IMG/VR virus record: IMGVR_UViG_3300048597_000654
Span: 1 to 48,755 of that record
Direction: 5' to 3' (one strand)
Length of the DNA stretch: 48,755 bases
Origin: a virus
In this document: piece by piece, positions 1 through 48,755 of the stretch
Position numbering within the stretch: position 1 is the stretch's first letter
Layout: each line of letters starts with the position of its first letter
Notes under the pieces: generated by a model
The model's input: only the letters and a program-made list of their open reading frames with translations
Databases searched by the model: none
What the model was told of the DNA's origin: nothing
Position numbers and translations under genes: made by a program

Positions 1-213
1 GTGCCAAACAAACCGGTCAAACTCAGAGACTACTTGGCAGGAATCAGAGCCCACGGATGGAACCTTGAAAAAGCGGGTAAAGATTGGAAACTGGTAGACG
101 CCAAAGGTAAAATCCAAGTCCGCAACATCATTGTTACCCACCCCGGCAAAGAGGTTCCGCCAATCAGTCAAAAGAAAACCGAACAAGCGCTAAAGGATGC
201 GGGCCTTATCTAG
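1..213 (+). CDS. hicA: HicA-like toxin (possibly 5'-truncated by the window edge)
   Basis: A 70-residue protein beginning with GTG at the first base of the window, so the true start could be upstream. The C-terminal half fits the HicA mRNA-interferase fold: a strand-rich segment, the conserved THPGK motif near residue 47 and a closing helix ending LKDAGLI. Classical HicA toxins carry a catalytic histidine in a GSHH-type motif; here the matching position reads AGKDW, without histidine, so RNase activity is uncertain. The gene is followed 41 bases later by a HicB-like partner on the same strand, the usual HicA-HicB order. In a prophage such a pair would act in stabilisation or defence (inference). 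Confidence 0.6.
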   Translation: MPNKPVKLRDYLAGIRAHGWNLEKAGKDWKLVDAKGKIQVRNIIVTHPGKEVPPISQKKTEQALKDAGLI

Positions 214-236
214 GCCCCACCTTTATCCAAGGCCCG
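200..236 (+). promoter_or_regulatory. Inverted repeat between the HicA- and HicB-like genes
   Basis: CGGGCCTT (200-207) and AAGGCCCG (229-236) are perfect 8-base inverted arms. A shorter alternative hairpin is possible inside, GGGCCT (201-206) with AGGCCC (212-217); the two are mutually exclusive. The structure spans the end of the first gene (stop at 211-213) and the leader of the second. No T-run follows, so it is not a classical terminator; it may tune the expression ratio of the two genes. Confidence 0.4.
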
Positions 237-254
237 ACTGAATAGGAGTATAAA

Positions 255-626
255 ATGTCAGAAATTAATAAACAATTACAAATTGCCTTGTCTGAAATCG
301 GTGAGATTCAGCCTTGGTGGTCGGATGAGGATCAAATGTTTATATTTGAGCATCCCGCCTATCCACGGGTTAGTCATGCCGATGCGGATCAAGGGAAAGC
401 TAAAGCCGGTTATTTGCGAGCCTTGGAAGGTTTTATTGAGGATCGTCTTGCTGGAAATCTGGCAGAAGAGGCTGAACGGGTCACCAGTGGACGGGGTGGG
501 GCTCGCCCTGGCGCTGGTCGTCCTCGCAAACCGAAAACACTACAGCGTCGCCTGGATGCCGATATGGCCGAATGGTTGGATGAACCTGCCAATCGGGAAA
601 AGGTCTGGAAACTGATGCAGGCTTAG
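255..626 (+). CDS. hicB: HicB-like antitoxin with basic linker
   Basis: A 123-residue protein with a good ribosome site (AGGAG, seven bases before ATG). Residues about 20-62 resemble the HicB partial RNase H-like fold: a tryptophan-rich strand pair, a short acidic turn, then a helix around AKAGYLRALEGFI. A basic GRGGARPGAGRPRK stretch (about 79-92), AT-hook-like, and a short C-terminal helical segment that could be a DNA-binding part follow. HicB antitoxins bind their toxin with the N-terminal domain and the operator with the C-terminal one. It is convergent with the tail operon, ending six bases from the end of the D-like gene. Confidence 0.6.
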   Translation: MSEINKQLQIALSEIGEIQPWWSDEDQMFIFEHPAYPRVSHADADQGKAKAGYLRALEGFIEDRLAGNLAEEAERVTSGRGGARPGAGRPRKPKTLQRRLDADMAEWLDEPANREKVWKLMQA

Positions 627-632
627 TGAATA

Positions 633-1631
633 CTAGGCCTGCTTTGGGCTTCCCACTTGTCCATCGACTGAAGATGAGAAGCCACTGGCAGAAATGGTAT
701 GCTCGACCTTGGAAATCGTCCACTCAATGTTTAATCCAGGGCGAAAGTCTGACAAGAGCAACTTTCCTTCCGCTTGCAGGTCGGTTCTACCCGGCAGGGT
801 CAGGCTTAAAGTAACCGATCCCCGTTGCTTTCTTTCCAGTCGGGCATTGGCGGCGGCTGTGGCAGCTTCTATATTGGCGTGTTTATGCCGGATGCTTTGC
901 TTGGGCTCACCACTGCCAATGGTCACTTTTTTAGTTTCTCCGGTCACAGGGTCGTGATATTTCGCCGTCACACTCCCTGCGTTTTCCCGTTTGGCAAAGG
1001 AGGCCCGCCAGGTGGTGACCTCCGAACGAAAAATGGTAACCTGGGGGATTTTCTTGCCGGAAGCGGTAAGCCCTCCCCCTCGTTTAATGACAACCAACCG
1101 GCCTTCAACGGGTTTGACAGTCGCATTGTATTGACGGGCAAGCCTAGTCAGCAAGTGCATGTCTGATTCATCCGTCTGGCTTACGTGCGGTAATACAACA
1201 CTGGCCAAATCGGCAGAAATGACAGGGGTTAGTCCGTGATCGGATGCCACTTTTTTGAGTAAATCACCCAAGGTTGTCCCGTTCGGCCATGGCCGGGTTT
1301 TCTGGGTTTGAAGCTTTGCCCCCGTTTTAGTGGCATAAGGAGCTGCTTTGGCGGTTATGGTGATTTGATCCGGTGGCCCTAAGACTTCCACCTCATCCAC
1401 ATAATACAGGCCCATGCGCTGGTTATTGCCATCGTAGCCCATCCAGACTTCCAGAGTGGCCCCTGTGGCCGGTAGCTCAACGTGTGGCTCCCGATCCTCA
1501 ATGATGATCTCTGCCTCATCCGACTGGTACCCGGCCTCATCTGTTACCCGAAGGCTGATCAGGCGCTCCTGAATAGCCTTGGTAATGTTTTGTTTGTTGG
1601 CCAGAATTTTAAAGGTGGGCGTCAATCCCAT
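633..1631 (-). CDS. D: P2 gpD-like tail protein (baseplate hub)
   Basis: A 332-residue protein matching the late control protein D family of P2-like phages. The N-terminal part has the family signature of a strand, 'SLRVTDEAG', then an acidic strand and 'LEVWMGYDG' around residues 58-70. The GTTLGDLLKKVASDHGL region (about 118-134) and 'DMHLLTRLARQYNA' (about 156-169) are typical of gpD. It forms the hub that joins tail tube and spike. Its start overlaps the end of the X-like gene by 10 bases, and it is the last gene of the tail operon. Confidence 0.92.
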   Translation of the reverse strand: MGLTPTFKILANKQNITKAIQERLISLRVTDEAGYQSDEAEIIIEDREPHVELPATGATLEVWMGYDGNNQRMGLYYVDEVEVLGPPDQITITAKAAPYATKTGAKLQTQKTRPWPNGTTLGDLLKKVASDHGLTPVISADLASVVLPHVSQTDESDMHLLTRLARQYNATVKPVEGRLVVIKRGGGLTASGKKIPQVTIFRSEVTTWRASFAKRENAGSVTAKYHDPVTGETKKVTIGSGEPKQSIRHKHANIEAATAAANARLERKQRGSVTLSLTLPGRTDLQAEGKLLLSDFRPGLNIEWTISKVEHTISASGFSSSVDGQVGSPKQA

Positions 1632-1828
1632 AGCCGGATCACCTCTGCCGTTGATTCCTCGGGCAGATCAGGGAGTTCGATCACCACTCCGGCAGAAAAC
1701 ACCGGCCCCAATTTGGCCAGACCGGGGTTTGCCTCATAGACCGCTTCCACAGCCCCGGATTGCTTGCCGTAATGTTTCCAGCAAATCCAGTCCAGGCTGT
1801 CACCATCACGGGTTTTAAACTGTGCCAT
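1622..1828 (-). CDS. X: P2 gpX-like tail protein
   Basis: A 68-residue protein of the tail protein X family, a LysM-like fold: 'DGDSLDWICWKHYG' at residues 8-21, then 'VYEANPGLAKLGP' and a closing strand. In P2-like phages gpX is a small, essential tail protein encoded next to D and U, as here. It overlaps both neighbours (10 bases with D, 14 with U), a sign of translational coupling. Confidence 0.92.
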   Translation of the reverse strand: MAQFKTRDGDSLDWICWKHYGKQSGAVEAVYEANPGLAKLGPVFSAGVVIELPDLPEESTAEVIRLWD

Positions 1829-2219
1829 CGGCTTTTTCTCCGTACTTTTTAAGCTCCAGGCTGAACTCCACTTGCTTGGGGATGCCGTTTTTCAGGAATA
1901 GATTGGCGCTGTCCTCTACTCGCTCAATCACGAAATACCCAAACACATGGCCAAGCCCACCCACAAGCAATTGGGGCTTACCCTGTGCAGCCAGCTCCCG
2001 TAAATCATCCATGACGGCATATCGACCTGTAACCTGGGGGAAGTAGGCCCCGGCCAAAGTAACAGTTTCTTCTCCCGGCCCGACAAATTGAAGGTTGGCA
2101 ATTCGGTTAATCCGCTCTTGAGCAGGCCAGCGGTAGGAGGTATTGCGCCGGAATTGATTGTAAGCCGCTAGCTCCACGGAAAAGGTGAAGTCACCCAGTT
2201 TCATCATAACGTCAGTCAT
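1815..2219 (-). CDS. U: P2 gpU-like tail protein
   Basis: A 134-residue protein of the gpU family. The signature pattern is present: 'MMKLGDFTFSVELAAYN' near the N-terminus, then 'RWPAQERI', a 'LAGAYFPQVTGR' strand and 'LVGGLGHVFGYFVIERV' around residues 85-101. GpU takes part in tail completion in P2-like phages. It starts within the end of the tape measure gene (overlap of 8 bases). Confidence 0.93.
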   Translation of the reverse strand: MTDVMMKLGDFTFSVELAAYNQFRRNTSYRWPAQERINRIANLQFVGPGEETVTLAGAYFPQVTGRYAVMDDLRELAAQGKPQLLVGGLGHVFGYFVIERVEDSANLFLKNGIPKQVEFSLELKKYGEKADGTV

Positions 2220-4533
2220 TCAAAGCCCCTCTGCGCTTCTTTTCGCCTTGGCGGCGTAATTCTTGGCGCAAGCTTTCCACGGCTGCTTTGTCCAGGGAGC
2301 CCCCAGGGTGGACTACAATACTCAGCCTTGTATTGTCATTGTATGTGCTGCCGCCTTTCCCGGTGGGCATAGGGATGACTCGGCCTGTGTTGTCTATATT
2401 GGCTTTAACGGGGGCCAAGTTTTCCAGGGGTTGGCCGGAAAAACTAAAGGCGTTTCCAAGAGCTGCCCCCATATTTTGTAAAACAGGCTGAATAGATTGC
2501 CATGCGCCCATTGTGGCTTTTACTGCTGAATCCCAAGCGCCAGTGACAGCAGGCCCCACTTTGTCCCAGTTGGCAACCAGTAAGCCAACAGCGAGAGAAA
2601 CGCCAGCAATCGCCCAACCCCAACCCGGAATCAATCCAATCAGCCGGGAAACTAGACCTATGGCCAAGGGTGCCATCCTCACAATAGCGGGTAAGGCTGC
2701 ACGTCCAAAAGAAGCAACGCCACGCAATGCAGCCCCTCCCATGGATTTGACACCGTTCAATGCCATACCACCGAAACGGGAGGCCCCTGTTTTTAAACCT
2801 TGGCCTATGGTCGATTTCGATGTGTATTGGCCGATTTTCGCCCCAATGTCCAACCCCTTCGCTTTTAAAAATTTAGAACCAGCCCAGCCCAATAAACCTA
2901 AACCGCCAGCGGTGGCCCCTGCAGTGCCGGCACCAGTAACGCGAGGATGTTTTTTGGCAAAGCCGTTACCCCAATCAAGAGCGCCTTCAGTTGCGCCCAT
3001 CACTTTGTCAGTAATGGGTTCGACAGATTTCCCTACATTCCCGGCAAGATTGCCAAACTTTCCAGAAATACGAGCCCACCGGTTGGTTTTTTGCCCTGCG
3101 ACTTCACCAAACTCTTCATTGATAGACTTTCCTGCAAATTTCGCCTTTTGGTCTACCAAATCGAAAGCATCAGCTAGTAAATTGACGTTGCCAACCAGCT
3201 TTTGAATTGGGTCTAGGGCTTCATCGCCGAACAAGCGAAGGATAACAGCGCCCCGCTTGTCTTTTGGTAGCTTGTTAATAGCGCTTAAAGTCTTAAATAT
3301 GACATTCCGGGCGTGCGCCTGGTCTTTGGAAAACTCTTTGGCAATATTCTCAGGGGAACCCATTCCAAGGTTACCCAACATATCCCAGGCTTTACGCCCC
3401 GGCTTTGTGGTTGCAAAACTCTTAACAAAAGGACGGATAAAGTGTTTCTGTCCAGTAGCGGCCACGTCTGGGGCGCTGCCAGAGCTTAACAGGCTGGCAC
3501 TAATGGCAGCGGCATCATATTCATTCAATACCCCTGTATTTTTTATGCCTGCACCACCCCTTTGAAGCACTTCCGCCAACTCAGAGGCCCGGACATTCCG
3601 CATTCTGTTGTCCAGGTAATTGACAGCATCCCCCAGTTCATAGGTTTGCTGCATTGTTAAGTTCATACCAGAGCGCCAGGCCATCATAGAGCGCCCAGCT
3701 TCCCCGGCTGCCATATCCCAGGCAACTGAGGCCTTAGCTGCCTGTAAGCCGAATTCTTTTTGCTGCTTTAGAGATTGGTTATCCGATGCAGCTGCAGAAA
3801 ACAAATCCCCTAATTCCTCAAGGGTTTGGCCAGTGGTTGCCCGCACATCCTCAATGTTGTCTCGGATACCCTGAAGGGCTGAAATTCGTTCTTTTGCGCT
3901 CCCAAACTCCATTACTTTCGCAACTGATCCAACAGCTCGCTCCATCTCAGCATCGGCTTTGATTGAGCCCAATACTGGAAGGGCAATAGCAGTTGCAATG
4001 GCACCCGCATCAATCAAGTTTCCTCGGGCATCGCTTAAATTGGCCGATGTTTCTGCGCGTCGATCGTTGGCTGCTTTTATACGAGCATGACGCTGGCCTA
4101 ATTTATTAAAACTTTTATCCAGCTTTTCATTTTCATTGGTAAGGCGACGTGTATCCACACCAGCCGCATGAAGTTCCCCGCGCAATGCATGGAGCTTACT
4201 TTTCTGCCGATCCATCGTTTCTGCAGCTTTACGCATGGACTGAACAGCCTTGTTCATTTCCAGTCGCATTGCATTGGTAGGCTTTTCGGTTTCCTTAAAG
4301 GCATTTCCCAGCTTTTCAACGCGAATACGAGCCTGCTCATAATCCTTTATGGCAGACCTCATTCCAGAGCGGGCGGAGTCGTACTTTTTTATTTTGTCCT
4401 GACTTTTAGCGATTTTTTTAAGTTCATCGCTAATTTTGCCAAGCTCTTTTGTGGATTTATTGATTGATCCACCCAATGAAGAGGCGACCGAGCCGCCAAT
4501 CTGGATTAATGCGCTTAGCTTCTTGGTCGCCAT
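2212..4533 (-). CDS. T: Tail tape measure protein (P2 gpT-like)
   Basis: A 773-residue protein. Residues 1-175 are charged and helical, with long coiled-coil character. The middle (about 190-480) resembles the TP901-type tape measure core, including 'SVAKVMEFG' and 'EELGDLFSAAASDNQSL'. The C-terminal third has Gly/Ala-rich hydrophobic segments (about 535-565 and 610-655), as expected for a protein ejected with DNA. Tape length sets tail length; with the usual rule of about 0.15 nm per residue the tail would be of order 115 nm. It starts three bases after the E' stop, the canonical position after the frameshifted E/E' pair. Confidence 0.93.
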   Translation of the reverse strand: MATKKLSALIQIGGSVASSLGGSINKSTKELGKISDELKKIAKSQDKIKKYDSARSGMRSAIKDYEQARIRVEKLGNAFKETEKPTNAMRLEMNKAVQSMRKAAETMDRQKSKLHALRGELHAAGVDTRRLTNENEKLDKSFNKLGQRHARIKAANDRRAETSANLSDARGNLIDAGAIATAIALPVLGSIKADAEMERAVGSVAKVMEFGSAKERISALQGIRDNIEDVRATTGQTLEELGDLFSAAASDNQSLKQQKEFGLQAAKASVAWDMAAGEAGRSMMAWRSGMNLTMQQTYELGDAVNYLDNRMRNVRASELAEVLQRGGAGIKNTGVLNEYDAAAISASLLSSGSAPDVAATGQKHFIRPFVKSFATTKPGRKAWDMLGNLGMGSPENIAKEFSKDQAHARNVIFKTLSAINKLPKDKRGAVILRLFGDEALDPIQKLVGNVNLLADAFDLVDQKAKFAGKSINEEFGEVAGQKTNRWARISGKFGNLAGNVGKSVEPITDKVMGATEGALDWGNGFAKKHPRVTGAGTAGATAGGLGLLGWAGSKFLKAKGLDIGAKIGQYTSKSTIGQGLKTGASRFGGMALNGVKSMGGAALRGVASFGRAALPAIVRMAPLAIGLVSRLIGLIPGWGWAIAGVSLAVGLLVANWDKVGPAVTGAWDSAVKATMGAWQSIQPVLQNMGAALGNAFSFSGQPLENLAPVKANIDNTGRVIPMPTGKGGSTYNDNTRLSIVVHPGGSLDKAAVESLRQELRRQGEKKRRGALND

Positions 4534-4536
4534 CTT

Positions 4537-4710
4537 TTATTCTGCCTTGTTTGGATTTTTACTGAGCCATCCAGTTAGGGCGGCAAGCCATGAAAACAAT
4601 TCATCTATTTCCATAGCCAAACACTCTGCTTTAGACCACCCTGTGTGGTAAGAAAGGCTTATTACTGCTCGTCTAAGTTCGTCTGTTTCAGGTGCTTTTT
4701 GGGAAAAAAA
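4537..4710 (-). CDS. E' extension of the tail assembly chaperone, reached by -1 frameshift
   Basis: In the -1 frame relative to gene E, an open frame runs from the slippery T7 run (4710-4704) to a TAA at 4539-4537, adding 55 residues to the first 81 of gpE (136 in total). The zero-frame codons are GGT TTT TTT, so T TTT TTT fits the X XXY YYZ slip rule. The extension holds the P2 GpE'-type pattern: 'ISLSYHTGWS', then 'MEIDELFSWL' and a tryptophan-rich end. In P2 this fusion is a tail assembly chaperone that works with the tape measure. There is an internal ATG in the -1 frame (MEIDEL), but it would give only a fragment. Confidence 0.85.
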   Translation of the reverse strand, partial: FFSQKAPETDELRRAVISLSYHTGWSKAECLAMEIDELFSWLAALTGWLSKNPNKAE

Positions 4711-4946
4711 CCTAGGTATTTCTCCTGCAACTCCAAGAAATCAGCGTAATCAAGAGCCTTGATAACATCAGGACTTTGCTCGGTGAGATTCGCCATCAAG
4801 GTAATATCGGCCATGGCGTCGCTCAGATTCGCAACAGCCAGCTTGTCCCCAACGGTTGGACGGCGTAGAGTCAGCATGGTAATTGTTTGCTGCGGGTTTG
4901 CAGGATCCTTAACTGGGTACTGAAGATAAATTTTGTTGACTGCCAT
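4662..4946 (-). CDS. E: Tail assembly chaperone gpE (short form)
   Basis: A 94-residue protein of the P2 gpE type: N-terminal 'IYLQYPVKDP', then 'LTLRRPTVGDKLAVANL' at about 26-42, and a helical end. It lies between the tail tube gene and the tape measure gene as in P2. Codons 79-81 are GGT TTT TTT and form the slip site for the longer E-E' product. The short form ends 'NLDEQ'. Confidence 0.9.
   Translation of the reverse strand: MAVNKIYLQYPVKDPANPQQTITMLTLRRPTVGDKLAVANLSDAMADITLMANLTEQSPDVIKALDYADFLELQEKYLGFFPKKHLKQTNLDEQ
4704..4710 (-). promoter_or_regulatory. Programmed -1 frameshift site in gene E
   Basis: Seven consecutive T on the minus strand, phased T TTT TTT with respect to gpE codons, directly before CCC AAA AAG. 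This position, about 13 codons before the gpE stop, is where P2-like phages shift into the E' frame. The -1 frame stays open from here to 4537. Confidence 0.83.
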
Positions 4947-4952
4947 TATTTT

Positions 4953-5456
4953 CTACCTTCCAATATTGCGGCGCTGTTGGGCAAGCCGGTCAACGCCATT
5001 CACTTTACGAATCATGTTGGGCACGTCGATTTCGATCGTGTCCACACCGTTCACTGCCAGCCGGTAATAACTCAGCTTGGCGGTGACCTGCAGGGTGGGG
5101 CCCTCTGCGCTAAATGTGCCGGGATCCACCTTGGTGATCAAGCCACGCATGGTATGGATCTCTGCTTTGGAGGTGCCGTCCTGGCTTTCCAAAGCGCCCC
5201 GGCAAACAATAGGAACCTCATTCCCTGGGGCCAATCCCCACAGACTTAATACATCCCGGTCAAAGGCAATCAGGGAGAAGGTTGTTTCTAGCGGCTCAAT
5301 GCCCATATCAATAGGCACCGTGCCATCCATCCCACCAGCCCGGAAATCTTCCGTGATTAAGGAGGGCACCGGCGGGGTGAATTCTTTGGTCTGGCCAGCA
5401 TAACCGCGGCCATCCACAAATACTTGGTAATTTTTCCGAACGTCACGTGCTGTCAT
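4953..5456 (-). CDS. FII: Major tail tube protein (P2 FII)
   Basis: A 167-residue protein of the phage tail tube FII family: 'NYQVFVDGRGYAG' near the start, 'PSLITEDFRAGGMDGTV' (about 31-47), 'METTF'-like strand pattern 'PLETTFSLIAFD' and 'ISYYRLAVNG'-type strand 'LSYYRLAVNGVDTIEID' (about 128-144). It polymerises into the inner tube under the sheath. Its ATG shares bases with the sheath stop codon (TAATG at 5456). Confidence 0.95.
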   Translation of the reverse strand: MTARDVRKNYQVFVDGRGYAGQTKEFTPPVPSLITEDFRAGGMDGTVPIDMGIEPLETTFSLIAFDRDVLSLWGLAPGNEVPIVCRGALESQDGTSKAEIHTMRGLITKVDPGTFSAEGPTLQVTAKLSYYRLAVNGVDTIEIDVPNMIRKVNGVDRLAQQRRNIGR

Positions 5457-7171
5457 TAGGCGAAGATCTCCGTCAGGTATTCATTGGTTAAAATGGATTT
5501 GAAAGTGACACGCTCAGCGGGGTAAGGCGGCGTGAAGTCAAAGCTGAATGTCACTTTGCCCTGGGCCACCTGGTCGGGGGTGTTGTCCGCCGGATCCGCC
5601 CAGCAAAAGCCGTCAATGACCGCGCCAATGTTCTTCAGGTGGCGAATGTAGTCATTCACACCCTCGGTCACATCTTCCACGTAAGTCCGGGTGATATTCC
5701 GGTCTACTGCCCACAGGTGAGCCCGTAGGATGCTGTCCTGAATAATGTCAGCCGTGCGACGCACTGACAAAAAGGCAAACTTCGGATCCGTGGAGCAAGT
5801 ACGGTTACCCCACAGGCGGAAACCTTCAGTTCGAATAACGGTGGTAACTTCGTTCTCGTTCAGCAGGTTGGCGCGAGAGTTTACATCGCCCAGAGTGAAA
5901 TCAATCGGTCTGGCCACACCAGAGATTCCATAAATCTCCTGATTGGAAGGGCTCCACCAGAAACCCCGCTGGTTATCCACCCGGCAGATAATCCCAGCAA
6001 CACGGGGAGACAAGGGCTCTTGAGTCAAGGCCCCATTGCGATCCACCACAACCTTGGGATCCACCACATAAACACGAGCAGAGCCGAAATCATTACGGTA
6101 TTGGATTGCGGCAGCATCGGTAGTATTGGGGCCATCAGCAATAATGACCGCCCGCAAACGATCTGCCACGCCCAGCATTTCAGCAACTACAGAATCCCGA
6201 ACAGTCCCACGTGAAGCGGTAGCAGTTGCCCCGGTGCCACCACCCCCGGCCAAGTTTGTGGCAGCGACAGCAGCAAGGAAGTCAGAGCCAACAAAACCAG
6301 AACCAAGAGTGGCGGTTAGCAGCGCGCTTGCAGGAGTGGATTGATTGATGGCATCAATAACTTGTTGACGGGTGCTAATCAACCCGCCGCTGCCATTGGT
6401 GGCCAGGTTAACCGTAATAGCATTAGAAACAACTGAAACAGCCAATGCGGCGCTGTTGCTGGCAGGATCCACATAACGAACCGTCACACTGTTTCCGCTT
6501 GTGCCACCGGTAACCGCTTTAAAATCGATACCTTGCAGGGATAATGCGGCCTTAACCGGATTAATGGTCACAGTGGGATTGCTGGTATAACCGCTACCCG
6601 GATTAAGCACATTGATAGCCGTTACCACACCACCATTCACAACCGCTTGAGCAGTCGCCCCGGTTCCACCACCGCTGGTAATAGCGACCTCGGGGGCGGA
6701 TGGATAACCTGAACCACCGTTCGATACACTAATTGCTGCCACGCCATTGGCGGAACGCTCGCCAGTGAATCCAGGGGCAATCAAGATACGAGGGGCATAA
6801 CCCAAAATCGATTCAGCGCCGAGGAACACCTGAACACCTTTGTAATTACCGTTAACATCCACACCACCAAGCACATTGGACTTGGTTGCAGCACCGTCGA
6901 CACCTTCAGCAACTCTCACAACGATAATCAGAGCACCGGCCTGATCCAAAATGCCTTCAACGGCGTTTGGCAGCGTACCAGTCAATCCTAAAGCAGCAGC
7001 CTCTGAACGACTGCCCGCAATCAATACAGGCGTATCCAGAGGGAATTTTTCAGCGTCAGCGCCGGGGGCAGTCCCCACAATACCAATAATGGCAGAGCGG
7101 ACCGTTTGGATTGGGCGGGGGCCTTTGTCGATCTCGACAACCTCAACGCCGTGCAGAAACGTTTCAACCAT
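5456..7171 (-). CDS. FI: Contractile tail sheath protein with a large insertion (P2 FI)
   Basis: A 571-residue sheath, against about 390-400 for P2 FI. The ends match the family: 'FLHGVEVVEIDKGPRPI' (5-21), 'VIGIVGTAP'-type strand, and C-terminal 'RRTADIIQDSILRAHLWAVD' and 'FSFDFTPPYPAERVTF'. Between about residues 140 and 325 an extra region is inserted after the 'ILIAPGFTG' strand: first two GGSGY..P..T half repeats (about 145-205), then a 'GGTSGNSVTVRYVDP' to 'AITVNLATNGSG' beta domain (about 210-310) and a GTGATATA tail. Such domains occur on phage and cell surfaces. They should decorate the outside of the sheath (inference). Confidence 0.95.
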   Translation of the reverse strand: MVETFLHGVEVVEIDKGPRPIQTVRSAIIGIVGTAPGADAEKFPLDTPVLIAGSRSEAAALGLTGTLPNAVEGILDQAGALIIVVRVAEGVDGAATKSNVLGGVDVNGNYKGVQVFLGAESILGYAPRILIAPGFTGERSANGVAAISVSNGGSGYPSAPEVAITSGGGTGATAQAVVNGGVVTAINVLNPGSGYTSNPTVTINPVKAALSLQGIDFKAVTGGTSGNSVTVRYVDPASNSAALAVSVVSNAITVNLATNGSGGLISTRQQVIDAINQSTPASALLTATLGSGFVGSDFLAAVAATNLAGGGGTGATATASRGTVRDSVVAEMLGVADRLRAVIIADGPNTTDAAAIQYRNDFGSARVYVVDPKVVVDRNGALTQEPLSPRVAGIICRVDNQRGFWWSPSNQEIYGISGVARPIDFTLGDVNSRANLLNENEVTTVIRTEGFRLWGNRTCSTDPKFAFLSVRRTADIIQDSILRAHLWAVDRNITRTYVEDVTEGVNDYIRHLKNIGAVIDGFCWADPADNTPDQVAQGKVTFSFDFTPPYPAERVTFKSILTNEYLTEIFA

Positions 7172-7252
7172 TTGGGGAAAGCCCTCATATCAATTAAAGT
7201 CTTTCCCTGAATATATTCTTCTTTTATCGGTTCTACTTGCCGCTTTTTTTCA

Positions 7253-8725
7253 TTAACGGTCTTGTGATTCAAAAGCTGTGTAATAGTCGCAATACATAAT
7301 CCGGTTGGTTGTCCCGGCTTTTTTATTCATCCATACGGAATAGCCCATTGGAGCACCGCTCCCTGGGATATTGGTTGTGATAAAAGCTTTGGTCGAGTTT
7401 CCAATACTGAACACTGCATAGGTTACAAATCCAGTGTAATAGACGAAAATCCTGAGCCGATACCAGGTACCCGCCACGATCGTTTGATTGGTAGTCACAT
7501 CTGTGGCCACCCCGCCACTAATTACCCGCGCAATAAAATTACCGCCCGTGTTTACACGATCATAAAAGAAATAAAGCCCATTACTCGGATGAGCCGCAGA
7601 GCCGGTTGTGCCTTTGTCGTTAAAGCCAAAAAACGCAATATACTCCTCGCCGGATGTTGATAGATCCTGAAAGGATACGCAGGCTTCAAAAATTAAAGCT
7701 TTCCAGGCTACTTGGGGCACATATCGATTATTGATAGGTTGTGCAACCATACCGCCGCCGCTTGATGTCGTGCCAGTATTAAATACAGCAAGCCCTGGAT
7801 GCCCTGGGGTGGTTCCTGCTCCAACAGATGCCCCTGTTCCCCATTGCCCCACATAGCTTTTTGAGTAGTATTCAGAGAAATCATCTACAAACAAATTTGC
7901 CCAGCGAGGTGAAATGGGCATATCCCACCTTAATGGATCACTGGATAAATCTCCATTGCTGGCGACTCCATATGAAAGTAATGCCATTCCCGGAAAGCTG
8001 TTGTCAGGAACTTCTTTGCTTGTGCTGGTTATACAATAATTTTCATCATCCATTTTGGCAATTGTAATTGTTTCGTATGGGGCCAAATAATATTGATAAA
8101 ATTCAGTACCGTTCCCAAACAAAATGTTTGAATCTTGAGGATCCGCCAGCTCTACAACCGCGTCATAATTATGGCCATCATTCCTGACTACAATTTCAAA
8201 ACCCGCCCCTAAAGTGGTCAAATCATCAGGCAGAATCAGGTTGCCGTCACCTGTAAAAACAAATAAATTGTTATTATAGGATGCTGAAATGGTCAGGGTT
8301 CCTGAAAACAATACAGCTTCCCGATTGAAAACTCCCGGCCCTTGTAAGCCCTGAATTCCCTGTGACCCTTGCAAGCCTTGTGGGCCTTGTGGGCCTATTA
8401 GAGATGTACCACTATTCCAGACACCTGCGGTTTTGGGGCCGTAAATAAAGTAAGTGTTTGTGTTTATATAGAAATCACCATTTTGCCCGATTCCACCTGA
8501 CGGGGTGCCGGCCCCGTATAATATGGTTTGACCGTCAACACCTGGTATGCCTTGAATCCCTTGAATTCCTTGCTCGCCCTGGATGCCCTGAATCCCTTGA
8601 GGCCCCTGAGTGCCAACGCCTGCAATCACAGTAACATCTTCGGTAGAGGTTACGTTGACGTTTACCCCGCTGGGTGTGACTTCCACCTCTTGCACGTTGT
8701 ACTGAACTGTAATTTCCGCCGTCAT
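7253..8725 (-). CDS. Collagen-like tail fibre protein with jelly-roll-like C-terminus
   Basis: A 490-residue protein. Two collagen-like G-x-Q triplet segments lie at about residues 36-62 and 112-133 (GPQGIQGIQG and GPQGPQGLQG types), around a short 'AGTPSGGIGQNGDFYIN' fibre motif. Residues 140-240 are strand-rich. The last 200 residues resemble a concanavalin-type sandwich ('VDDFSEYYS', 'FEACVSFQDLS', 'AGTWYRLRIFVYYTG'), which suggests receptor binding. Start and upstream stop overlap as TAATG at 8725. It lies between collar-domain proteins and the sheath, the place of host-recognition genes in P2-like phages. Confidence 0.8.
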   Translation of the reverse strand: MTAEITVQYNVQEVEVTPSGVNVNVTSTEDVTVIAGVGTQGPQGIQGIQGEQGIQGIQGIPGVDGQTILYGAGTPSGGIGQNGDFYINTNTYFIYGPKTAGVWNSGTSLIGPQGPQGLQGSQGIQGLQGPGVFNREAVLFSGTLTISASYNNNLFVFTGDGNLILPDDLTTLGAGFEIVVRNDGHNYDAVVELADPQDSNILFGNGTEFYQYYLAPYETITIAKMDDENYCITSTSKEVPDNSFPGMALLSYGVASNGDLSSDPLRWDMPISPRWANLFVDDFSEYYSKSYVGQWGTGASVGAGTTPGHPGLAVFNTGTTSSGGGMVAQPINNRYVPQVAWKALIFEACVSFQDLSTSGEEYIAFFGFNDKGTTGSAAHPSNGLYFFYDRVNTGGNFIARVISGGVATDVTTNQTIVAGTWYRLRIFVYYTGFVTYAVFSIGNSTKAFITTNIPGSGAPMGYSVWMNKKAGTTNRIMYCDYYTAFESQDR

Positions 8726-9072
8726 TACCGGGTCACCTCACGAGAAACAGTGAATTTGCCACCAATCAACCGTGTTACCTCACCGCTCGGGTTTTCAATC
8801 TCCAAGTCATAAACACCTTCTAAAACCGTGATATTAGAGGTTTTTTCAGCAGGAATAACCACGTCAATCTTGCCATCCTCGCCGGTGATAATAAGCCCTC
8901 CCCCACTGGCATTGGTAAGGTTGGCCAGCAGCAACAGGGAGTCATAGGACGGGCGCAACTGCATGCGTGCATCAAAACCTGTAATGTCAACAGGGGTACC
9001 ACTGATGGAGTAGGTGACCGTCATTTTAAACGTTTCACCCTGCTTAATGATGATGTCTGTTGTGGATGGCAT
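8725..9072 (-). CDS. Baseplate/fibre-associated beta-rich protein
   Basis: A 115-residue all-beta protein: 'TDIIIKQGETFKMTVTYS', 'PVDITGFDARMQLRPSYDS' and 'VYDLEIENPSGEVTRLIGGKFTVS'. This pattern resembles the N-terminal domain of phage upper baseplate proteins (BppU-type) and small fibre-linked proteins common in Mu- and P2-like phages. It is coupled to the downstream fibre gene by a TAATG overlap, which suggests that the two products work together. The exact role is not known. Confidence 0.6.
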   Translation of the reverse strand: MPSTTDIIIKQGETFKMTVTYSISGTPVDITGFDARMQLRPSYDSLLLLANLTNASGGGLIITGEDGKIDVVIPAEKTSNITVLEGVYDLEIENPSGEVTRLIGGKFTVSREVTR

Positions 9073-9080
9073 TCGGCCTC

Positions 9081-9602
9081 CTAGGTTTTAATGATGTAGT
9101 TGAACACGATGGTAGGCTGGCAAATCGGGTGTGCATCGCCGCCGCCCACAGATGACGTTGCGTTGGAAGCGCCAGCGCTTGCGTTTGTGTTTGTGCCCGC
9201 TGCAGTGGCTCCATTTCCTGCCCCAGTACCAAGCATGTTGTGAGTATGTGCCGGGATTTGGCCAGTGGTTAATGTATGACGATCGGATCCACCAACGCTG
9301 CCCAATTCAGAGCCATTGATTCCAGGGTTACCGGTGCCGGTATTGGTTAAGCGACTGGCGGCAGTTCCGCCCATATTATCCATCCCTGCAAGCACACGCC
9401 CCCGGCAATCAGGCAGATTGAAAGTTGTTGAGCTATCCCCTACGCCATAAGTGGTGCCGATAACGTCGTACAAGCTGGCATAAGTGGTTCGACTTACCGC
9501 TTGACCATAGCAAAGCAGCCAGCCCGTTGGGGCAAATTCGCCAGCGTAAGGTAGCACGATCCCAGGGCCAAGCGCCGCAAATGAAGTTCCTTTTGATACC
9601 AT
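9081..9602 (-). CDS. Phage tail collar domain protein (second copy)
   Basis: A 173-residue protein made of a single tail collar domain: 'YAGEFAPTGWLLCYGQAVSR' (about 19-38), 'LYDVIGTTYGVGDSSTTFNLPDCRGR' pattern (44-69), 'GQIPAHTHNM' (118-127) and the ending 'FNYIIKT'. It is clearly homologous to the C-terminal 160 residues of the upstream 457-residue fibre and lacks that protein's shaft, so it probably arose by duplication. Collar domains form fibre tips or sites of receptor contact. Confidence 0.85.
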   Translation of the reverse strand: MVSKGTSFAALGPGIVLPYAGEFAPTGWLLCYGQAVSRTTYASLYDVIGTTYGVGDSSTTFNLPDCRGRVLAGMDNMGGTAASRLTNTGTGNPGINGSELGSVGGSDRHTLTTGQIPAHTHNMLGTGAGNGATAAGTNTNASAGASNATSSVGGGDAHPICQPTIVFNYIIKT

Positions 9603-9617
9603 TGTTCAGAGACTCCT

Positions 9618-10991
9618 TTAAATTTTGATGATGTACTGCAAGGCAATCCAGGGCTGGGTGTTGTTGTGGGCCAGTCCGCCACCGCTGCTGGTAGATGTAA
9701 AGGCTGGGCCTGATCCACCGTTGGCAATGGTGTAACGGTCGTTTCCTACTTCCGTACCCAAAGATCCACCCATATTGTGACTGTGGCCTGGCATTTCGTT
9801 GACCGAAAGTGTGTGGGTTTCCGAACCACCGGCACCGCCTAAAGTGTTGGCATTTGCCCCACCATTAGAAGCACTCGTAATACGATTGGAAGCGCCTGTT
9901 AACCCAATAGGAACACGGCCTCTCAAGTCTGGAATGTTGAATGTAGTCGAGCCATTACCCGTTCCAAACGTGGTGCCAATAGTATCAAATAGCTTTTGAT
10001 AGGTTGAACGGCTTACCGCTTGGCCATCACACAGCAGCCAACCTGAAGGGGCTGAAGCAACGGCATACGGTGCAATAGTGCCAGTGGGAACCAACAAGGC
10101 GGCGATTTTATTAATGGCTGAAGTCAACTGGGTTTCATCAGCCTGGTTTAAAACTAAACCAGCATCCAGAATGGTCTGATTCACCCTAGAGTCATATTTG
10201 TTTGTTTCTGCCGTCGGGTCATTTTGCACAAAAGAGATTTTTGTCCCGTTAGGATAGCTTTGGCCCAGCAATAATTGAGTTTCAGTGGTGGCCTCCCAGT
10301 CAAACTCACGGATACCCTCAAGATAGACAGCCAAGCCGTTTGTTTTGACAATGGACAAGTCCACTATGGTCTGATCAGCTGCAAGGGTTTGATGCTCTTC
10401 CAGTACGTCCAAAAACACCGCGAAGCCAGTGGCAGGGTCGAACCATTCCACATCCCCGTCTGCGTTCGTACGCTTCCTGAGAATCTGGCCAGTCAGTCCA
10501 CCAGGGATTTGAGCGGCAATTGTGAAATTGTCAGTCACCCATTGGCGGGATGCCAGGACAACCGTCGGGTCAATCTGCAAGGTGACAGCGGACACGTTGG
10601 AGACTTGAATATAAAGCCTGACCACCAATTCACGACCCGATCCCTCGGATAGAATAGGCTTGTAAGTTGCCGGGAAATTCGCCACAGCAAACAGTGTGCC
10701 ATCATTTGCAAACAAGCCCACTTCGTGCACCGTCCAGCCGCCTTCGCTGGTAGGAATAACCAAGTCGGCATACATATAGTTTGGATTGGTGGGGTCAATA
10801 TTGAGCTGGTTAATCGGCCCTCTGTAACGCTCACGCACCAATGCGGTTTGATTCTCTGCCGGGGTGGTCGGGTTACCGTTTCCATCCCCAACGGCCATTT
10901 GAGAGAGTGAGACTGTATTTCCCAATGCTAAGGCGTTCGCAACCTTGGCCTGCCCTGCAAGGGTAATTACTGTGAAATAGGTTGATGGCAT
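9618..10991 (-). CDS. Tail fibre protein, gpH-like N-terminus with collar-domain tip
   Basis: A 457-residue fibre. Residues 1-155 match the N-terminal baseplate-attachment part of P2 gpH ('YFTVITLAGQAKVANALALG', 'LSQMAVGDGNGN', 'GWTVHEVGLFANDG'). A strand-rich shaft follows, and the last 160 residues are a tail collar domain ('APSGWLLCDGQAVSR', 'PDLRGRVPIGL', 'NEMPGHSHNMGG', ending 'LQYIIKI'). Gene order I, H-like fibre is as in P2. No separate fibre-assembly chaperone gene (P2 G) was recognised. Confidence 0.9.
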   Translation of the reverse strand: MPSTYFTVITLAGQAKVANALALGNTVSLSQMAVGDGNGNPTTPAENQTALVRERYRGPINQLNIDPTNPNYMYADLVIPTSEGGWTVHEVGLFANDGTLFAVANFPATYKPILSEGSGRELVVRLYIQVSNVSAVTLQIDPTVVLASRQWVTDNFTIAAQIPGGLTGQILRKRTNADGDVEWFDPATGFAVFLDVLEEHQTLAADQTIVDLSIVKTNGLAVYLEGIREFDWEATTETQLLLGQSYPNGTKISFVQNDPTAETNKYDSRVNQTILDAGLVLNQADETQLTSAINKIAALLVPTGTIAPYAVASAPSGWLLCDGQAVSRSTYQKLFDTIGTTFGTGNGSTTFNIPDLRGRVPIGLTGASNRITSASNGGANANTLGGAGGSETHTLSVNEMPGHSHNMGGSLGTEVGNDRYTIANGGSGPAFTSTSSGGGLAHNNTQPWIALQYIIKI

Positions 10992-10994
10992 GTT

Positions 10995-11612
10995 TTACTC
11001 TTCCTCTGGTGGGTAAACGCTCACAAAGTCATAGCCAATAAATACACCGGCAAAATACAGCAGCCCGCTGACACTTTCCTGCCCGCCAAAATATGGGTAA
11101 ATGCTGGTGACCTCGCCAGAGATCATGGCGCCTGCCATTTTTAAATCTCCCCGCACGGTACCGGGCACCCGGAAGTCTCGCAGGTGGGAACGGACATTTT
11201 TAGTTCGGTTAACAGTGTCCAAAGCTTGGTCATAAAGCAAGTCAGTAACAGGACGGCCCTCAATTTGCACCGCTACATCAAACGTATAGGGCTCCAAGGT
11301 TTCATCTTCGTGTGGTTCGGTTAACACCCCATAACTGCCGATGGCATCCAATGCTTTTTCTACAGCGCCACGGGTACCTTTACGCCTATGCACTTCCACC
11401 GACTGGGCAATGGTGTTTCGCTTTTGCGCTTCAGTCCATTCAGAATCCCAATAGTCTACAGAGAAAGCCCAGGCAAGCCACGGCAACAATGAGACAGGGC
11501 AGGTTTCAGCATTCCATAACTGATCGATGGGAACACTAACATTCCCAAGACGTTCAACGCTGGCCTCAATGTCTCTTTCCTGTTTGGTGGCATTAGGCGG
11601 CAAAAGGGTCAT
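10995..11612 (-). CDS. I: P2 gpI-like baseplate protein
   Basis: A 205-residue protein of the phage tail protein I family: 'LLPPNATKQERDIEAS' at the start, 'LWNAETCPVSLLPWLAWAFS' (about 32-51), 'VDYWDSEWTEAQKRNTI' and 'VHRRKGTRGAVEKALDAIG'. It connects baseplate wedges to fibres. It begins immediately after the stop of the J-like gene. Confidence 0.95.
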   Translation of the reverse strand: MTLLPPNATKQERDIEASVERLGNVSVPIDQLWNAETCPVSLLPWLAWAFSVDYWDSEWTEAQKRNTIAQSVEVHRRKGTRGAVEKALDAIGSYGVLTEPHEDETLEPYTFDVAVQIEGRPVTDLLYDQALDTVNRTKNVRSHLRDFRVPGTVRGDLKMAGAMISGEVTSIYPYFGGQESVSGLLYFAGVFIGYDFVSVYPPEEE

Positions 11613-12503
11613 TTATGCCACCTGTGTAGTCACATCAAAACCAGTACAAAAAGCAGCCTCAGCCGATGAGGGAACAATATCGGCAACGGGAGTAATTAAT
11701 TCAACACGTTCCACGCCTTCCACTTGTAGGGCCGCATAAATGCCAGAGAGAGGCACACGCAAGCCTATCTTGTGTTGACTTTGAACGTATTTGGTTAATC
11801 GGGCCAGTGCAGCTTCCAAAACCACATCAGCAGAGGGGCCAAGGTATAAATGCAATATAGCTTCAATGGTATAAGTCTCAATAGTGGCCGCTGAAACTGT
11901 CACGTTGTCAGTTAATGGCCGAATATCCTTGGCGTTCAATGCACTTTCGACAGCATCTAAAATGTCACTGGTGGGCACCCCAGTACCAACCCGAGAAAGC
12001 ACAGTAACAACAACATCCCCAGGGTCTGGGGATTCTACTCCAATATCTTTAACCTGTGGGTGGGCGCTCAGTCCGTGAAAGATATATGAGCCCTCGGAGC
12101 CGGCAGTTGTAAAACCTTCAAGGGCCAGCTGCGTGCGACGCCGTAAATCTACATCACTTTCCAGAGTTGGGGGAATTGGAGGGATGCCCGTCAAGTCACC
12201 AGGATCCAAGACCAACCTTTGGACGCCATAGTATGATGCCAGGTTGTCCAGATCAGCACCCTCAGCATAAGGAAGCATCACCGAACGAGCAGCATCATTG
12301 ACCCGCTGCCGCAAAAGAAATTCGCGATAGGCTGCCACCTCAAGGATTTTATAGACAGGATCAGATTCCACCATGGCAGTGAAGAACGAATCTTTAGAGA
12401 CTAAATCAGCGATCATTTCAGCAAGAATAGTTTCATACGCTAATGACTCCACCACATTTGGAGCGGGCAGGCCGGATAAATCAATCGCTGTAAAAGCCGT
12501 CAT
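11613..12503 (-). CDS. J: P2 gpJ-like baseplate protein
   Basis: A 296-residue baseplate J family protein. Characteristic parts: 'LSGLPAPNVVESLAYETIL' near the start, 'LRQRVNDAARSVMLPYAEGADLDNLASYYGV' pattern (about 84-114), 'ALEGFTTAGSEGSYIFHGLS' and 'DVVVTVLSRVGTG'. It overlaps the W-like gene by four bases (ATGA). It forms the wedge of the contractile baseplate with W and I. Confidence 0.95.
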   Translation of the reverse strand: MTAFTAIDLSGLPAPNVVESLAYETILAEMIADLVSKDSFFTAMVESDPVYKILEVAAYREFLLRQRVNDAARSVMLPYAEGADLDNLASYYGVQRLVLDPGDLTGIPPIPPTLESDVDLRRRTQLALEGFTTAGSEGSYIFHGLSAHPQVKDIGVESPDPGDVVVTVLSRVGTGVPTSDILDAVESALNAKDIRPLTDNVTVSAATIETYTIEAILHLYLGPSADVVLEAALARLTKYVQSQHKIGLRVPLSGIYAALQVEGVERVELITPVADIVPSSAEAAFCTGFDVTTQVA

Positions 12504-12865
12504 ACAATGATCCCTTCTTCAGCCACAGTTGAGCCATCAGGCAAATATTTTCCATAAACACCAAAAACCAATTGGCCAGCTTCGTTCGCTTTTGCCTCAA
12601 TACTTTCTAACAATAAACGGGGTTCCCAGCGGTTCAAGGCTTCAGCTCCAGCACTATAAATTTCCAAAAGGGTGGCTTCATTTGTTGGTGCATCAATGAT
12701 GCTCATAATCCGAGAGCCATAATCCCGACGCATGACACGGCTACCAATCGGGGTAGTCAAAATATCCCGAATGCTTTGCCTGAAGTGGTCAATCCCTTCA
12801 AGCGGTTTGCCGGTTATAACATTCATGCCTCGCATAGAGTCATTCTGATTCAGCGAGCCGGGCAA
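12500..12865 (-). CDS. W: P2 gpW-like baseplate wedge protein (gp25 family)
   Basis: A 121-residue protein of the gpW/gp25 family. The signature 'HFRQSIRDILTTPIGSRVMRRDYGS' pattern lies at about residues 27-51, followed by 'RIMSIIDAPTNEATLLEIY'. It anchors the first sheath ring to the baseplate. The 'RVMRRDYGS' element is the best conserved stretch of the family. Confidence 0.95.
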   Translation of the reverse strand: MPGSLNQNDSMRGMNVITGKPLEGIDHFRQSIRDILTTPIGSRVMRRDYGSRIMSIIDAPTNEATLLEIYSAGAEALNRWEPRLLLESIEAKANEAGQLVFGVYGKYLPDGSTVAEEGIIV

Positions 12866-12885
12866 TGCTTGCCGCCAACTTTCAG

Positions 12886-13512
12886 TTAAACAGGCATACC
12901 TGTTTGACTGCCCCCTGATTGAACGCCGCCGTGTCTATGGCTGTCTAACACAATCCCGTTGCTGCTTAGATCCCCGCCGGTTTGTGTCAGGCTGCCCTCT
13001 AACGTTAAATCTCCGGTTAAGCTGCCAACACCTGTAAAAGTGAAATTCCCCTGAATGAATACGTTGCCAATGATATTCACAGTCGGACAGGTGACATTCA
13101 CCTCTTCTACTGCATTAACATTCACTTTACCCATGCTGGTGACCGTCAGAATGTGCGTATCAAAATCATATTCAACGATTGAGCCATCCGGGTATTGGGT
13201 CACATGCTTGTTGGGTGAGTTTGACGGCGCTGGAAATGCTTGCTTATAGAACCCCGGCAATACAACTGCCTGGGCAAGTTCTCCCGATGGTGCCAGCAAA
13301 ACAACCTGTTCCCCAATTTGTGGCGGATTCCACGTTGAGACTGTAGCCGCTCGCTCTGTTACCCAGGGGAGCCAGTCTGTTAAGATTTCCTCGGTCTGGA
13401 CTTTTACCCGGGCAGATAAATAATTGACTTCAGCAATCGTTCCATACCGGATAGTGTTGGCGATGCGCCTTTCATTTTCGGTCGATTCAAAGTCATCCTC
13501 AGGATCATACAT
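12886..13512 (-). CDS. V: Baseplate spike protein, P2 gpV-like
   Basis: The start chosen is ATG at 13512 (208 residues), with a GAGAAAA stretch upstream; a longer frame exists but overlaps the preceding gene in a non-conserved way. Residues 1-95 form the OB-fold part of phage baseplate assembly protein V ('IRYGTIAEVNYLSARVKVQ', 'LPWVTERAATVSTWNPPQIG'). A beta-helix follows with regular valine strands (125-185). The end, 'DSHRHGGVQSGG', holds the H-x-H motif (His192, His194) that binds an iron ion at the needle tip in P2 gpV. It pierces the outer membrane. Confidence 0.94.
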   Translation of the reverse strand: MYDPEDDFESTENERRIANTIRYGTIAEVNYLSARVKVQTEEILTDWLPWVTERAATVSTWNPPQIGEQVVLLAPSGELAQAVVLPGFYKQAFPAPSNSPNKHVTQYPDGSIVEYDFDTHILTVTSMGKVNVNAVEEVNVTCPTVNIIGNVFIQGNFTFTGVGSLTGDLTLEGSLTQTGGDLSSNGIVLDSHRHGGVQSGGSQTGMPV

Positions 13513-13795
13513 GGGTTTTTTCTCGGTTTTTGACCAGTTCAGCCACCAATAGTTCCTGATGCTCCCGACAAGCCTTGGCCTCCTCTTTCCAGTCCTCCGC
13601 CTGGGCTTTAAATGATTCGGCCATTTCATGGCAGATTGCTTTGACCTCAGCCATTGCATCTTTGAAGTCGTCCATCAGTCCCCGGATAAAAAGGGCCAAA
13701 GCCCTTATGCCCAAAACCATTACACCAATAAAAAACAATGATAAAACCAATGCGGCAGTTGGTCCTAAAAATTGGGATTCGTTAAAACTGATCAC
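13505..13795 (-). CDS. Small membrane protein with cytoplasmic coiled coil
   Basis: A 96-residue protein with one strong membrane span ('AALVLSLFFIGVMVLGI', about residues 13-32) followed by a charged helix ('DFKDAMAEVKAICHEMAES' onward) likely to be a coiled coil. It overlaps the start of the V-like gene by eight bases. A holin or spanin-like role is possible, as no holin is present beside the lysis enzymes, but the position upstream of the spike gene could equally mean a virion or assembly role. No family is recognised. Confidence 0.65.
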   Translation of the reverse strand: MISFNESQFLGPTAALVLSLFFIGVMVLGIRALALFIRGLMDDFKDAMAEVKAICHEMAESFKAQAEDWKEEAKACREHQELLVAELVKNREKTHV

Positions 13796-13800
13796 GCTTT

Positions 13801-13875
13801 TTATTCCTCAATAATTGGCCACACCGGCTGATCAGGATGTGGGATAGGGGCTTCAGTTAAAATTATTTCAGGCAT
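13801..13875 (-). CDS. Possible 24-residue peptide
   Basis: A short open frame, ATG at 13875 to TAA at 13803-13801, in the 130-base gap between the glycine-rich fibre gene and the membrane protein gene. The product is 'MPEIILTEAPIPHPDQPVWP' plus four residues. Its acidic, proline- and tryptophan-containing sequence does not look random, and it exactly fills the gap, but the ribosome site (AGG, 13 bases upstream) is poor. Confidence 0.3.
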   Translation of the reverse strand: MPEIILTEAPIPHPDQPVWPIIEE

Positions 13876-13925
13876 GTTGTTTAACCTATCAGATTAAAAT
13901 TGTTTTTTTCAGCAACAACTTTTCA

Positions 13926-15476
13926 CTAAAAGAAGGCGAAAAAAGATCCTGCTGAATTTGATTGGTTTTCAATGACAAGCTGCATCGCAGAAAATAAACG
14001 AATTACATCCTGTTGAACCGCCCAAGTTCCAAGAATGGCAAGACAATCAGGTGTGGCGTTGATGGCAACCGAATCCCAAGCAGTATTATCAACAATGCGA
14101 CCGCCGTGAGTTTTCAGGGCTGCCAAAAGCCTTTCGCCATAAACCGTAGTCAAACCAAGACTGGCGGCTGTAACGCCGGGAGGTATGCCTACCCAAGTTC
14201 CCATCTTCAGGCGGATGTCATTCCCGCCGTAATAGTTGAACGACATGGGGTCGTCATAGCCAAAGTCAGCAGCCAATGCGGGAGCAACAAAGCCCGTTCC
14301 GTCGTTTGACAGGTATTTAGCTGCCCACACATTGATGGCTAAAGCGTGGTTAATCGTGCTATTCAGTTCAGAAAGTGTGATCTCTCCACCGGCGATGTAA
14401 CTGCCGCCGTGTGTGCTTGGTACTGGCACCCCTCCGATACTGGCGATATAACCCCAAATATCCCCACCTAAACTTGGTCTACAAGCGGCATTAAGATATA
14501 GCGCTGTTGAGGTGTCTGCGTTTACAATAATCGTTGGATTGTTCGGTGTTTCTGGCGGCGTGACGTCAGGCAGAATAAAATCGTTCGGGATTTTAAACGT
14601 GGTTAATAAAGTCGTACCACTATCCCTATCATCAAAAGATCCGGGCTCGTAGACGTTTTCGGTGGGGTCTAAATCTTGAGAGACTACTTGATAATTAACA
14701 TCAACCGTCGCCCGCCAAGCCTCAGCCAGTCCGCCCGCTAAGTCGCTGTCATCACTGACGTAAAAGCCAGGGGATGAGTCGCCGGTGACCTGAAACGTGC
14801 TAAACGTCGCATCGCCGGGAATGGGGTCTAAAAATCCATCTGTCCAGTAATCGGTAAAGTCAACAGCAGCGGGAGGGGATGCGGTGTATGTCAGTTTTGC
14901 CCTACCCGCTGCCGATGTGCCTCTGTTTGCCGTTGAACCACCACCGCCAGCACCGCCGCCGGGTGCAACACCATTTTGACCAGCCGCCAAAGAATTTCCA
15001 CCGTTGCCGCCAGCGCCTTCACCTGTTCCGCCAGCACCACCGCCACCAGCGGTTCCATTGGCTCCATTGCCACCAGCTGCCGTAGAAGTCGCTGAACCAC
15101 CGCCGCCGCCGCCCCGGTTACTGGCCCCGTTACCGCCATTACCCCCGTTATATTTGGTTGTTCCTGTCGATGCGGATGCTTGACCACCTGTTCCACCTGT
15201 AGCGCCCGATGCGTTTCCACCACGCTTGGCCACGACAACACTAGACTGCCAAGTGGTATCATTGCCGCTTGCTGAAGTGGGCGCTGAATAAGCATAACTA
15301 TTTCCGGGCTGAACGCTGATAGTTGAAGCCGCATAAGCGCCACCCCCTGCGCCGCCCTCACCACCTATGGAAACACCGCCAAGGCCACCTGGCCCCCAGA
15401 GTTCAACAAGAACCGAATAAACGTGCGGGGGGCATACCCAACTGCCTGATGTATTGTCAAAAGTCTCTACAGTCAT
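13926..15476 (-). CDS. Glycine-rich tail tip/fibre protein with surface-type C-terminal domain
   Basis: A 516-residue protein. The start 'ETFDNTSGSWVCPPHVYSVL' and 'VELWGPGGLGG' are typical of glycine-rich phage fibre domains; residues 30-200 are extremely Gly-rich (polyglycine helices, as in fibre tips of S16-like phages). The region of about 200-290 contains an acidic beta segment. The C-terminal 220 residues ('ALAINVWAAKYLS', 'LAADFGYDDPMSF', 'AALKTHGGRIVDNTAWDSVA') recall, from memory, a repeat pattern in secreted bacterial proteins; this is weak. A host-surface binding or processing role is likely. High codon repetition makes this area prone to recombination. Confidence 0.7.
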   Translation of the reverse strand: MTVETFDNTSGSWVCPPHVYSVLVELWGPGGLGGVSIGGEGGAGGGAYAASTISVQPGNSYAYSAPTSASGNDTTWQSSVVVAKRGGNASGATGGTGGQASASTGTTKYNGGNGGNGASNRGGGGGGSATSTAAGGNGANGTAGGGGAGGTGEGAGGNGGNSLAAGQNGVAPGGGAGGGGSTANRGTSAAGRAKLTYTASPPAAVDFTDYWTDGFLDPIPGDATFSTFQVTGDSSPGFYVSDDSDLAGGLAEAWRATVDVNYQVVSQDLDPTENVYEPGSFDDRDSGTTLLTTFKIPNDFILPDVTPPETPNNPTIIVNADTSTALYLNAACRPSLGGDIWGYIASIGGVPVPSTHGGSYIAGGEITLSELNSTINHALAINVWAAKYLSNDGTGFVAPALAADFGYDDPMSFNYYGGNDIRLKMGTWVGIPPGVTAASLGLTTVYGERLLAALKTHGGRIVDNTAWDSVAINATPDCLAILGTWAVQQDVIRLFSAMQLVIENQSNSAGSFFAFF

Positions 15477-15482
15477 TGCTTG

Positions 15483-15830
15483 TTACCCAAACCCTATGTT
15501 TTGGGCAAGGCAATCCCACTTGCTGTCAGCTGCGTTGTACTCAAAGCCGATATAATCGACTTTGTTCGCACCCGTAGAAAGCGTAGGGCTGGGTAATGAT
15601 GCTGAAAACCGGTAATCCGAGGACCAGGTAATCAAGCAGTTGCCAGACCCGCTCTGTTTAATCCTGAAAATGATTTGTGCCCCGTTCACAGGATTAGTAG
15701 GGTTGCCCATTGTGCGGCTGGTTGTAAGCGTTACGCTTTGACGGTTACCATTATTGGCATTCACAGATATTGTTGAGGCATCTGTCAACGCAAAGTATGG
15801 GCTTGATCTGGCGGATAAACTCTTACGCAT
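15483..15830 (-). CDS. Fibre-associated beta protein
   Basis: A 115-residue protein with a Ser/Thr-rich N-terminal half and a beta-rich C-terminal half ('IIFRIKQSGSGNCLITWSSD', 'KVDYIGFEYNAADSKWDCLA'). This pattern is frequent at the ends of phage tail fibres. It sits tightly between two fibre-like genes (gaps of four and six bases). The product is probably virion-associated; no specific family can be named with certainty. Confidence 0.55.
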   Translation of the reverse strand: MRKSLSARSSPYFALTDASTISVNANNGNRQSVTLTTSRTMGNPTNPVNGAQIIFRIKQSGSGNCLITWSSDYRFSASLPSPTLSTGANKVDYIGFEYNAADSKWDCLAQNIGFG

Positions 15831-15834
15831 GGTT

Positions 15835-16773
15835 TTATCCGATGATCACAATATGACCGGTAATGGCTGTATTGGTTGCCCAGGCTACATCACCGTTGTC
15901 GGCAACTGAAACATCGGTATCTACGAGAATATTCGGGCTGCCATCTTCATAGATTGCCACTTGCAGGGCTTTGGTTGCGCCCAGGCCATGGGTGCTTTCG
16001 CTCACGGTGCCACTGCTTGCTGCCGTAATATCGGCACTGTATTTGCGAGTAAAAGTGGCCAGGCCTGCAGGTGTTACTACTCTTGTGCCATCTGTCTTGG
16101 CAATTGTTTCCGCTTCAGTGGCAAGTTCCGAAATCCCCTTAACGCTGGTACTGGCATCGGGTGCCGTTCCTGCACCTGTCTGCACAATGGTGATTGAAGT
16201 AGAACCCAGCGTGATTGTATCGTTATTAATCGACCAGCTGGTGTCGTGGTACGTGGTACCCTGTTGCACCAGAAATAAATGGTTGGCCAGTTGCGCGCCG
16301 GTTTCAGAAGAGCGGGAGGCAGTGCCGGATGCTGGCGCAATATAAATACCATTTTGGGTGGGATCGCTTTGGTTTGTTAATAAAATCCGATCTCCGGTGG
16401 CAATGGTCACACCGTCCAATGTTTGACCGTTTGCCAAGCCAGATGCCAAAGTAACGTTACTGGTGGCTACCAGTCGAACAGGAGTGCCCCAGGTCAACCC
16501 AAGCAAGCGAGAGTTAACGTAAGCCACAACCGATTCTGCAGAGGGTACATTGGTTGCGCTGGCCCCTGTCATATCATCAGCATCCAGAATATCCCGCGCA
16601 TCCAAAAACTTGAACCATGCTGATGCGGCTTTCAAATAAAGTGAGTCATCATCCGTATCATAGTAAGCTTGCGCCTCTGCCGGCGAGCCTGGAGCAGAAG
16701 CCAATTTTTGAAAGGCAAAATTTTGCAATTCGTTTTTGTTAAGATCGATTGCGGTTAAAAATTTACGGCCCAT
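15835..16773 (-). CDS. Tail fibre protein
   Basis: A 312-residue protein. The start 'KFLTAIDLNKNELQNFAFQ' is a common N-terminal attachment motif of phage fibres, followed by 'AYYDTDDDSLYLKAASAWF'. The middle part contains 'VRLVATSNVTLASGLANGQT' and 'GDRILLTNQSDPTQNGIYIA', a well-known fibre shaft pattern. The next part, 'ASTSVKGISELATEAETIAK', is a classic gp37-type fibre motif. The last 60 residues are a beta domain. It is the second fibre system, separate from the H-like one at 9.6-11 kb. Confidence 0.8.
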   Translation of the reverse strand: MGRKFLTAIDLNKNELQNFAFQKLASAPGSPAEAQAYYDTDDDSLYLKAASAWFKFLDARDILDADDMTGASATNVPSAESVVAYVNSRLLGLTWGTPVRLVATSNVTLASGLANGQTLDGVTIATGDRILLTNQSDPTQNGIYIAPASGTASRSSETGAQLANHLFLVQQGTTYHDTSWSINNDTITLGSTSITIVQTGAGTAPDASTSVKGISELATEAETIAKTDGTRVVTPAGLATFTRKYSADITAASSGTVSESTHGLGATKALQVAIYEDGSPNILVDTDVSVADNGDVAWATNTAITGHIVIIG

Positions 16774-16794
16774 TGAGTGTTACTCCTTTTTGCG

Positions 16795-17802
16795 TCAATT
16801 ACAGGTGATTGTGCCGCTCAATGGTTGTGACCACTGGGCCGTCAATTGATTGGTTGAATTGTGCTCAATATCGATTTCGTAAAAAGTGCCAGCGGTATCC
16901 TTGAAAACCACAGCGGGATACTTGCCCAGGTTGTGATTGACTACGATGCTGGCCACGTCCACAAAAGAAACTGAGTAAGTTGAATCACCGGTGCCATCTT
17001 GCCCAGGTGGTCCCTCTTCCCCAGCTGGCCCAACTTCCCCTTGTGGGCCGCGAATATTTCCAGCCAGCGTCCAGATGGTACTGTCTGTTTTTTCGTAATA
17101 ATCGCCAGTCAGAGCGTCTAGGTAAAAATCATTTTTCTTACCTAGCCCTGTGGATGGTGGGCCATCTCCTGTATGCCAAGCACTGGCTGTGGAGTTGCCA
17201 CCGCCGCCGTTCCCTGGATTAATGGGCGGGAATATAGTGGATGGCGGTAAATAATCCTCAGGATAGGGCACGACATTTTCATTGACATAAATAGCTGTCG
17301 GAATCTGGCCGGTCTGAATCCAGGCGCTATCACCCAGATAAACAGTTTGCTCCCATTCGACACGCCAAACATCGTGCTGATCCATGTCGGGGTACCAGGC
17401 ATCGGGAAAACAGCCCATGATCCTGGCGGGCCCAACCGGCAAAACGTCCGTTTCAGCGTAAGTGTCAATTGATTGTGCTTGCCGGGTGCCCCATCTGGTA
17501 TGGTGAATGTACCCTGCTAGTGCAATGGCCAGAGTCCGAACATCGACGGCATGCCCTGGATTTTGTAAGGCTCGCGTAATGCAATGCGCCTCAAACCGAC
17601 AGGTTCCATGCAGTTGCCCGGTTCCCATATCTTCCGCCGGTTCAAACTGGGTTAATTCCAGTAATATCGTAGGAGTAGGGATTTTCTTTTGCGTGCGCTC
17701 GTAGTCAAACCGGATTAAAGCCATTTCCGGGAACGCTGCAGCAAGCCGCTCAACAACGCGGGCATGCAGTAATTCAATGTTAATGCCTTCAGTAAGTGCC
17801 AT
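16795..17802 (-). CDS. Tail-terminator-like domain fused to a collagen-like fibre
   Basis: The start chosen is ATG at 17802 (335 residues) because it shares a base with the stop of the upstream gene (TAATG); a longer frame to 17823 is less likely. Residues 1-180 look like a globular tail-completion or terminator protein ('LHARVVERLAAAFPEMALI', 'CRFEAHCITRALQ', 'VDVRTLAIALAGYI'), fitting its place after the Z-like gene. A GNGGGG linker (about 200) then leads into a 'SAWHTGDGPPSTGLG' fibre motif, a short collagen stretch (GPQGEVGPAGEEGPPGQ) and a 65-residue beta tip. A fusion of a tail end protein and a fibre is unusual. Confidence 0.65.
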   Translation of the reverse strand: MALTEGINIELLHARVVERLAAAFPEMALIRFDYERTQKKIPTPTILLELTQFEPAEDMGTGQLHGTCRFEAHCITRALQNPGHAVDVRTLAIALAGYIHHTRWGTRQAQSIDTYAETDVLPVGPARIMGCFPDAWYPDMDQHDVWRVEWEQTVYLGDSAWIQTGQIPTAIYVNENVVPYPEDYLPPSTIFPPINPGNGGGGNSTASAWHTGDGPPSTGLGKKNDFYLDALTGDYYEKTDSTIWTLAGNIRGPQGEVGPAGEEGPPGQDGTGDSTYSVSFVDVASIVVNHNLGKYPAVVFKDTAGTFYEIDIEHNSTNQLTAQWSQPLSGTITCN

Positions 17803-18335
17803 TACTTCTTTTTGCCTTCCCACACCAGCTCATGCTCAAAGCGCTGGAAAAAGAAATCTTCCCAGCCCTCAAACACTTGGCGCTCTAAGATAGAAGCGCC
17901 CTCTTCAATCTCTTTGTAAACAGACACAATGGGAAAACGTCTCTTGCCCACCCTTTCATAAATATGCCGGTTTCCGTTTCGCCCAGTCGCAATAAAAGCG
18001 CCATCGTATTGTTCGCCACCAGCTTTTACACCTGTTGCGTTCTGCCTTGGATTCTTTAAGCGGATGGCAGAAACAGGGTTAAGCCCAAACCAGACCCGGA
18101 CACGCTCCGTGCTCTTGTTATAAAGGGCATACCGCAAGCGTGCCCGGATCACCTTGGAAGGAATGTTTAAACCTGCAGCTAAAGCCCGCCGCGCTCTTGT
18201 TTGCATCCATTGAGCTGTGCGGTTCAATGCTCTAGCCATTGCTTTTTCCGCTTCTTTTGGGGTGGCTGCTAAAGCGGTCGATATAGCCTCTATCTGGCTT
18301 TGGTCGATTGTTAAAAACTGCCCAGCGCCAACCAT
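17802..18335 (-). CDS. Z: Minor tail protein Z-like
   Basis: A 177-residue protein resembling the lambda gpZ / prophage minor tail Z family: 'AEKAMARALNRTAQWMQTRARRALAAG' pattern (about 30-56), 'SKVIRARLRYALYN' and 'RVRVWFGLNPVSAIRLKNP'. The C-terminal part has the usual 'IYERVGKRRFPIVSVY' strand. The family takes part in joining heads and tails. It starts at the stop of the FII-like gene and ends in a TAATG overlap with the next gene. Confidence 0.8.
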   Translation of the reverse strand: MVGAGQFLTIDQSQIEAISTALAATPKEAEKAMARALNRTAQWMQTRARRALAAGLNIPSKVIRARLRYALYNKSTERVRVWFGLNPVSAIRLKNPRQNATGVKAGGEQYDGAFIATGRNGNRHIYERVGKRRFPIVSVYKEIEEGASILERQVFEGWEDFFFQRFEHELVWEGKKK

Positions 18336-18649
18336 TACTCAAACTCCAACATGACGTGAGCCAGCCCGGCCCCTTCTTGCTGAACCGTACTGACCAGGTA
18401 ATTTTCCCCGGCAATGACGCACTGCATTGAACGGTGAATATTGACGGCATCAGTTTCCTTGCAAATAAAGCGGGGTTTCTGAGTGTCCATCTCGTATTCA
18501 CCAATGCGCGGTTTTGTATAGGCATCATCAAATATGCCAACCACACGAAAAGGCTCTGAATTTTCCGCCAAGGGTGTAAAATATGCCGGAATGGCAAATT
18601 CATCCTCGTCTAAAAATTCGTCTAAATCTTCCCAGGCAGGGGCTGACAT
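18335..18649 (-). CDS. Head-tail joining protein, lambda FII-like
   Basis: A 104-residue protein of the lambda FII type: an acidic N-terminus ('WEDLDEFLDEDEFAI'), 'FRVVGIFDDAYTKPRIG' (about 34-50) and a pair of strands ending 'MLEFE'. In lambda FII the equivalent region forms the surface to which the tail attaches. It is next to the Z-like gene, as expected. It lies just after a hairpin terminator that separates it from the capsid genes. Confidence 0.75.
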   Translation of the reverse strand: MSAPAWEDLDEFLDEDEFAIPAYFTPLAENSEPFRVVGIFDDAYTKPRIGEYEMDTQKPRFICKETDAVNIHRSMQCVIAGENYLVSTVQQEGAGLAHVMLEFE

Positions 18650-18718
18650 TGGGGAATCCTCCTACCTCCAATCTACTGGCCCACACCTCTGAAAACTTGC
18701 CGCTAAATTTCACCAAAG

Positions 18719-18756
18719 AAAAAACCCCGGTGAGTTTTCGCACCGAGGTTTTTTAT
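18719..18756 (-). terminator. Rho-independent terminator between capsid genes and head-tail joining genes
   Basis: Arms AAAACC-C-CGGTG (18721-18732) and CACCG-A-GGTTTT (18741-18752) enclose an eight-base loop with one mismatch. On the minus strand the hairpin is followed by a T-rich run (TTTTTT). It also has T's on the other strand, so it may act both ways. It lies within the late transcript, which suggests partial termination that lowers tail gene expression relative to capsid. Confidence 0.75.
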
Positions 18757-18781
18757 GTTTTAGAGGACGAAGAGACAGGGA

Positions 18782-19255
18782 CTAAAGCGTTGGATTTTTC
18801 AGGTCAGCGCCTTGATAGCGGCCACCAAAGAATAACGCCGTAACATCACCAACAATCGGACTATCTACCTGTTCAACCCCTTTCAGGAAGAAGCAAGGCT
18901 TACCTTCCGGCAAATGATCGGCTTGCAATTCAATAGCATAGACTTTATTAGCCGCTGCCGCTGTGGTGAAACCAGTTGCCGCCACCTCAGTCCGTGCGCC
19001 ACGGTTTTGGCCGTCAGCATCCTGTAAGGTAACATTGAACGGAATCGGCACAGGGTTGTTACCAGCCAGGTCATCACAGGCCTGAATAGTAATCAAGCTA
19101 GTACCGGTGGCACCAGCCGCTTTGTTGATTAACAGTACCGCTTTACTAAAGTTTTCCAGACTGAAAACATCAGATGAAACAGTACCAGAAAACACGTCGG
19201 CGGAAGGAGCTAAGCCCACTGCCACGGCTACTTGGTCAGTAAAGTGTAAAAACAT
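18782..19255 (-). CDS. Probable capsid decoration or stabilisation protein
   Basis: A 157-residue beta-rich protein without known motifs. It lies directly downstream of the capsid gene (gap of 31 bases) and upstream of a terminator, the position of head decoration proteins (lambda D-like) in related phages. Features are 'VFSLENFSKAVLLINKAAGATG' at about 31-52, and 'ELQADHLPEGKPCFFLKGVEQ'. It has no membrane segment or signal. The role is inferred from position only. Confidence 0.55.
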   Translation of the reverse strand: MFLHFTDQVAVAVGLAPSADVFSGTVSSDVFSLENFSKAVLLINKAAGATGTSLITIQACDDLAGNNPVPIPFNVTLQDADGQNRGARTEVAATGFTTAAAANKVYAIELQADHLPEGKPCFFLKGVEQVDSPIVGDVTALFFGGRYQGADLKNPTL

Positions 19256-19286
19256 AATAGTGATGGTTACCTCATTACTTCAATAA

Positions 19287-21161
19287 CTACGCACGTGCGC
19301 CGAGTGCAACGAAGGGACTCAAAGTGTCGGCACCTTTGTAAGGCGTCAACTGCTTAGCCCACATAGGCTGCCCATCATTCCGCATCGTGAATTTAAAAGT
19401 GGTTTCGCCCTCAACGAATTTCACGTGAATAGACTGAGTGGCTTCCATTTCCCCTTTATCTGCGTACAGATAGGAGGACAGGTCAACAAGTTGCAGGTCA
19501 CCTTGAACGCCGCGAGCTTCGGCATATTCTACCGGAATCAGAGGACGGCCCAATAGGGTGGCGTAAGGTTTATTCGCCAAGCTGCCTTCAGGAACATAAA
19601 TGGGCATATCGCCAATTTTCAACAGGGGTAATTGAGAATCCAGCTCTTGGTTGTACAGCCAGACCGCATCTTTGCGGCAAGGTGCATACAAACGTGCCCA
19701 CATTTTTGTGATGTTCTCAACAACAACAGTTCCAGCAGCCTGACTGGTTTCTTTGGCAACTACAGCCAGCAAATCGGACTTAAAGTAGCCCAACATTTCA
19801 CCAGCGCCGTCGCCGTACATGATTTCATTTTCGTTTTTGAAAACGAATTCTTCAGTAAAGGCATTCGAAATATAAGTGCCCAAGGCTGCCGCATCGCTTA
19901 GTAGCTCATCAGTTGCGTAGCAAATACCGGTGATCTTGTTCATTTTAAGTTCAATTTTTCTAAACTTGGGTTGGCTTTTAGCAACAGTACCGGCTTCTTT
20001 GTCACGATAAACCTGAACACCACCCCAACGCTTACCAGTTTGACGACTGCTTTCATCAACGCCATTCAAAGTCATAGTGTTGCTATTCGAGGACATGGGC
20101 AGCTTGTTAACTCTGCTCATCAATTCACCGGAGTTATAAACATTTTTTTGTAATTCGCCAGCAAAAGTTGGCTGCACCAAGAAGCCGCCATCAGCGCCCA
20201 CTTGCTCAGACATACCGGAAGCTGCTCTAGTGGCTTCAAACTGGCGGTTCAAATCCAGCAAACGCGGGTCAACATTACGGCCACCGGAAATTTCAGCCGC
20301 GGCCACAGCCTGCAATTGCTCACCGAATGACTTAAATTCTTTTTTCACAGTGGAAGGCTCTTTGTCTGGCTTCCCACCTTGATCGGCAACAGGATTCTTT
20401 CTAGAGCGTTCTTCCAGAACCTCAAGTACTGCCCGGCTAAATTCCTCAACAGAGGCACCGGCAGTAACAGCTTTCTCAGCAATATCTACAAGGTCATGAG
20501 CTTGACCGATTTTACGGATTTCCGCAGAGCGAGTGCGCTCAGCCTTAATCATATCAGCAAAATTAACAGTAGGCTCGGCAGCTTTGGTTGCAGCGGGAGC
20601 CTGAGTGGTAGTTTCTTCTTTCGGTTCCATTTGCTTCGATTCCTTATTGTTTACTATTACAGGTTCGTCATTGCGGCCCACGCCAACGGTTATATCTGCG
20701 GGTACTGACACAAAGGAAATTTCATAGGGCTCCCAATCGGTTACCAGAATCACATCCTCACCGTCTTGCACGCCGGTTTTAGTAGCGGCATAGACGCGGT
20801 AACCAACGCTTACATTGGTACGAATCTCGTCCTCAACGTCGTTTAGGACTTCAGTGCCCAATTCACTACGGGAAATTTTGCAAGTAGCCCGGCCTTTACG
20901 ATCAGAGATTTCAGCCCCTTTTACAGCGCCAACCTGAGTATCCCAATCGTGATTAAGTAGCACGGCGGCGTTGTTTTTCAACCGATCCATCCGCATGGCA
21001 CCCGGCTCATGGCTCAAAATTTCATACCCGTACCAACGCAGGTAGGGTTCCTCAGAAGAGAAAGACAACTCAACAGTGCGGTCTTTCAAATCCACGCTTC
21101 GGACTTCAGCCGTCCGGCGGAGCAATTCAGGTTTACTATTTATCTTCTGAAGTAGATCCAT
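19287..21161 (-). CDS. Prohead protease-major capsid protein fusion (HK97 type)
   Basis: The start chosen is ATG at 21161 (624 residues); an earlier GTG at 21200 has no ribosome site. Residues 15-165 are a U35/HK97-type prohead protease with its catalytic triad in place: His71 in 'LLNHD', Ser118 in 'VSVGYR' and Glu147 in 'YEISFVSVPA'. A charged linker and scaffold-like helix follow (165-295). From about 310 on the HK97 capsid fold is seen ('GADGGFLVQPTFAGEL', 'MTLNGVDESSR', 'ENEIMYGDGAGEMLGY', 'PIYVPEGSLANKPYATLLGR'). The protease presumably cleaves itself and the scaffold segment from the capsid during maturation. It overlaps the portal gene by 26 bases. Confidence 0.93.
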   Translation of the reverse strand: MDLLQKINSKPELLRRTAEVRSVDLKDRTVELSFSSEEPYLRWYGYEILSHEPGAMRMDRLKNNAAVLLNHDWDTQVGAVKGAEISDRKGRATCKISRSELGTEVLNDVEDEIRTNVSVGYRVYAATKTGVQDGEDVILVTDWEPYEISFVSVPADITVGVGRNDEPVIVNNKESKQMEPKEETTTQAPAATKAAEPTVNFADMIKAERTRSAEIRKIGQAHDLVDIAEKAVTAGASVEEFSRAVLEVLEERSRKNPVADQGGKPDKEPSTVKKEFKSFGEQLQAVAAAEISGGRNVDPRLLDLNRQFEATRAASGMSEQVGADGGFLVQPTFAGELQKNVYNSGELMSRVNKLPMSSNSNTMTLNGVDESSRQTGKRWGGVQVYRDKEAGTVAKSQPKFRKIELKMNKITGICYATDELLSDAAALGTYISNAFTEEFVFKNENEIMYGDGAGEMLGYFKSDLLAVVAKETSQAAGTVVVENITKMWARLYAPCRKDAVWLYNQELDSQLPLLKIGDMPIYVPEGSLANKPYATLLGRPLIPVEYAEARGVQGDLQLVDLSSYLYADKGEMEATQSIHVKFVEGETTFKFTMRNDGQPMWAKQLTPYKGADTLSPFVALGARA

Positions 21162-22725
21162 CTTTCGGTTCTGGCTCCGTTGGGACTGGTACTTGTCCAC
21201 TAATAAACTTCATAATCAGGTCGTCAGATAAGCCGCTATTTTTCATACTTTCAACGTCACGAGCATATTCAGTCCAAACCTCTTCAGGATCTCGGCCTTG
21301 TTCTCGAATCACATCGCTGGGTGAACGCAGTAACTTATCCACCGATGAAACAGCCGCATTGACATCTTTGGTGGGATCAATCCATGACCAGCGGCGTCCT
21401 TGCCAACTGGCATTCAGATATTTTTCCAGCTTGGCAAAGGGCAAAGGGTTGCCATTAACAAGGATTTTTCTTGCTAAAAGATGATGAGCCAGCCATTTGC
21501 CATAAACGACATCATGCAAGCCCTCAATCAAGAACTCCTGAAGAGACATCCATTCATCGCGCTCATCCAGTGAGCCTTGACGGATGGATGAAAAATTTAC
21601 ATCGGTTAAGTCGTTGGTCAGGGAGTGATAAGACACACCCATGCCCGCACTGGCTCCGCGTAGCATTGCCTTGTTGAATGGGTCAAACTCACCATTAGGA
21701 TATGCGGGATCCCACTTTTCAGCCTTCCATCCTATTGGAAGGGTTTCAAAGGTGCCGGGTTCAGCATCCAGAATATAGCGTTCATCTTCACAGGCTTCTG
21801 GCTCGCCATCGTTGTTATTCCCAGCGGCTTGATCTGCCAGTTCCTCAGGGGTTTCATATTCCCGCGTGAGAAATCCCATTTTAGAAGCGCCAACACGCGC
21901 AGAAGTTACGGCGGCCTGTTCAAACCCTTTGATCATATTCATACGCCAGAGGGCAGAAACCCCCCAAGGAATCCCACGCTTTTGGCCTGTAAATTCAGTA
22001 ACAAAGCGGTGAATGATCTGATCGGCGGGAACCCGCAGAAAGTTATCCGGCCCACCCACACCCCAATATGCTTTTTCTGGGGTGTCCTTAGTCGTGAAAT
22101 AGTAGGCGATTGGGCGACCAAACTCATTAAATTCAATACCCTGCCTGATAAAATTGCCATTCCCTAAGTCCTCAACTTTGAGAAATAGAGGAATTCGCTG
22201 CGGATCAATCAATTGGACAGCAAAGCCAGACGGGCTAGCATTTTTTCCATACATAAAGCGCAGGACAGCTTCGCCATCACGTGCTATGGTGCTGATGAAT
22301 TGCTTTTCAACATCCAGCCAGGACAATTTGCCGGTGACATCACAACTGCCCAACTTTCCCCATTTCCACCATGCTTCTTCAATGGCGGTATTGGCAAGAG
22401 TATCCAGTTTTTTATTTGTATCAGTGGCTTTAACCTGAAGGTAAACACCTTTGGGTCCGACCACATTTCTTTTTAAGATGCGAATATAGTTTTTCACATA
22501 GTCGTTATTGGCATATTGCTCACGACTACGCGCAACCATCGTTCGCAACTGCATTTCCAAAATAAAATCAATATGAACTGGTTGGGATGGCCAAGATGCA
22601 GTTCTTAAATCGTGTTTAGCAGCATCGTAAAACCGTCGGCCTGATGGGGCAAACGGAATCAGCCTTTTTTTTGCACTGGGCGCTACAGCCTCAGCCGATC
22701 TTTTGAAAAAATCGAATAAGCTCAT
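21136..22725 (-). CDS. Portal protein, lambda gpB family
   Basis: A 529-residue portal of the lambda type: 'HIDFILEMQLRTMVARSREQ' (about 51-70), 'YANNDYVKNYIRILKRNVVGPKG' pattern, 'TIARDGEAVLRFMYG', 'YDPQRIP'-like 'QLIDPQRIPLFL', 'ADQIIHRFVTEFTGQKRGIPW' pattern and 'DFSSIRQG'-like 'VNFSSIRQGSLDERDEW'. It forms the 12-fold ring at the head vertex, through which DNA is packed. It is preceded by the gpW-like gene and the DUF6527-like gene and followed by the protease-capsid fusion. Confidence 0.95.
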   Translation of the reverse strand: MSLFDFFKRSAEAVAPSAKKRLIPFAPSGRRFYDAAKHDLRTASWPSQPVHIDFILEMQLRTMVARSREQYANNDYVKNYIRILKRNVVGPKGVYLQVKATDTNKKLDTLANTAIEEAWWKWGKLGSCDVTGKLSWLDVEKQFISTIARDGEAVLRFMYGKNASPSGFAVQLIDPQRIPLFLKVEDLGNGNFIRQGIEFNEFGRPIAYYFTTKDTPEKAYWGVGGPDNFLRVPADQIIHRFVTEFTGQKRGIPWGVSALWRMNMIKGFEQAAVTSARVGASKMGFLTREYETPEELADQAAGNNNDGEPEACEDERYILDAEPGTFETLPIGWKAEKWDPAYPNGEFDPFNKAMLRGASAGMGVSYHSLTNDLTDVNFSSIRQGSLDERDEWMSLQEFLIEGLHDVVYGKWLAHHLLARKILVNGNPLPFAKLEKYLNASWQGRRWSWIDPTKDVNAAVSSVDKLLRSPSDVIREQGRDPEEVWTEYARDVESMKNSGLSDDLIMKFISGQVPVPTEPEPKDGSTSEDK

Positions 22726-22726
22726 T

Positions 22727-23092
22727 TCAGCACCACTGAACCAGACCGTTTGTTATAAAGTAATGACAACCATTTTTGCCTGGATTCCTAAATACGGAAG
22801 GACTTACAGTTGGCACCCCGTTTTCATCCCTGAAAGACCAGCCCCTACTGCCATCTATCGGAATAGTTTGAACATACTTTTTACAATCACCGTCTGGATG
22901 CGTTCCATTGCACGGACAAAGATAACTGATACTTTTTTTGTCGGGCTCTACATATATAACGCCTAGCTCAGGCATTACAATTCCTGGCCAAGTATCATCG
23001 TCCCAAAGGAAACGCTTCAAACATTCATCTTCTTTCAAATAACGTACGGTATAAGCCCCGTTAAATCGTTGAAGCATAACTGTTTTCTCCAT
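22727..23092 (-). CDS. DUF6527-like small protein in the head module
   Basis: A 121-residue protein resembling the DUF6527 family: 'GVIYVEPDKKSISYLCPCNG' pattern, 'IPIDGSRGWSF', 'GVPTVSPSVF' and 'GCHYFITNGLVQWC'. The paired cysteines (CPC, C..C) and the histidine near the end could bind a metal. It sits between the gpW-like and portal genes, with gaps of two and one bases, so it is co-expressed with head genes although the family is not known as a head component. It could be a passenger gene with another role. Confidence 0.6.
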   Translation of the reverse strand: MEKTVMLQRFNGAYTVRYLKEDECLKRFLWDDDTWPGIVMPELGVIYVEPDKKSISYLCPCNGTHPDGDCKKYVQTIPIDGSRGWSFRDENGVPTVSPSVFRNPGKNGCHYFITNGLVQWC

Positions 23093-23094
23093 GG

Positions 23095-23682
23095 CTAAAA
23101 CCTAACCCTCACTGTGGGCCCAAACAATTTACTGCCACTCTTTGCGCGTAATTCAGCGTTGTATTCGGCGCGATAACGATCCCGAAGTTTTAACAAATCG
23201 CCAATAGGAGTGCGCCATAATTCGCGCCGGCTACCGTTAACCTCAATAACATAACGCTCTTGATCCTTCGTGGCTCGCTTGGCCAAAACCGCTTCAATAG
23301 CGTCCAAAGCCTGCTTTACAAAAGAACGGCCATCAGCACCAGGTGCGAGTAAATTTGGTTTTACACGCATTGTACCGGTGCAAATTTCATGCACCTCACC
23401 AGCTTTCAGGGCACGTAGTGAGTAAGAATACTCCCCAGGCACCCATGGGCTTGTACCAGAAGCTGGGGACAATGCGCCAGCGGCAACCTGGAATAGGTGA
23501 CTCTCTCCATCCTGGGTGGATGTTAAGTCTATGTTGTCAGGCCCTCTCAGATACAAAGCAGCGCTCCATCCATCAGCAGGTAGATAGCACGGCAAGTCAA
23601 CGCTGAATCTCAACGTTGTCCCGGCTGTAATGGATGATGGAATTTGGGGCACAAAATCACCAGCGGTTAACGAAACCGCCAC
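23095..23682 (-). CDS. Head-tail connector with gpW-like C-terminal part
   Basis: A 195-residue protein with GTG start inside the end of the terminase gene (26-base overlap). Residues 1-115 are beta-rich ('AGTTLRFSVDLPCYLPADGW', 'VPGEYSYSLRALKAGEVHEI'). Residues about 118-195 resemble lambda gpW: a helix ('QALDAIEAVLAKRATKD'), a strand pair around 'YVIEVNGSRRELWRT' and a second helix 'GDLLKLRDRYRAEYNAEL'. GpW plugs the portal after packaging, and its gene is between terminase and portal in lambda, as here. The added N-terminal beta domain is not in lambda gpW. Confidence 0.7.
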   Translation of the reverse strand: MAVSLTAGDFVPQIPSSITAGTTLRFSVDLPCYLPADGWSAALYLRGPDNIDLTSTQDGESHLFQVAAGALSPASGTSPWVPGEYSYSLRALKAGEVHEICTGTMRVKPNLLAPGADGRSFVKQALDAIEAVLAKRATKDQERYVIEVNGSRRELWRTPIGDLLKLRDRYRAEYNAELRAKSGSKLFGPTVRVRF

Positions 23683-25645
23683 GCCGTCTTGTTCTTGGAC
23701 GGGGTGGCATTCTGCTTGTTTTCTTATTTTGTGCTGGCTTCTCCGGTTCTGCTTGCCGCTCCTTTTCAGTTTCTAACGGTTCCGGTGTTTCAATTTGGTC
23801 ATTTTCCACAGGTTCAGACTCCACATCGATAGTAATAACAGGTGCAAGCCGCCTTTCGAGTCGATACCATGCAGGCTCTACCATTTTTAAAGCCGCATAC
23901 GCATACACTCTGCAATCAAGCGCCTCATTCCGTTTGTTGTCCCTGACGTTATGCCATTCTTTGACCGCAAAGCCTTTTTTGTAGACTGTTAGGAGTTTTT
24001 CAGCGGTTAACTGCTTAAAATACTCTTCATCGTTATAAATACGCCCCGTTTCATCGGGTGAGCTGTTGAAATGGCAATACCCAGGCCCTTGTTCTTTCAT
24101 AACCAAGCGGCTGTAAATAATCGTTTTAGCCTCATCCACGCCAACGGTAAAAAGCTTGACCGGGCGTTTATGACGTGCGCCGGGTTTGGCCTCCATTGGC
24201 GCTTTTATAATGGGATGTGGGCCACCTTTACCTTTGATGGCATAGACGCGTTGGCCTGTTTTCCCCCGGCAGTAGTTGTAAACGGCATCCGTGTTTGAAC
24301 CGCCTGAATCTATGCAAGTCGCCTGAATCATCAATTTATGGCCGTGCTGGTGGCTCCATGACTTAAAGCGCAGATCGTCCAGGGCTTCCCAAACATCGGA
24401 CTGATTTGGATCGCCCCACAGCGTTTTATAGGCAATTGACCAACTTTGTTCGCCGATGCCCCACCCCACCACTTCCACTTCCAACCGATCACGCTGAACG
24501 TCCACACCGGCCGTCAAGATTAACGCTCGTCCTGGCACTTCTGCTGGATAAGATTCACGACGCTCTAATAGCTCATTAGGCTCTACCGTTTCGCCCGGCT
24601 CTGACCAAACCTCACCCAATACGGTGTTAACAAACACCTTGTATTGGAGCGGGTCATTTTTTACATCTTCATATTCTTTGGCCAGCTTGCCCCATGCGGC
24701 ATTCGGAAATAGCGAATACGCCGCCCAGATGTGAAAACTGGCATGGCGGGTGATTGGATTGAAAGGAGCATGAGCCCTAAACTCTCTATTTTCCAGCATC
24801 CACCGCTTATGGATCTCATCAATAAGCACGCCACAGTGGATACATGCAAATTTCGCAAGCTCGGGCTGTCCCTCTGGCCAGCGCAGGTTTTCAAATTTTA
24901 AAATCTGTTTTTCTTTGCAGTCAGGACAGGGCACATAACAAAACCGCTGGTCCCCCGCAAGGAATGACTTATGGATACGGGAGGTTTCCTCCTCCAAGGG
25001 AGTGCTTCCCTCTAAAATTTTCCGGTTAAAAAACGTTTCAGCCCGCTTGATGCCCAATTTGATTTGGTCGCCATCTTTACCGGCCCCAGTGGTTGGATAA
25101 CCGTCGATTTCGTCAAAAATGACAATTCGGACAGTGATCCGGCGGAAACCACGGGGGCTATTTGCCCCAATAAGGTACAGCTTTCCGCCTGGAAAAGACT
25201 TTACGCCAATGGTTTGCCCGCTGTTTTTAGCTTTTGTGTCGCCAAAAATATCGAATAAAACCGGGGTGTCCCGGATCATCGGCTCAATTTCATCCTTGGA
25301 GTAGCCCTCAGCATCTTCAATTGTGGGCTGAACGACAAGGATCGGGCTCGGATCATGGTGGATGTAGTAAGCAATGGCATGATCGACAATCTTGGTATAG
25401 CCTACCCGTGCCGATTTTTTGACCGTTACCCGCTCAATAGAAGGGTCGGTAATGGCATCCATGATGTCTATTTGGTAAGGGATATTGTGCCATTTTCCGG
25501 GCTCTGCACTATTTTCAGGTGAGAGATAGGCGTATTCCTCTGCCCACTCTGAAAGTTTTAGCTCCCTGGGCGGTTCTAATATCTTGAAAGCGGCATCGGC
25601 AAGCGCTTTAAGTCTCGGGTGGCCGATAAGATTCAACACTGACAT
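23657..25645 (-). CDS. Terminase large subunit, lambda gpA family
   Basis: A 662-residue packaging ATPase-nuclease. The Walker A-like motif is KSARVGYTK (77-85), the exact lambda gpA type; Walker B is VIFDEIDGYP (175-184). A zinc-type CPDC...CIHC pair lies at about 240-275, and the nuclease segment 'TAGVDVQRDRLEVEVVGWG' at about 385-403 gives the catalytic aspartates. The C-terminal end is basic. It acts with the Nu1-like small subunit, whose gene overlaps by 38 bases. The gpA family usually cuts at cos sites, which predicts cohesive ends for this phage. Confidence 0.96.
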   Translation of the reverse strand: MSVLNLIGHPRLKALADAAFKILEPPRELKLSEWAEEYAYLSPENSAEPGKWHNIPYQIDIMDAITDPSIERVTVKKSARVGYTKIVDHAIAYYIHHDPSPILVVQPTIEDAEGYSKDEIEPMIRDTPVLFDIFGDTKAKNSGQTIGVKSFPGGKLYLIGANSPRGFRRITVRIVIFDEIDGYPTTGAGKDGDQIKLGIKRAETFFNRKILEGSTPLEEETSRIHKSFLAGDQRFCYVPCPDCKEKQILKFENLRWPEGQPELAKFACIHCGVLIDEIHKRWMLENREFRAHAPFNPITRHASFHIWAAYSLFPNAAWGKLAKEYEDVKNDPLQYKVFVNTVLGEVWSEPGETVEPNELLERRESYPAEVPGRALILTAGVDVQRDRLEVEVVGWGIGEQSWSIAYKTLWGDPNQSDVWEALDDLRFKSWSHQHGHKLMIQATCIDSGGSNTDAVYNYCRGKTGQRVYAIKGKGGPHPIIKAPMEAKPGARHKRPVKLFTVGVDEAKTIIYSRLVMKEQGPGYCHFNSSPDETGRIYNDEEYFKQLTAEKLLTVYKKGFAVKEWHNVRDNKRNEALDCRVYAYAALKMVEPAWYRLERRLAPVITIDVESEPVENDQIETPEPLETEKERQAEPEKPAQNKKTSRMPPRPRTRRRGGFVNRW

Positions 25646-26138
25646 CTGTTTCTGATAGCTCTTTCAGCATTGGCCGGATAAACTTCATCACGACTTGGAA
25701 ACCCTCATCAGGGGTTTGCACACCGACAGCCAGCGGGCCTATTTTGCTCGGTAAATTCATCATCTGGGCTTTGACCTCACCCATGATCTTGTTCCACGCT
25801 GTGGCGACCTCGTGCGCCGCAATGTACTCACCCTGGGTGATTTTATAATCAAGCTCAGCTTTATCGGCTTGGGCGGCTGTCAATCTCGTTTTTTCGGCCT
25901 GGTAGTTTGTTTTGTCCTCTTCCTCCCCGGTTGTGCCAGCGTCTAGGTAGGAAATGTAAGCTTGCAAACAGGCCACAAATGGATATTGTCCACGCCCGCT
26001 TTTGGGAATGATGCCCCGCTCAGCCATTTTTGAAATGTAAGAGTCTGAAACACCGAACAAATAAGCCAGCGTCGAACCACCCACCATAGCGGGCAGCGTT
26101 TCAATTTCCGATGTGGCTTTTTGTGTTTTATCGCTCAT
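25608..26138 (-). CDS. Terminase small subunit, Nu1-like
   Basis: A 176-residue protein. Residues 15-60 form a winged-helix DNA-binding part of the Nu1 family ('GGSTLAYLFGVSDSYISKMAERGIIPKSGRGQYP' region), followed by 'ACLQAYISYLDAG' and a long helix of the kind 'KTRLTAAQADKAELDYKITQGEYI'. The C-terminal part binds the large subunit in the family. It initiates packaging by recognising cos. A 75-base gap with inverted repeats precedes it. Confidence 0.9.
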   Translation of the reverse strand: MSDKTQKATSEIETLPAMVGGSTLAYLFGVSDSYISKMAERGIIPKSGRGQYPFVACLQAYISYLDAGTTGEEEDKTNYQAEKTRLTAAQADKAELDYKITQGEYIAAHEVATAWNKIMGEVKAQMMNLPSKIGPLAVGVQTPDEGFQVVMKFIRPMLKELSETDVSVESYRPPET

Positions 26139-26213
26139 TTTGACTTGACAATTTCAATTTTTTTTATGTCTAAACGGTTTCCGGGGGTGATGCTCCTCCG
26201 CATGCGGCCCCCC

Positions 26214-26882
26214 TCAGGGAGTACCTACGCCTTTCAGAAAAGAAAGCTTGACCTCAGGGTTTGAGGGGGTGATTAGCACGGCCTCGGGTGCGTCGTACAG
26301 TGTTTCAGGGGTGTGCACACATGCCTCTAGCTTCTGCGGGTATTTGCTGTTGACCTCTCGCAATGCCCGTGCGTGTGCAGGGTTGAACTCAAGCCCTTGC
26401 CATCGGTACCAAATGCGCTTGGCCTCGATGATGCTCAATGCCTCAGACTCAGAGCAGAACACCTTGTCAGGGTGCAGCTCTGGCGGGTCGTGTATCTTAT
26501 CGGCAACACCAGACTTAAAGCGCCAGCTTGCCAGCTTCAGCAGCTTGGCCACAGCGTAGGGTGTGCGGTTATTCCTCAGTCTTAATAATGTCTGTAGGCG
26601 AATGGCCTGCATCTCAGGGGTCAAGTCAACACGACGCTGGGCGATCCATTTACGCTTGGATAGATACTCTACAGCGTCCACAGCCCCATACACAAAGGCC
26701 ATCTTGCGCCAACTGAAACAAGCGCCTGTGGTCAGGATGGTGGGCTTGCCATCCAGTATCCAGAATGAGCAGACGTGTGACCATTCAAAGTCGCCTTGTG
26801 CGTTCTGGATCAATGCGCTCATAAGGTTTCTGTCAGATACCCAGATTTGATCACCGTGCTGTAAATCCTCAATCGTCAGCAT
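26214..26882 (-). CDS. Permuted papain-like (NlpC/P60-type, YiiX-like) amidase, likely lysis enzyme
   Basis: A 222-residue protein with the order of active-site parts seen in permuted papain-like amidases: 'QHGDQIWVSD' (8-17), then His36 in 'EWSHVCSFW', and the cysteine late, Cys143 in 'VFCSESEA'. Relatives cleave amide bonds in peptidoglycan or lipids. The start overlaps the stop of the M15 peptidase gene by one base, so the two enzymes form a pair just before the terminase genes. It has no signal peptide or membrane segment, so export would depend on a holin. It could also be a virion enzyme. Confidence 0.65.
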   Translation of the reverse strand: MLTIEDLQHGDQIWVSDRNLMSALIQNAQGDFEWSHVCSFWILDGKPTILTTGACFSWRKMAFVYGAVDAVEYLSKRKWIAQRRVDLTPEMQAIRLQTLLRLRNNRTPYAVAKLLKLASWRFKSGVADKIHDPPELHPDKVFCSESEALSIIEAKRIWYRWQGLEFNPAHARALREVNSKYPQKLEACVHTPETLYDAPEAVLITPSNPEVKLSFLKGVGTP

Positions 26883-27454
26883 CAGGCAGCCTTTCCATAT
26901 TTGTGAATGAAAGCGTTGCGCTGTGCCAATGTCAGCACGGGATACTGGCCACCGCCTTTGTTCTCAAAAACAATGTTGGATGGCCTACAGTCAATGTGGC
27001 ACCATTGGCCATTGGTAATTTCCAGGCAGAACTTAACGGTGTCTTTAAGGCCAATCAGGTGGGCCTGAATGTATTGATTGCCTCGCACGCCCTGATAGCC
27101 AGGCACTACGAAATCAGCAGCAAGGCCAAGCATGTGTTGGCTCCTATTTACGCCCCCAGCGGCAGCATTGGCAGCGGGGGAACGATACCAGCTGGTGATG
27201 TGAATAACAAGCGCTCTGCCTGTAAGCTCGCGCAAAAACCGCCGGATAGCCTCAAGCCGTCCAGCGGTTGCCAGTGCGTTTTTGTAGATTTCAATGCGGG
27301 CAGATTTAACATCCAGCAACGTGCGGTTGTGGAAAACCTCAGCCCAGGTAAAATTCTCACTCACTTTAATTTGTTTTAATTTATCTAGTGTGAAGCCAAG
27401 GGAATGGACGATGGAATAAGCAACGGAAGGGGATACGATAGCGGGGGGCGACAT
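26882..27454 (-). CDS. M15-type peptidase endolysin
   Basis: A 190-residue zinc peptidase of the M15 (D-Ala-D-Ala carboxypeptidase) type. The metal-binding pattern is present: His107 in 'SQHMLGLAADF' with Asp114 seven residues on, and His153 in 'WCHIDCR'. 'TSWYRSPAANAAAGG' (88-101) precedes it, as in phage endolysins. It lies just after the Mor/C-like gene and cuts peptidoglycan cross-links for lysis. No signal sequence is seen. Confidence 0.88.
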   Translation of the reverse strand: MSPPAIVSPSVAYSIVHSLGFTLDKLKQIKVSENFTWAEVFHNRTLLDVKSARIEIYKNALATAGRLEAIRRFLRELTGRALVIHITSWYRSPAANAAAGGVNRSQHMLGLAADFVVPGYQGVRGNQYIQAHLIGLKDTVKFCLEITNGQWCHIDCRPSNIVFENKGGGQYPVLTLAQRNAFIHKYGKAA

Positions 27455-27461
27455 TGTAACC

Positions 27462-27935
27462 TCATTTGGGTTTCGGCTTACGTCTTTTCTTTAGAAAAAT
27501 TGTTTTATCAGAGCCTAATAGGCTTAATTGCTTAATGTGGGGCATCTGACCACGCTGGGGGCTGATGATGAGGAACACGGCACGCTCAGTCAGTTTAAAC
27601 ATTGCGGCCAGTTCCTCAACACGGTGCCCGGCATTATAAAGGCGGATTATTGAATCATTTCGATGCTTCCGTTCTAAGTGCCTACAGGTTGGAATTTTCA
27701 GGACTATGCCTCCAAATTCTCTACTGAGCGACCGGGCCAGTTCCAGCCCTAAGATTTCAGCTAAGCGATGCCCGGTATTTATTACTTGAGGGATGTACAG
27801 ATTTTTATCCCCAAAGATGCCGGCGATTCTCAGGGCGTTTTCACGGCCAACAATTTCAGCGACCTGGGCGAGTTCAGGGCTCAAGTCCTGATTGCATTCT
27901 GAGATAGGGAAGGAATAATCATCAGGATTTTTCAC
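27462..27935 (-). CDS. Mor/C-family late transcription activator
   Basis: A 157-residue protein with GTG start (AGGAG ten bases upstream). The second half fits the Mu Mor/C activator family: a helical dimerisation part, then 'LSREFGGIVLKIPTC' (about 85-99, the beta-strand linker) and a helix-turn-helix with 'RNDSIIRLYNAGHRVEELAAMFKLTERAVFLII' pattern. Mu Mor and C activate middle and late promoters. It is the last gene before lysis, packaging, head and tail genes, so it is probably their switch. Its end is strongly basic (KKRRKPKPK). Confidence 0.88.
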   Translation of the reverse strand: MKNPDDYSFPISECNQDLSPELAQVAEIVGRENALRIAGIFGDKNLYIPQVINTGHRLAEILGLELARSLSREFGGIVLKIPTCRHLERKHRNDSIIRLYNAGHRVEELAAMFKLTERAVFLIISPQRGQMPHIKQLSLLGSDKTIFLKKRRKPKPK

Positions 27936-28182
27936 TGGTGGCTGTCTCCTCTAATTGGCGTTTAAACACATCGCGTTCCATTTCGGCTTTTTCAAGCGCT
28001 TGGCGTAGTTGCTCTATTTCCTGTTGCAGTGGCTTGAGTTCATCCTCAAGCTGTTCGTGGAACTGGGTTTCTATAATTTCCAGCGACTGGGCCAGCTTTT
28101 CATTTTCGGCTTTGAGTTCAGGGATTGATTTAAGCGGGAAGGCCTCGCCGTCTATAAATATTGTGATTTTGTCTGTGGTTAT
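27922..28182 (-). CDS. Coiled-coil protein apparently starting at ATA
   Basis: An open frame of 87 codons between the upstream gene's stop and the activator gene has no ATG, GTG or TTG at its 5' end. An ATA (28182-28180) sits where the ATG should be: it shares a base with the upstream stop (TAATA, against TAATG at other junctions of this prophage) and a full AAGGAGG lies nine bases upstream. The product (86 residues) is 'DKITIFIDGEAFPLKSIPEL' followed by a long heptad-type charged helix ending 'FKRQLEETATSEKS'. Codon use and fit between neighbours support a real gene, either started at AUA or with a start lost by one base change. Confidence 0.6.
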   Translation of the reverse strand: MTTDKITIFIDGEAFPLKSIPELKAENEKLAQSLEIIETQFHEQLEDELKPLQQEIEQLRQALEKAEMERDVFKRQLEETATSEKS

Positions 28183-28490
28183 TACCCGCCCTCCTTCGGT
28201 GGTTGGGTTCTTTTTCTGTAATACCTAACCCGGTCGTACAAATAGCCTTGACGCCTACTAATTCCATCTTTGTCGCCGATATTTTCATACCAGTAGCTTT
28301 GCCAGTCGATCGCGGCATCAACAATATCTTTCTGAGACTCCAATGTCTGCCGGGCTTCTGCGAGGGCTTGGAGGACTCTTATGGTCTTTAAATCTGAGGG
28401 ATGCTGCCTGGAAAAGAGTACGTCTACCATGTAGGCTAAATCCGGGCATAGTCGCTTGATGGATTCAGGTGTTATTTCTTGATTTTGCAT
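28182..28490 (-). CDS. Hypothetical phage protein
   Basis: A 102-residue, mostly helical protein: 'PDLAYMVDVLFSRQHPSDLK', then 'VLQALAEARQTLESQKDIVDAAIDWQSYWYENIG' pattern and a basic C-terminus 'RRQGYLYDRVRYYRKR'. It is in a row of coupled small genes. It overlaps the upstream 56-residue gene by 19 bases. No family is recognised. Confidence 0.75.
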   Translation of the reverse strand: MQNQEITPESIKRLCPDLAYMVDVLFSRQHPSDLKTIRVLQALAEARQTLESQKDIVDAAIDWQSYWYENIGDKDGISRRQGYLYDRVRYYRKRTQPPKEGG

Positions 28491-28642
28491 TGTTTCTCAA
28501 CCTCTCTCTTTATGATTCGTTTGGCTGCCGCTTTTGCTTCTTGGCAATCACATGGTCGTGGCCTGGTATTAAATTCAGTGGTGGAAAGCCACAAATAGTA
28601 TTTCGCCAGAGTGAGGCAGTCACTTCGTTGTGTTTCGCGCAT
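28472..28642 (-). CDS. Small hypothetical protein (56 residues)
   Basis: ATG at 28642, preceded by AGGGGG, opens a frame to TAA at 28474-28472 that exactly bridges the otherwise empty stretch between the Cys-rich gene and the 102-residue gene. The product begins 'MRETQRSDCLTLAKYYLWLS' and has a lysine/alanine-rich helical end. It overlaps the neighbour on each side (23 and 19 bases). No family is recognised. Confidence 0.5.
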   Translation of the reverse strand: MRETQRSDCLTLAKYYLWLSTTEFNTRPRPCDCQEAKAAAKRIIKREVEKQCKIKK

Positions 28643-28901
28643 TGTGCCTGCCCCCTGTTTTTCTGCCTATCGGCTCATAACTTATATACCGAGTGTTGTT
28701 GCAGCGCTTGCAGTGGCCTTTGAATGGCGTATGGCAAATGCAAGAACAATCCCCAATTGCTTCCTCTGGTTCATAATCACAGAATTGACAATCGCATTCG
28801 TGGACTGGGCCACCAGGCTCATAATCACAATTGCCGTCACACTCGCAATTCGGATCACGCCAACACCAGTGGCAGCGCACTTTAATCAAACTTGCTTCCA
28901 C
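28620..28901 (-). CDS. Cysteine-rich small protein, possible zinc-binding
   Basis: A 93-residue protein with about 15 cysteines arranged in close pairs: 'CHWC', 'CECDGNC', 'CDCQFC', 'CSCICH' and 'CKRC'. The spacing suggests two or three zinc sites and a tightly packed small fold. The GTG start forms a TAGTG overlap with the upstream gene. No known family fits clearly; nucleic acid or protein binding in the early phase is possible. Positive charge is concentrated at the C-terminus. Confidence 0.65.
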   Translation of the reverse strand: MEASLIKVRCHWCWRDPNCECDGNCDYEPGGPVHECDCQFCDYEPEEAIGDCSCICHTPFKGHCKRCNNTRYISYEPIGRKTGGRHNARNTTK

Positions 28902-29212
28902 TATTGGCCTGCTTTCTCAATGCTCAACTGACCTTGTTCCTCAGTTCTGTTCAGGTGATCATAAAGCCTATGCAACATAGCTCCCGTTTGTGCAAGTTCG
29001 CATATAACTGCCTCTTTTGGGCCTCTACCCCATTGGTATTCGCACAAAGCCTTTGAAAGCTCGCCAAACTCCTCTGCAAGAATCAAGTGGGCACTTGAGA
29101 TGCTAACGGGCCATTGTGGAAACTTGCGTATGGCCTTGTTTAATTCATCTGCCACAAGATCATTTAATGGCATCATGTTTATCAGGTCTTGTCTGAACTG
29201 GGCATTGTCCAT
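28901..29212 (-). CDS. MazG-like nucleotide pyrophosphohydrolase fold protein
   Basis: A 103-residue all-helical protein. The segment 'ILAEEFGELSKALCEY' (about 44-59) contains the EExxE-type metal-binding pattern of the MazG/all-alpha NTP-PPase superfamily, followed by a second helix 'EAVICELAQTGAMLHRL' with Glu/Gln at the expected places. Such phage enzymes hydrolyse nucleotide triphosphates or alarmones. It is coupled to its upstream neighbour by TAATG. Its last residues, 'GQLSIEKAGQ', are nearly identical to the end of the aspartic protease, due to a 28-base DNA repeat. Confidence 0.65.
   Translation of the reverse strand: MDNAQFRQDLINMMPLNDLVADELNKAIRKFPQWPVSISSAHLILAEEFGELSKALCEYQWGRGPKEAVICELAQTGAMLHRLYDHLNRTEEQGQLSIEKAGQ
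28908..28935. repeat. 28-base direct repeat, copy 1
   Basis: This stretch, at the 3' end of the MazG-like gene, matches 29548-29575 at 27 of 28 positions. Both copies are in the same orientation and encode the same reading frame, giving the shared C-terminus 'GQLSIEKAG'. Distance between copies is 640 bases. Confidence 0.85.
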
Positions 29213-29541
29213 TAACGCAAATCCTCTTTTTCTTGTTTGACCAAAACAACGGAAACAACCATTTCCTTTATCCAGTCCTCTTCCCTGTCCTCATCGTCTT
29301 GGCATAGAAGTGTTTCACCATCAGGGTTTTTAAGTTCAATAACAAGTCTGTCGTCGTCATCTACTTCTAAATCGCCATAGAGCACCTCAACGGCAGTTTC
29401 AAGTAAATCAAAACCCCGTACATTGCCGCCTACTTCAACTTCAAATATTTTCGAGTAATCCCACTGCATAAGCGTTATGGCGTAAGTGCATTTATGCCAG
29501 TACATGTTGGGATCGTGTTTTTTAATTAAAGTGTTAGTCAT
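29212..29541 (-). CDS. Hypothetical early protein, DUF5406-like
   Basis: A 109-residue acidic protein. The pattern 'YAITLMQWDYSKIFEVEVGGNVRGFDLLETAVE' (about 20-52) recalls the DUF5406 family; this is from memory and moderate in strength. The C-terminal half is acidic ('DDDDRLVIE', 'QDDEDREEDWIKEM'). Both ends are TAATG junctions. The function is not known. Confidence 0.6.
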   Translation of the reverse strand: MTNTLIKKHDPNMYWHKCTYAITLMQWDYSKIFEVEVGGNVRGFDLLETAVEVLYGDLEVDDDDRLVIELKNPDGETLLCQDDEDREEDWIKEMVVSVVLVKQEKEDLR

Positions 29542-29993
29542 TAGTTACCTGCTTTCTCAATACTCAACTGACCTTTGTTAATCCGTAAATCCACCTGTGA
29601 GAGAAACGACATCCCCAGCAAGCCCGCAAGCAAGGGATCATCATCAATCCGTTTCACCACAGCGGCCACATTGTGAACGGTGACTGGTCCCACCTGAATA
29701 GAGGAGAGGGTCACCCGTGGGCAGGCTTGAACACCATTGGCAGTCAGGATGGAAACGCGGGGTGTTTCATCGGATACGATAACGCCAAGCTTGCTGGCCA
29801 GTTCCGGGGTAATGACCGCATACGTGGAGCCGGTATCGATAATAAAAGTGCCAATGGCCTGGCGATTGATAAACGCCGTGGTGATCAAAGTGTCCTTTGG
29901 CGGCAGAGAGTCCTCACAAAAAGCGGCTATCAGAGCGCCACATATCGCCCCTAAAATAAGGCCTGCCAGGCATTGAATCAGAAGTCTTTTCAT
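29541..29993 (-). CDS. Membrane-anchored retropepsin-like aspartic protease
   Basis: A 150-residue protein. Residues 4-25 are a single hydrophobic span preceded by basic residues (signal anchor). The rest matches the clan AA, retropepsin-like bacterial proteases: catalytic 'FIIDTGSTYAVI' (Asp53-Thr-Gly-Ser) and the matching 'LAGLLGMSFLSQVDL' (about 122-136), with 'INKGQLSIE' as the closing strand. Retropepsins act as homodimers, so the fold should dimerise in the periplasm or at the inner membrane face. Host copies occur in Proteobacteria; one inside a phage early operon is unusual. Its target is unknown. Confidence 0.82.
   Translation of the reverse strand: MKRLLIQCLAGLILGAICGALIAAFCEDSLPPKDTLITTAFINRQAIGTFIIDTGSTYAVITPELASKLGVIVSDETPRVSILTANGVQACPRVTLSSIQVGPVTVHNVAAVVKRIDDDPLLAGLLGMSFLSQVDLRINKGQLSIEKAGN
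29548..29575. repeat. 28-base direct repeat, copy 2
   Basis: Second copy of the repeat at 28908-28935, here at the 3' end of the aspartic protease gene (one mismatch). It includes the end of the coding frame, and gives 'GQLSIEKAGN'. Confidence 0.85.
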
Positions 29994-29999
29994 AATGTA

Positions 30000-30581
30000 T
30001 TACCCTTTCTGGAAAATCATTTGAGGCATTTTTTGAGGCCTGTAACTTTTACGGATCATTGTTTTGAGCTTGCTGGCATCGGCCACTTCCAAATGCTCTA
30101 CTTTGGAATCAGAGGCATCATAGGCAGCCACCTTCAATACGCCGGCTTTTTTCATTCGGTTCATCTGGCTCCAAATGTGGTTACTATTCCAATCAGCCCA
30201 GCCCATATAGCAGGATTGGTTCAAGTATTTAACAATGCCGCTAGTGCAGGGTTTTTCCAGCGAAGGCAACGCCCGAACAATCTCAGCACGCAACGCCGCG
30301 CCTTCCTCTTCAGACATTCTATAATCCAAGGGGCGGCGTTTATCTTCCGGGATTTCTTTAACAGGAATAGGCTCTATTTTTGGGATAGGCTTTATTCCTA
30401 CTGATAGGAGGCGTTGGTTTGATTCGGGTTGGTGGCATTTAAGTTCATCCGTTTTATCTTTGTGCCGCCCGTAAATCTTATAGATGGGGCAGTTCTGGCA
30501 ATCCGCTCCAGTATCCCGGCACCGAAGCCCTTCCTCTGTCCAGTAGGATTGTCGCAATGTGGTGGTGATATTACTGAACAC
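30000..30581 (-). CDS. Hypothetical protein with cysteine motif and possible winged helix
   Basis: The start chosen is GTG at 30581 (193 residues), preceded by AAGGAG at seven bases; longer versions have no ribosome site. Near the N-terminus is 'CRDTGADCQNCPIYKIYG', a possible metal site. The region of about residues 95-170 ('SEEEGAALRAEIVRALPSLE', 'SNHIWSQMNRMKKAGVLKVA') looks like a winged helix-turn-helix. It overlaps the DUF6378-like gene by 11 bases. Function unknown; a DNA-binding regulator is possible. Confidence 0.65.
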   Translation of the reverse strand: MFSNITTTLRQSYWTEEGLRCRDTGADCQNCPIYKIYGRHKDKTDELKCHQPESNQRLLSVGIKPIPKIEPIPVKEIPEDKRRPLDYRMSEEEGAALRAEIVRALPSLEKPCTSGIVKYLNQSCYMGWADWNSNHIWSQMNRMKKAGVLKVAAYDASDSKVEHLEVADASKLKTMIRKSYRPQKMPQMIFQKG

Positions 30582-30909
30582 GACTACTCTCCTTTGAGGC
30601 AGAGGCGGCACATTCTCCAGCAATAGCCGCATAGGCAGCCAGGTCAATGTAACTGTCCATATGGTTTGGGTTGGTTGCGATTCGGCTGATTTTCACAAAA
30701 GCCATAATGGCAGCAGCGTCTACAGCAGTAACGCCAATGCCGCCCAGATATGTATCAATCATTCTGGCAAGCAACTCCATCCCATTCACTGGGCAACCAT
30801 AGGCCTTATTTCGATCGCCTTCTGTTAGTGCTTTGGCTTGGTCAAGGATGGTTCCTCTCACTGTGATGTGGGTTGGATCCGGGGACTGGATGACATTATC
30901 TTGATTCAT
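30571..30909 (-). CDS. DUF6378-like phage protein
   Basis: A 112-residue protein matching, from memory, the DUF6378 phage family: 'RGTILDQAKALTEGDRNKAYG' pattern (about 18-38), 'DAAAIMAFVKISRIATNPNH' and 'DSYIDLAAYAAIAGECA'. The family is widespread in phage early regions next to DNA metabolism genes; its role is not established. It lies between the methyltransferase gene and the cysteine-motif gene. Confidence 0.72.
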   Translation of the reverse strand: MNQDNVIQSPDPTHITVRGTILDQAKALTEGDRNKAYGCPVNGMELLARMIDTYLGGIGVTAVDAAAIMAFVKISRIATNPNHMDSYIDLAAYAAIAGECAASASKESSRVQ

Positions 30910-30923
30910 GGTTTCCTCGCTTT

Positions 30924-31565
30924 CTAAAACAGTTTCAAAAGTTCATCGCCGCGTAACATCAGGGTGCCGGGAAGTGGCTTTTTTTTGAGCCACAGCTTGG
31001 CCTTGTACTCCCAGTCGTGGCCCCAGTACATCAGCATGGTTGGGAATGGTGCGTTTCCCGGCTTCATCTTTCCGGTTTTCTTGTCCAAAACCATGTAGGG
31101 CTTGCCATCCCGCCAGAATTCGAGCCGTCCAGACAGGAACACGGTAAACCCTGCTTTGGTTAGGCCGAATCGGTGTTGATAGAGTGTTTCTGTCCTGGCT
31201 GGCACCAAGCCCCACACTCGAATATTTTTGTTCTGAGCTTCGGTGTAGGCTTTTTCAAGAAACAGTTTCAGCTTGGCCCCATAGGGTGGGTTCATCCAAA
31301 CGAGGGAATGGGCAGCACCGGGAAACTCATCCCAGCTCGTATCCCATTTGCCAGTGAGCCCGCATTCATCTGAGAGTTTAAGCATCCCTTGGAAAAGGCC
31401 CGTTTCTGTATATCGAATATGAGCAGGAATATTGGACTGGGTACTTGCAGCATCCAAATCAAACTGTTCCCGTCCTTCAAATGTCAGTATGGCTTTCACG
31501 ATGTCCGGCGGGGTCTGCCAAGTGTGGTCAGCACTGGAATACAAGCCCGCATTCAACTTACTCAC
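30924..31565 (-). CDS. Phage DNA N6-adenine methyltransferase (Dam-type)
   Basis: A 213-residue protein of the phage N-6-adenine methyltransferase family. It shows the family's N-terminal 'TWQTPPDIVKAI' (15-26), 'FDLDAASTQSN' (35-45) and the catalytic 'WMNPPYGAKL' with the NPPY motif at 92-95. It uses S-adenosylmethionine to modify adenine, perhaps to protect phage DNA from restriction. Unlike most families the target site cannot be read from the sequence. It overlaps the nuclease gene by four bases. Confidence 0.92.
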   Translation of the reverse strand: MSKLNAGLYSSADHTWQTPPDIVKAILTFEGREQFDLDAASTQSNIPAHIRYTETGLFQGMLKLSDECGLTGKWDTSWDEFPGAAHSLVWMNPPYGAKLKLFLEKAYTEAQNKNIRVWGLVPARTETLYQHRFGLTKAGFTVFLSGRLEFWRDGKPYMVLDKKTGKMKPGNAPFPTMLMYWGHDWEYKAKLWLKKKPLPGTLMLRGDELLKLF

Positions 31566-32017
31566 GGGGTGTCCTTTCTATCGTTTAAGAGGAAGCGGTT
31601 ATACTTCTCCAGTAGGCCTTTAACGTATTCCTGGGCTGTTTCCCTGTCCTCGAGGTAGAGCACATGCACGCCATACAACAAGGGGATGGATTGCAGGAAA
31701 CCAACCAGTGAAGCCGGGTGTACTTTGGAATGGCGGGGCATGTGGTTGCGGATTTTATACAGGCTCGACTCAATAGCCAGGAAGGCATGCTTAAAGCTCG
31801 ACAATCTTTCAAGCTCAGCTTTGAAACGGTCTGTAAAAATGCAGCCTGCCAAGTCGGACAAGGATTTGCGCTCAATGGCAAAAACATCTTCATGCCCAAG
31901 GAGTGACATATCCCCGGTTTTTAAGGTTTTCCTAATAACCGGCCAGGACTCCGGGAACGTGTAAGGGAGTTGTTCACGAGTATCGAGACTGACAATCGGT
32001 GTGGTTTGCTTACTCAT
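31562..32017 (-). CDS. ERCC4-domain nuclease
   Basis: The start chosen is ATG at 32017 (151 residues): it forms TAATG with the stop of the upstream coiled-coil gene, whereas a longer frame to 32059 would overlap it. The nuclease motif is clear: Asp12 in 'LDTREQLPY', 'GDMSLLG' (36-41) and 'FAIERKSLSDLAG' (46-58) with the ERKxxxD core. The domain cuts branched or flap DNA in XPF/Mus81-type enzymes; no helix-hairpin-helix is seen, so it is the short phage form. It probably works in phage replication or recombination. Confidence 0.85.
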   Translation of the reverse strand: MSKQTTPIVSLDTREQLPYTFPESWPVIRKTLKTGDMSLLGHEDVFAIERKSLSDLAGCIFTDRFKAELERLSSFKHAFLAIESSLYKIRNHMPRHSKVHPASLVGFLQSIPLLYGVHVLYLEDRETAQEYVKGLLEKYNRFLLNDRKDTP

Positions 32018-32322
32018 TACCACTTCTCCCAGCTCTTGTGGTTGTGGTAAGCATCCCAAGCCCGCTGTTTCAATGAGCCATATTCTCCGGGCTCGCCAAT
32101 CTCTCCCACGATAGGAAGCAACTCTTTAACAGCGGAAATAGCGTCTGCCTTCTCGTGGTCTTTATCATCGGCCTTATCCTCAAGCTCGCTGATTTCATCT
32201 TCCAGATCGCTGACTTCTGAACGTAAGTCATCCACCTCTTTCTGAAGGCTTTTGTTTTCGGTTTTAAGCTCTTCAGTGATTTCACCTTGAATAAGCAGTA
32301 AATTAATGAATTGATCAAACAT
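32017..32322 (-). CDS. Coiled-coil protein
   Basis: A 101-residue protein (ATG at 32322; a GTG at 32331 is an alternative). Residues about 15-65 form a near-perfect coiled coil ('ELKTENKSLQKEVDDLRSEV', 'DLEDEISELEDKADDKDHEK'), followed by a short globular end 'GSLKQRAWDAYHNHKSWEKW'. It is coupled to the ERCC4 nuclease gene through TAATG and may be a partner of it. No family is recognised. Confidence 0.7.
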   Translation of the reverse strand: MFDQFINLLLIQGEITEELKTENKSLQKEVDDLRSEVSDLEDEISELEDKADDKDHEKADAISAVKELLPIVGEIGEPGEYGSLKQRAWDAYHNHKSWEKW

Positions 32323-32518
32323 TGCGGGCACCCCGTTTCCCTGTTTGGCTCAAGCGTAAATCCATTAGAAAAACGTGGTGCGCTAAGAATACGACCATGC
32401 AATAGGTAGCCCCTTGTATATGGCTGTGGCCCAAAAACCAACTGTCCAAACCAAGCAGGCATGCTATGGACAGCCAACACCAGGAACAAAATGACAACAT
32501 TATTTTTACAACCTTCAC
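32315..32518 (-). CDS. Small membrane protein
   Basis: A 67-residue protein with GTG start and a strong ribosome site (AAGGAG, eight bases upstream). It has a hydrophobic N-terminus ('IMLSFCSWCWLSIACLLGL') and a second hydrophobic stretch ('ATYCMVVFLAHHVFLM'), so two membrane spans are likely, and a basic end. It overlaps the next gene by eight bases. No family is recognised; holin-like function cannot be excluded, although the early position argues against it. Confidence 0.55.
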   Translation of the reverse strand: MKVVKIMLSFCSWCWLSIACLLGLDSWFLGHSHIQGATYCMVVFLAHHVFLMDLRLSQTGKRGARNV

Positions 32519-32545
32519 TTTTTAAACTCCTTTTCCGTTCTGCTA

Positions 32546-33439
32546 CTAACTTTTTTCCAAGCCTGCACCACAATCGCAGGTGACAGCTTTGTTTTTCACC
32601 CGCTGCAGGTGCGTCATAAAGTGGGGGCGCAATTTGGCCAGGAAATTTTCCCGGTCCTCTGCGTGGTGCCCACCCAGCAATTTCACGCAAAGGGAAACGT
32701 TCTCGATCTGGATCGGGCAGCATGCGCTTTTCATCAACTCGATCCAGTGTTCGAACTCACTAACCCGCTCTACATTGACGGCAAGAACGCTATACCAAAG
32801 GCAGAAATAAAGACTATGCAAGCGCTCCGCAAACAACTTTTCCGCTAAGCTACTAGGCTTCCCTAGTACAGAATTTGGAACGAAGCCCTCAGCGGCTTCT
32901 AGCCTGTGTGGAGTGCGTCGGTTAACGAATTGTAGATTTTCCGGGAAATCGCTTGCGCCATCTGGAATATAAGGGTCAGGCAATGCCCCTTTTACCTGTT
33001 TTTTGTAGCGTTTCCAGAGATCATGCAGTTCAACGATCACACTTTTGGGGTCAACTGTTGCGCCAAAAATGCGATAGTTGGCAAACTCCGCAACGTGTCT
33101 GCCGTTAGTTGAAACCCAGTAGTCAAAATCGAACAGCAGAGCGGTTTTTGAGTGTTGATAAAAATCCGCCCAATTTTCAGCAGAAACAAGGCTGAAAATG
33201 CTTTGCTGACTGCGTTCATACTCAACTAACGGGTTCCAAGTTTTATAAGACCCCAGTTTAACGACATCTGTAGAATATGGGTTTTCAGGGTCAACGTTGC
33301 GGCTATTTTCAAGCTCATCTGGATAGTTACTGTCATTGGTAGGAACTTGCCGAACAGCCGCGCCGTTATTAGCCTCTGAGGCAATCCCAATGCGCCGTTT
33401 GGCTTCTTCTATGATTGTCATATCGAGTTTTGTTTGCAT
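32546..33439 (-). CDS. Hypothetical early protein
   Basis: A 297-residue protein without recognised domains. Features: an N-terminal charged helix ('IIEEAKRRIGIASEANNG'), a Trp/Phe-rich middle ('NWADFYQHSKTALLFDFDYW', 'NGRHVAEFANYRIFG') and a C-terminal part with 'CDCGAGLEKS' at the end, possibly a metal site. It lies directly downstream of the primase-helicase and its iteron-like repeats. Length and conservation of frame support a real gene. Role unknown. Confidence 0.75.
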   Translation of the reverse strand: MQTKLDMTIIEEAKRRIGIASEANNGAAVRQVPTNDSNYPDELENSRNVDPENPYSTDVVKLGSYKTWNPLVEYERSQQSIFSLVSAENWADFYQHSKTALLFDFDYWVSTNGRHVAEFANYRIFGATVDPKSVIVELHDLWKRYKKQVKGALPDPYIPDGASDFPENLQFVNRRTPHRLEAAEGFVPNSVLGKPSSLAEKLFAERLHSLYFCLWYSVLAVNVERVSEFEHWIELMKSACCPIQIENVSLCVKLLGGHHAEDRENFLAKLRPHFMTHLQRVKNKAVTCDCGAGLEKS

Positions 33440-33513
33440 TTCGTTTTCTCCGTTTGTGGGTATAAATTTGGTGAACTTGTGTCTAAAAGTGGTGAAAACC
33501 CGCTGCCAGTCAG

Positions 33514-33571
33514 TAGACAGATAACTAGACAGAAGTGGACACTTGTAGACAGATACCTGCTTATCTGTCTA
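33514..33571. repeat. Iteron-like cluster downstream of the primase gene
   Basis: TAGACAGATA occurs at 33514-33523 and 33546-33555, a partial copy TAGACAGA at 33526-33533, and the inverted form TATCTGTCTA at 33562-33571. The last two full copies form a perfect 10-base hairpin with a six-base loop. There is no T-run after it, so a terminator is unlikely. The cluster lies in the noncoding gap right after the primase-helicase gene, a plausible origin or binding site. Confidence 0.7.
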
Positions 33572-33581
33572 ATAGATGAGG

Positions 33582-36359
33582 TTAAAGCCTAGATAAAGCC
33601 TCCTCGATGACCTCTTTTGGCAGGTAAATACAACGGCGCTGACCACGTTCTGAAGGCACCCATAGTTTTTTGAATTGTGATTCTTTGTCGGTTATGACCT
33701 GGCATTGCGTCAGGATTTGAGTGAGCCAGCGAGGTGTTAATTCTTTGGAATCCTTGAAGAATCCTTCTTCTACCAATTTGGCGCTGACTAACTTGCAAAC
33801 GGATAGGGTTTGATACCAGCTTGGATTTTCCAGCACAGGGATTAATCTGTTGTCCAGGTCGGTATCCTCGCTGTTGAGTAAATCCAATAGGGTTACCAGC
33901 GTTTTTAGATGAATGGTGTTGTCCTGGCTCATTTCCTTCTTTTCTTTGCCCTTGGCGATGGCGGTGCGAATGATGCGCTCTGTCAACATTTCGGAATCCG
34001 GCGCACGTTCGGTATCTTCCATATCGGCCAAAGCGGCCACGGCCAAAAGCGGCAGCCACACTTCCCAATCCCGGTTGGCAATTTCATCAATGGGTTTGTA
34101 TTGGTCGTAAACCTGTTTGATATCCACAAATCGGGTCATAAACCAGACATGGAGGCGATCCCGTAAATCAGCGCCCTGGCTCAGTAATTGATCCCGGCTT
34201 TGTACCATGCGCGGCATGTTTTTAACCACGTCTTTAGGGGCCTTGTACATCTTGATCAGGATGCTACGGGTCAAAAGGGTGTCATTCAGCATATTGATGC
34301 CGGCGAATATTTTAGGGCTGAACAGGTCGAATTCCTCAACGTCAAACTGCCCTTGGGCGTTTTTACCGGATCGCATGACCTTGGCCCCTGCTTTGTAGCC
34401 CGCATTCAACATGGTCAGCTCGTCCATATTCTCGGGCGTTTTTTTATTGAATTGCTCGGCTTCATCCCGAATACAGGTGGCAAAGGTGCTTTCAATGGTT
34501 CGGAAAAGCGCAGAGGGTGAAATGTTGGCGGTGTAGACGGCGTTGAAACAGAGCTCATACATCAAATCCAAGGTGTTACTTTTACCGCTGCCGGCCAAGC
34601 CATTCAGGGACAAATAAGGGAAGGCCCGGAAGATACGAGCGGCATAGGTGCCCATGGCATACAAGGCCAGCACTTCATGGGTGGACTCGTCAGAGTGCCA
34701 AATGTAGCGGCGCAGGTATTGGGTTATATCCCTGACCAGATTGGCGGTGTTCTCGGATTTACTCACCCCTTTGAGGAAGTTCCGCATGCTGGCACTACGC
34801 CACCGGCGTTCTACGATGGAGGCCATGGGGATGGTCTTTTTATCGTAATCACTAGGGCTGGCATCCTGCAGGCAGATCCCCGCCGGTTTTGATTCCCCGG
34901 TTTCCAGATTCACCGTGTTCTGAATGAGAGCGTGCTCTCTGTTGCGTACAGTGTTGCCCTCTTCATCGGTACGGGTGACAGGGGCATACACGCAAATGCT
35001 GGCAAGGGCTTGATTCTTTTCAAAGCGGGTAAACATGTTGACTTTGATTGCTCCTGTCTCTTCAAATTCCTGACAATCCAGATTGCCAGCGTTGGCCAAG
35101 GTGGCCCGCTCGCTTAATTTCTGGCGCTCCTGATACTCTTTAAATTCCCGCCGAATCAGCTTGATACTGATTCCCCCCAGCTGGGCTTTTACTTTGTTCA
35201 AATAGAAATCTTGCTGCAGGGCGGGCAAGGCATTGATAAGGGGCCAGACTTTCACCAACTGCTCACTGTTGGTCAGGTGCCCAATGCGGAAATCAATCAG
35301 ATTTTTGGCCGCTTCCGTCATAGTGCGGAATTTTTCCGCAAAGCCTTGGCCACGGTTGGCCAGATACCACTCGTTGAAATCCTTAGCCCCACCGGTCAGG
35401 GTGACAAATAGAATTTCACAGGTGGCATTGTGGGAGAGGATGGCCTGGGCCCACTTGTCCACGGCGGTGATTCCAGCCCGATCAGCATCCCCGCAAATGT
35501 ATATTTTTTGACACCCGGCCAATTTTTCCGGGTGTTTCATTCCACCGGTGCCAATCACTCCCACGGCAGGCAAATCGCATTGGATGGCGGTTACAGTGTC
35601 GGGGTGCCCCTCAAATAACCACACTTCTTTGGCGATGGCCTGCTCATTGTAGAAGTGATCGACATCCACGTTTTTAAGGTGCAGGTATTTGGCCTCACGG
35701 GTGGACAGGTCGGTTTGCCGTCCAGACAGGTTCAGGACCCGGCCCCGGTAAAGCAGCGGAAAAATGATGCGTGGGTCAAAATAATCGTAGTGGGTGCCCG
35801 GTTTTTTGGTACTGGGTTTGAGTAGTCCAGCCTCCACAAAATCATCAATTCCAAATCCCTCGAGGGAAGCTTTTTTTACAGAAAGCACCAGGTTGCCATC
35901 ACTGAAGCCCAGCTTTAGGCGCTTAATGGTTTCCAGCGTGAAGCCCCGTGATTCAAGGTATTTCAGCCCGCCTTTGTGTTCCAACAAAGTGCGGTGATAG
36001 TAGTCGGCGGCATAGGCCATGGCCGCCTCGAACCGTTTTTGAGCCTCCCAGCGGCGAGTTGCTTCTTTGCCACGATCAGCCTCTAATTGAATGCCTGCAA
36101 TGTCCGCTAGGGATTTGAGAGCGTTGGCAAAGGTCATTCCATCCCGGTGCATAAGCAAATCGAAAACAGAGCCACCAAGGTCGCATGGCCAGCAGTGCCA
36201 AAGGTTCAAATTGTGGTCAACATCACACGACGGTTTTTTATCCGGGTGGCTGGGCAGCGGACACGGGATCCGTTTCTGTGTGGTGTTTAACAGGCTGCCA
36301 ATGGGGACAAGCCGTTTAATCTGATCAATAACGTCTGACACTCTTAACTCTTTCTGCAC
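33582..36359 (-). CDS. Primase-helicase with zinc finger, TOPRIM and AAA-type C-terminus
   Basis: A 925-residue replication protein with GTG start at 36359 (a second GTG at 36338 is possible). A CHC2-type zinc finger comes first (Cys33, His38, Cys56, Cys59: 'CPLPSH...WHCWPCD'). The TOPRIM core follows: 'VWLFEGHPDTV' (Glu250) and 'YICGDADRAGI' (Asp291, Asp293). A spacer leads to an ATPase part with the Walker A 'GLAGSGKS' (587-594). It thus combines RNA-primer synthesis and DNA unwinding. The glutamate and both acidic TOPRIM residues are present. Phages with one such large protein usually replicate without host DnaG. Confidence 0.88.
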   Translation of the reverse strand: MQKELRVSDVIDQIKRLVPIGSLLNTTQKRIPCPLPSHPDKKPSCDVDHNLNLWHCWPCDLGGSVFDLLMHRDGMTFANALKSLADIAGIQLEADRGKEATRRWEAQKRFEAAMAYAADYYHRTLLEHKGGLKYLESRGFTLETIKRLKLGFSDGNLVLSVKKASLEGFGIDDFVEAGLLKPSTKKPGTHYDYFDPRIIFPLLYRGRVLNLSGRQTDLSTREAKYLHLKNVDVDHFYNEQAIAKEVWLFEGHPDTVTAIQCDLPAVGVIGTGGMKHPEKLAGCQKIYICGDADRAGITAVDKWAQAILSHNATCEILFVTLTGGAKDFNEWYLANRGQGFAEKFRTMTEAAKNLIDFRIGHLTNSEQLVKVWPLINALPALQQDFYLNKVKAQLGGISIKLIRREFKEYQERQKLSERATLANAGNLDCQEFEETGAIKVNMFTRFEKNQALASICVYAPVTRTDEEGNTVRNREHALIQNTVNLETGESKPAGICLQDASPSDYDKKTIPMASIVERRWRSASMRNFLKGVSKSENTANLVRDITQYLRRYIWHSDESTHEVLALYAMGTYAARIFRAFPYLSLNGLAGSGKSNTLDLMYELCFNAVYTANISPSALFRTIESTFATCIRDEAEQFNKKTPENMDELTMLNAGYKAGAKVMRSGKNAQGQFDVEEFDLFSPKIFAGINMLNDTLLTRSILIKMYKAPKDVVKNMPRMVQSRDQLLSQGADLRDRLHVWFMTRFVDIKQVYDQYKPIDEIANRDWEVWLPLLAVAALADMEDTERAPDSEMLTERIIRTAIAKGKEKKEMSQDNTIHLKTLVTLLDLLNSEDTDLDNRLIPVLENPSWYQTLSVCKLVSAKLVEEGFFKDSKELTPRWLTQILTQCQVITDKESQFKKLWVPSERGQRRCIYLPKEVIEEALSRL

Positions 36360-36556
36360 TCTTCACAAAGTCTCAAGAAACCCTTGCCGCAGGTAGCGCA
36401 CTCGGGCAGTTCTTCCCAACAATCCCAGTGGGTCAGGATGCGTCCCTCAAAGGCCCGGTAGTCGCCCGGTATATTGAGGGGGTCGCCGCAAATCCTGCAA
36501 ATTTCAGGAGCACGGCGCACCCACTTAATAGGCTGACGGAAAGCGGCCCAGTGCAT
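36344..36556 (-). CDS. Small zinc-ribbon protein
   Basis: A 70-residue protein with four Cys pairs: 'CRICGDPL', 'HWDCWEEL', 'CATCGKGF' and 'CEECRKS'. These form two likely zinc knuckles. Start and upstream stop share TGATG. It overlaps the start of the primase-helicase gene by 16 bases, so it is tightly coupled to it. It may be a DNA-binding or accessory protein. No named family fits clearly. Confidence 0.7.
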   Translation of the reverse strand: MHWAAFRQPIKWVRRAPEICRICGDPLNIPGDYRAFEGRILTHWDCWEELPECATCGKGFLRLCEECRKS

Positions 36557-36744
36557 CAGCCCTTGGCTTTCGCGGCCCGACTTTTACCGCTGGCAATGCC
36601 GCCTTTTTTTCCGGCAATCAACGCTTCTTCTTTTGTAAATTCGTGCCCTCTACCAAGCTCGTGGGCACGTTTCCCGCCCATGCTGGCAATCGCTCTTTGC
36701 TTCTCTTTTGGCATTGCGGCGAATCCGCGTTTTTTCTTTTCCAT
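36556..36744 (-). CDS. KGG-repeat stress-type small protein
   Basis: A 62-residue basic protein with the KGG (stress-induced, con-10-like) motif: 'KRGFAAMPKEKQRAIASMGG', 'RGHEFTKEEALIAGKKGGIAS'. The family includes YciG-type stress proteins and small phage proteins of unknown role, and is probably disordered in part. It is read with the zinc-ribbon and primase genes, downstream of a hairpin that follows the acidic gene. Confidence 0.78.
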   Translation of the reverse strand: MEKKKRGFAAMPKEKQRAIASMGGKRAHELGRGHEFTKEEALIAGKKGGIASGKSRAAKAKG

Positions 36745-36780
36745 GGCTCTATATCTCTCTTCTCTCTAAAACTTCTAAAA

Positions 36781-36815
36781 AAGGGGGGGGAGGGAGGGGG
36801 CGAACCCCCAACCCT
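36781..36815 (-). terminator. GC-rich hairpin with UUCG loop, likely terminator or attenuator
   Basis: On the minus strand GGGGG-TTCG-CCCCC (36809-36796) is a hairpin with an extra-stable UUCG loop, followed by C-rich sequence and a run of six T. It lies between the acidic protein gene and the KGG gene. The plus strand here has G runs (36783-36800) that could fold into a quadruplex. Confidence 0.55.
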
Positions 36816-37135
36816 TAAATAACCGGAATGCCCTCAGAGGCTTCGCTTGCCGGTTCCTCGGCAGCTTGGGCATTCTGCTCGGAATCGGTATCCTCGGTGG
36901 TTTGCTGGCTTTCCACCTGTTCCGTCACACCAGTAGCAAGCTCCCCCACGGTGTCACCATCGTCCTGTCCCTCGGCACTGGTGGCAGGGTCGGAATCGCT
37001 TTGAGTGTCTTGGGCAGTTGCAGTGGGAGGCTCGACCTGATCCGCTACAGGCTCCACAGACTCCCCCTGGGTGGCGTCAACTTGCTCCTGTTCGGTGGTT
37101 TGCTCTTGCACGTTGGTTTCGGTTTCGTTGGACAT
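36815..37135 (-). CDS. Highly acidic, disordered protein
   Basis: Start chosen at ATG 37135 (106 residues) with AGAAGG upstream. The sequence is made of Glu, Gln, Thr, Asp, Ser, Ala and Val, with almost no aromatic or basic residues ('EQTTEQEQVDATQGESVEP', 'TQSDSDPATSAEGQDDGD'). It is expected to be disordered and strongly negative. DNA-mimic or inhibitor roles are typical of such phage early proteins (inference). It sits between the DinG-type helicase and KGG genes. Confidence 0.65.
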   Translation of the reverse strand: MSNETETNVQEQTTEQEQVDATQGESVEPVADQVEPPTATAQDTQSDSDPATSAEGQDDGDTVGELATGVTEQVESQQTTEDTDSEQNAQAAEEPASEASEGIPVI

Positions 37136-37192
37136 GATGTTTTTCCTTCTAATTAACGGATCCGGTAACAAAGCCCCCGGTCAGGCTTAAAG

Positions 37193-39181
37193 CTATTTCA
37201 ATAGGGCGATCAGCCTTGGGTCGTTCAAGATGGTGGTTTTTGGGGCTTTCGGCAGGCTGTAGAGAATATCGTTTTTGTAGCCCCCACCATTGGTCAGGCG
37301 TGGATCGAGTATGGCCACCACGCCCGTGTCAGTTTTAGTCCTGATTAATCGGCCAAAGCCTTGATTAAGGCGGATTTTCGCAGGGAACACTTGCAGATCC
37401 ATGAATGCCCGACTCTTGCGAACGGGGTCGAGTTTGTACCAGGTTTCACGGGCTTGCTGGATTGGTTCGGTATGTGAAACAAAAGGGATTTTGTCGATGA
37501 TGACCAGCTTGAGATCATCCCCTTCCACGCTGATGCCTTCCCAAAAAGAATTGGTGCCCACCAGGATCGAATTGTCTGTTTCTTTAAACCATTTGATGAG
37601 CTGGCCATTGGCCATGCCGGATCCCTGGGCTCGCACGGGGAAACTGGTAACTGCTGAAAGGTGGCCGTGAATCTGTTTTAATGCCTTATTGCTAGTGGTC
37701 AGGACAAAGGCACGTCCTTGGCTCAATTCAACCAACTGGACAATCTGATCCAGCATCCAGAGGGTATAACCTTGATCATTGGGAGTTTTAACGCCTTCCG
37801 GGGGTGTTGGCAGGTACAGCATGCAATTTTTCTGATAATTGAACGGGCTGGGGCAGTCAAATTCGGCAGCACTCACCAGGCCGATGCGTTGCCGGAATTG
37901 CTGGAACATGGCACTTTTTACTTCAACAATGTTGCCGGCAGCGTCGGTGGTGTATCCGGTGGTTTTCTTGTCCCCGCCCAGGGTGGCCGATAAGCAGATG
38001 AATGAAACATATGGATTTGAGAACACCATTTGATCCATTTTTTTGGCGATTCTGAATGGTGCTGTTACTATCCTGAAATCGGCTTTGGTTTGCTCAACCC
38101 AAGAGATGTGGCGACTGTCATTGGTGATTGCCGCCATGGCCGCACGCCCGGCGCTGGTGATGTTGCTAATCAGCGATTCTTGTAGGCGGCGGGGGCGGGT
38201 GTCAGGCTCGGTTTTAAAGCGCTTTACCTCGGCAGCCAGCTCGTTCATTGAACGCTGAAAATGGATGGTCAGTTCCCGAAGTGCCTCATTGGGGATGATC
38301 GATTTTTTCTCTTCCCCTTGGGCCAGGATGGAACGGAAGGCAGAGAAAAAAGCACCGGTGGCCAGGCTAATATTGGCGGTTTGAGTTTCCGCAACCCCAT
38401 AATCTTTTTGAGCTTTCAGGATGTAATTGCTCACCTGTTGGGCGGTCAGGCCGGTTTCCATCTGGCTGATGGCAATATCTTCAATCTGGTGGGCTTCATC
38501 AAAAATGATGGCATCGGCGGGCGGGAATAGCTCAAGCTCAGGATTGAGCAAATCCAGCAAAAGCAGGTGGGTGTTGGTGATGATGACTTCTGCTTTTTGT
38601 ACTTGGGCCTTAGCCTTGTAATAGTGGCACTCGTTATAAAGGCGGCATTTCTTACCAGTGCAGGAATCATCGGCGTTGACTTTGCCCCAATCCTCTGCGC
38701 TCAGATTGAAATCAATCTCTTCTTTGTCGCCAGTGTGGGTTGAGTCAAACCATTGTTGCAGCTTGTTCATGCTGTCAGAGGCTTTAAACAGGGCCATCTG
38801 GCTAAAAATATTGTCGCCTTTGAGATTGCAGGCGTAGTTGTTTTTACCTTTTGCCCGTGCCCATTTGAGCGAAGGGAAGATGCTGGTCAGGAAGGGTAAA
38901 TCTTTGCTTGCGTATTGTTCCAGGAGGGAGTTGTTTGCGGTGGCAATAATGGCCCTGCGTTGAGTCCCGTGGTATTCGGAGATCACAGCGCCGGTGACTG
39001 CGAAGCTTTTACCTGTACCGGTGGGAGCCTGGGCGACCAGGTTCGTTTTGGTTTGCAGGGCAGTCGCCATTTTCACAGTCAGGTCATACTGCTCTTGCCG
39101 GTGCTCAAAGCTGGGCAGCTTGGCGGCGAGGGTTTCAAAGAAACCTTGAACGCCGATTGCTTTAGGATTTTGCAGGGCCAT
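37193..39181 (-). CDS. DinG/XPD-like superfamily 2 DNA helicase
   Basis: A 662-residue helicase. Walker A is 'APTGTGKSF' (52-60), and the DEAH box 'IIFDEAHQIED' lies at about 225-235. Four cysteines between the two (118, 174, 179 and 185) match the 4Fe-4S cluster of the XPD/DinG family. The C-terminal motifs 'GRAFVLTTSNKALKQ', 'LVGTNSFWEGISVEGDDLKLV' and 'NQGFGRLIRTKTDTGVV' are typical. Such enzymes unwind 5'-to-3' and remove R-loops or displaced strands. It is next to the SSB-like gene (gap 33 bases). Confidence 0.92.
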   Translation of the reverse strand: MALQNPKAIGVQGFFETLAAKLPSFEHRQEQYDLTVKMATALQTKTNLVAQAPTGTGKSFAVTGAVISEYHGTQRRAIIATANNSLLEQYASKDLPFLTSIFPSLKWARAKGKNNYACNLKGDNIFSQMALFKASDSMNKLQQWFDSTHTGDKEEIDFNLSAEDWGKVNADDSCTGKKCRLYNECHYYKAKAQVQKAEVIITNTHLLLLDLLNPELELFPPADAIIFDEAHQIEDIAISQMETGLTAQQVSNYILKAQKDYGVAETQTANISLATGAFFSAFRSILAQGEEKKSIIPNEALRELTIHFQRSMNELAAEVKRFKTEPDTRPRRLQESLISNITSAGRAAMAAITNDSRHISWVEQTKADFRIVTAPFRIAKKMDQMVFSNPYVSFICLSATLGGDKKTTGYTTDAAGNIVEVKSAMFQQFRQRIGLVSAAEFDCPSPFNYQKNCMLYLPTPPEGVKTPNDQGYTLWMLDQIVQLVELSQGRAFVLTTSNKALKQIHGHLSAVTSFPVRAQGSGMANGQLIKWFKETDNSILVGTNSFWEGISVEGDDLKLVIIDKIPFVSHTEPIQQARETWYKLDPVRKSRAFMDLQVFPAKIRLNQGFGRLIRTKTDTGVVAILDPRLTNGGGYKNDILYSLPKAPKTTILNDPRLIALLK

Positions 39182-39214
39182 TATTATTTACCTTCTAACT
39201 CTCTCTAGGATTGA

Positions 39215-40330
39215 CTAAAACGGGATTACGGCATCGATGGGGGGCACGTCATCCACGTCATCCAGGACAACAGTGCTTACTGTCATCTGGGGAGCGGGGG
39301 CGGCAGGTGCAGGGACGGGAGCGGGAGGAGCCGCCATGGCCGGGGTTGGGGCAGGTACACTTTGCACGGTAGATTCGGCGGGCAAGGCGGGCACCGTTAC
39401 ACGCTCAGCGGATGATTGAGCAGGCAAGGCACTTGCAGGTTTACCACCAGGTAGCAGGGTTACAAATACTGCCGAATGGTTGGGGTCAACATACATTTGC
39501 TTCCAAACGTCTAACAGCTGCTCACACAGCTCTTTAGAACGTTTCACAACATCCACAGAGTTCAGTAGGGTGGCCCAATCATAGGGTTGGGTGGCCTTGC
39601 TGAATTCAAGCGAGTTGAACGAGTTGCCATCCCGGCTTTTCTGGAATCCACCGGCAAAAATTTTAGTTTTAAAGAAGAATGGATTTACACGGGTGGTACC
39701 GGGGTTTGCCGCTTGAAATTCCGGCTTTTTGGCCAAGGTTTTGCCCAGAGTGGAAACCTGATCGAACCAATCTGCAGTGGGCATATAGGAGGCCCCGTTG
39801 CCGGTAAAGATTGCGGTGTGATCAAACTCAGGGAAGTAGACCAGCCCGGTCACATTGGATTTGCAGGCGTACTCCTGAATTTCCTTTTCATTTTTTCCGG
39901 CGGCTTCCATGTTTTTTTTGTGGAAGGGGCAGGCTTTGCACTCGACACCAGTCCAGCCAGTAGCGTGAGCGCCATCCTGATTGCTGCCACAGAGTAGTTT
40001 TCCTTTTTGGCCTTCATGCTCACCGTATTTACGGCGGTTGCGGCTGTGGAACAAGACAACGGCATCCAGCGACTTGAACACTGCCCATTCGTTGTTTTCA
40101 GTTTTGATGATGGTGCCTTTGGCCTGGATTTCCTCGGGCAAACCCTGCAGGGACAACCCAATGCCGCCCGTGTAATGAACGGTTTGGTTAAAATTGGCGT
40201 CCTTCTCAAATTTAATATCGCCCTGAATCAGTCGGGCCCGGTTCAGGCCTTCCTTGTTTTCTTCAAGTACATAGGCCAGTGAGGACTGGTCTACAAACCC
40301 GGCTAGACTTGCAAAAATGTTATCGGTCAT
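39215..40330 (-). CDS. Putative phage single-stranded DNA-binding protein with SSB-type tail
   Basis: A 371-residue protein starting at ATG 40330. Residues 1-250 are a globular part without a named family; it has 'LCGSNQDGAHATGWTGVECKAC' spacing with further cysteine (a possible zinc site, about residues 112-150). A long Pro/Ala linker (about 300-345) leads to the acidic end 'VLDDVDDVPPIDAVIPF'. Bacterial and phage SSBs end in an acidic tip with a terminal IPF that docks partner proteins, so SSB function is inferred from this tail and from neighbouring helicase genes. The OB-fold itself cannot be confirmed by eye. Confidence 0.55.
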   Translation of the reverse strand: MTDNIFASLAGFVDQSSLAYVLEENKEGLNRARLIQGDIKFEKDANFNQTVHYTGGIGLSLQGLPEEIQAKGTIIKTENNEWAVFKSLDAVVLFHSRNRRKYGEHEGQKGKLLCGSNQDGAHATGWTGVECKACPFHKKNMEAAGKNEKEIQEYACKSNVTGLVYFPEFDHTAIFTGNGASYMPTADWFDQVSTLGKTLAKKPEFQAANPGTTRVNPFFFKTKIFAGGFQKSRDGNSFNSLEFSKATQPYDWATLLNSVDVVKRSKELCEQLLDVWKQMYVDPNHSAVFVTLLPGGKPASALPAQSSAERVTVPALPAESTVQSVPAPTPAMAAPPAPVPAPAAPAPQMTVSTVVLDDVDDVPPIDAVIPF

Positions 40331-40395
40331 GATTTTGATCACCTTTCTTTTTTTTGTAAAAAATGTTATCGGTCATGGTCTTAATTACCTCTCTT
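40313..40395. repeat. Tandem duplication of the translation start region
   Basis: 40313-40349 and 40359-40395 are near-identical 37-base copies, 46 bases apart, each with a ribosome site and ATG ACC GAT AAC ATT. The upstream ATG (40378) opens a frame of only 18 codons that ends within the second copy; the second ATG (40330) begins the SSB-like gene. Confidence 0.75.
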
Positions 40396-40432
40396 GTTTC
40401 AATCCACTACCGGCGGGTAAGGTCGGTAGAAT

Positions 40433-41056
40433 CTAGTTCGTGGCCATTGCCGCAATTGAAAGCAGATTCTGGCGGGCTTCTAACTCGGCTTTTGCAGCGG
40501 TCACCAGGTGGGAGCCATTGACTTGCACCAGGTTCCAATCGTTAGGATCTATATCCGTTGACTTGCGGGTTTGCCAATCAAGCGGGCTGGACAGGGATTC
40601 AATGACCCGCACAATGCGAAGATAGGCGGCTACATCTGCATTGTTGTGAGCGGACGTGGTGAGCAGTTGCTGCAGCAATTCAATCAAGGTGCCTGATTCC
40701 TCAGGGCTCATCATGGCCATAGGGGTTCTGCACTTTAGGGTTTCAGCGATTTGCTGTTCGGGCATATCCCGAAAATGTGGGATGGCTGCTTTAACCCGAC
40801 GCATCCATAACAAAGCCAGCTCATTGAGTTCTCGGGCTTGAATTTCGGCGTTTTTCTTTGTTTCCCGCTTGTTGGGAGCTTTGGCTTCAGTTGCTTTTAC
40901 AGGCTCCCCACCCAGTAGGTTCTTAATCTCTTCCAACAGAGCTTTTGCCCCATGTGCTGTTTCGTTGGTTACAGTGGCGGTGATTTGCTCTTTCCCTACC
41001 TTTATAGTGGTGGACAACTGAACTAAAACTTGTCCAATTTTTACCGGATCTGACAT
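40433..41056 (-). CDS. Hypothetical early protein
   Basis: A 207-residue, mainly helical protein. N-terminus 'KIGQVLVQLSTTIKVGKEQITATV' then a Lys-rich linker. The middle ('ALLWMRRVKAAIPHFRDMPE', 'SPEESGTLIELLQQLLTTSA') and the end ('KAELEARQNLLSIAAMATN') are helical. It lies upstream of the SSB-like gene with a gap of 55 bases from the duplicated start region. No family recognised. Confidence 0.75.
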   Translation of the reverse strand: MSDPVKIGQVLVQLSTTIKVGKEQITATVTNETAHGAKALLEEIKNLLGGEPVKATEAKAPNKRETKKNAEIQARELNELALLWMRRVKAAIPHFRDMPEQQIAETLKCRTPMAMMSPEESGTLIELLQQLLTTSAHNNADVAAYLRIVRVIESLSSPLDWQTRKSTDIDPNDWNLVQVNGSHLVTAAKAELEARQNLLSIAAMATN

Positions 41057-41193
41057 GGTTTCCTCTTCTCTCTAGCGCCTACGTGGCGCACTCTAAAACT
41101 CTTTTTGCACTTCAGGGAAAAGCCGAGCCAAAAGCACCGCTCAAAGGGGATGCCCTTGGCTGGCCTACGGAATATGTGTGTTGTTGGATTGTG

Positions 41194-41535
41194 TTAAATT
41201 ATTGCTTTAGCTATTGCTTCTGCTCTGGCGTGGTATCTCAAAGCACCTTCACCTTCGTCTAGTTTTGAGATTTCAGCGCGTTGATCTTCGGTCGTGATGT
41301 TGATAAGCGCTTGGATGATGCGGTGAGCATGTTTAAGTTCATCCAGCATTTGAGGAGCGGCGGCGATTAGATTGGCGTTGGCTTTGTCTTCCACCTCTCT
41401 ACCTTTATAGGGAGAGTCATCAGGAGAAAATTCAATAATGGCAACCGGGAAGTTATCTGGTCCCGCTACTAGCAGGCCTCCCTCCTCTCCCAGGTCATAA
41501 GGTTTTAAAGTCCAAGGACCCGGTGTGTGTTTCAT
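41194..41535 (-). CDS. Phage protein of the 'TPGPW' type
   Basis: A 113-residue protein. It has the 'HTPGPWTLKPY' start and 'DKANANLIAAAPQMLDELK' segment (about 50-69) that recur in many phage early genes of unknown role. The rest is a charged helical stretch. About 140 noncoding bases separate it from the next gene downstream. Confidence 0.8.
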   Translation of the reverse strand: MKHTPGPWTLKPYDLGEEGGLLVAGPDNFPVAIIEFSPDDSPYKGREVEDKANANLIAAAPQMLDELKHAHRIIQALINITTEDQRAEISKLDEGEGALRYHARAEAIAKAII

Positions 41536-41562
41536 TTTTTATTATTTCCTTCCAGTTCCTGC

Positions 41563-41673
41563 TTAATAAGGTGCGACAGCGTAGCAAGCGCCGATAATTG
41601 CGGCAAACCCTAAAACCAGTGTGATTGTGTCCAGGATTGTTTCCCAATCAAAAAAGGCTTTAAATTGCTGCAT
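41563..41673 (-). CDS. Small single-span membrane protein (36 residues)
   Basis: ATG at 41673 overlaps the 3' end of the previous gene; the frame ends with TAA at 41565-41563. The product contains 'LDTITLVLGFAAIIGACYAV', a clear membrane span, preceded by 'MQQFKAFFDWET'. No strong ribosome site is present, but the overlap suggests coupling, and the frame fills an otherwise empty gap. Role unknown. Confidence 0.5.
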   Translation of the reverse strand: MQQFKAFFDWETILDTITLVLGFAAIIGACYAVAPY

Positions 41674-41845
41674 TACGGGCTCGCTTCTCTCTTAACTGGG
41701 TGAGCAAGTCGGGCTTGCCTTCCGTAATCAAACGATTATTAATTTTTCTGACTACTGAAAATAGATTTGAAAGCTGATGGGCGTGATCTTCCGAGTACCC
41801 GGCACGTTCATAGACCTGCTGGGCAAAAGTTTTATGCGGGTGCAT
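41660..41845 (-). CDS. Small hypothetical early protein
   Basis: A 61-residue charged protein: 'KTFAQQVYERAGYSEDHAHQ' then 'NNRLITEGKPDLLTQLREKR'. The start is ATG at 41845. It is read with the neighbouring early genes, and its end overlaps a small membrane protein gene by 14 bases. No family recognised. Confidence 0.65.
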   Translation of the reverse strand: MHPHKTFAQQVYERAGYSEDHAHQLSNLFSVVRKINNRLITEGKPDLLTQLREKRARNAAI

Positions 41846-41918
41846 GAACTTTCCCTTTAAATATGAAGCTGATACTTATTGTTGAGGTTAATAATTCAGT
41901 GTTGTAGTATTAATTCGG

Positions 41919-42113
41919 TTATGCGTTTTTTTTGAAAGGTTGCTGTTTCAAGGCCTGCACTTCAGGCTCAGGAATTCGAATAGCTTGCCCATTTTCGTGC
42001 TCTAGGCAAAATGCGTTTGGGAACCTGCCTTCGTTAAACCACTTGGAAATAGTCTTATGCCCTACCCCCAGAAGGCTTGCGGCTTTATGGCCTGATATAT
42101 ATTTTTCATTCAT
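41919..42113 (-). CDS. HTH protein, excisionase or Cro-like
   Basis: A 64-residue protein of MerR/HTH_17-like type: 'YISGHKAASLLGVGHKTISK' (5-24) is a helix-turn-helix, followed by 'WFNEGRFPNAF' and a wing 'GQAIRIPEPEVQALKQ'. Being the first gene of the leftward operon, divergent from the repressor, it may be a Cro analogue or recombination directionality factor. The ribosome site is AAGGAAG. Its mRNA comes from the promoter at 42159-42187. Confidence 0.8.
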   Translation of the reverse strand: MNEKYISGHKAASLLGVGHKTISKWFNEGRFPNAFCLEHENGQAIRIPEPEVQALKQQPFKKNA

Positions 42114-42143
42114 TTTTCAAACTTCCTTGATTTGTTGTACGTG

Positions 42144-42169
42144 CTGGAGAATATAAATATATTATCCAG
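42144..42169. promoter_or_regulatory. Operator palindrome at the early promoter
   Basis: Arms CTGGAGAATATA (42144-42155) and TATATTATCCAG (42158-42169) are inverted repeats with one mismatch and a two-base centre. Two more copies of the half-site follow in direct order: CTGGAGAAG (42171-42179) and CCGGAGAATATT (42189-42200). The sites cover the -10 box, spacer and area upstream of the -35 box of the leftward promoter, as expected for repressor binding. Confidence 0.85.
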
Positions 42170-42187
42170 TCTGGAGAAGTTAGTCAA
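42159..42187 (-). promoter_or_regulatory. Leftward early promoter
   Basis: Minus strand: TTGACT (42187-42182), 17-base spacer, TAATAT (42164-42159). This is close to the sigma-70 consensus with optimal spacing, and would start transcription near 42152, with a leader of about 40 bases before the HTH gene at 42113. The operator overlaps it. It should drive the early genes. Confidence 0.85.
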
Positions 42188-42219
42188 GCCGGAGAATATT
42201 ATTTTTTTTTATATTTGGT

Positions 42220-42225
42220 TATAAT
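42220..42225 (+). promoter_or_regulatory. -10 box of a probably leaderless repressor promoter
   Basis: TATAAT ends six bases before the repressor's ATG (42232), so transcription would begin at or next to the A of ATG. No ribosome site fits in that space. No good -35 is present; activation by repressor bound at the third half-site (42189-42200) is plausible. Confidence 0.65.
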
Positions 42226-42231
42226 CCCTTA

Positions 42232-42798
42232 ATGAGCTACTTTTCCGACCATCTCAAAGACGTCTTAACAAAGCGGGGCATCACTGCTTACGGTTTAGGC
42301 AAGCTCACGGGCTTAAATAAGCAGTATTGTTACAAATTGATCGACGGAATCAGAACACCTGAGGACGACACGCTTGAAAAAATTGCCGCCTCTGATGAGT
42401 TAGCATTGCCACTCCCTACATTGAAAGGCTGGAGGGCTATCGATACAAACCCCTCTGTATTGAAACTGTTTACTGAAAACCCCACCAGTATTGAAGCTTT
42501 TGCAGATCTTTTTCATATGATTAAGGCATCTATTGGGCGAGAGCCTACTTTGCAAGAAATGGCTTTAATTATCGATAGTAATCCCGTCGCAATTGAGCCA
42601 CTGTATATGGAATACAGAAACATTGCTCTCGGGAGCATAGTAAATAGTGGCCCGATAGAAATGAAAGGCTCAAAACCATTATCAAGGGAAGAGATATTTT
42701 CCCTTTTAGACCAATTGCCCATTGAGGCACTTGAAGTGGCTCTAAAAAAACGCTTCGGCCAGGATTTCAAACTCGTGAAAGTGGATCAGCCTCAATAA
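42232..42798 (+). CDS. CI-like repressor (HTH XRE type) without peptidase domain
   Basis: A 188-residue protein. Residues 5-55 form an XRE-type helix-turn-helix ('KRGITAYGLGKLTGLNKQYC', then 'YKLIDGIRTPEDDTLEKIA'). The rest is helical ('SREEIFSLLDQLPIEALEVALKKRFGQ') and shows no S24/LexA-like cleavage site, so SOS induction by RecA is not predicted; some other inducer is likely. It is divergent from the early operon across the operator region, as for repressors. Confidence 0.85.
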   Translation: MSYFSDHLKDVLTKRGITAYGLGKLTGLNKQYCYKLIDGIRTPEDDTLEKIAASDELALPLPTLKGWRAIDTNPSVLKLFTENPTSIEAFADLFHMIKASIGREPTLQEMALIIDSNPVAIEPLYMEYRNIALGSIVNSGPIEMKGSKPLSREEIFSLLDQLPIEALEVALKKRFGQDFKLVKVDQPQ

Positions 42799-42910
42799 AC
42801 AGAGTAGCTTTAAAAGGCCTGCTTCCCAGCCACTCCTTTATCTCAGAATCAGTGAGCAGCGCAAGCAAGTATTCTGCAGTAGGCAAAAAATTGATGCCGT
42901 TCTCTGGCAC
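42767..42910 (-). CDS. Possible 47-residue protein convergent with the repressor gene
   Basis: GTG at 42910, with AAGGGG eight bases upstream, opens a frame to TGA at 42769-42767 that overlaps the repressor's 3' end by 32 bases on the opposite strand. The product includes 'FLPTAEYLLALLTDSEIKEW' and 'RPFKATLFIEADP' and is protein-like in composition. It may also be a remnant of a larger gene. No family recognised. Confidence 0.38.
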   Translation of the reverse strand: MPENGINFLPTAEYLLALLTDSEIKEWLGSRPFKATLFIEADPLSRV

Positions 42911-43186
42911 TATGAAACCCCTTCATTTTCTTACGTGAAATTTATTATCGTTCAGCTTATCGAAAATATTCTCTAGTCGCAACCTAAAAGCATGAATGCC
43001 TATCCATGAAATACGATTTACTCTTTAACGGCAAGTATTGTTAACCGCCTAGTCAGTAGATTTTCAGACTGGCTTGTGTTTTCCGACAGTTTGAGTGTGT
43101 TTGAGGACAATTTTATCCTGTTACATTTCGTTTCCTGTTTCTGTCTTATAATCACGGACGAGCTTAGCAGACAAAGGGCGTGGAAT
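42799..43186. other. Noncoding stretch between repressor and membrane protein genes
   Basis: About 390 bases, AT-rich. It includes the small minus-strand frame at 42767-42910. A plausible plus-strand -10 (TATAAT, 43147-43152) lies upstream of the membrane protein gene; the -35 element is weak. Nothing else clear. Confidence 0.5.
43147..43152 (+). promoter_or_regulatory. Candidate -10 box of the membrane protein-recombinase promoter
   Basis: TATAAT, 35 bases before the ATG at 43187. No strong -35 at the right spacing (TTACAT at 20 bases is poor). The sequence supports separate transcription of the last two rightward genes from the repressor gene. Confidence 0.4.
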
Positions 43187-43891
43187 ATGGAAGGATTGAT
43201 TGCTTTTATTAGTATTTTCATGATGGGTTTCATCACAGCTCCAATACTTTTTTGGCATTCAGGCAAAATGAAAAAATGGGCAATATTTGGACTTCTCCTC
43301 CCTGCATTTGCTCTGCCTTTGTATATTTTAAAAGGGAAGAATAAACCTTTTCTGACAGTTTTTTGCTCTATCGGGTTTATATGTATATGGTTCATGGTCA
43401 CTGGATTTACAGGGATAGCACTTGATACTGACTACAGGAATGAGTGGGATAAAAAAGAGGCGGCCAAGATTGAGGAAGCGGAAAAGCCCGAAAGCAAACT
43501 GAAACAAGTTTTAAAAAAACAATTTGGTGATAATCTAACTTATACCAATATTTCCAATTATGACGATAAGCCCTATACGATTATTTTTAGTTTTGAGGCA
43601 GACCCTTTAGGATCAGATTCTGATATTATTCGACGCATTGAGAACGAATATGCGGAATCAATATTAGCCCTTCATAAAACAGGAATTCCATTAGAGCAGG
43701 TGGCTTGCTCAGCATATTTACCTCTTCAGGATTTGTATGGAAATGAAGAGTCAAAAAAAGTTTTTACAACTACTATCAGAGAGCCTGTTCTTAACAAGGT
43801 TAATTGGGACCGAGAAGATTTCGATCTGATTCACTTTATTCTCCCTAGGCTATGGGAAAAACCTGAAATTCATCATGCCTTGAGAGATTAA
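43187..43891 (+). CDS. Membrane protein of unknown function next to the recombinase
   Basis: Start at ATG 43187 (234 residues; ribosome site AAGG), preferred over a longer frame starting at 43076. Three spans: 'LIAFISIFMMGFITAPILF', 'WAIFGLLLPAFALPLYIL' and 'FLTVFCSIGFICIWFMVTG' (about residues 4-24, 33-51 and 58-80). A C-terminal soluble domain of about 140 residues begins with a charged helix and has 'IIFSFEADPLGSDSDIIRRI' and 'LIHFILPRLWEKP'. It ends four bases before the recombinase gene, in the block expressed by the lysogen. A role in superinfection exclusion or defence is possible. Confidence 0.7.
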   Translation: MEGLIAFISIFMMGFITAPILFWHSGKMKKWAIFGLLLPAFALPLYILKGKNKPFLTVFCSIGFICIWFMVTGFTGIALDTDYRNEWDKKEAAKIEEAEKPESKLKQVLKKQFGDNLTYTNISNYDDKPYTIIFSFEADPLGSDSDIIRRIENEYAESILALHKTGIPLEQVACSAYLPLQDLYGNEESKKVFTTTIREPVLNKVNWDREDFDLIHFILPRLWEKPEIHHALRD

Positions 43892-43895
43892 GACA

Positions 43896-45389
43896 ATGAA
43901 TCAGGCAGTCATATACGCACGGGTTTCCAGTAAAGAGCAAGAGCAGGAGGGGTTTTCAATCCCCGCCCAGTTGGAGCTTTTAAGAAAATACGCCCAAAAA
44001 CAGGGTTTTGAAGTCCTGCGTGAGTATTCAGAGGCAGAAACCGCCAAAACGTCCGGGCGGGAAGAATTCGGCCAAATGGTGGCTTTTATCCAAAAGAGAA
44101 AAACAGCCATGGCCATCCTGGTAGAAAAAACCGATCGGCTGTATCGAAACCTGAAAGACTTTATCCTGATTGATGACTTGGTGAACGAGCAGCTGACCGT
44201 TATCCACAAGGTCAAAGAAGGGAAGGTTATCAGCAAGGACAGCCACAGCTCTGAAAAATATTTTGAACTGCTGATGATGGGCCAGGCCAAGCAATATGTG
44301 GACAACCTCTCAGAGGAAGTAAAAAAGGGCCAGCGCCAAAAAGTCATGGCCGGTGGGTGGGCTTGGGTGGCTCCCTTTGGATACAAAAATAATCGGGCCA
44401 TCAAGAACATTGAACCAGACCCGGATGCGGCTCCGTTTGTTCGCAGGGCTTACGAAATATACGCATCGGGTCATTCCATACAGGCCACCATAGAAAAACT
44501 GGCTAATGAGGGCTTGAGCTACCGCCCGTATGCCCAAAAAATCAACAAGACAAAACTGGGCGAGCTACTGCGCTCAAAAATCTACATGGGCGAAATCGAA
44601 TACAAGGGCGAAATTTACCCCGGCAAATTTGAGCCATTGGTAAGCAGAGCCCTTTGGTACGAGGTACAAGTTCAACTACGGAAAGGGAATAAACCCGTGG
44701 AAATGAATAAACAAGATTTTATTTTCAAAGGGAAGGTTATTTGTGACGAATGTGGAAAGCCCTTTGTGGGCGAATATAAGAAAGGCGGGCGATACGTCTA
44801 TTACCGCTGTTCGGACATGAAAAAAACTTGCTCTCAGGGCTACATCAGCGAGGCGAAATTATTAGAGGCTGTGACATGCGAGTTGGCCAAGCTTCCATTT
44901 ACTGCAGATGACGCTGAAATGATCAGAAACGCAGTCAAAGATATGGCCCAGTACAAAGACAACACGGCGCTTGATGAGCTGGCCCGCATTGAAAAAGAAC
45001 GGAAACGCCTCATCAGAAACCGCAGTATCGCTTATCAGGATCGCCTGGCCGGAATTATTGATGTTGCCATGTACCAGGAAATAGAGGCGGACTGTGACGA
45101 GCGCATGCTCAAATGTGAGGAAAGTATTACACGATTGCGGAAAGCAGAGGACAATTACTATCAGCAAGCCGATATGCTTATCGAACTCCCCGAACTGCTT
45201 AATATGAGCTGGATTTCAGGATCTTACGAGGAAAAAAAGGAATTGCTGAATTTTGCCACTTCGAACTTAAAAACCAAAAACGGAAACACAAGCGTTGAGC
45301 TGGTTTCCGTATTATCTGGCTTGGTGTCTGGGGCCACTAGAAATGAGTGGCGGGGTGGACGGGACTCGAACCCGCGACATCTTGCGTGA
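43896..45389 (+). CDS. Large serine recombinase (integrase)
   Basis: A 497-residue recombinase. The resolvase domain is at the start, with the catalytic serine in 'YARVSSKEQ' (Ser11) and the usual 'LVEKTDRLYRNLKDFI' region (about 68-83). A 'recombinase' domain follows ('QRQKVMAGGWAWVAPFGY', 'AYEIYASGHSIQATIEKLA'), then a zinc ribbon ('CDECGKPFVGEY...YYRCSDMKKTC') and a coiled coil. The last residues 'RGGRDSNPRHLA' are encoded by the reverse of tRNA-Asp, with the stop codon in the anticodon loop region, which marks the attachment site. It should integrate and, with a partner, excise the phage. Confidence 0.95.
   Translation: MNQAVIYARVSSKEQEQEGFSIPAQLELLRKYAQKQGFEVLREYSEAETAKTSGREEFGQMVAFIQKRKTAMAILVEKTDRLYRNLKDFILIDDLVNEQLTVIHKVKEGKVISKDSHSSEKYFELLMMGQAKQYVDNLSEEVKKGQRQKVMAGGWAWVAPFGYKNNRAIKNIEPDPDAAPFVRRAYEIYASGHSIQATIEKLANEGLSYRPYAQKINKTKLGELLRSKIYMGEIEYKGEIYPGKFEPLVSRALWYEVQVQLRKGNKPVEMNKQDFIFKGKVICDECGKPFVGEYKKGGRYVYYRCSDMKKTCSQGYISEAKLLEAVTCELAKLPFTADDAEMIRNAVKDMAQYKDNTALDELARIEKERKRLIRNRSIAYQDRLAGIIDVAMYQEIEADCDERMLKCEESITRLRKAEDNYYQQADMLIELPELLNMSWISGSYEEKKELLNFATSNLKTKNGNTSVELVSVLSGLVSGATRNEWRGGRDSNPRHLA
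45348..45389. other. Probable attachment site within tRNA-Asp
   Basis: The recombinase frame runs through this stretch, which is the 3' half of tRNA-Asp read backwards. The tRNA's 3' end faces the prophage, as in phages that restore the tRNA from their own DNA on integration. The exact core cannot be set without the other junction. Confidence 0.6.
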
Positions 45390-45424
45390 CAGGCAAGTAC
45401 TCTAACCAACTGAGCTACCACCCC
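45348..45424 (-). tRNA. tRNA-Asp (anticodon GTC), CCA encoded
   Basis: Minus strand: acceptor arm GGGGTGG with CCACCCC, D arm with GCTC/GAGT pairing and GGTTAG-type loop, anticodon arm TTGCC-TGTCACG with anticodon GTC, T arm CGGGTTCGAGTCCCG, discriminator G, and encoded CCA (45350-45348). All arms pair. The gene is complete although the prophage is joined to it. Confidence 0.96.
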
Positions 45425-45457
45425 TTGAGGTTCGGTGTTCATTCGGGACACAGGAAT

Positions 45458-45486
45458 TTTATAACATAGCCGTTTGGGGGACACAA
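45458..45486 (-). promoter_or_regulatory. Promoter of tRNA-Asp
   Basis: Minus strand: TTGTGT (45486-45481), 17-base spacer, TATAAA (45463-45458). Transcription would start about 25 bases upstream of the mature tRNA end at 45424. Confidence 0.75.
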
Positions 45487-45577
45487 GCGAAAATATTGAG
45501 AAAAGTTTGCTAATAAAAGTTAAAATTTTAAAATCCTCTCTATCAAAGCATTGTCGAAAACATTGAAAAAACAAGGT

Positions 45578-45604
45578 AAAAAAAAACGCCGCATGAAGCG
45601 GCAG
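45578..45604 (-). terminator. Rho-independent terminator
   Basis: Minus strand: GCCGC-TTCAT-GCGGC (45602-45588) followed by a G and nine T (45586-45578). It would end transcripts from the second terminase gene before the tRNA promoter. Confidence 0.88.
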
Positions 45605-45852
45605 ACTAAAAAGAGGGGGGATATAAGCGTTTATTATAAAAGAATTTTTAAAGCGATAAAAACGAACCCGCCTTACGCAGGAAGCTCATGCAGGGGTAAA
45701 AGGGCAATACAATGGGCCTAACGGCTAAAATTGTTTTTTTATATTAATGTTTTTATAATCTTTAATATATTGACTCTAAAATGAACACAGCCGCAGAAGG
45801 CTTTCCAAATCAGGGTTTAGCGACAACAGAGGCTTTATTTTACTTTGCCCTG

Positions 45853-47334
45853 CTAATAGCCCGTGTAACGATTGCCAGGACGATAGGAACGAGACTTTTT
45901 AACCGCCTTGCAAGGCAGCCGACATTTTTGCATCACCGCATAGCGCAGGCAATCCATCACATCCTCGTAAGGGTGCTCCTGTAGGGGCGATTCCGAACCA
46001 GATGGGCCGTAGCGGTACCCGCCCTCAAATGCCTCAATCAGCTTTTCACAGCGAAAATCCACTTGCAAGGCCGGACGAAGGCCAACCCATTCCGACAGCT
46101 TAACCCGCAACAATTCCAGCCCATCCTTGATAGAAGAGCGATCAAAGAACGGAAAAACCCCCAGGCTATTCAGAATATCAATGCTCGTCTGCAAGCTCTT
46201 ATCGGAGCGCTGAGCCCCCGCAGGATCGCAAATATCCTCCACGGGAACCTGCCCATAGTCCGCCTCGGTTAAATGGGTCACCCGCTTGGCAAAATCCGTC
46301 AGCAACTCCTGTTTGCCCACCACTTCCCGAAGCACCAACAGCCGATCCTCGCTATCAAAGGCCAAAAAAAGGCAGGAGGGGCAGTGGAAGCCAAAATCCC
46401 AGCTGCGAATGATCTTTTGAGGCTTAAAATCCTGAAAATCTCCTTTGTGGGACTCGTCAAAATTTCGAAAAACCCGATCCTTCAGGGACAAGTGATAGTT
46501 AATATCCAGTTCCCGGGCGATTTCATCCTCACTCAGCCTTTTTTTCTGGGTGGCGTACCAGCTTTCATCCCGCAGCGGGTGTTCTCGCCAATGGATGCGT
46601 AAGACCCGCACTTGCCCGGAAAACCGCAAATCGGCAAAGCGGTTGTTCTTTCCGTAAGGGGTGCCTACTACAATGCGGCTGGGAGTGGACTGTCCGGCAG
46701 AGGCATAGGCGGCGTCCTGCATGGGCCAGAAAGGGAACTCATCAAACAAAACGGCCTTGTAACGTCCTCCTCGCCCAAAATTCTCATTGCTGCTTTCCCC
46801 GGTAATGGTATTGCCATTGGCCGGGTTCAGCAGACGCAACAGATTGTCATGAATCGTATCCTGAAACCCCTCCGGTCGCATCCAGTAAGGCAGCCAGGCC
46901 AGGTTGTAGCGCAACTTTTCCATTAAAGTGGACAGATCGCCCTTGCGATCCACCGCCTCCTGCTTGCGGGAACCCAAATGAAAATTGGCCCCGTCCCGAA
47001 ACAGCCAGAAGTATTGAAAAGCCAGTAGCACCAGCCAGCTCAACCCCATGTCCCGGCTTTTCTCAATCAACAGATCTTCCCCGTTTTCAATGGCGGCCAA
47101 CAGATCCATCAAAACCTTTTCCTGAAAGGGATAAGGAACAAAAGGCTGATGCGGCTGATCCAGCCGGGGGTCAAACGTCCAGCAAAAATGCCGAAACCAG
47201 AAGCGGACATCCCGCTTGCACCAAAGCATCAAAAGGGCTTGTAACTCAGGGTTATCATACGCCGCCTGAGCCAGGCTCAGGCGGCGCAACAGCCATTGAC
47301 GGGGCAAGGAAACCGTATTATCCATCGTACGCAT
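45853..47334 (-). CDS. Terminase large subunit of a second phage
   Basis: A 493-residue protein with start at ATG 47334 (AGAAGG upstream). Walker A-like 'LIEKSRDMGLSWL' (about 91-103), Walker B 'AVLFDEFPFW' (about 191-200) and nuclease aspartates in 'IRSWDFGFHCPSCLFLAFDS' are visible. It also shows 'GTPYGKNNRFADLRFSG' as a coupling motif. The type resembles podovirus and headful packaging terminases (Terminase_6-like), not the lambda gpA type at 23.7-25.6 kb. Two such terminases in one window point to two phages. It ends 250 bases before a terminator. Confidence 0.88.
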   Translation of the reverse strand: MRTMDNTVSLPRQWLLRRLSLAQAAYDNPELQALLMLWCKRDVRFWFRHFCWTFDPRLDQPHQPFVPYPFQEKVLMDLLAAIENGEDLLIEKSRDMGLSWLVLLAFQYFWLFRDGANFHLGSRKQEAVDRKGDLSTLMEKLRYNLAWLPYWMRPEGFQDTIHDNLLRLLNPANGNTITGESSNENFGRGGRYKAVLFDEFPFWPMQDAAYASAGQSTPSRIVVGTPYGKNNRFADLRFSGQVRVLRIHWREHPLRDESWYATQKKRLSEDEIARELDINYHLSLKDRVFRNFDESHKGDFQDFKPQKIIRSWDFGFHCPSCLFLAFDSEDRLLVLREVVGKQELLTDFAKRVTHLTEADYGQVPVEDICDPAGAQRSDKSLQTSIDILNSLGVFPFFDRSSIKDGLELLRVKLSEWVGLRPALQVDFRCEKLIEAFEGGYRYGPSGSESPLQEHPYEDVMDCLRYAVMQKCRLPCKAVKKSRSYRPGNRYTGY

Positions 47335-47344
47335 GCCCGCCCTT

Positions 47345-48085
47345 CTATAGCCCCATTAAAGCCATGGCGATTTGAGAGCTGGCCCGCAGGGCGCTTTCCC
47401 GGTTCAGCCGGTTTTGCTCGGCCTGAAGGGAGGCATTCTGATTGCTGGCCTGCATGGCCAGACTGGCCCGCTGTACCGCCAAATCGCTAGCCCGCTGTGT
47501 TTCGTTCAGCAAAAGACTGCTGCCATTACTTTGCAAGCCTCGGGCCTGGTTGTTGAGATCGGCCAGATAATTTTGAAACAGGGAAAAACGCCGCACCCGG
47601 CTGTCTTCATCCGCCCGGTAAAGCGCTTCACCCAGCAAGCCGGACTGCTTGTGCGCCTCCGCCAATTGCCCCAGCCGGTTGTTTTCCATCTGTGCCAGCA
47701 GGTTGGCCCCAAAAGTGGCGTTATAAGCCCCGCCAAAACGTTTCGCAAGGCTGGTTCTGGTTTGAGCCAACTGGGCGTTGGCGCTGCTGTTAATACCGGA
47801 TGCCTGCAAATCAAAAAAGTCCTGGCCACGCTGCGTGATGGCTTGCTGACGGACGGGATCCGGCTGGTTTAGTTCTTTGGCCAAATTTTGAAGTCCCTTC
47901 AGGCTTTCTTGAACCGTCAACCGGGTGGTGGGGGTTAAAAAACTCTCAAAGGTTTGCTCACTCCCACGGGTGGTGGTCACATAGCGATCTCCCGTGGGAC
48001 TATTAAATGCCACCTTGGTAATGGCGGGTGGCGCCACAATTTTAATTTCCTTTTTTGGGGTCTTCTTCTTACGTCCTAAAGACAT
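47345..48085 (-). CDS. Possible internal virion or ejection protein
   Basis: A 246-residue protein, start at ATG 48085 with GGAG eight bases upstream. The N-terminus is basic ('MSLGRKKKTPKKEIKIVAPP'), then beta, and from residue 65 on almost entirely helical and Gln/Asn/Ala-rich ('LAKRFGGAYNATFGANLLAQ', 'NLNNQARGLQ'-like 'YLADLNNQARGLQSNGSSLL', 'QASNQNASLQAEQNRLNRES'). This composition is usual for podovirus internal virion or DNA ejection proteins. It is ten bases from the terminase gene. No family recognised with certainty. Confidence 0.55.
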   Translation of the reverse strand: MSLGRKKKTPKKEIKIVAPPAITKVAFNSPTGDRYVTTTRGSEQTFESFLTPTTRLTVQESLKGLQNLAKELNQPDPVRQQAITQRGQDFFDLQASGINSSANAQLAQTRTSLAKRFGGAYNATFGANLLAQMENNRLGQLAEAHKQSGLLGEALYRADEDSRVRRFSLFQNYLADLNNQARGLQSNGSSLLLNETQRASDLAVQRASLAMQASNQNASLQAEQNRLNRESALRASSQIAMALMGL

Positions 48086-48197
48086 GGTTGGGCTCCTTCT
48101 AACGGGTTGGGACAGAAAATCCGATCTGCTTCGAGCGAACCGGGTTCACGCTACTTTCAGGGAAACAGCGGCTGGCGCTGCGTTTAATAAGGCAGGG

Positions 48198-48755
48198 CTA
48201 CAAGCCACCCGGCAACCGGGGCAATAAAACGGATTGATAGCTATGGGCAGACAAGCTGTAAATGGCCACATCCCGCAAACGGCCATCCTGTTTGATATCG
48301 GCTTTAAACAGGGCTTCCCGCTGAAAGCCCAGGCGCAAACAAAAGCCCTTGGCGCCAGCGTTATCCACTTCAAACTCCGCTTTCAGCTTGAGCAGCGCCA
48401 ACGGGCCAAAAGCAGCCTTTAAAACGGGAAACAGGGTACGTTCAATATCCCGGCAAGCATCGGCGCTTTTCCGCAAATCGGGATGGGTGACCCCATGTAA
48501 AAAAGCATGACGACCGGGTTGAACATCCGTTAAAGCCGCAATCGCCCAGACATCCCCGGCGCAATCAGCCAGCACCCAAAGCCACGGTATACAGGCGGCG
48601 GTATTTTCCATTAAAAAACAGGTGTCCGCATCCGGGTTTTTAGTGCGGCTGGCGTCATCCAATAGAATGCTTCGGTACGTCTTGAGCAATGCGCCAATCG
48701 TGGGCTGATACGCAGCCCATTCTTCCATGCTGGAAATGCGAAAAACCCGGCGCAT
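48198..48755 (-). CDS. GNAT-like acetyltransferase (at window edge, may be partial)
   Basis: An open frame starting with ATG at the last base of the window, so it might begin further right. Residues about 55-165 look like a GNAT fold: 'LWVLADCAGDVWAIAALTDV', 'HGVTHPDLRKSADACRDIER' and 'NAGAKGFCLRLGFQREALFK' with the 'N-x-x-A...LGF' C-terminal signature. Phage T7 gp13 and similar virion proteins have a GNAT-like fold, which fits the neighbouring genes. The family R/Q-x-x-G-x-G/A signature is not obvious. Confidence 0.6.
   Translation of the reverse strand: MRRVFRISSMEEWAAYQPTIGALLKTYRSILLDDASRTKNPDADTCFLMENTAACIPWLWVLADCAGDVWAIAALTDVQPGRHAFLHGVTHPDLRKSADACRDIERTLFPVLKAAFGPLALLKLKAEFEVDNAGAKGFCLRLGFQREALFKADIKQDGRLRDVAIYSLSAHSYQSVLLPRLPGGL

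Follow-up and report, generated by a model that had tools for sequence, protein, structure and literature searches.

Retropepsins work as dimers in which each chain gives one Asp to the active site, and in retroviruses they mature the viral polyproteins. The closest solved fold to the phage protein considered here is that of APRc from Rickettsia (RC1339; PDB 5c9b/d/f), with 28-32% identity in fold alignments. APRc is a single-domain membrane retropepsin that dimerises and cleaves the exported adhesins OmpA and OmpB in vitro (PMC4140852). Its role in autotransporter processing in vivo is disputed, as RapL, a putative serine protease, does this work (PMC10414592); RapL was therefore not accepted as evidence that retropepsins mature autotransporters. 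Proteolysis of an exported adhesin is also described for FhaB of Bordetella, a two-partner-secretion (TPS) protein that is processed by the periplasmic enzymes DegP and CtpA (PMC8263021). In viruses of bacteria, retropepsins are already known, as is the family TIGR02281 to which the protein belongs.

The gene lies in the window, which is the whole stretch of DNA that was analysed (48,755 nucleotides; IMG/VR record IMGVR_UViG_3300048597_000654). Its product resembles APRc in being membrane-associated and single-domain; unlike it, APRc is encoded by a conserved rickettsial gene, resides in the outer membrane and is not phage-borne. The phage retropepsin folds in BFVD (crAss-like ctDAq1 and cr111_1, and Siphoviridae ct3o911) are 14-16% identical to it, by structural alignment only. 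Within the scope of our searches, three things are new: a minimal, phage-specific retropepsin lineage that occurs in unrelated phages, the anchored form of this lineage, and the pairing of a TpsB transporter with a retropepsin in Vampirovibrionales hosts.

Identity and predicted activity of the protease

The open reading frame that the earlier note read as a retropepsin-like clan AA protease was recovered with exactly the same boundaries, on the minus strand (Table 1), and both motifs quoted there are present, FIIDTGSTYAVI at residues 50-61 and GLLGMSFL at residues 124-131. Family and structure searches bear the assignment out. The protein exceeds the curated cut-offs of PF13650 (E=8e-20) and PF13975 (E=1e-19), and scores 69.9 bits against NCBIfam TIGR02281 (clan_AA_DTGA), for which the cut-off is 57.95. 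APRc is matched in the PDB by sequence (E=3e-6) as well as by fold (E=2e-8), and is followed by HIV-1 protease among the best solved folds for the AlphaFold model. The model itself has a pLDDT of 87.8, with values above 90 across most of the chain; residues 2-24 form its single helix and residues 36-147 its beta domain.

Each chain has one D-T-G and one hydrophobic-hydrophobic-Gly motif, as clan AA and TIGR02281 require. In the second motif, neither L126 nor G127 varies among 40 relatives and L125 is kept in at least 90% of them; in a set of 22, all three positions are invariant. The protein is very probably an active retropepsin, and with one Asp per chain it would be active as a dimer. Judged from the sequence comparison with its closest copy, in the prophage contig L015, the gene is under purifying selection (dN/dS 0.20; Fisher p=3e-4).

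Table 1. Positions in the window of the retropepsin gene, its motifs and its operon neighbours.
Feature	Coordinates	Strand	Remarks
Retropepsin gene	29541..29993	(-)	150 aa, ATG start; protease domain at residues 36-147
N-terminal membrane anchor (predicted)	29922..29990	(-)	residues 2-24, G11xxxG15xxxG19xxxA23; from model helix and hydropathy
Codons of catalytic D53-T54-G55	29829..29837	(-)	invariant in 40/40 aligned relatives
Codons of L125-L126-G127	29613..29621	(-)	second retropepsin motif
28-nt segment at retropepsin 3' end	29548..29575	(-)	encodes last beta strand (QLSIEK); contains Shine-Dalgarno for next gene
Copy of 28-nt segment	28908..28935	(-)	27/28 identical; end of MazG-like gene
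Upstream operon gene	30000..30572	(-)	no known family; start coordinate tentative
DUF5406 / phrog_3409 gene	29212..29541	(-)	next gene downstream
MazG-like small gene	28901..29212	(-)	NTP pyrophosphohydrolase-like; second of inserted pair; phrog_32803 4e-11, phrog_2245 0.005
Mor-like late transcription activator	27462..27935	(-)	closes the early region

N-terminal anchor and topology

A signal anchor had been proposed for the protein. Its hydrophobic N-terminal helix is found both in the model and by hydropathy, and inspection of the sequence speaks for its being uncleaved. The N-terminus reaches a Kyte-Doolittle value of 2.46 over 19 residues, contains an apolar run of 19 residues and has zero charged residues between positions 4 and 25. 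By comparison, three measured relatives give only 1.1-1.7, and their N-termini resemble cleavable signal peptides. A polar c-region was not seen by inspection, nor was a lipobox before any N-terminal Cys, so that a lipoprotein was rejected and the segment is likely to be an anchor that stays uncleaved, in N-in/C-out orientation. The L015 copy retains G11, G15, G19 and A23 while anchor residues 9, 13 and 14 differ, and such a glycine-zipper helix may help the obligatory retropepsin dimer to form. Behind the anchor, a linker of about 10 residues leads directly into the protease domain. An anchored enzyme facing the periplasm is likely, though we hold this with a little less confidence than the retropepsin assignment.

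Operon context

The gene is part of a tight leftward operon. Its ATG lies 6 nt past the stop of the upstream gene, and the start of the downstream gene overlaps its end as TAATG. Genes for a helicase, a primase, an ERCC4 nuclease, a Dam-type methylase and a DUF6378 protein are found upstream, while DUF5406, the MazG-like gene, small genes, the Mor-like late activator and an M15 endolysin follow downstream. The placement in an early operon proposed in the earlier note is upheld by this position between the replication genes and the Mor-like activator; the early timing itself is read from gene order, which suggests expression before the late genes. A promoter scan returned fewer matches than in shuffled sequences. 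Elsewhere in the genome, the capsid gene of the phage includes a fused S78 prohead protease. Phage prohead maturation proteases are cytoplasmic and encoded beside portal and capsid genes, whereas the retropepsin has an export anchor and lies outside the head module.

Occurrence in phages and origin from a host lineage

The rarity of such proteases in phages, as the earlier note supposed, is borne out. No credible match was obtained by tblastn against the 50,697 phage records of INPHARED with three different retropepsins as queries, and a motif scan of IMG/VR found a retropepsin in four other contigs only. Viral contigs scanned separately for the retropepsin, the primase and DUF5406 gave nothing, but as such scans require exact short peptide matches they say little on absence. 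Since other phages, crAss-like ones included, have annotated retropepsin folds, phage retropepsins are rare and not unprecedented.

The suggestion to look in other prophage early regions proved fruitful. A genome scan with a 3-row alignment found L015, a 9.5-kb contig of a Vampirovibrio sp. MAG, which carries a 95% identical retropepsin in its early operon. Its synteny with the window extends from the primase to TerL, and the remaining genes are mostly 78-97% identical. A third related prophage on contig C82 of the same MAG (primase about 50% and ERCC4 61% identical) has no retropepsin, so the gene is accessory in this phage group and dispensable there. Near the corresponding slot of the prophage without retropepsin (L140, 14497-14850) is a gene for a 117-aa protein of no known family with an apparent N-terminal hydrophobic segment.

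A second phage type carries a related gene. L149 is an unrelated podophage from IMG/VR, with a T7-type primase-helicase and an internal virion protein, and its retropepsin (4213-4638) is spacerless, 56% identical over the domain and closer to the window protein than any host copy. The N-terminus of this protein differs from the anchor of the window form in resembling a cleavable signal peptide (MKLWGIFIFLSLLGQPAPA/EE), and the enzyme is therefore probably free in the periplasm. The TPR-retropepsins of other prophages (L012/L013 and L014) are of another kind: they have a TIGR02281-type domain but keep the full host architecture, and two of them (L012 2753-3892 and L014 9158-10312) are 73-74% identical to chromosomal genes of Paraburkholderia and Bradyrhizobium. 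On sequence grounds, these are independent captures.

The host of the window phage appears to be Vampirovibrio, a predatory bacterium, from the MAG-binned contigs and from the protease tree. Retropepsins are general in the order, as 18/18 genomes searched have them, with 1-4 in each; setting the prophage copy aside, the best host retropepsin is 50% identical to that of the window. The tree (109 rows, 118 columns) is coarse, although its key branches are starred. In it, the window, L015 and L149 proteins form a phage-specific clade (support 100/96) that is sister to a 15-row clade of Vampirovibrionales host proteins, with joint support of 100/97. That two unrelated phage types share a minimal spacerless form points to a phage lineage of the gene and not to separate recent captures. 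The earlier note had named as its ground for refutation a recent insertion of host DNA that related phages lack; this does not agree with the presence of the gene in both the syntenic prophage of Vampirovibrio and the unrelated podophage. Recent host DNA at a prophage edge was likewise rejected, given the synteny of the operon in a second prophage and host copies that are at most 50% identical. The best reading is of a host-lineage protease that was captured and trimmed.

Linkage of the sister host clade to two-partner secretion

The host sister clade has a distinctive neighbour. In 11 of its 15 rows a TpsB gene lies directly upstream on the same strand, with a gap of 111-342 nt, and all 11 TpsB-linked rows in the tree fall within this clade. 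When the linkage was counted with independent coordinates taken from family searches, 10/36 retropepsins in the order were linked, against 0.03 expected. The transporter is of the ShlB/FhaC type (ShlB 3e-30, with POTRA_2), and the gene pair is seen in the Vampirovibrionales chromosomes L144, L145, L146, L147, L142 and L016. A second host retropepsin lineage without a TpsB link forms a separate clade. In five genomes where the linkage is clear (G001, G002, G003, G017 and G018), a search for canonical TpsA (PF05860) gave no match. Divergent from a TpsB gene in L146, a gene at 8880-10847 encodes a 655-aa exported Gly/Asn-rich protein of no known family, which is a possible candidate for the exported partner.

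Host and phage forms differ in architecture. The TpsB-linked retropepsins (for example G003:C4:66287 and L144:16021-16662) are exported members of the same TIGR02281 subfamily at no more than 50% identity; their N-terminus resembles a signal peptide, a spacer containing an NPLIA-type motif precedes the protease domain, and the TpsB gene lies upstream, while the window form has an anchor and none of these. No TpsB gene is found near the phage retropepsin in the window or L015, or among the L149 open reading frames. As the phage genes are without this neighbour and their clade is sister to the TpsB-linked host clade and not nested in it, the specificity for the target may have changed. In our literature search, no description of the host gene pair was found, nor any paper joining "retropepsin" and "two-partner secretion". 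Another adhesin-export setting of a retropepsin was seen on the Ochrobactrum plasmid L007, where the gene (2218-3312) is flanked by a giant adhesin gene on one side and a type I secretion system on the other.

Proposed function and alternatives

Of the roles considered in the earlier note, cleavage of a host envelope protein fits best with the periplasmic topology and the TpsB-linked sister clade, while the substrate and the benefit to the phage are ones that we infer. The adjacency of the sister host genes to a surface-protein exporter makes host envelope proteins the probable targets, and the APRc and FhaB precedents, together with retropepsin dimerisation, suggest a periplasm-facing enzyme that would cut an envelope or exported surface protein. 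According to the mechanism we propose, a Vampirovibrio phage acquired a periplasmic retropepsin of the host lineage and cut it down to a short anchor and the protease domain. Made in the early or middle lytic phase, the enzyme would insert its anchor in the inner membrane and place the protease in the periplasm, where two copies would pair into an active site with one Asp each, perhaps aided by the small-residue face of the anchor. The dimer would then cleave a host envelope protein. The likeliest targets would be those of the sister clade, namely the proteins that leave the cell by the adjacent two-partner-secretion pore, or else that pore system, and the stripping or shedding of surface adhesins or receptors could favour progeny release or block superinfection.

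That the substrate of the phage enzyme is an envelope or surface protein of the host at all is, in our estimate, an evenly balanced proposition. The complete account of a captured, anchored and dimeric periplasmic retropepsin with such a substrate is held tentatively, at somewhat below an even chance, and a TPS-type protein as the substrate is possible but rather unlikely. More doubtful still is the broadest version, by which Vampirovibrionales phages share a minimal periplasmic retropepsin lineage that derives from an undescribed TpsB-retropepsin host system and cuts an exported adhesin or pore to control attachment, shedding or superinfection. Should the proposed function hold, a phage aspartic protease would act on the outer face of the inner membrane of its host, with a tie to surface-protein export that can be tested, and this would suggest a part for retropepsins in the maturation or shedding of type V secreted proteins beyond Rickettsia.

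The same topology would suit an enzyme that weakens or re-sets the cell wall or envelope, for instance through cleavage of a protein that regulates peptidoglycan enzymes, and so aids lysis or its timing instead of removing surface proteins. The operon does run on to the Mor-like activator and the M15 endolysin, and RloA, a secreted retropepsin-like protein of Pseudomonas, affects cell shape, osmotic tolerance and biofilm (PMC12239564). RloA is, however, a RimB relative (PMC12239564), and no RimB-type family was among the Pfam or NCBIfam matches of the window protein; moreover, the small genes and late activator that intervene before the endolysin place the retropepsin outside the lysis cassette. 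We regard this explanation as unlikely. Cleavage of a membrane-bound host defence effector or sensor is less likely again. Many anti-defence genes are, like this one, early accessory genes in a mosaic slot that are apparently swapped between phages, but no defence system adjoins the relatives examined, the host relatives sit by a TpsB exporter instead, and a periplasmic active site would reach only part of the membrane defence proteins.

Two further explanations appear improbable. The gene could be neutral or decaying host cargo of no use to the phage, given that host relatives are common and that one related prophage lacks it; against this stand the low dN/dS, the intact active-site motifs, a phage-specific clade that spans two unrelated phage types, and tight integration in the operon. 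The least probable by a little is the processing of a phage protein, whether of the virion or the membrane, which was also among the roles suggested earlier. Although this is what retroviral retropepsins do, the phage already has the S78 protease on its capsid gene, which makes a maturation role unlikely, and the retropepsin has an export anchor. The podophage with a related retropepsin, in turn, has an unrelated virion.

Mosaic structure around the retropepsin

Identity between the window and L015 ends at the TAATG after the retropepsin, beyond which L015 has a DUF3850 gene and the window the DUF5406 and MazG-like pair. The 28-nt segment that precedes the final codons of the retropepsin recurs at the end of the MazG-like gene, outside the family match of the latter (Table 1). 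The simplest order of events that fits this pattern has the retropepsin already present when the pair arrived. Between the window and L015, dS is 0.12 for the retropepsin against 0.21-0.61 for neighbouring genes, which suggests a recent exchange of the retropepsin segment. A recent exchange is also suggested for DUF5406, as the copies in L140 (16635-16964) and the window are 81% identical, against 31-61% for most of the other early genes that the two prophages share.

The far end of the window has features of its own. A serine recombinase gene (43896-45424) runs into a tRNA-Asp gene on the opposite strand (45348-45424), and this junction is probably the attachment site. Beyond it, at 45853-48755, are a second terminase large subunit, of a type unlike that of the main prophage, and further genes, and the record looks like a composite of two phages. 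The gene at 43076-43891, which separates the repressor from the recombinase, encodes a 271-aa membrane protein with a weak phrog_8263 match and is a candidate lysogeny-expressed gene.
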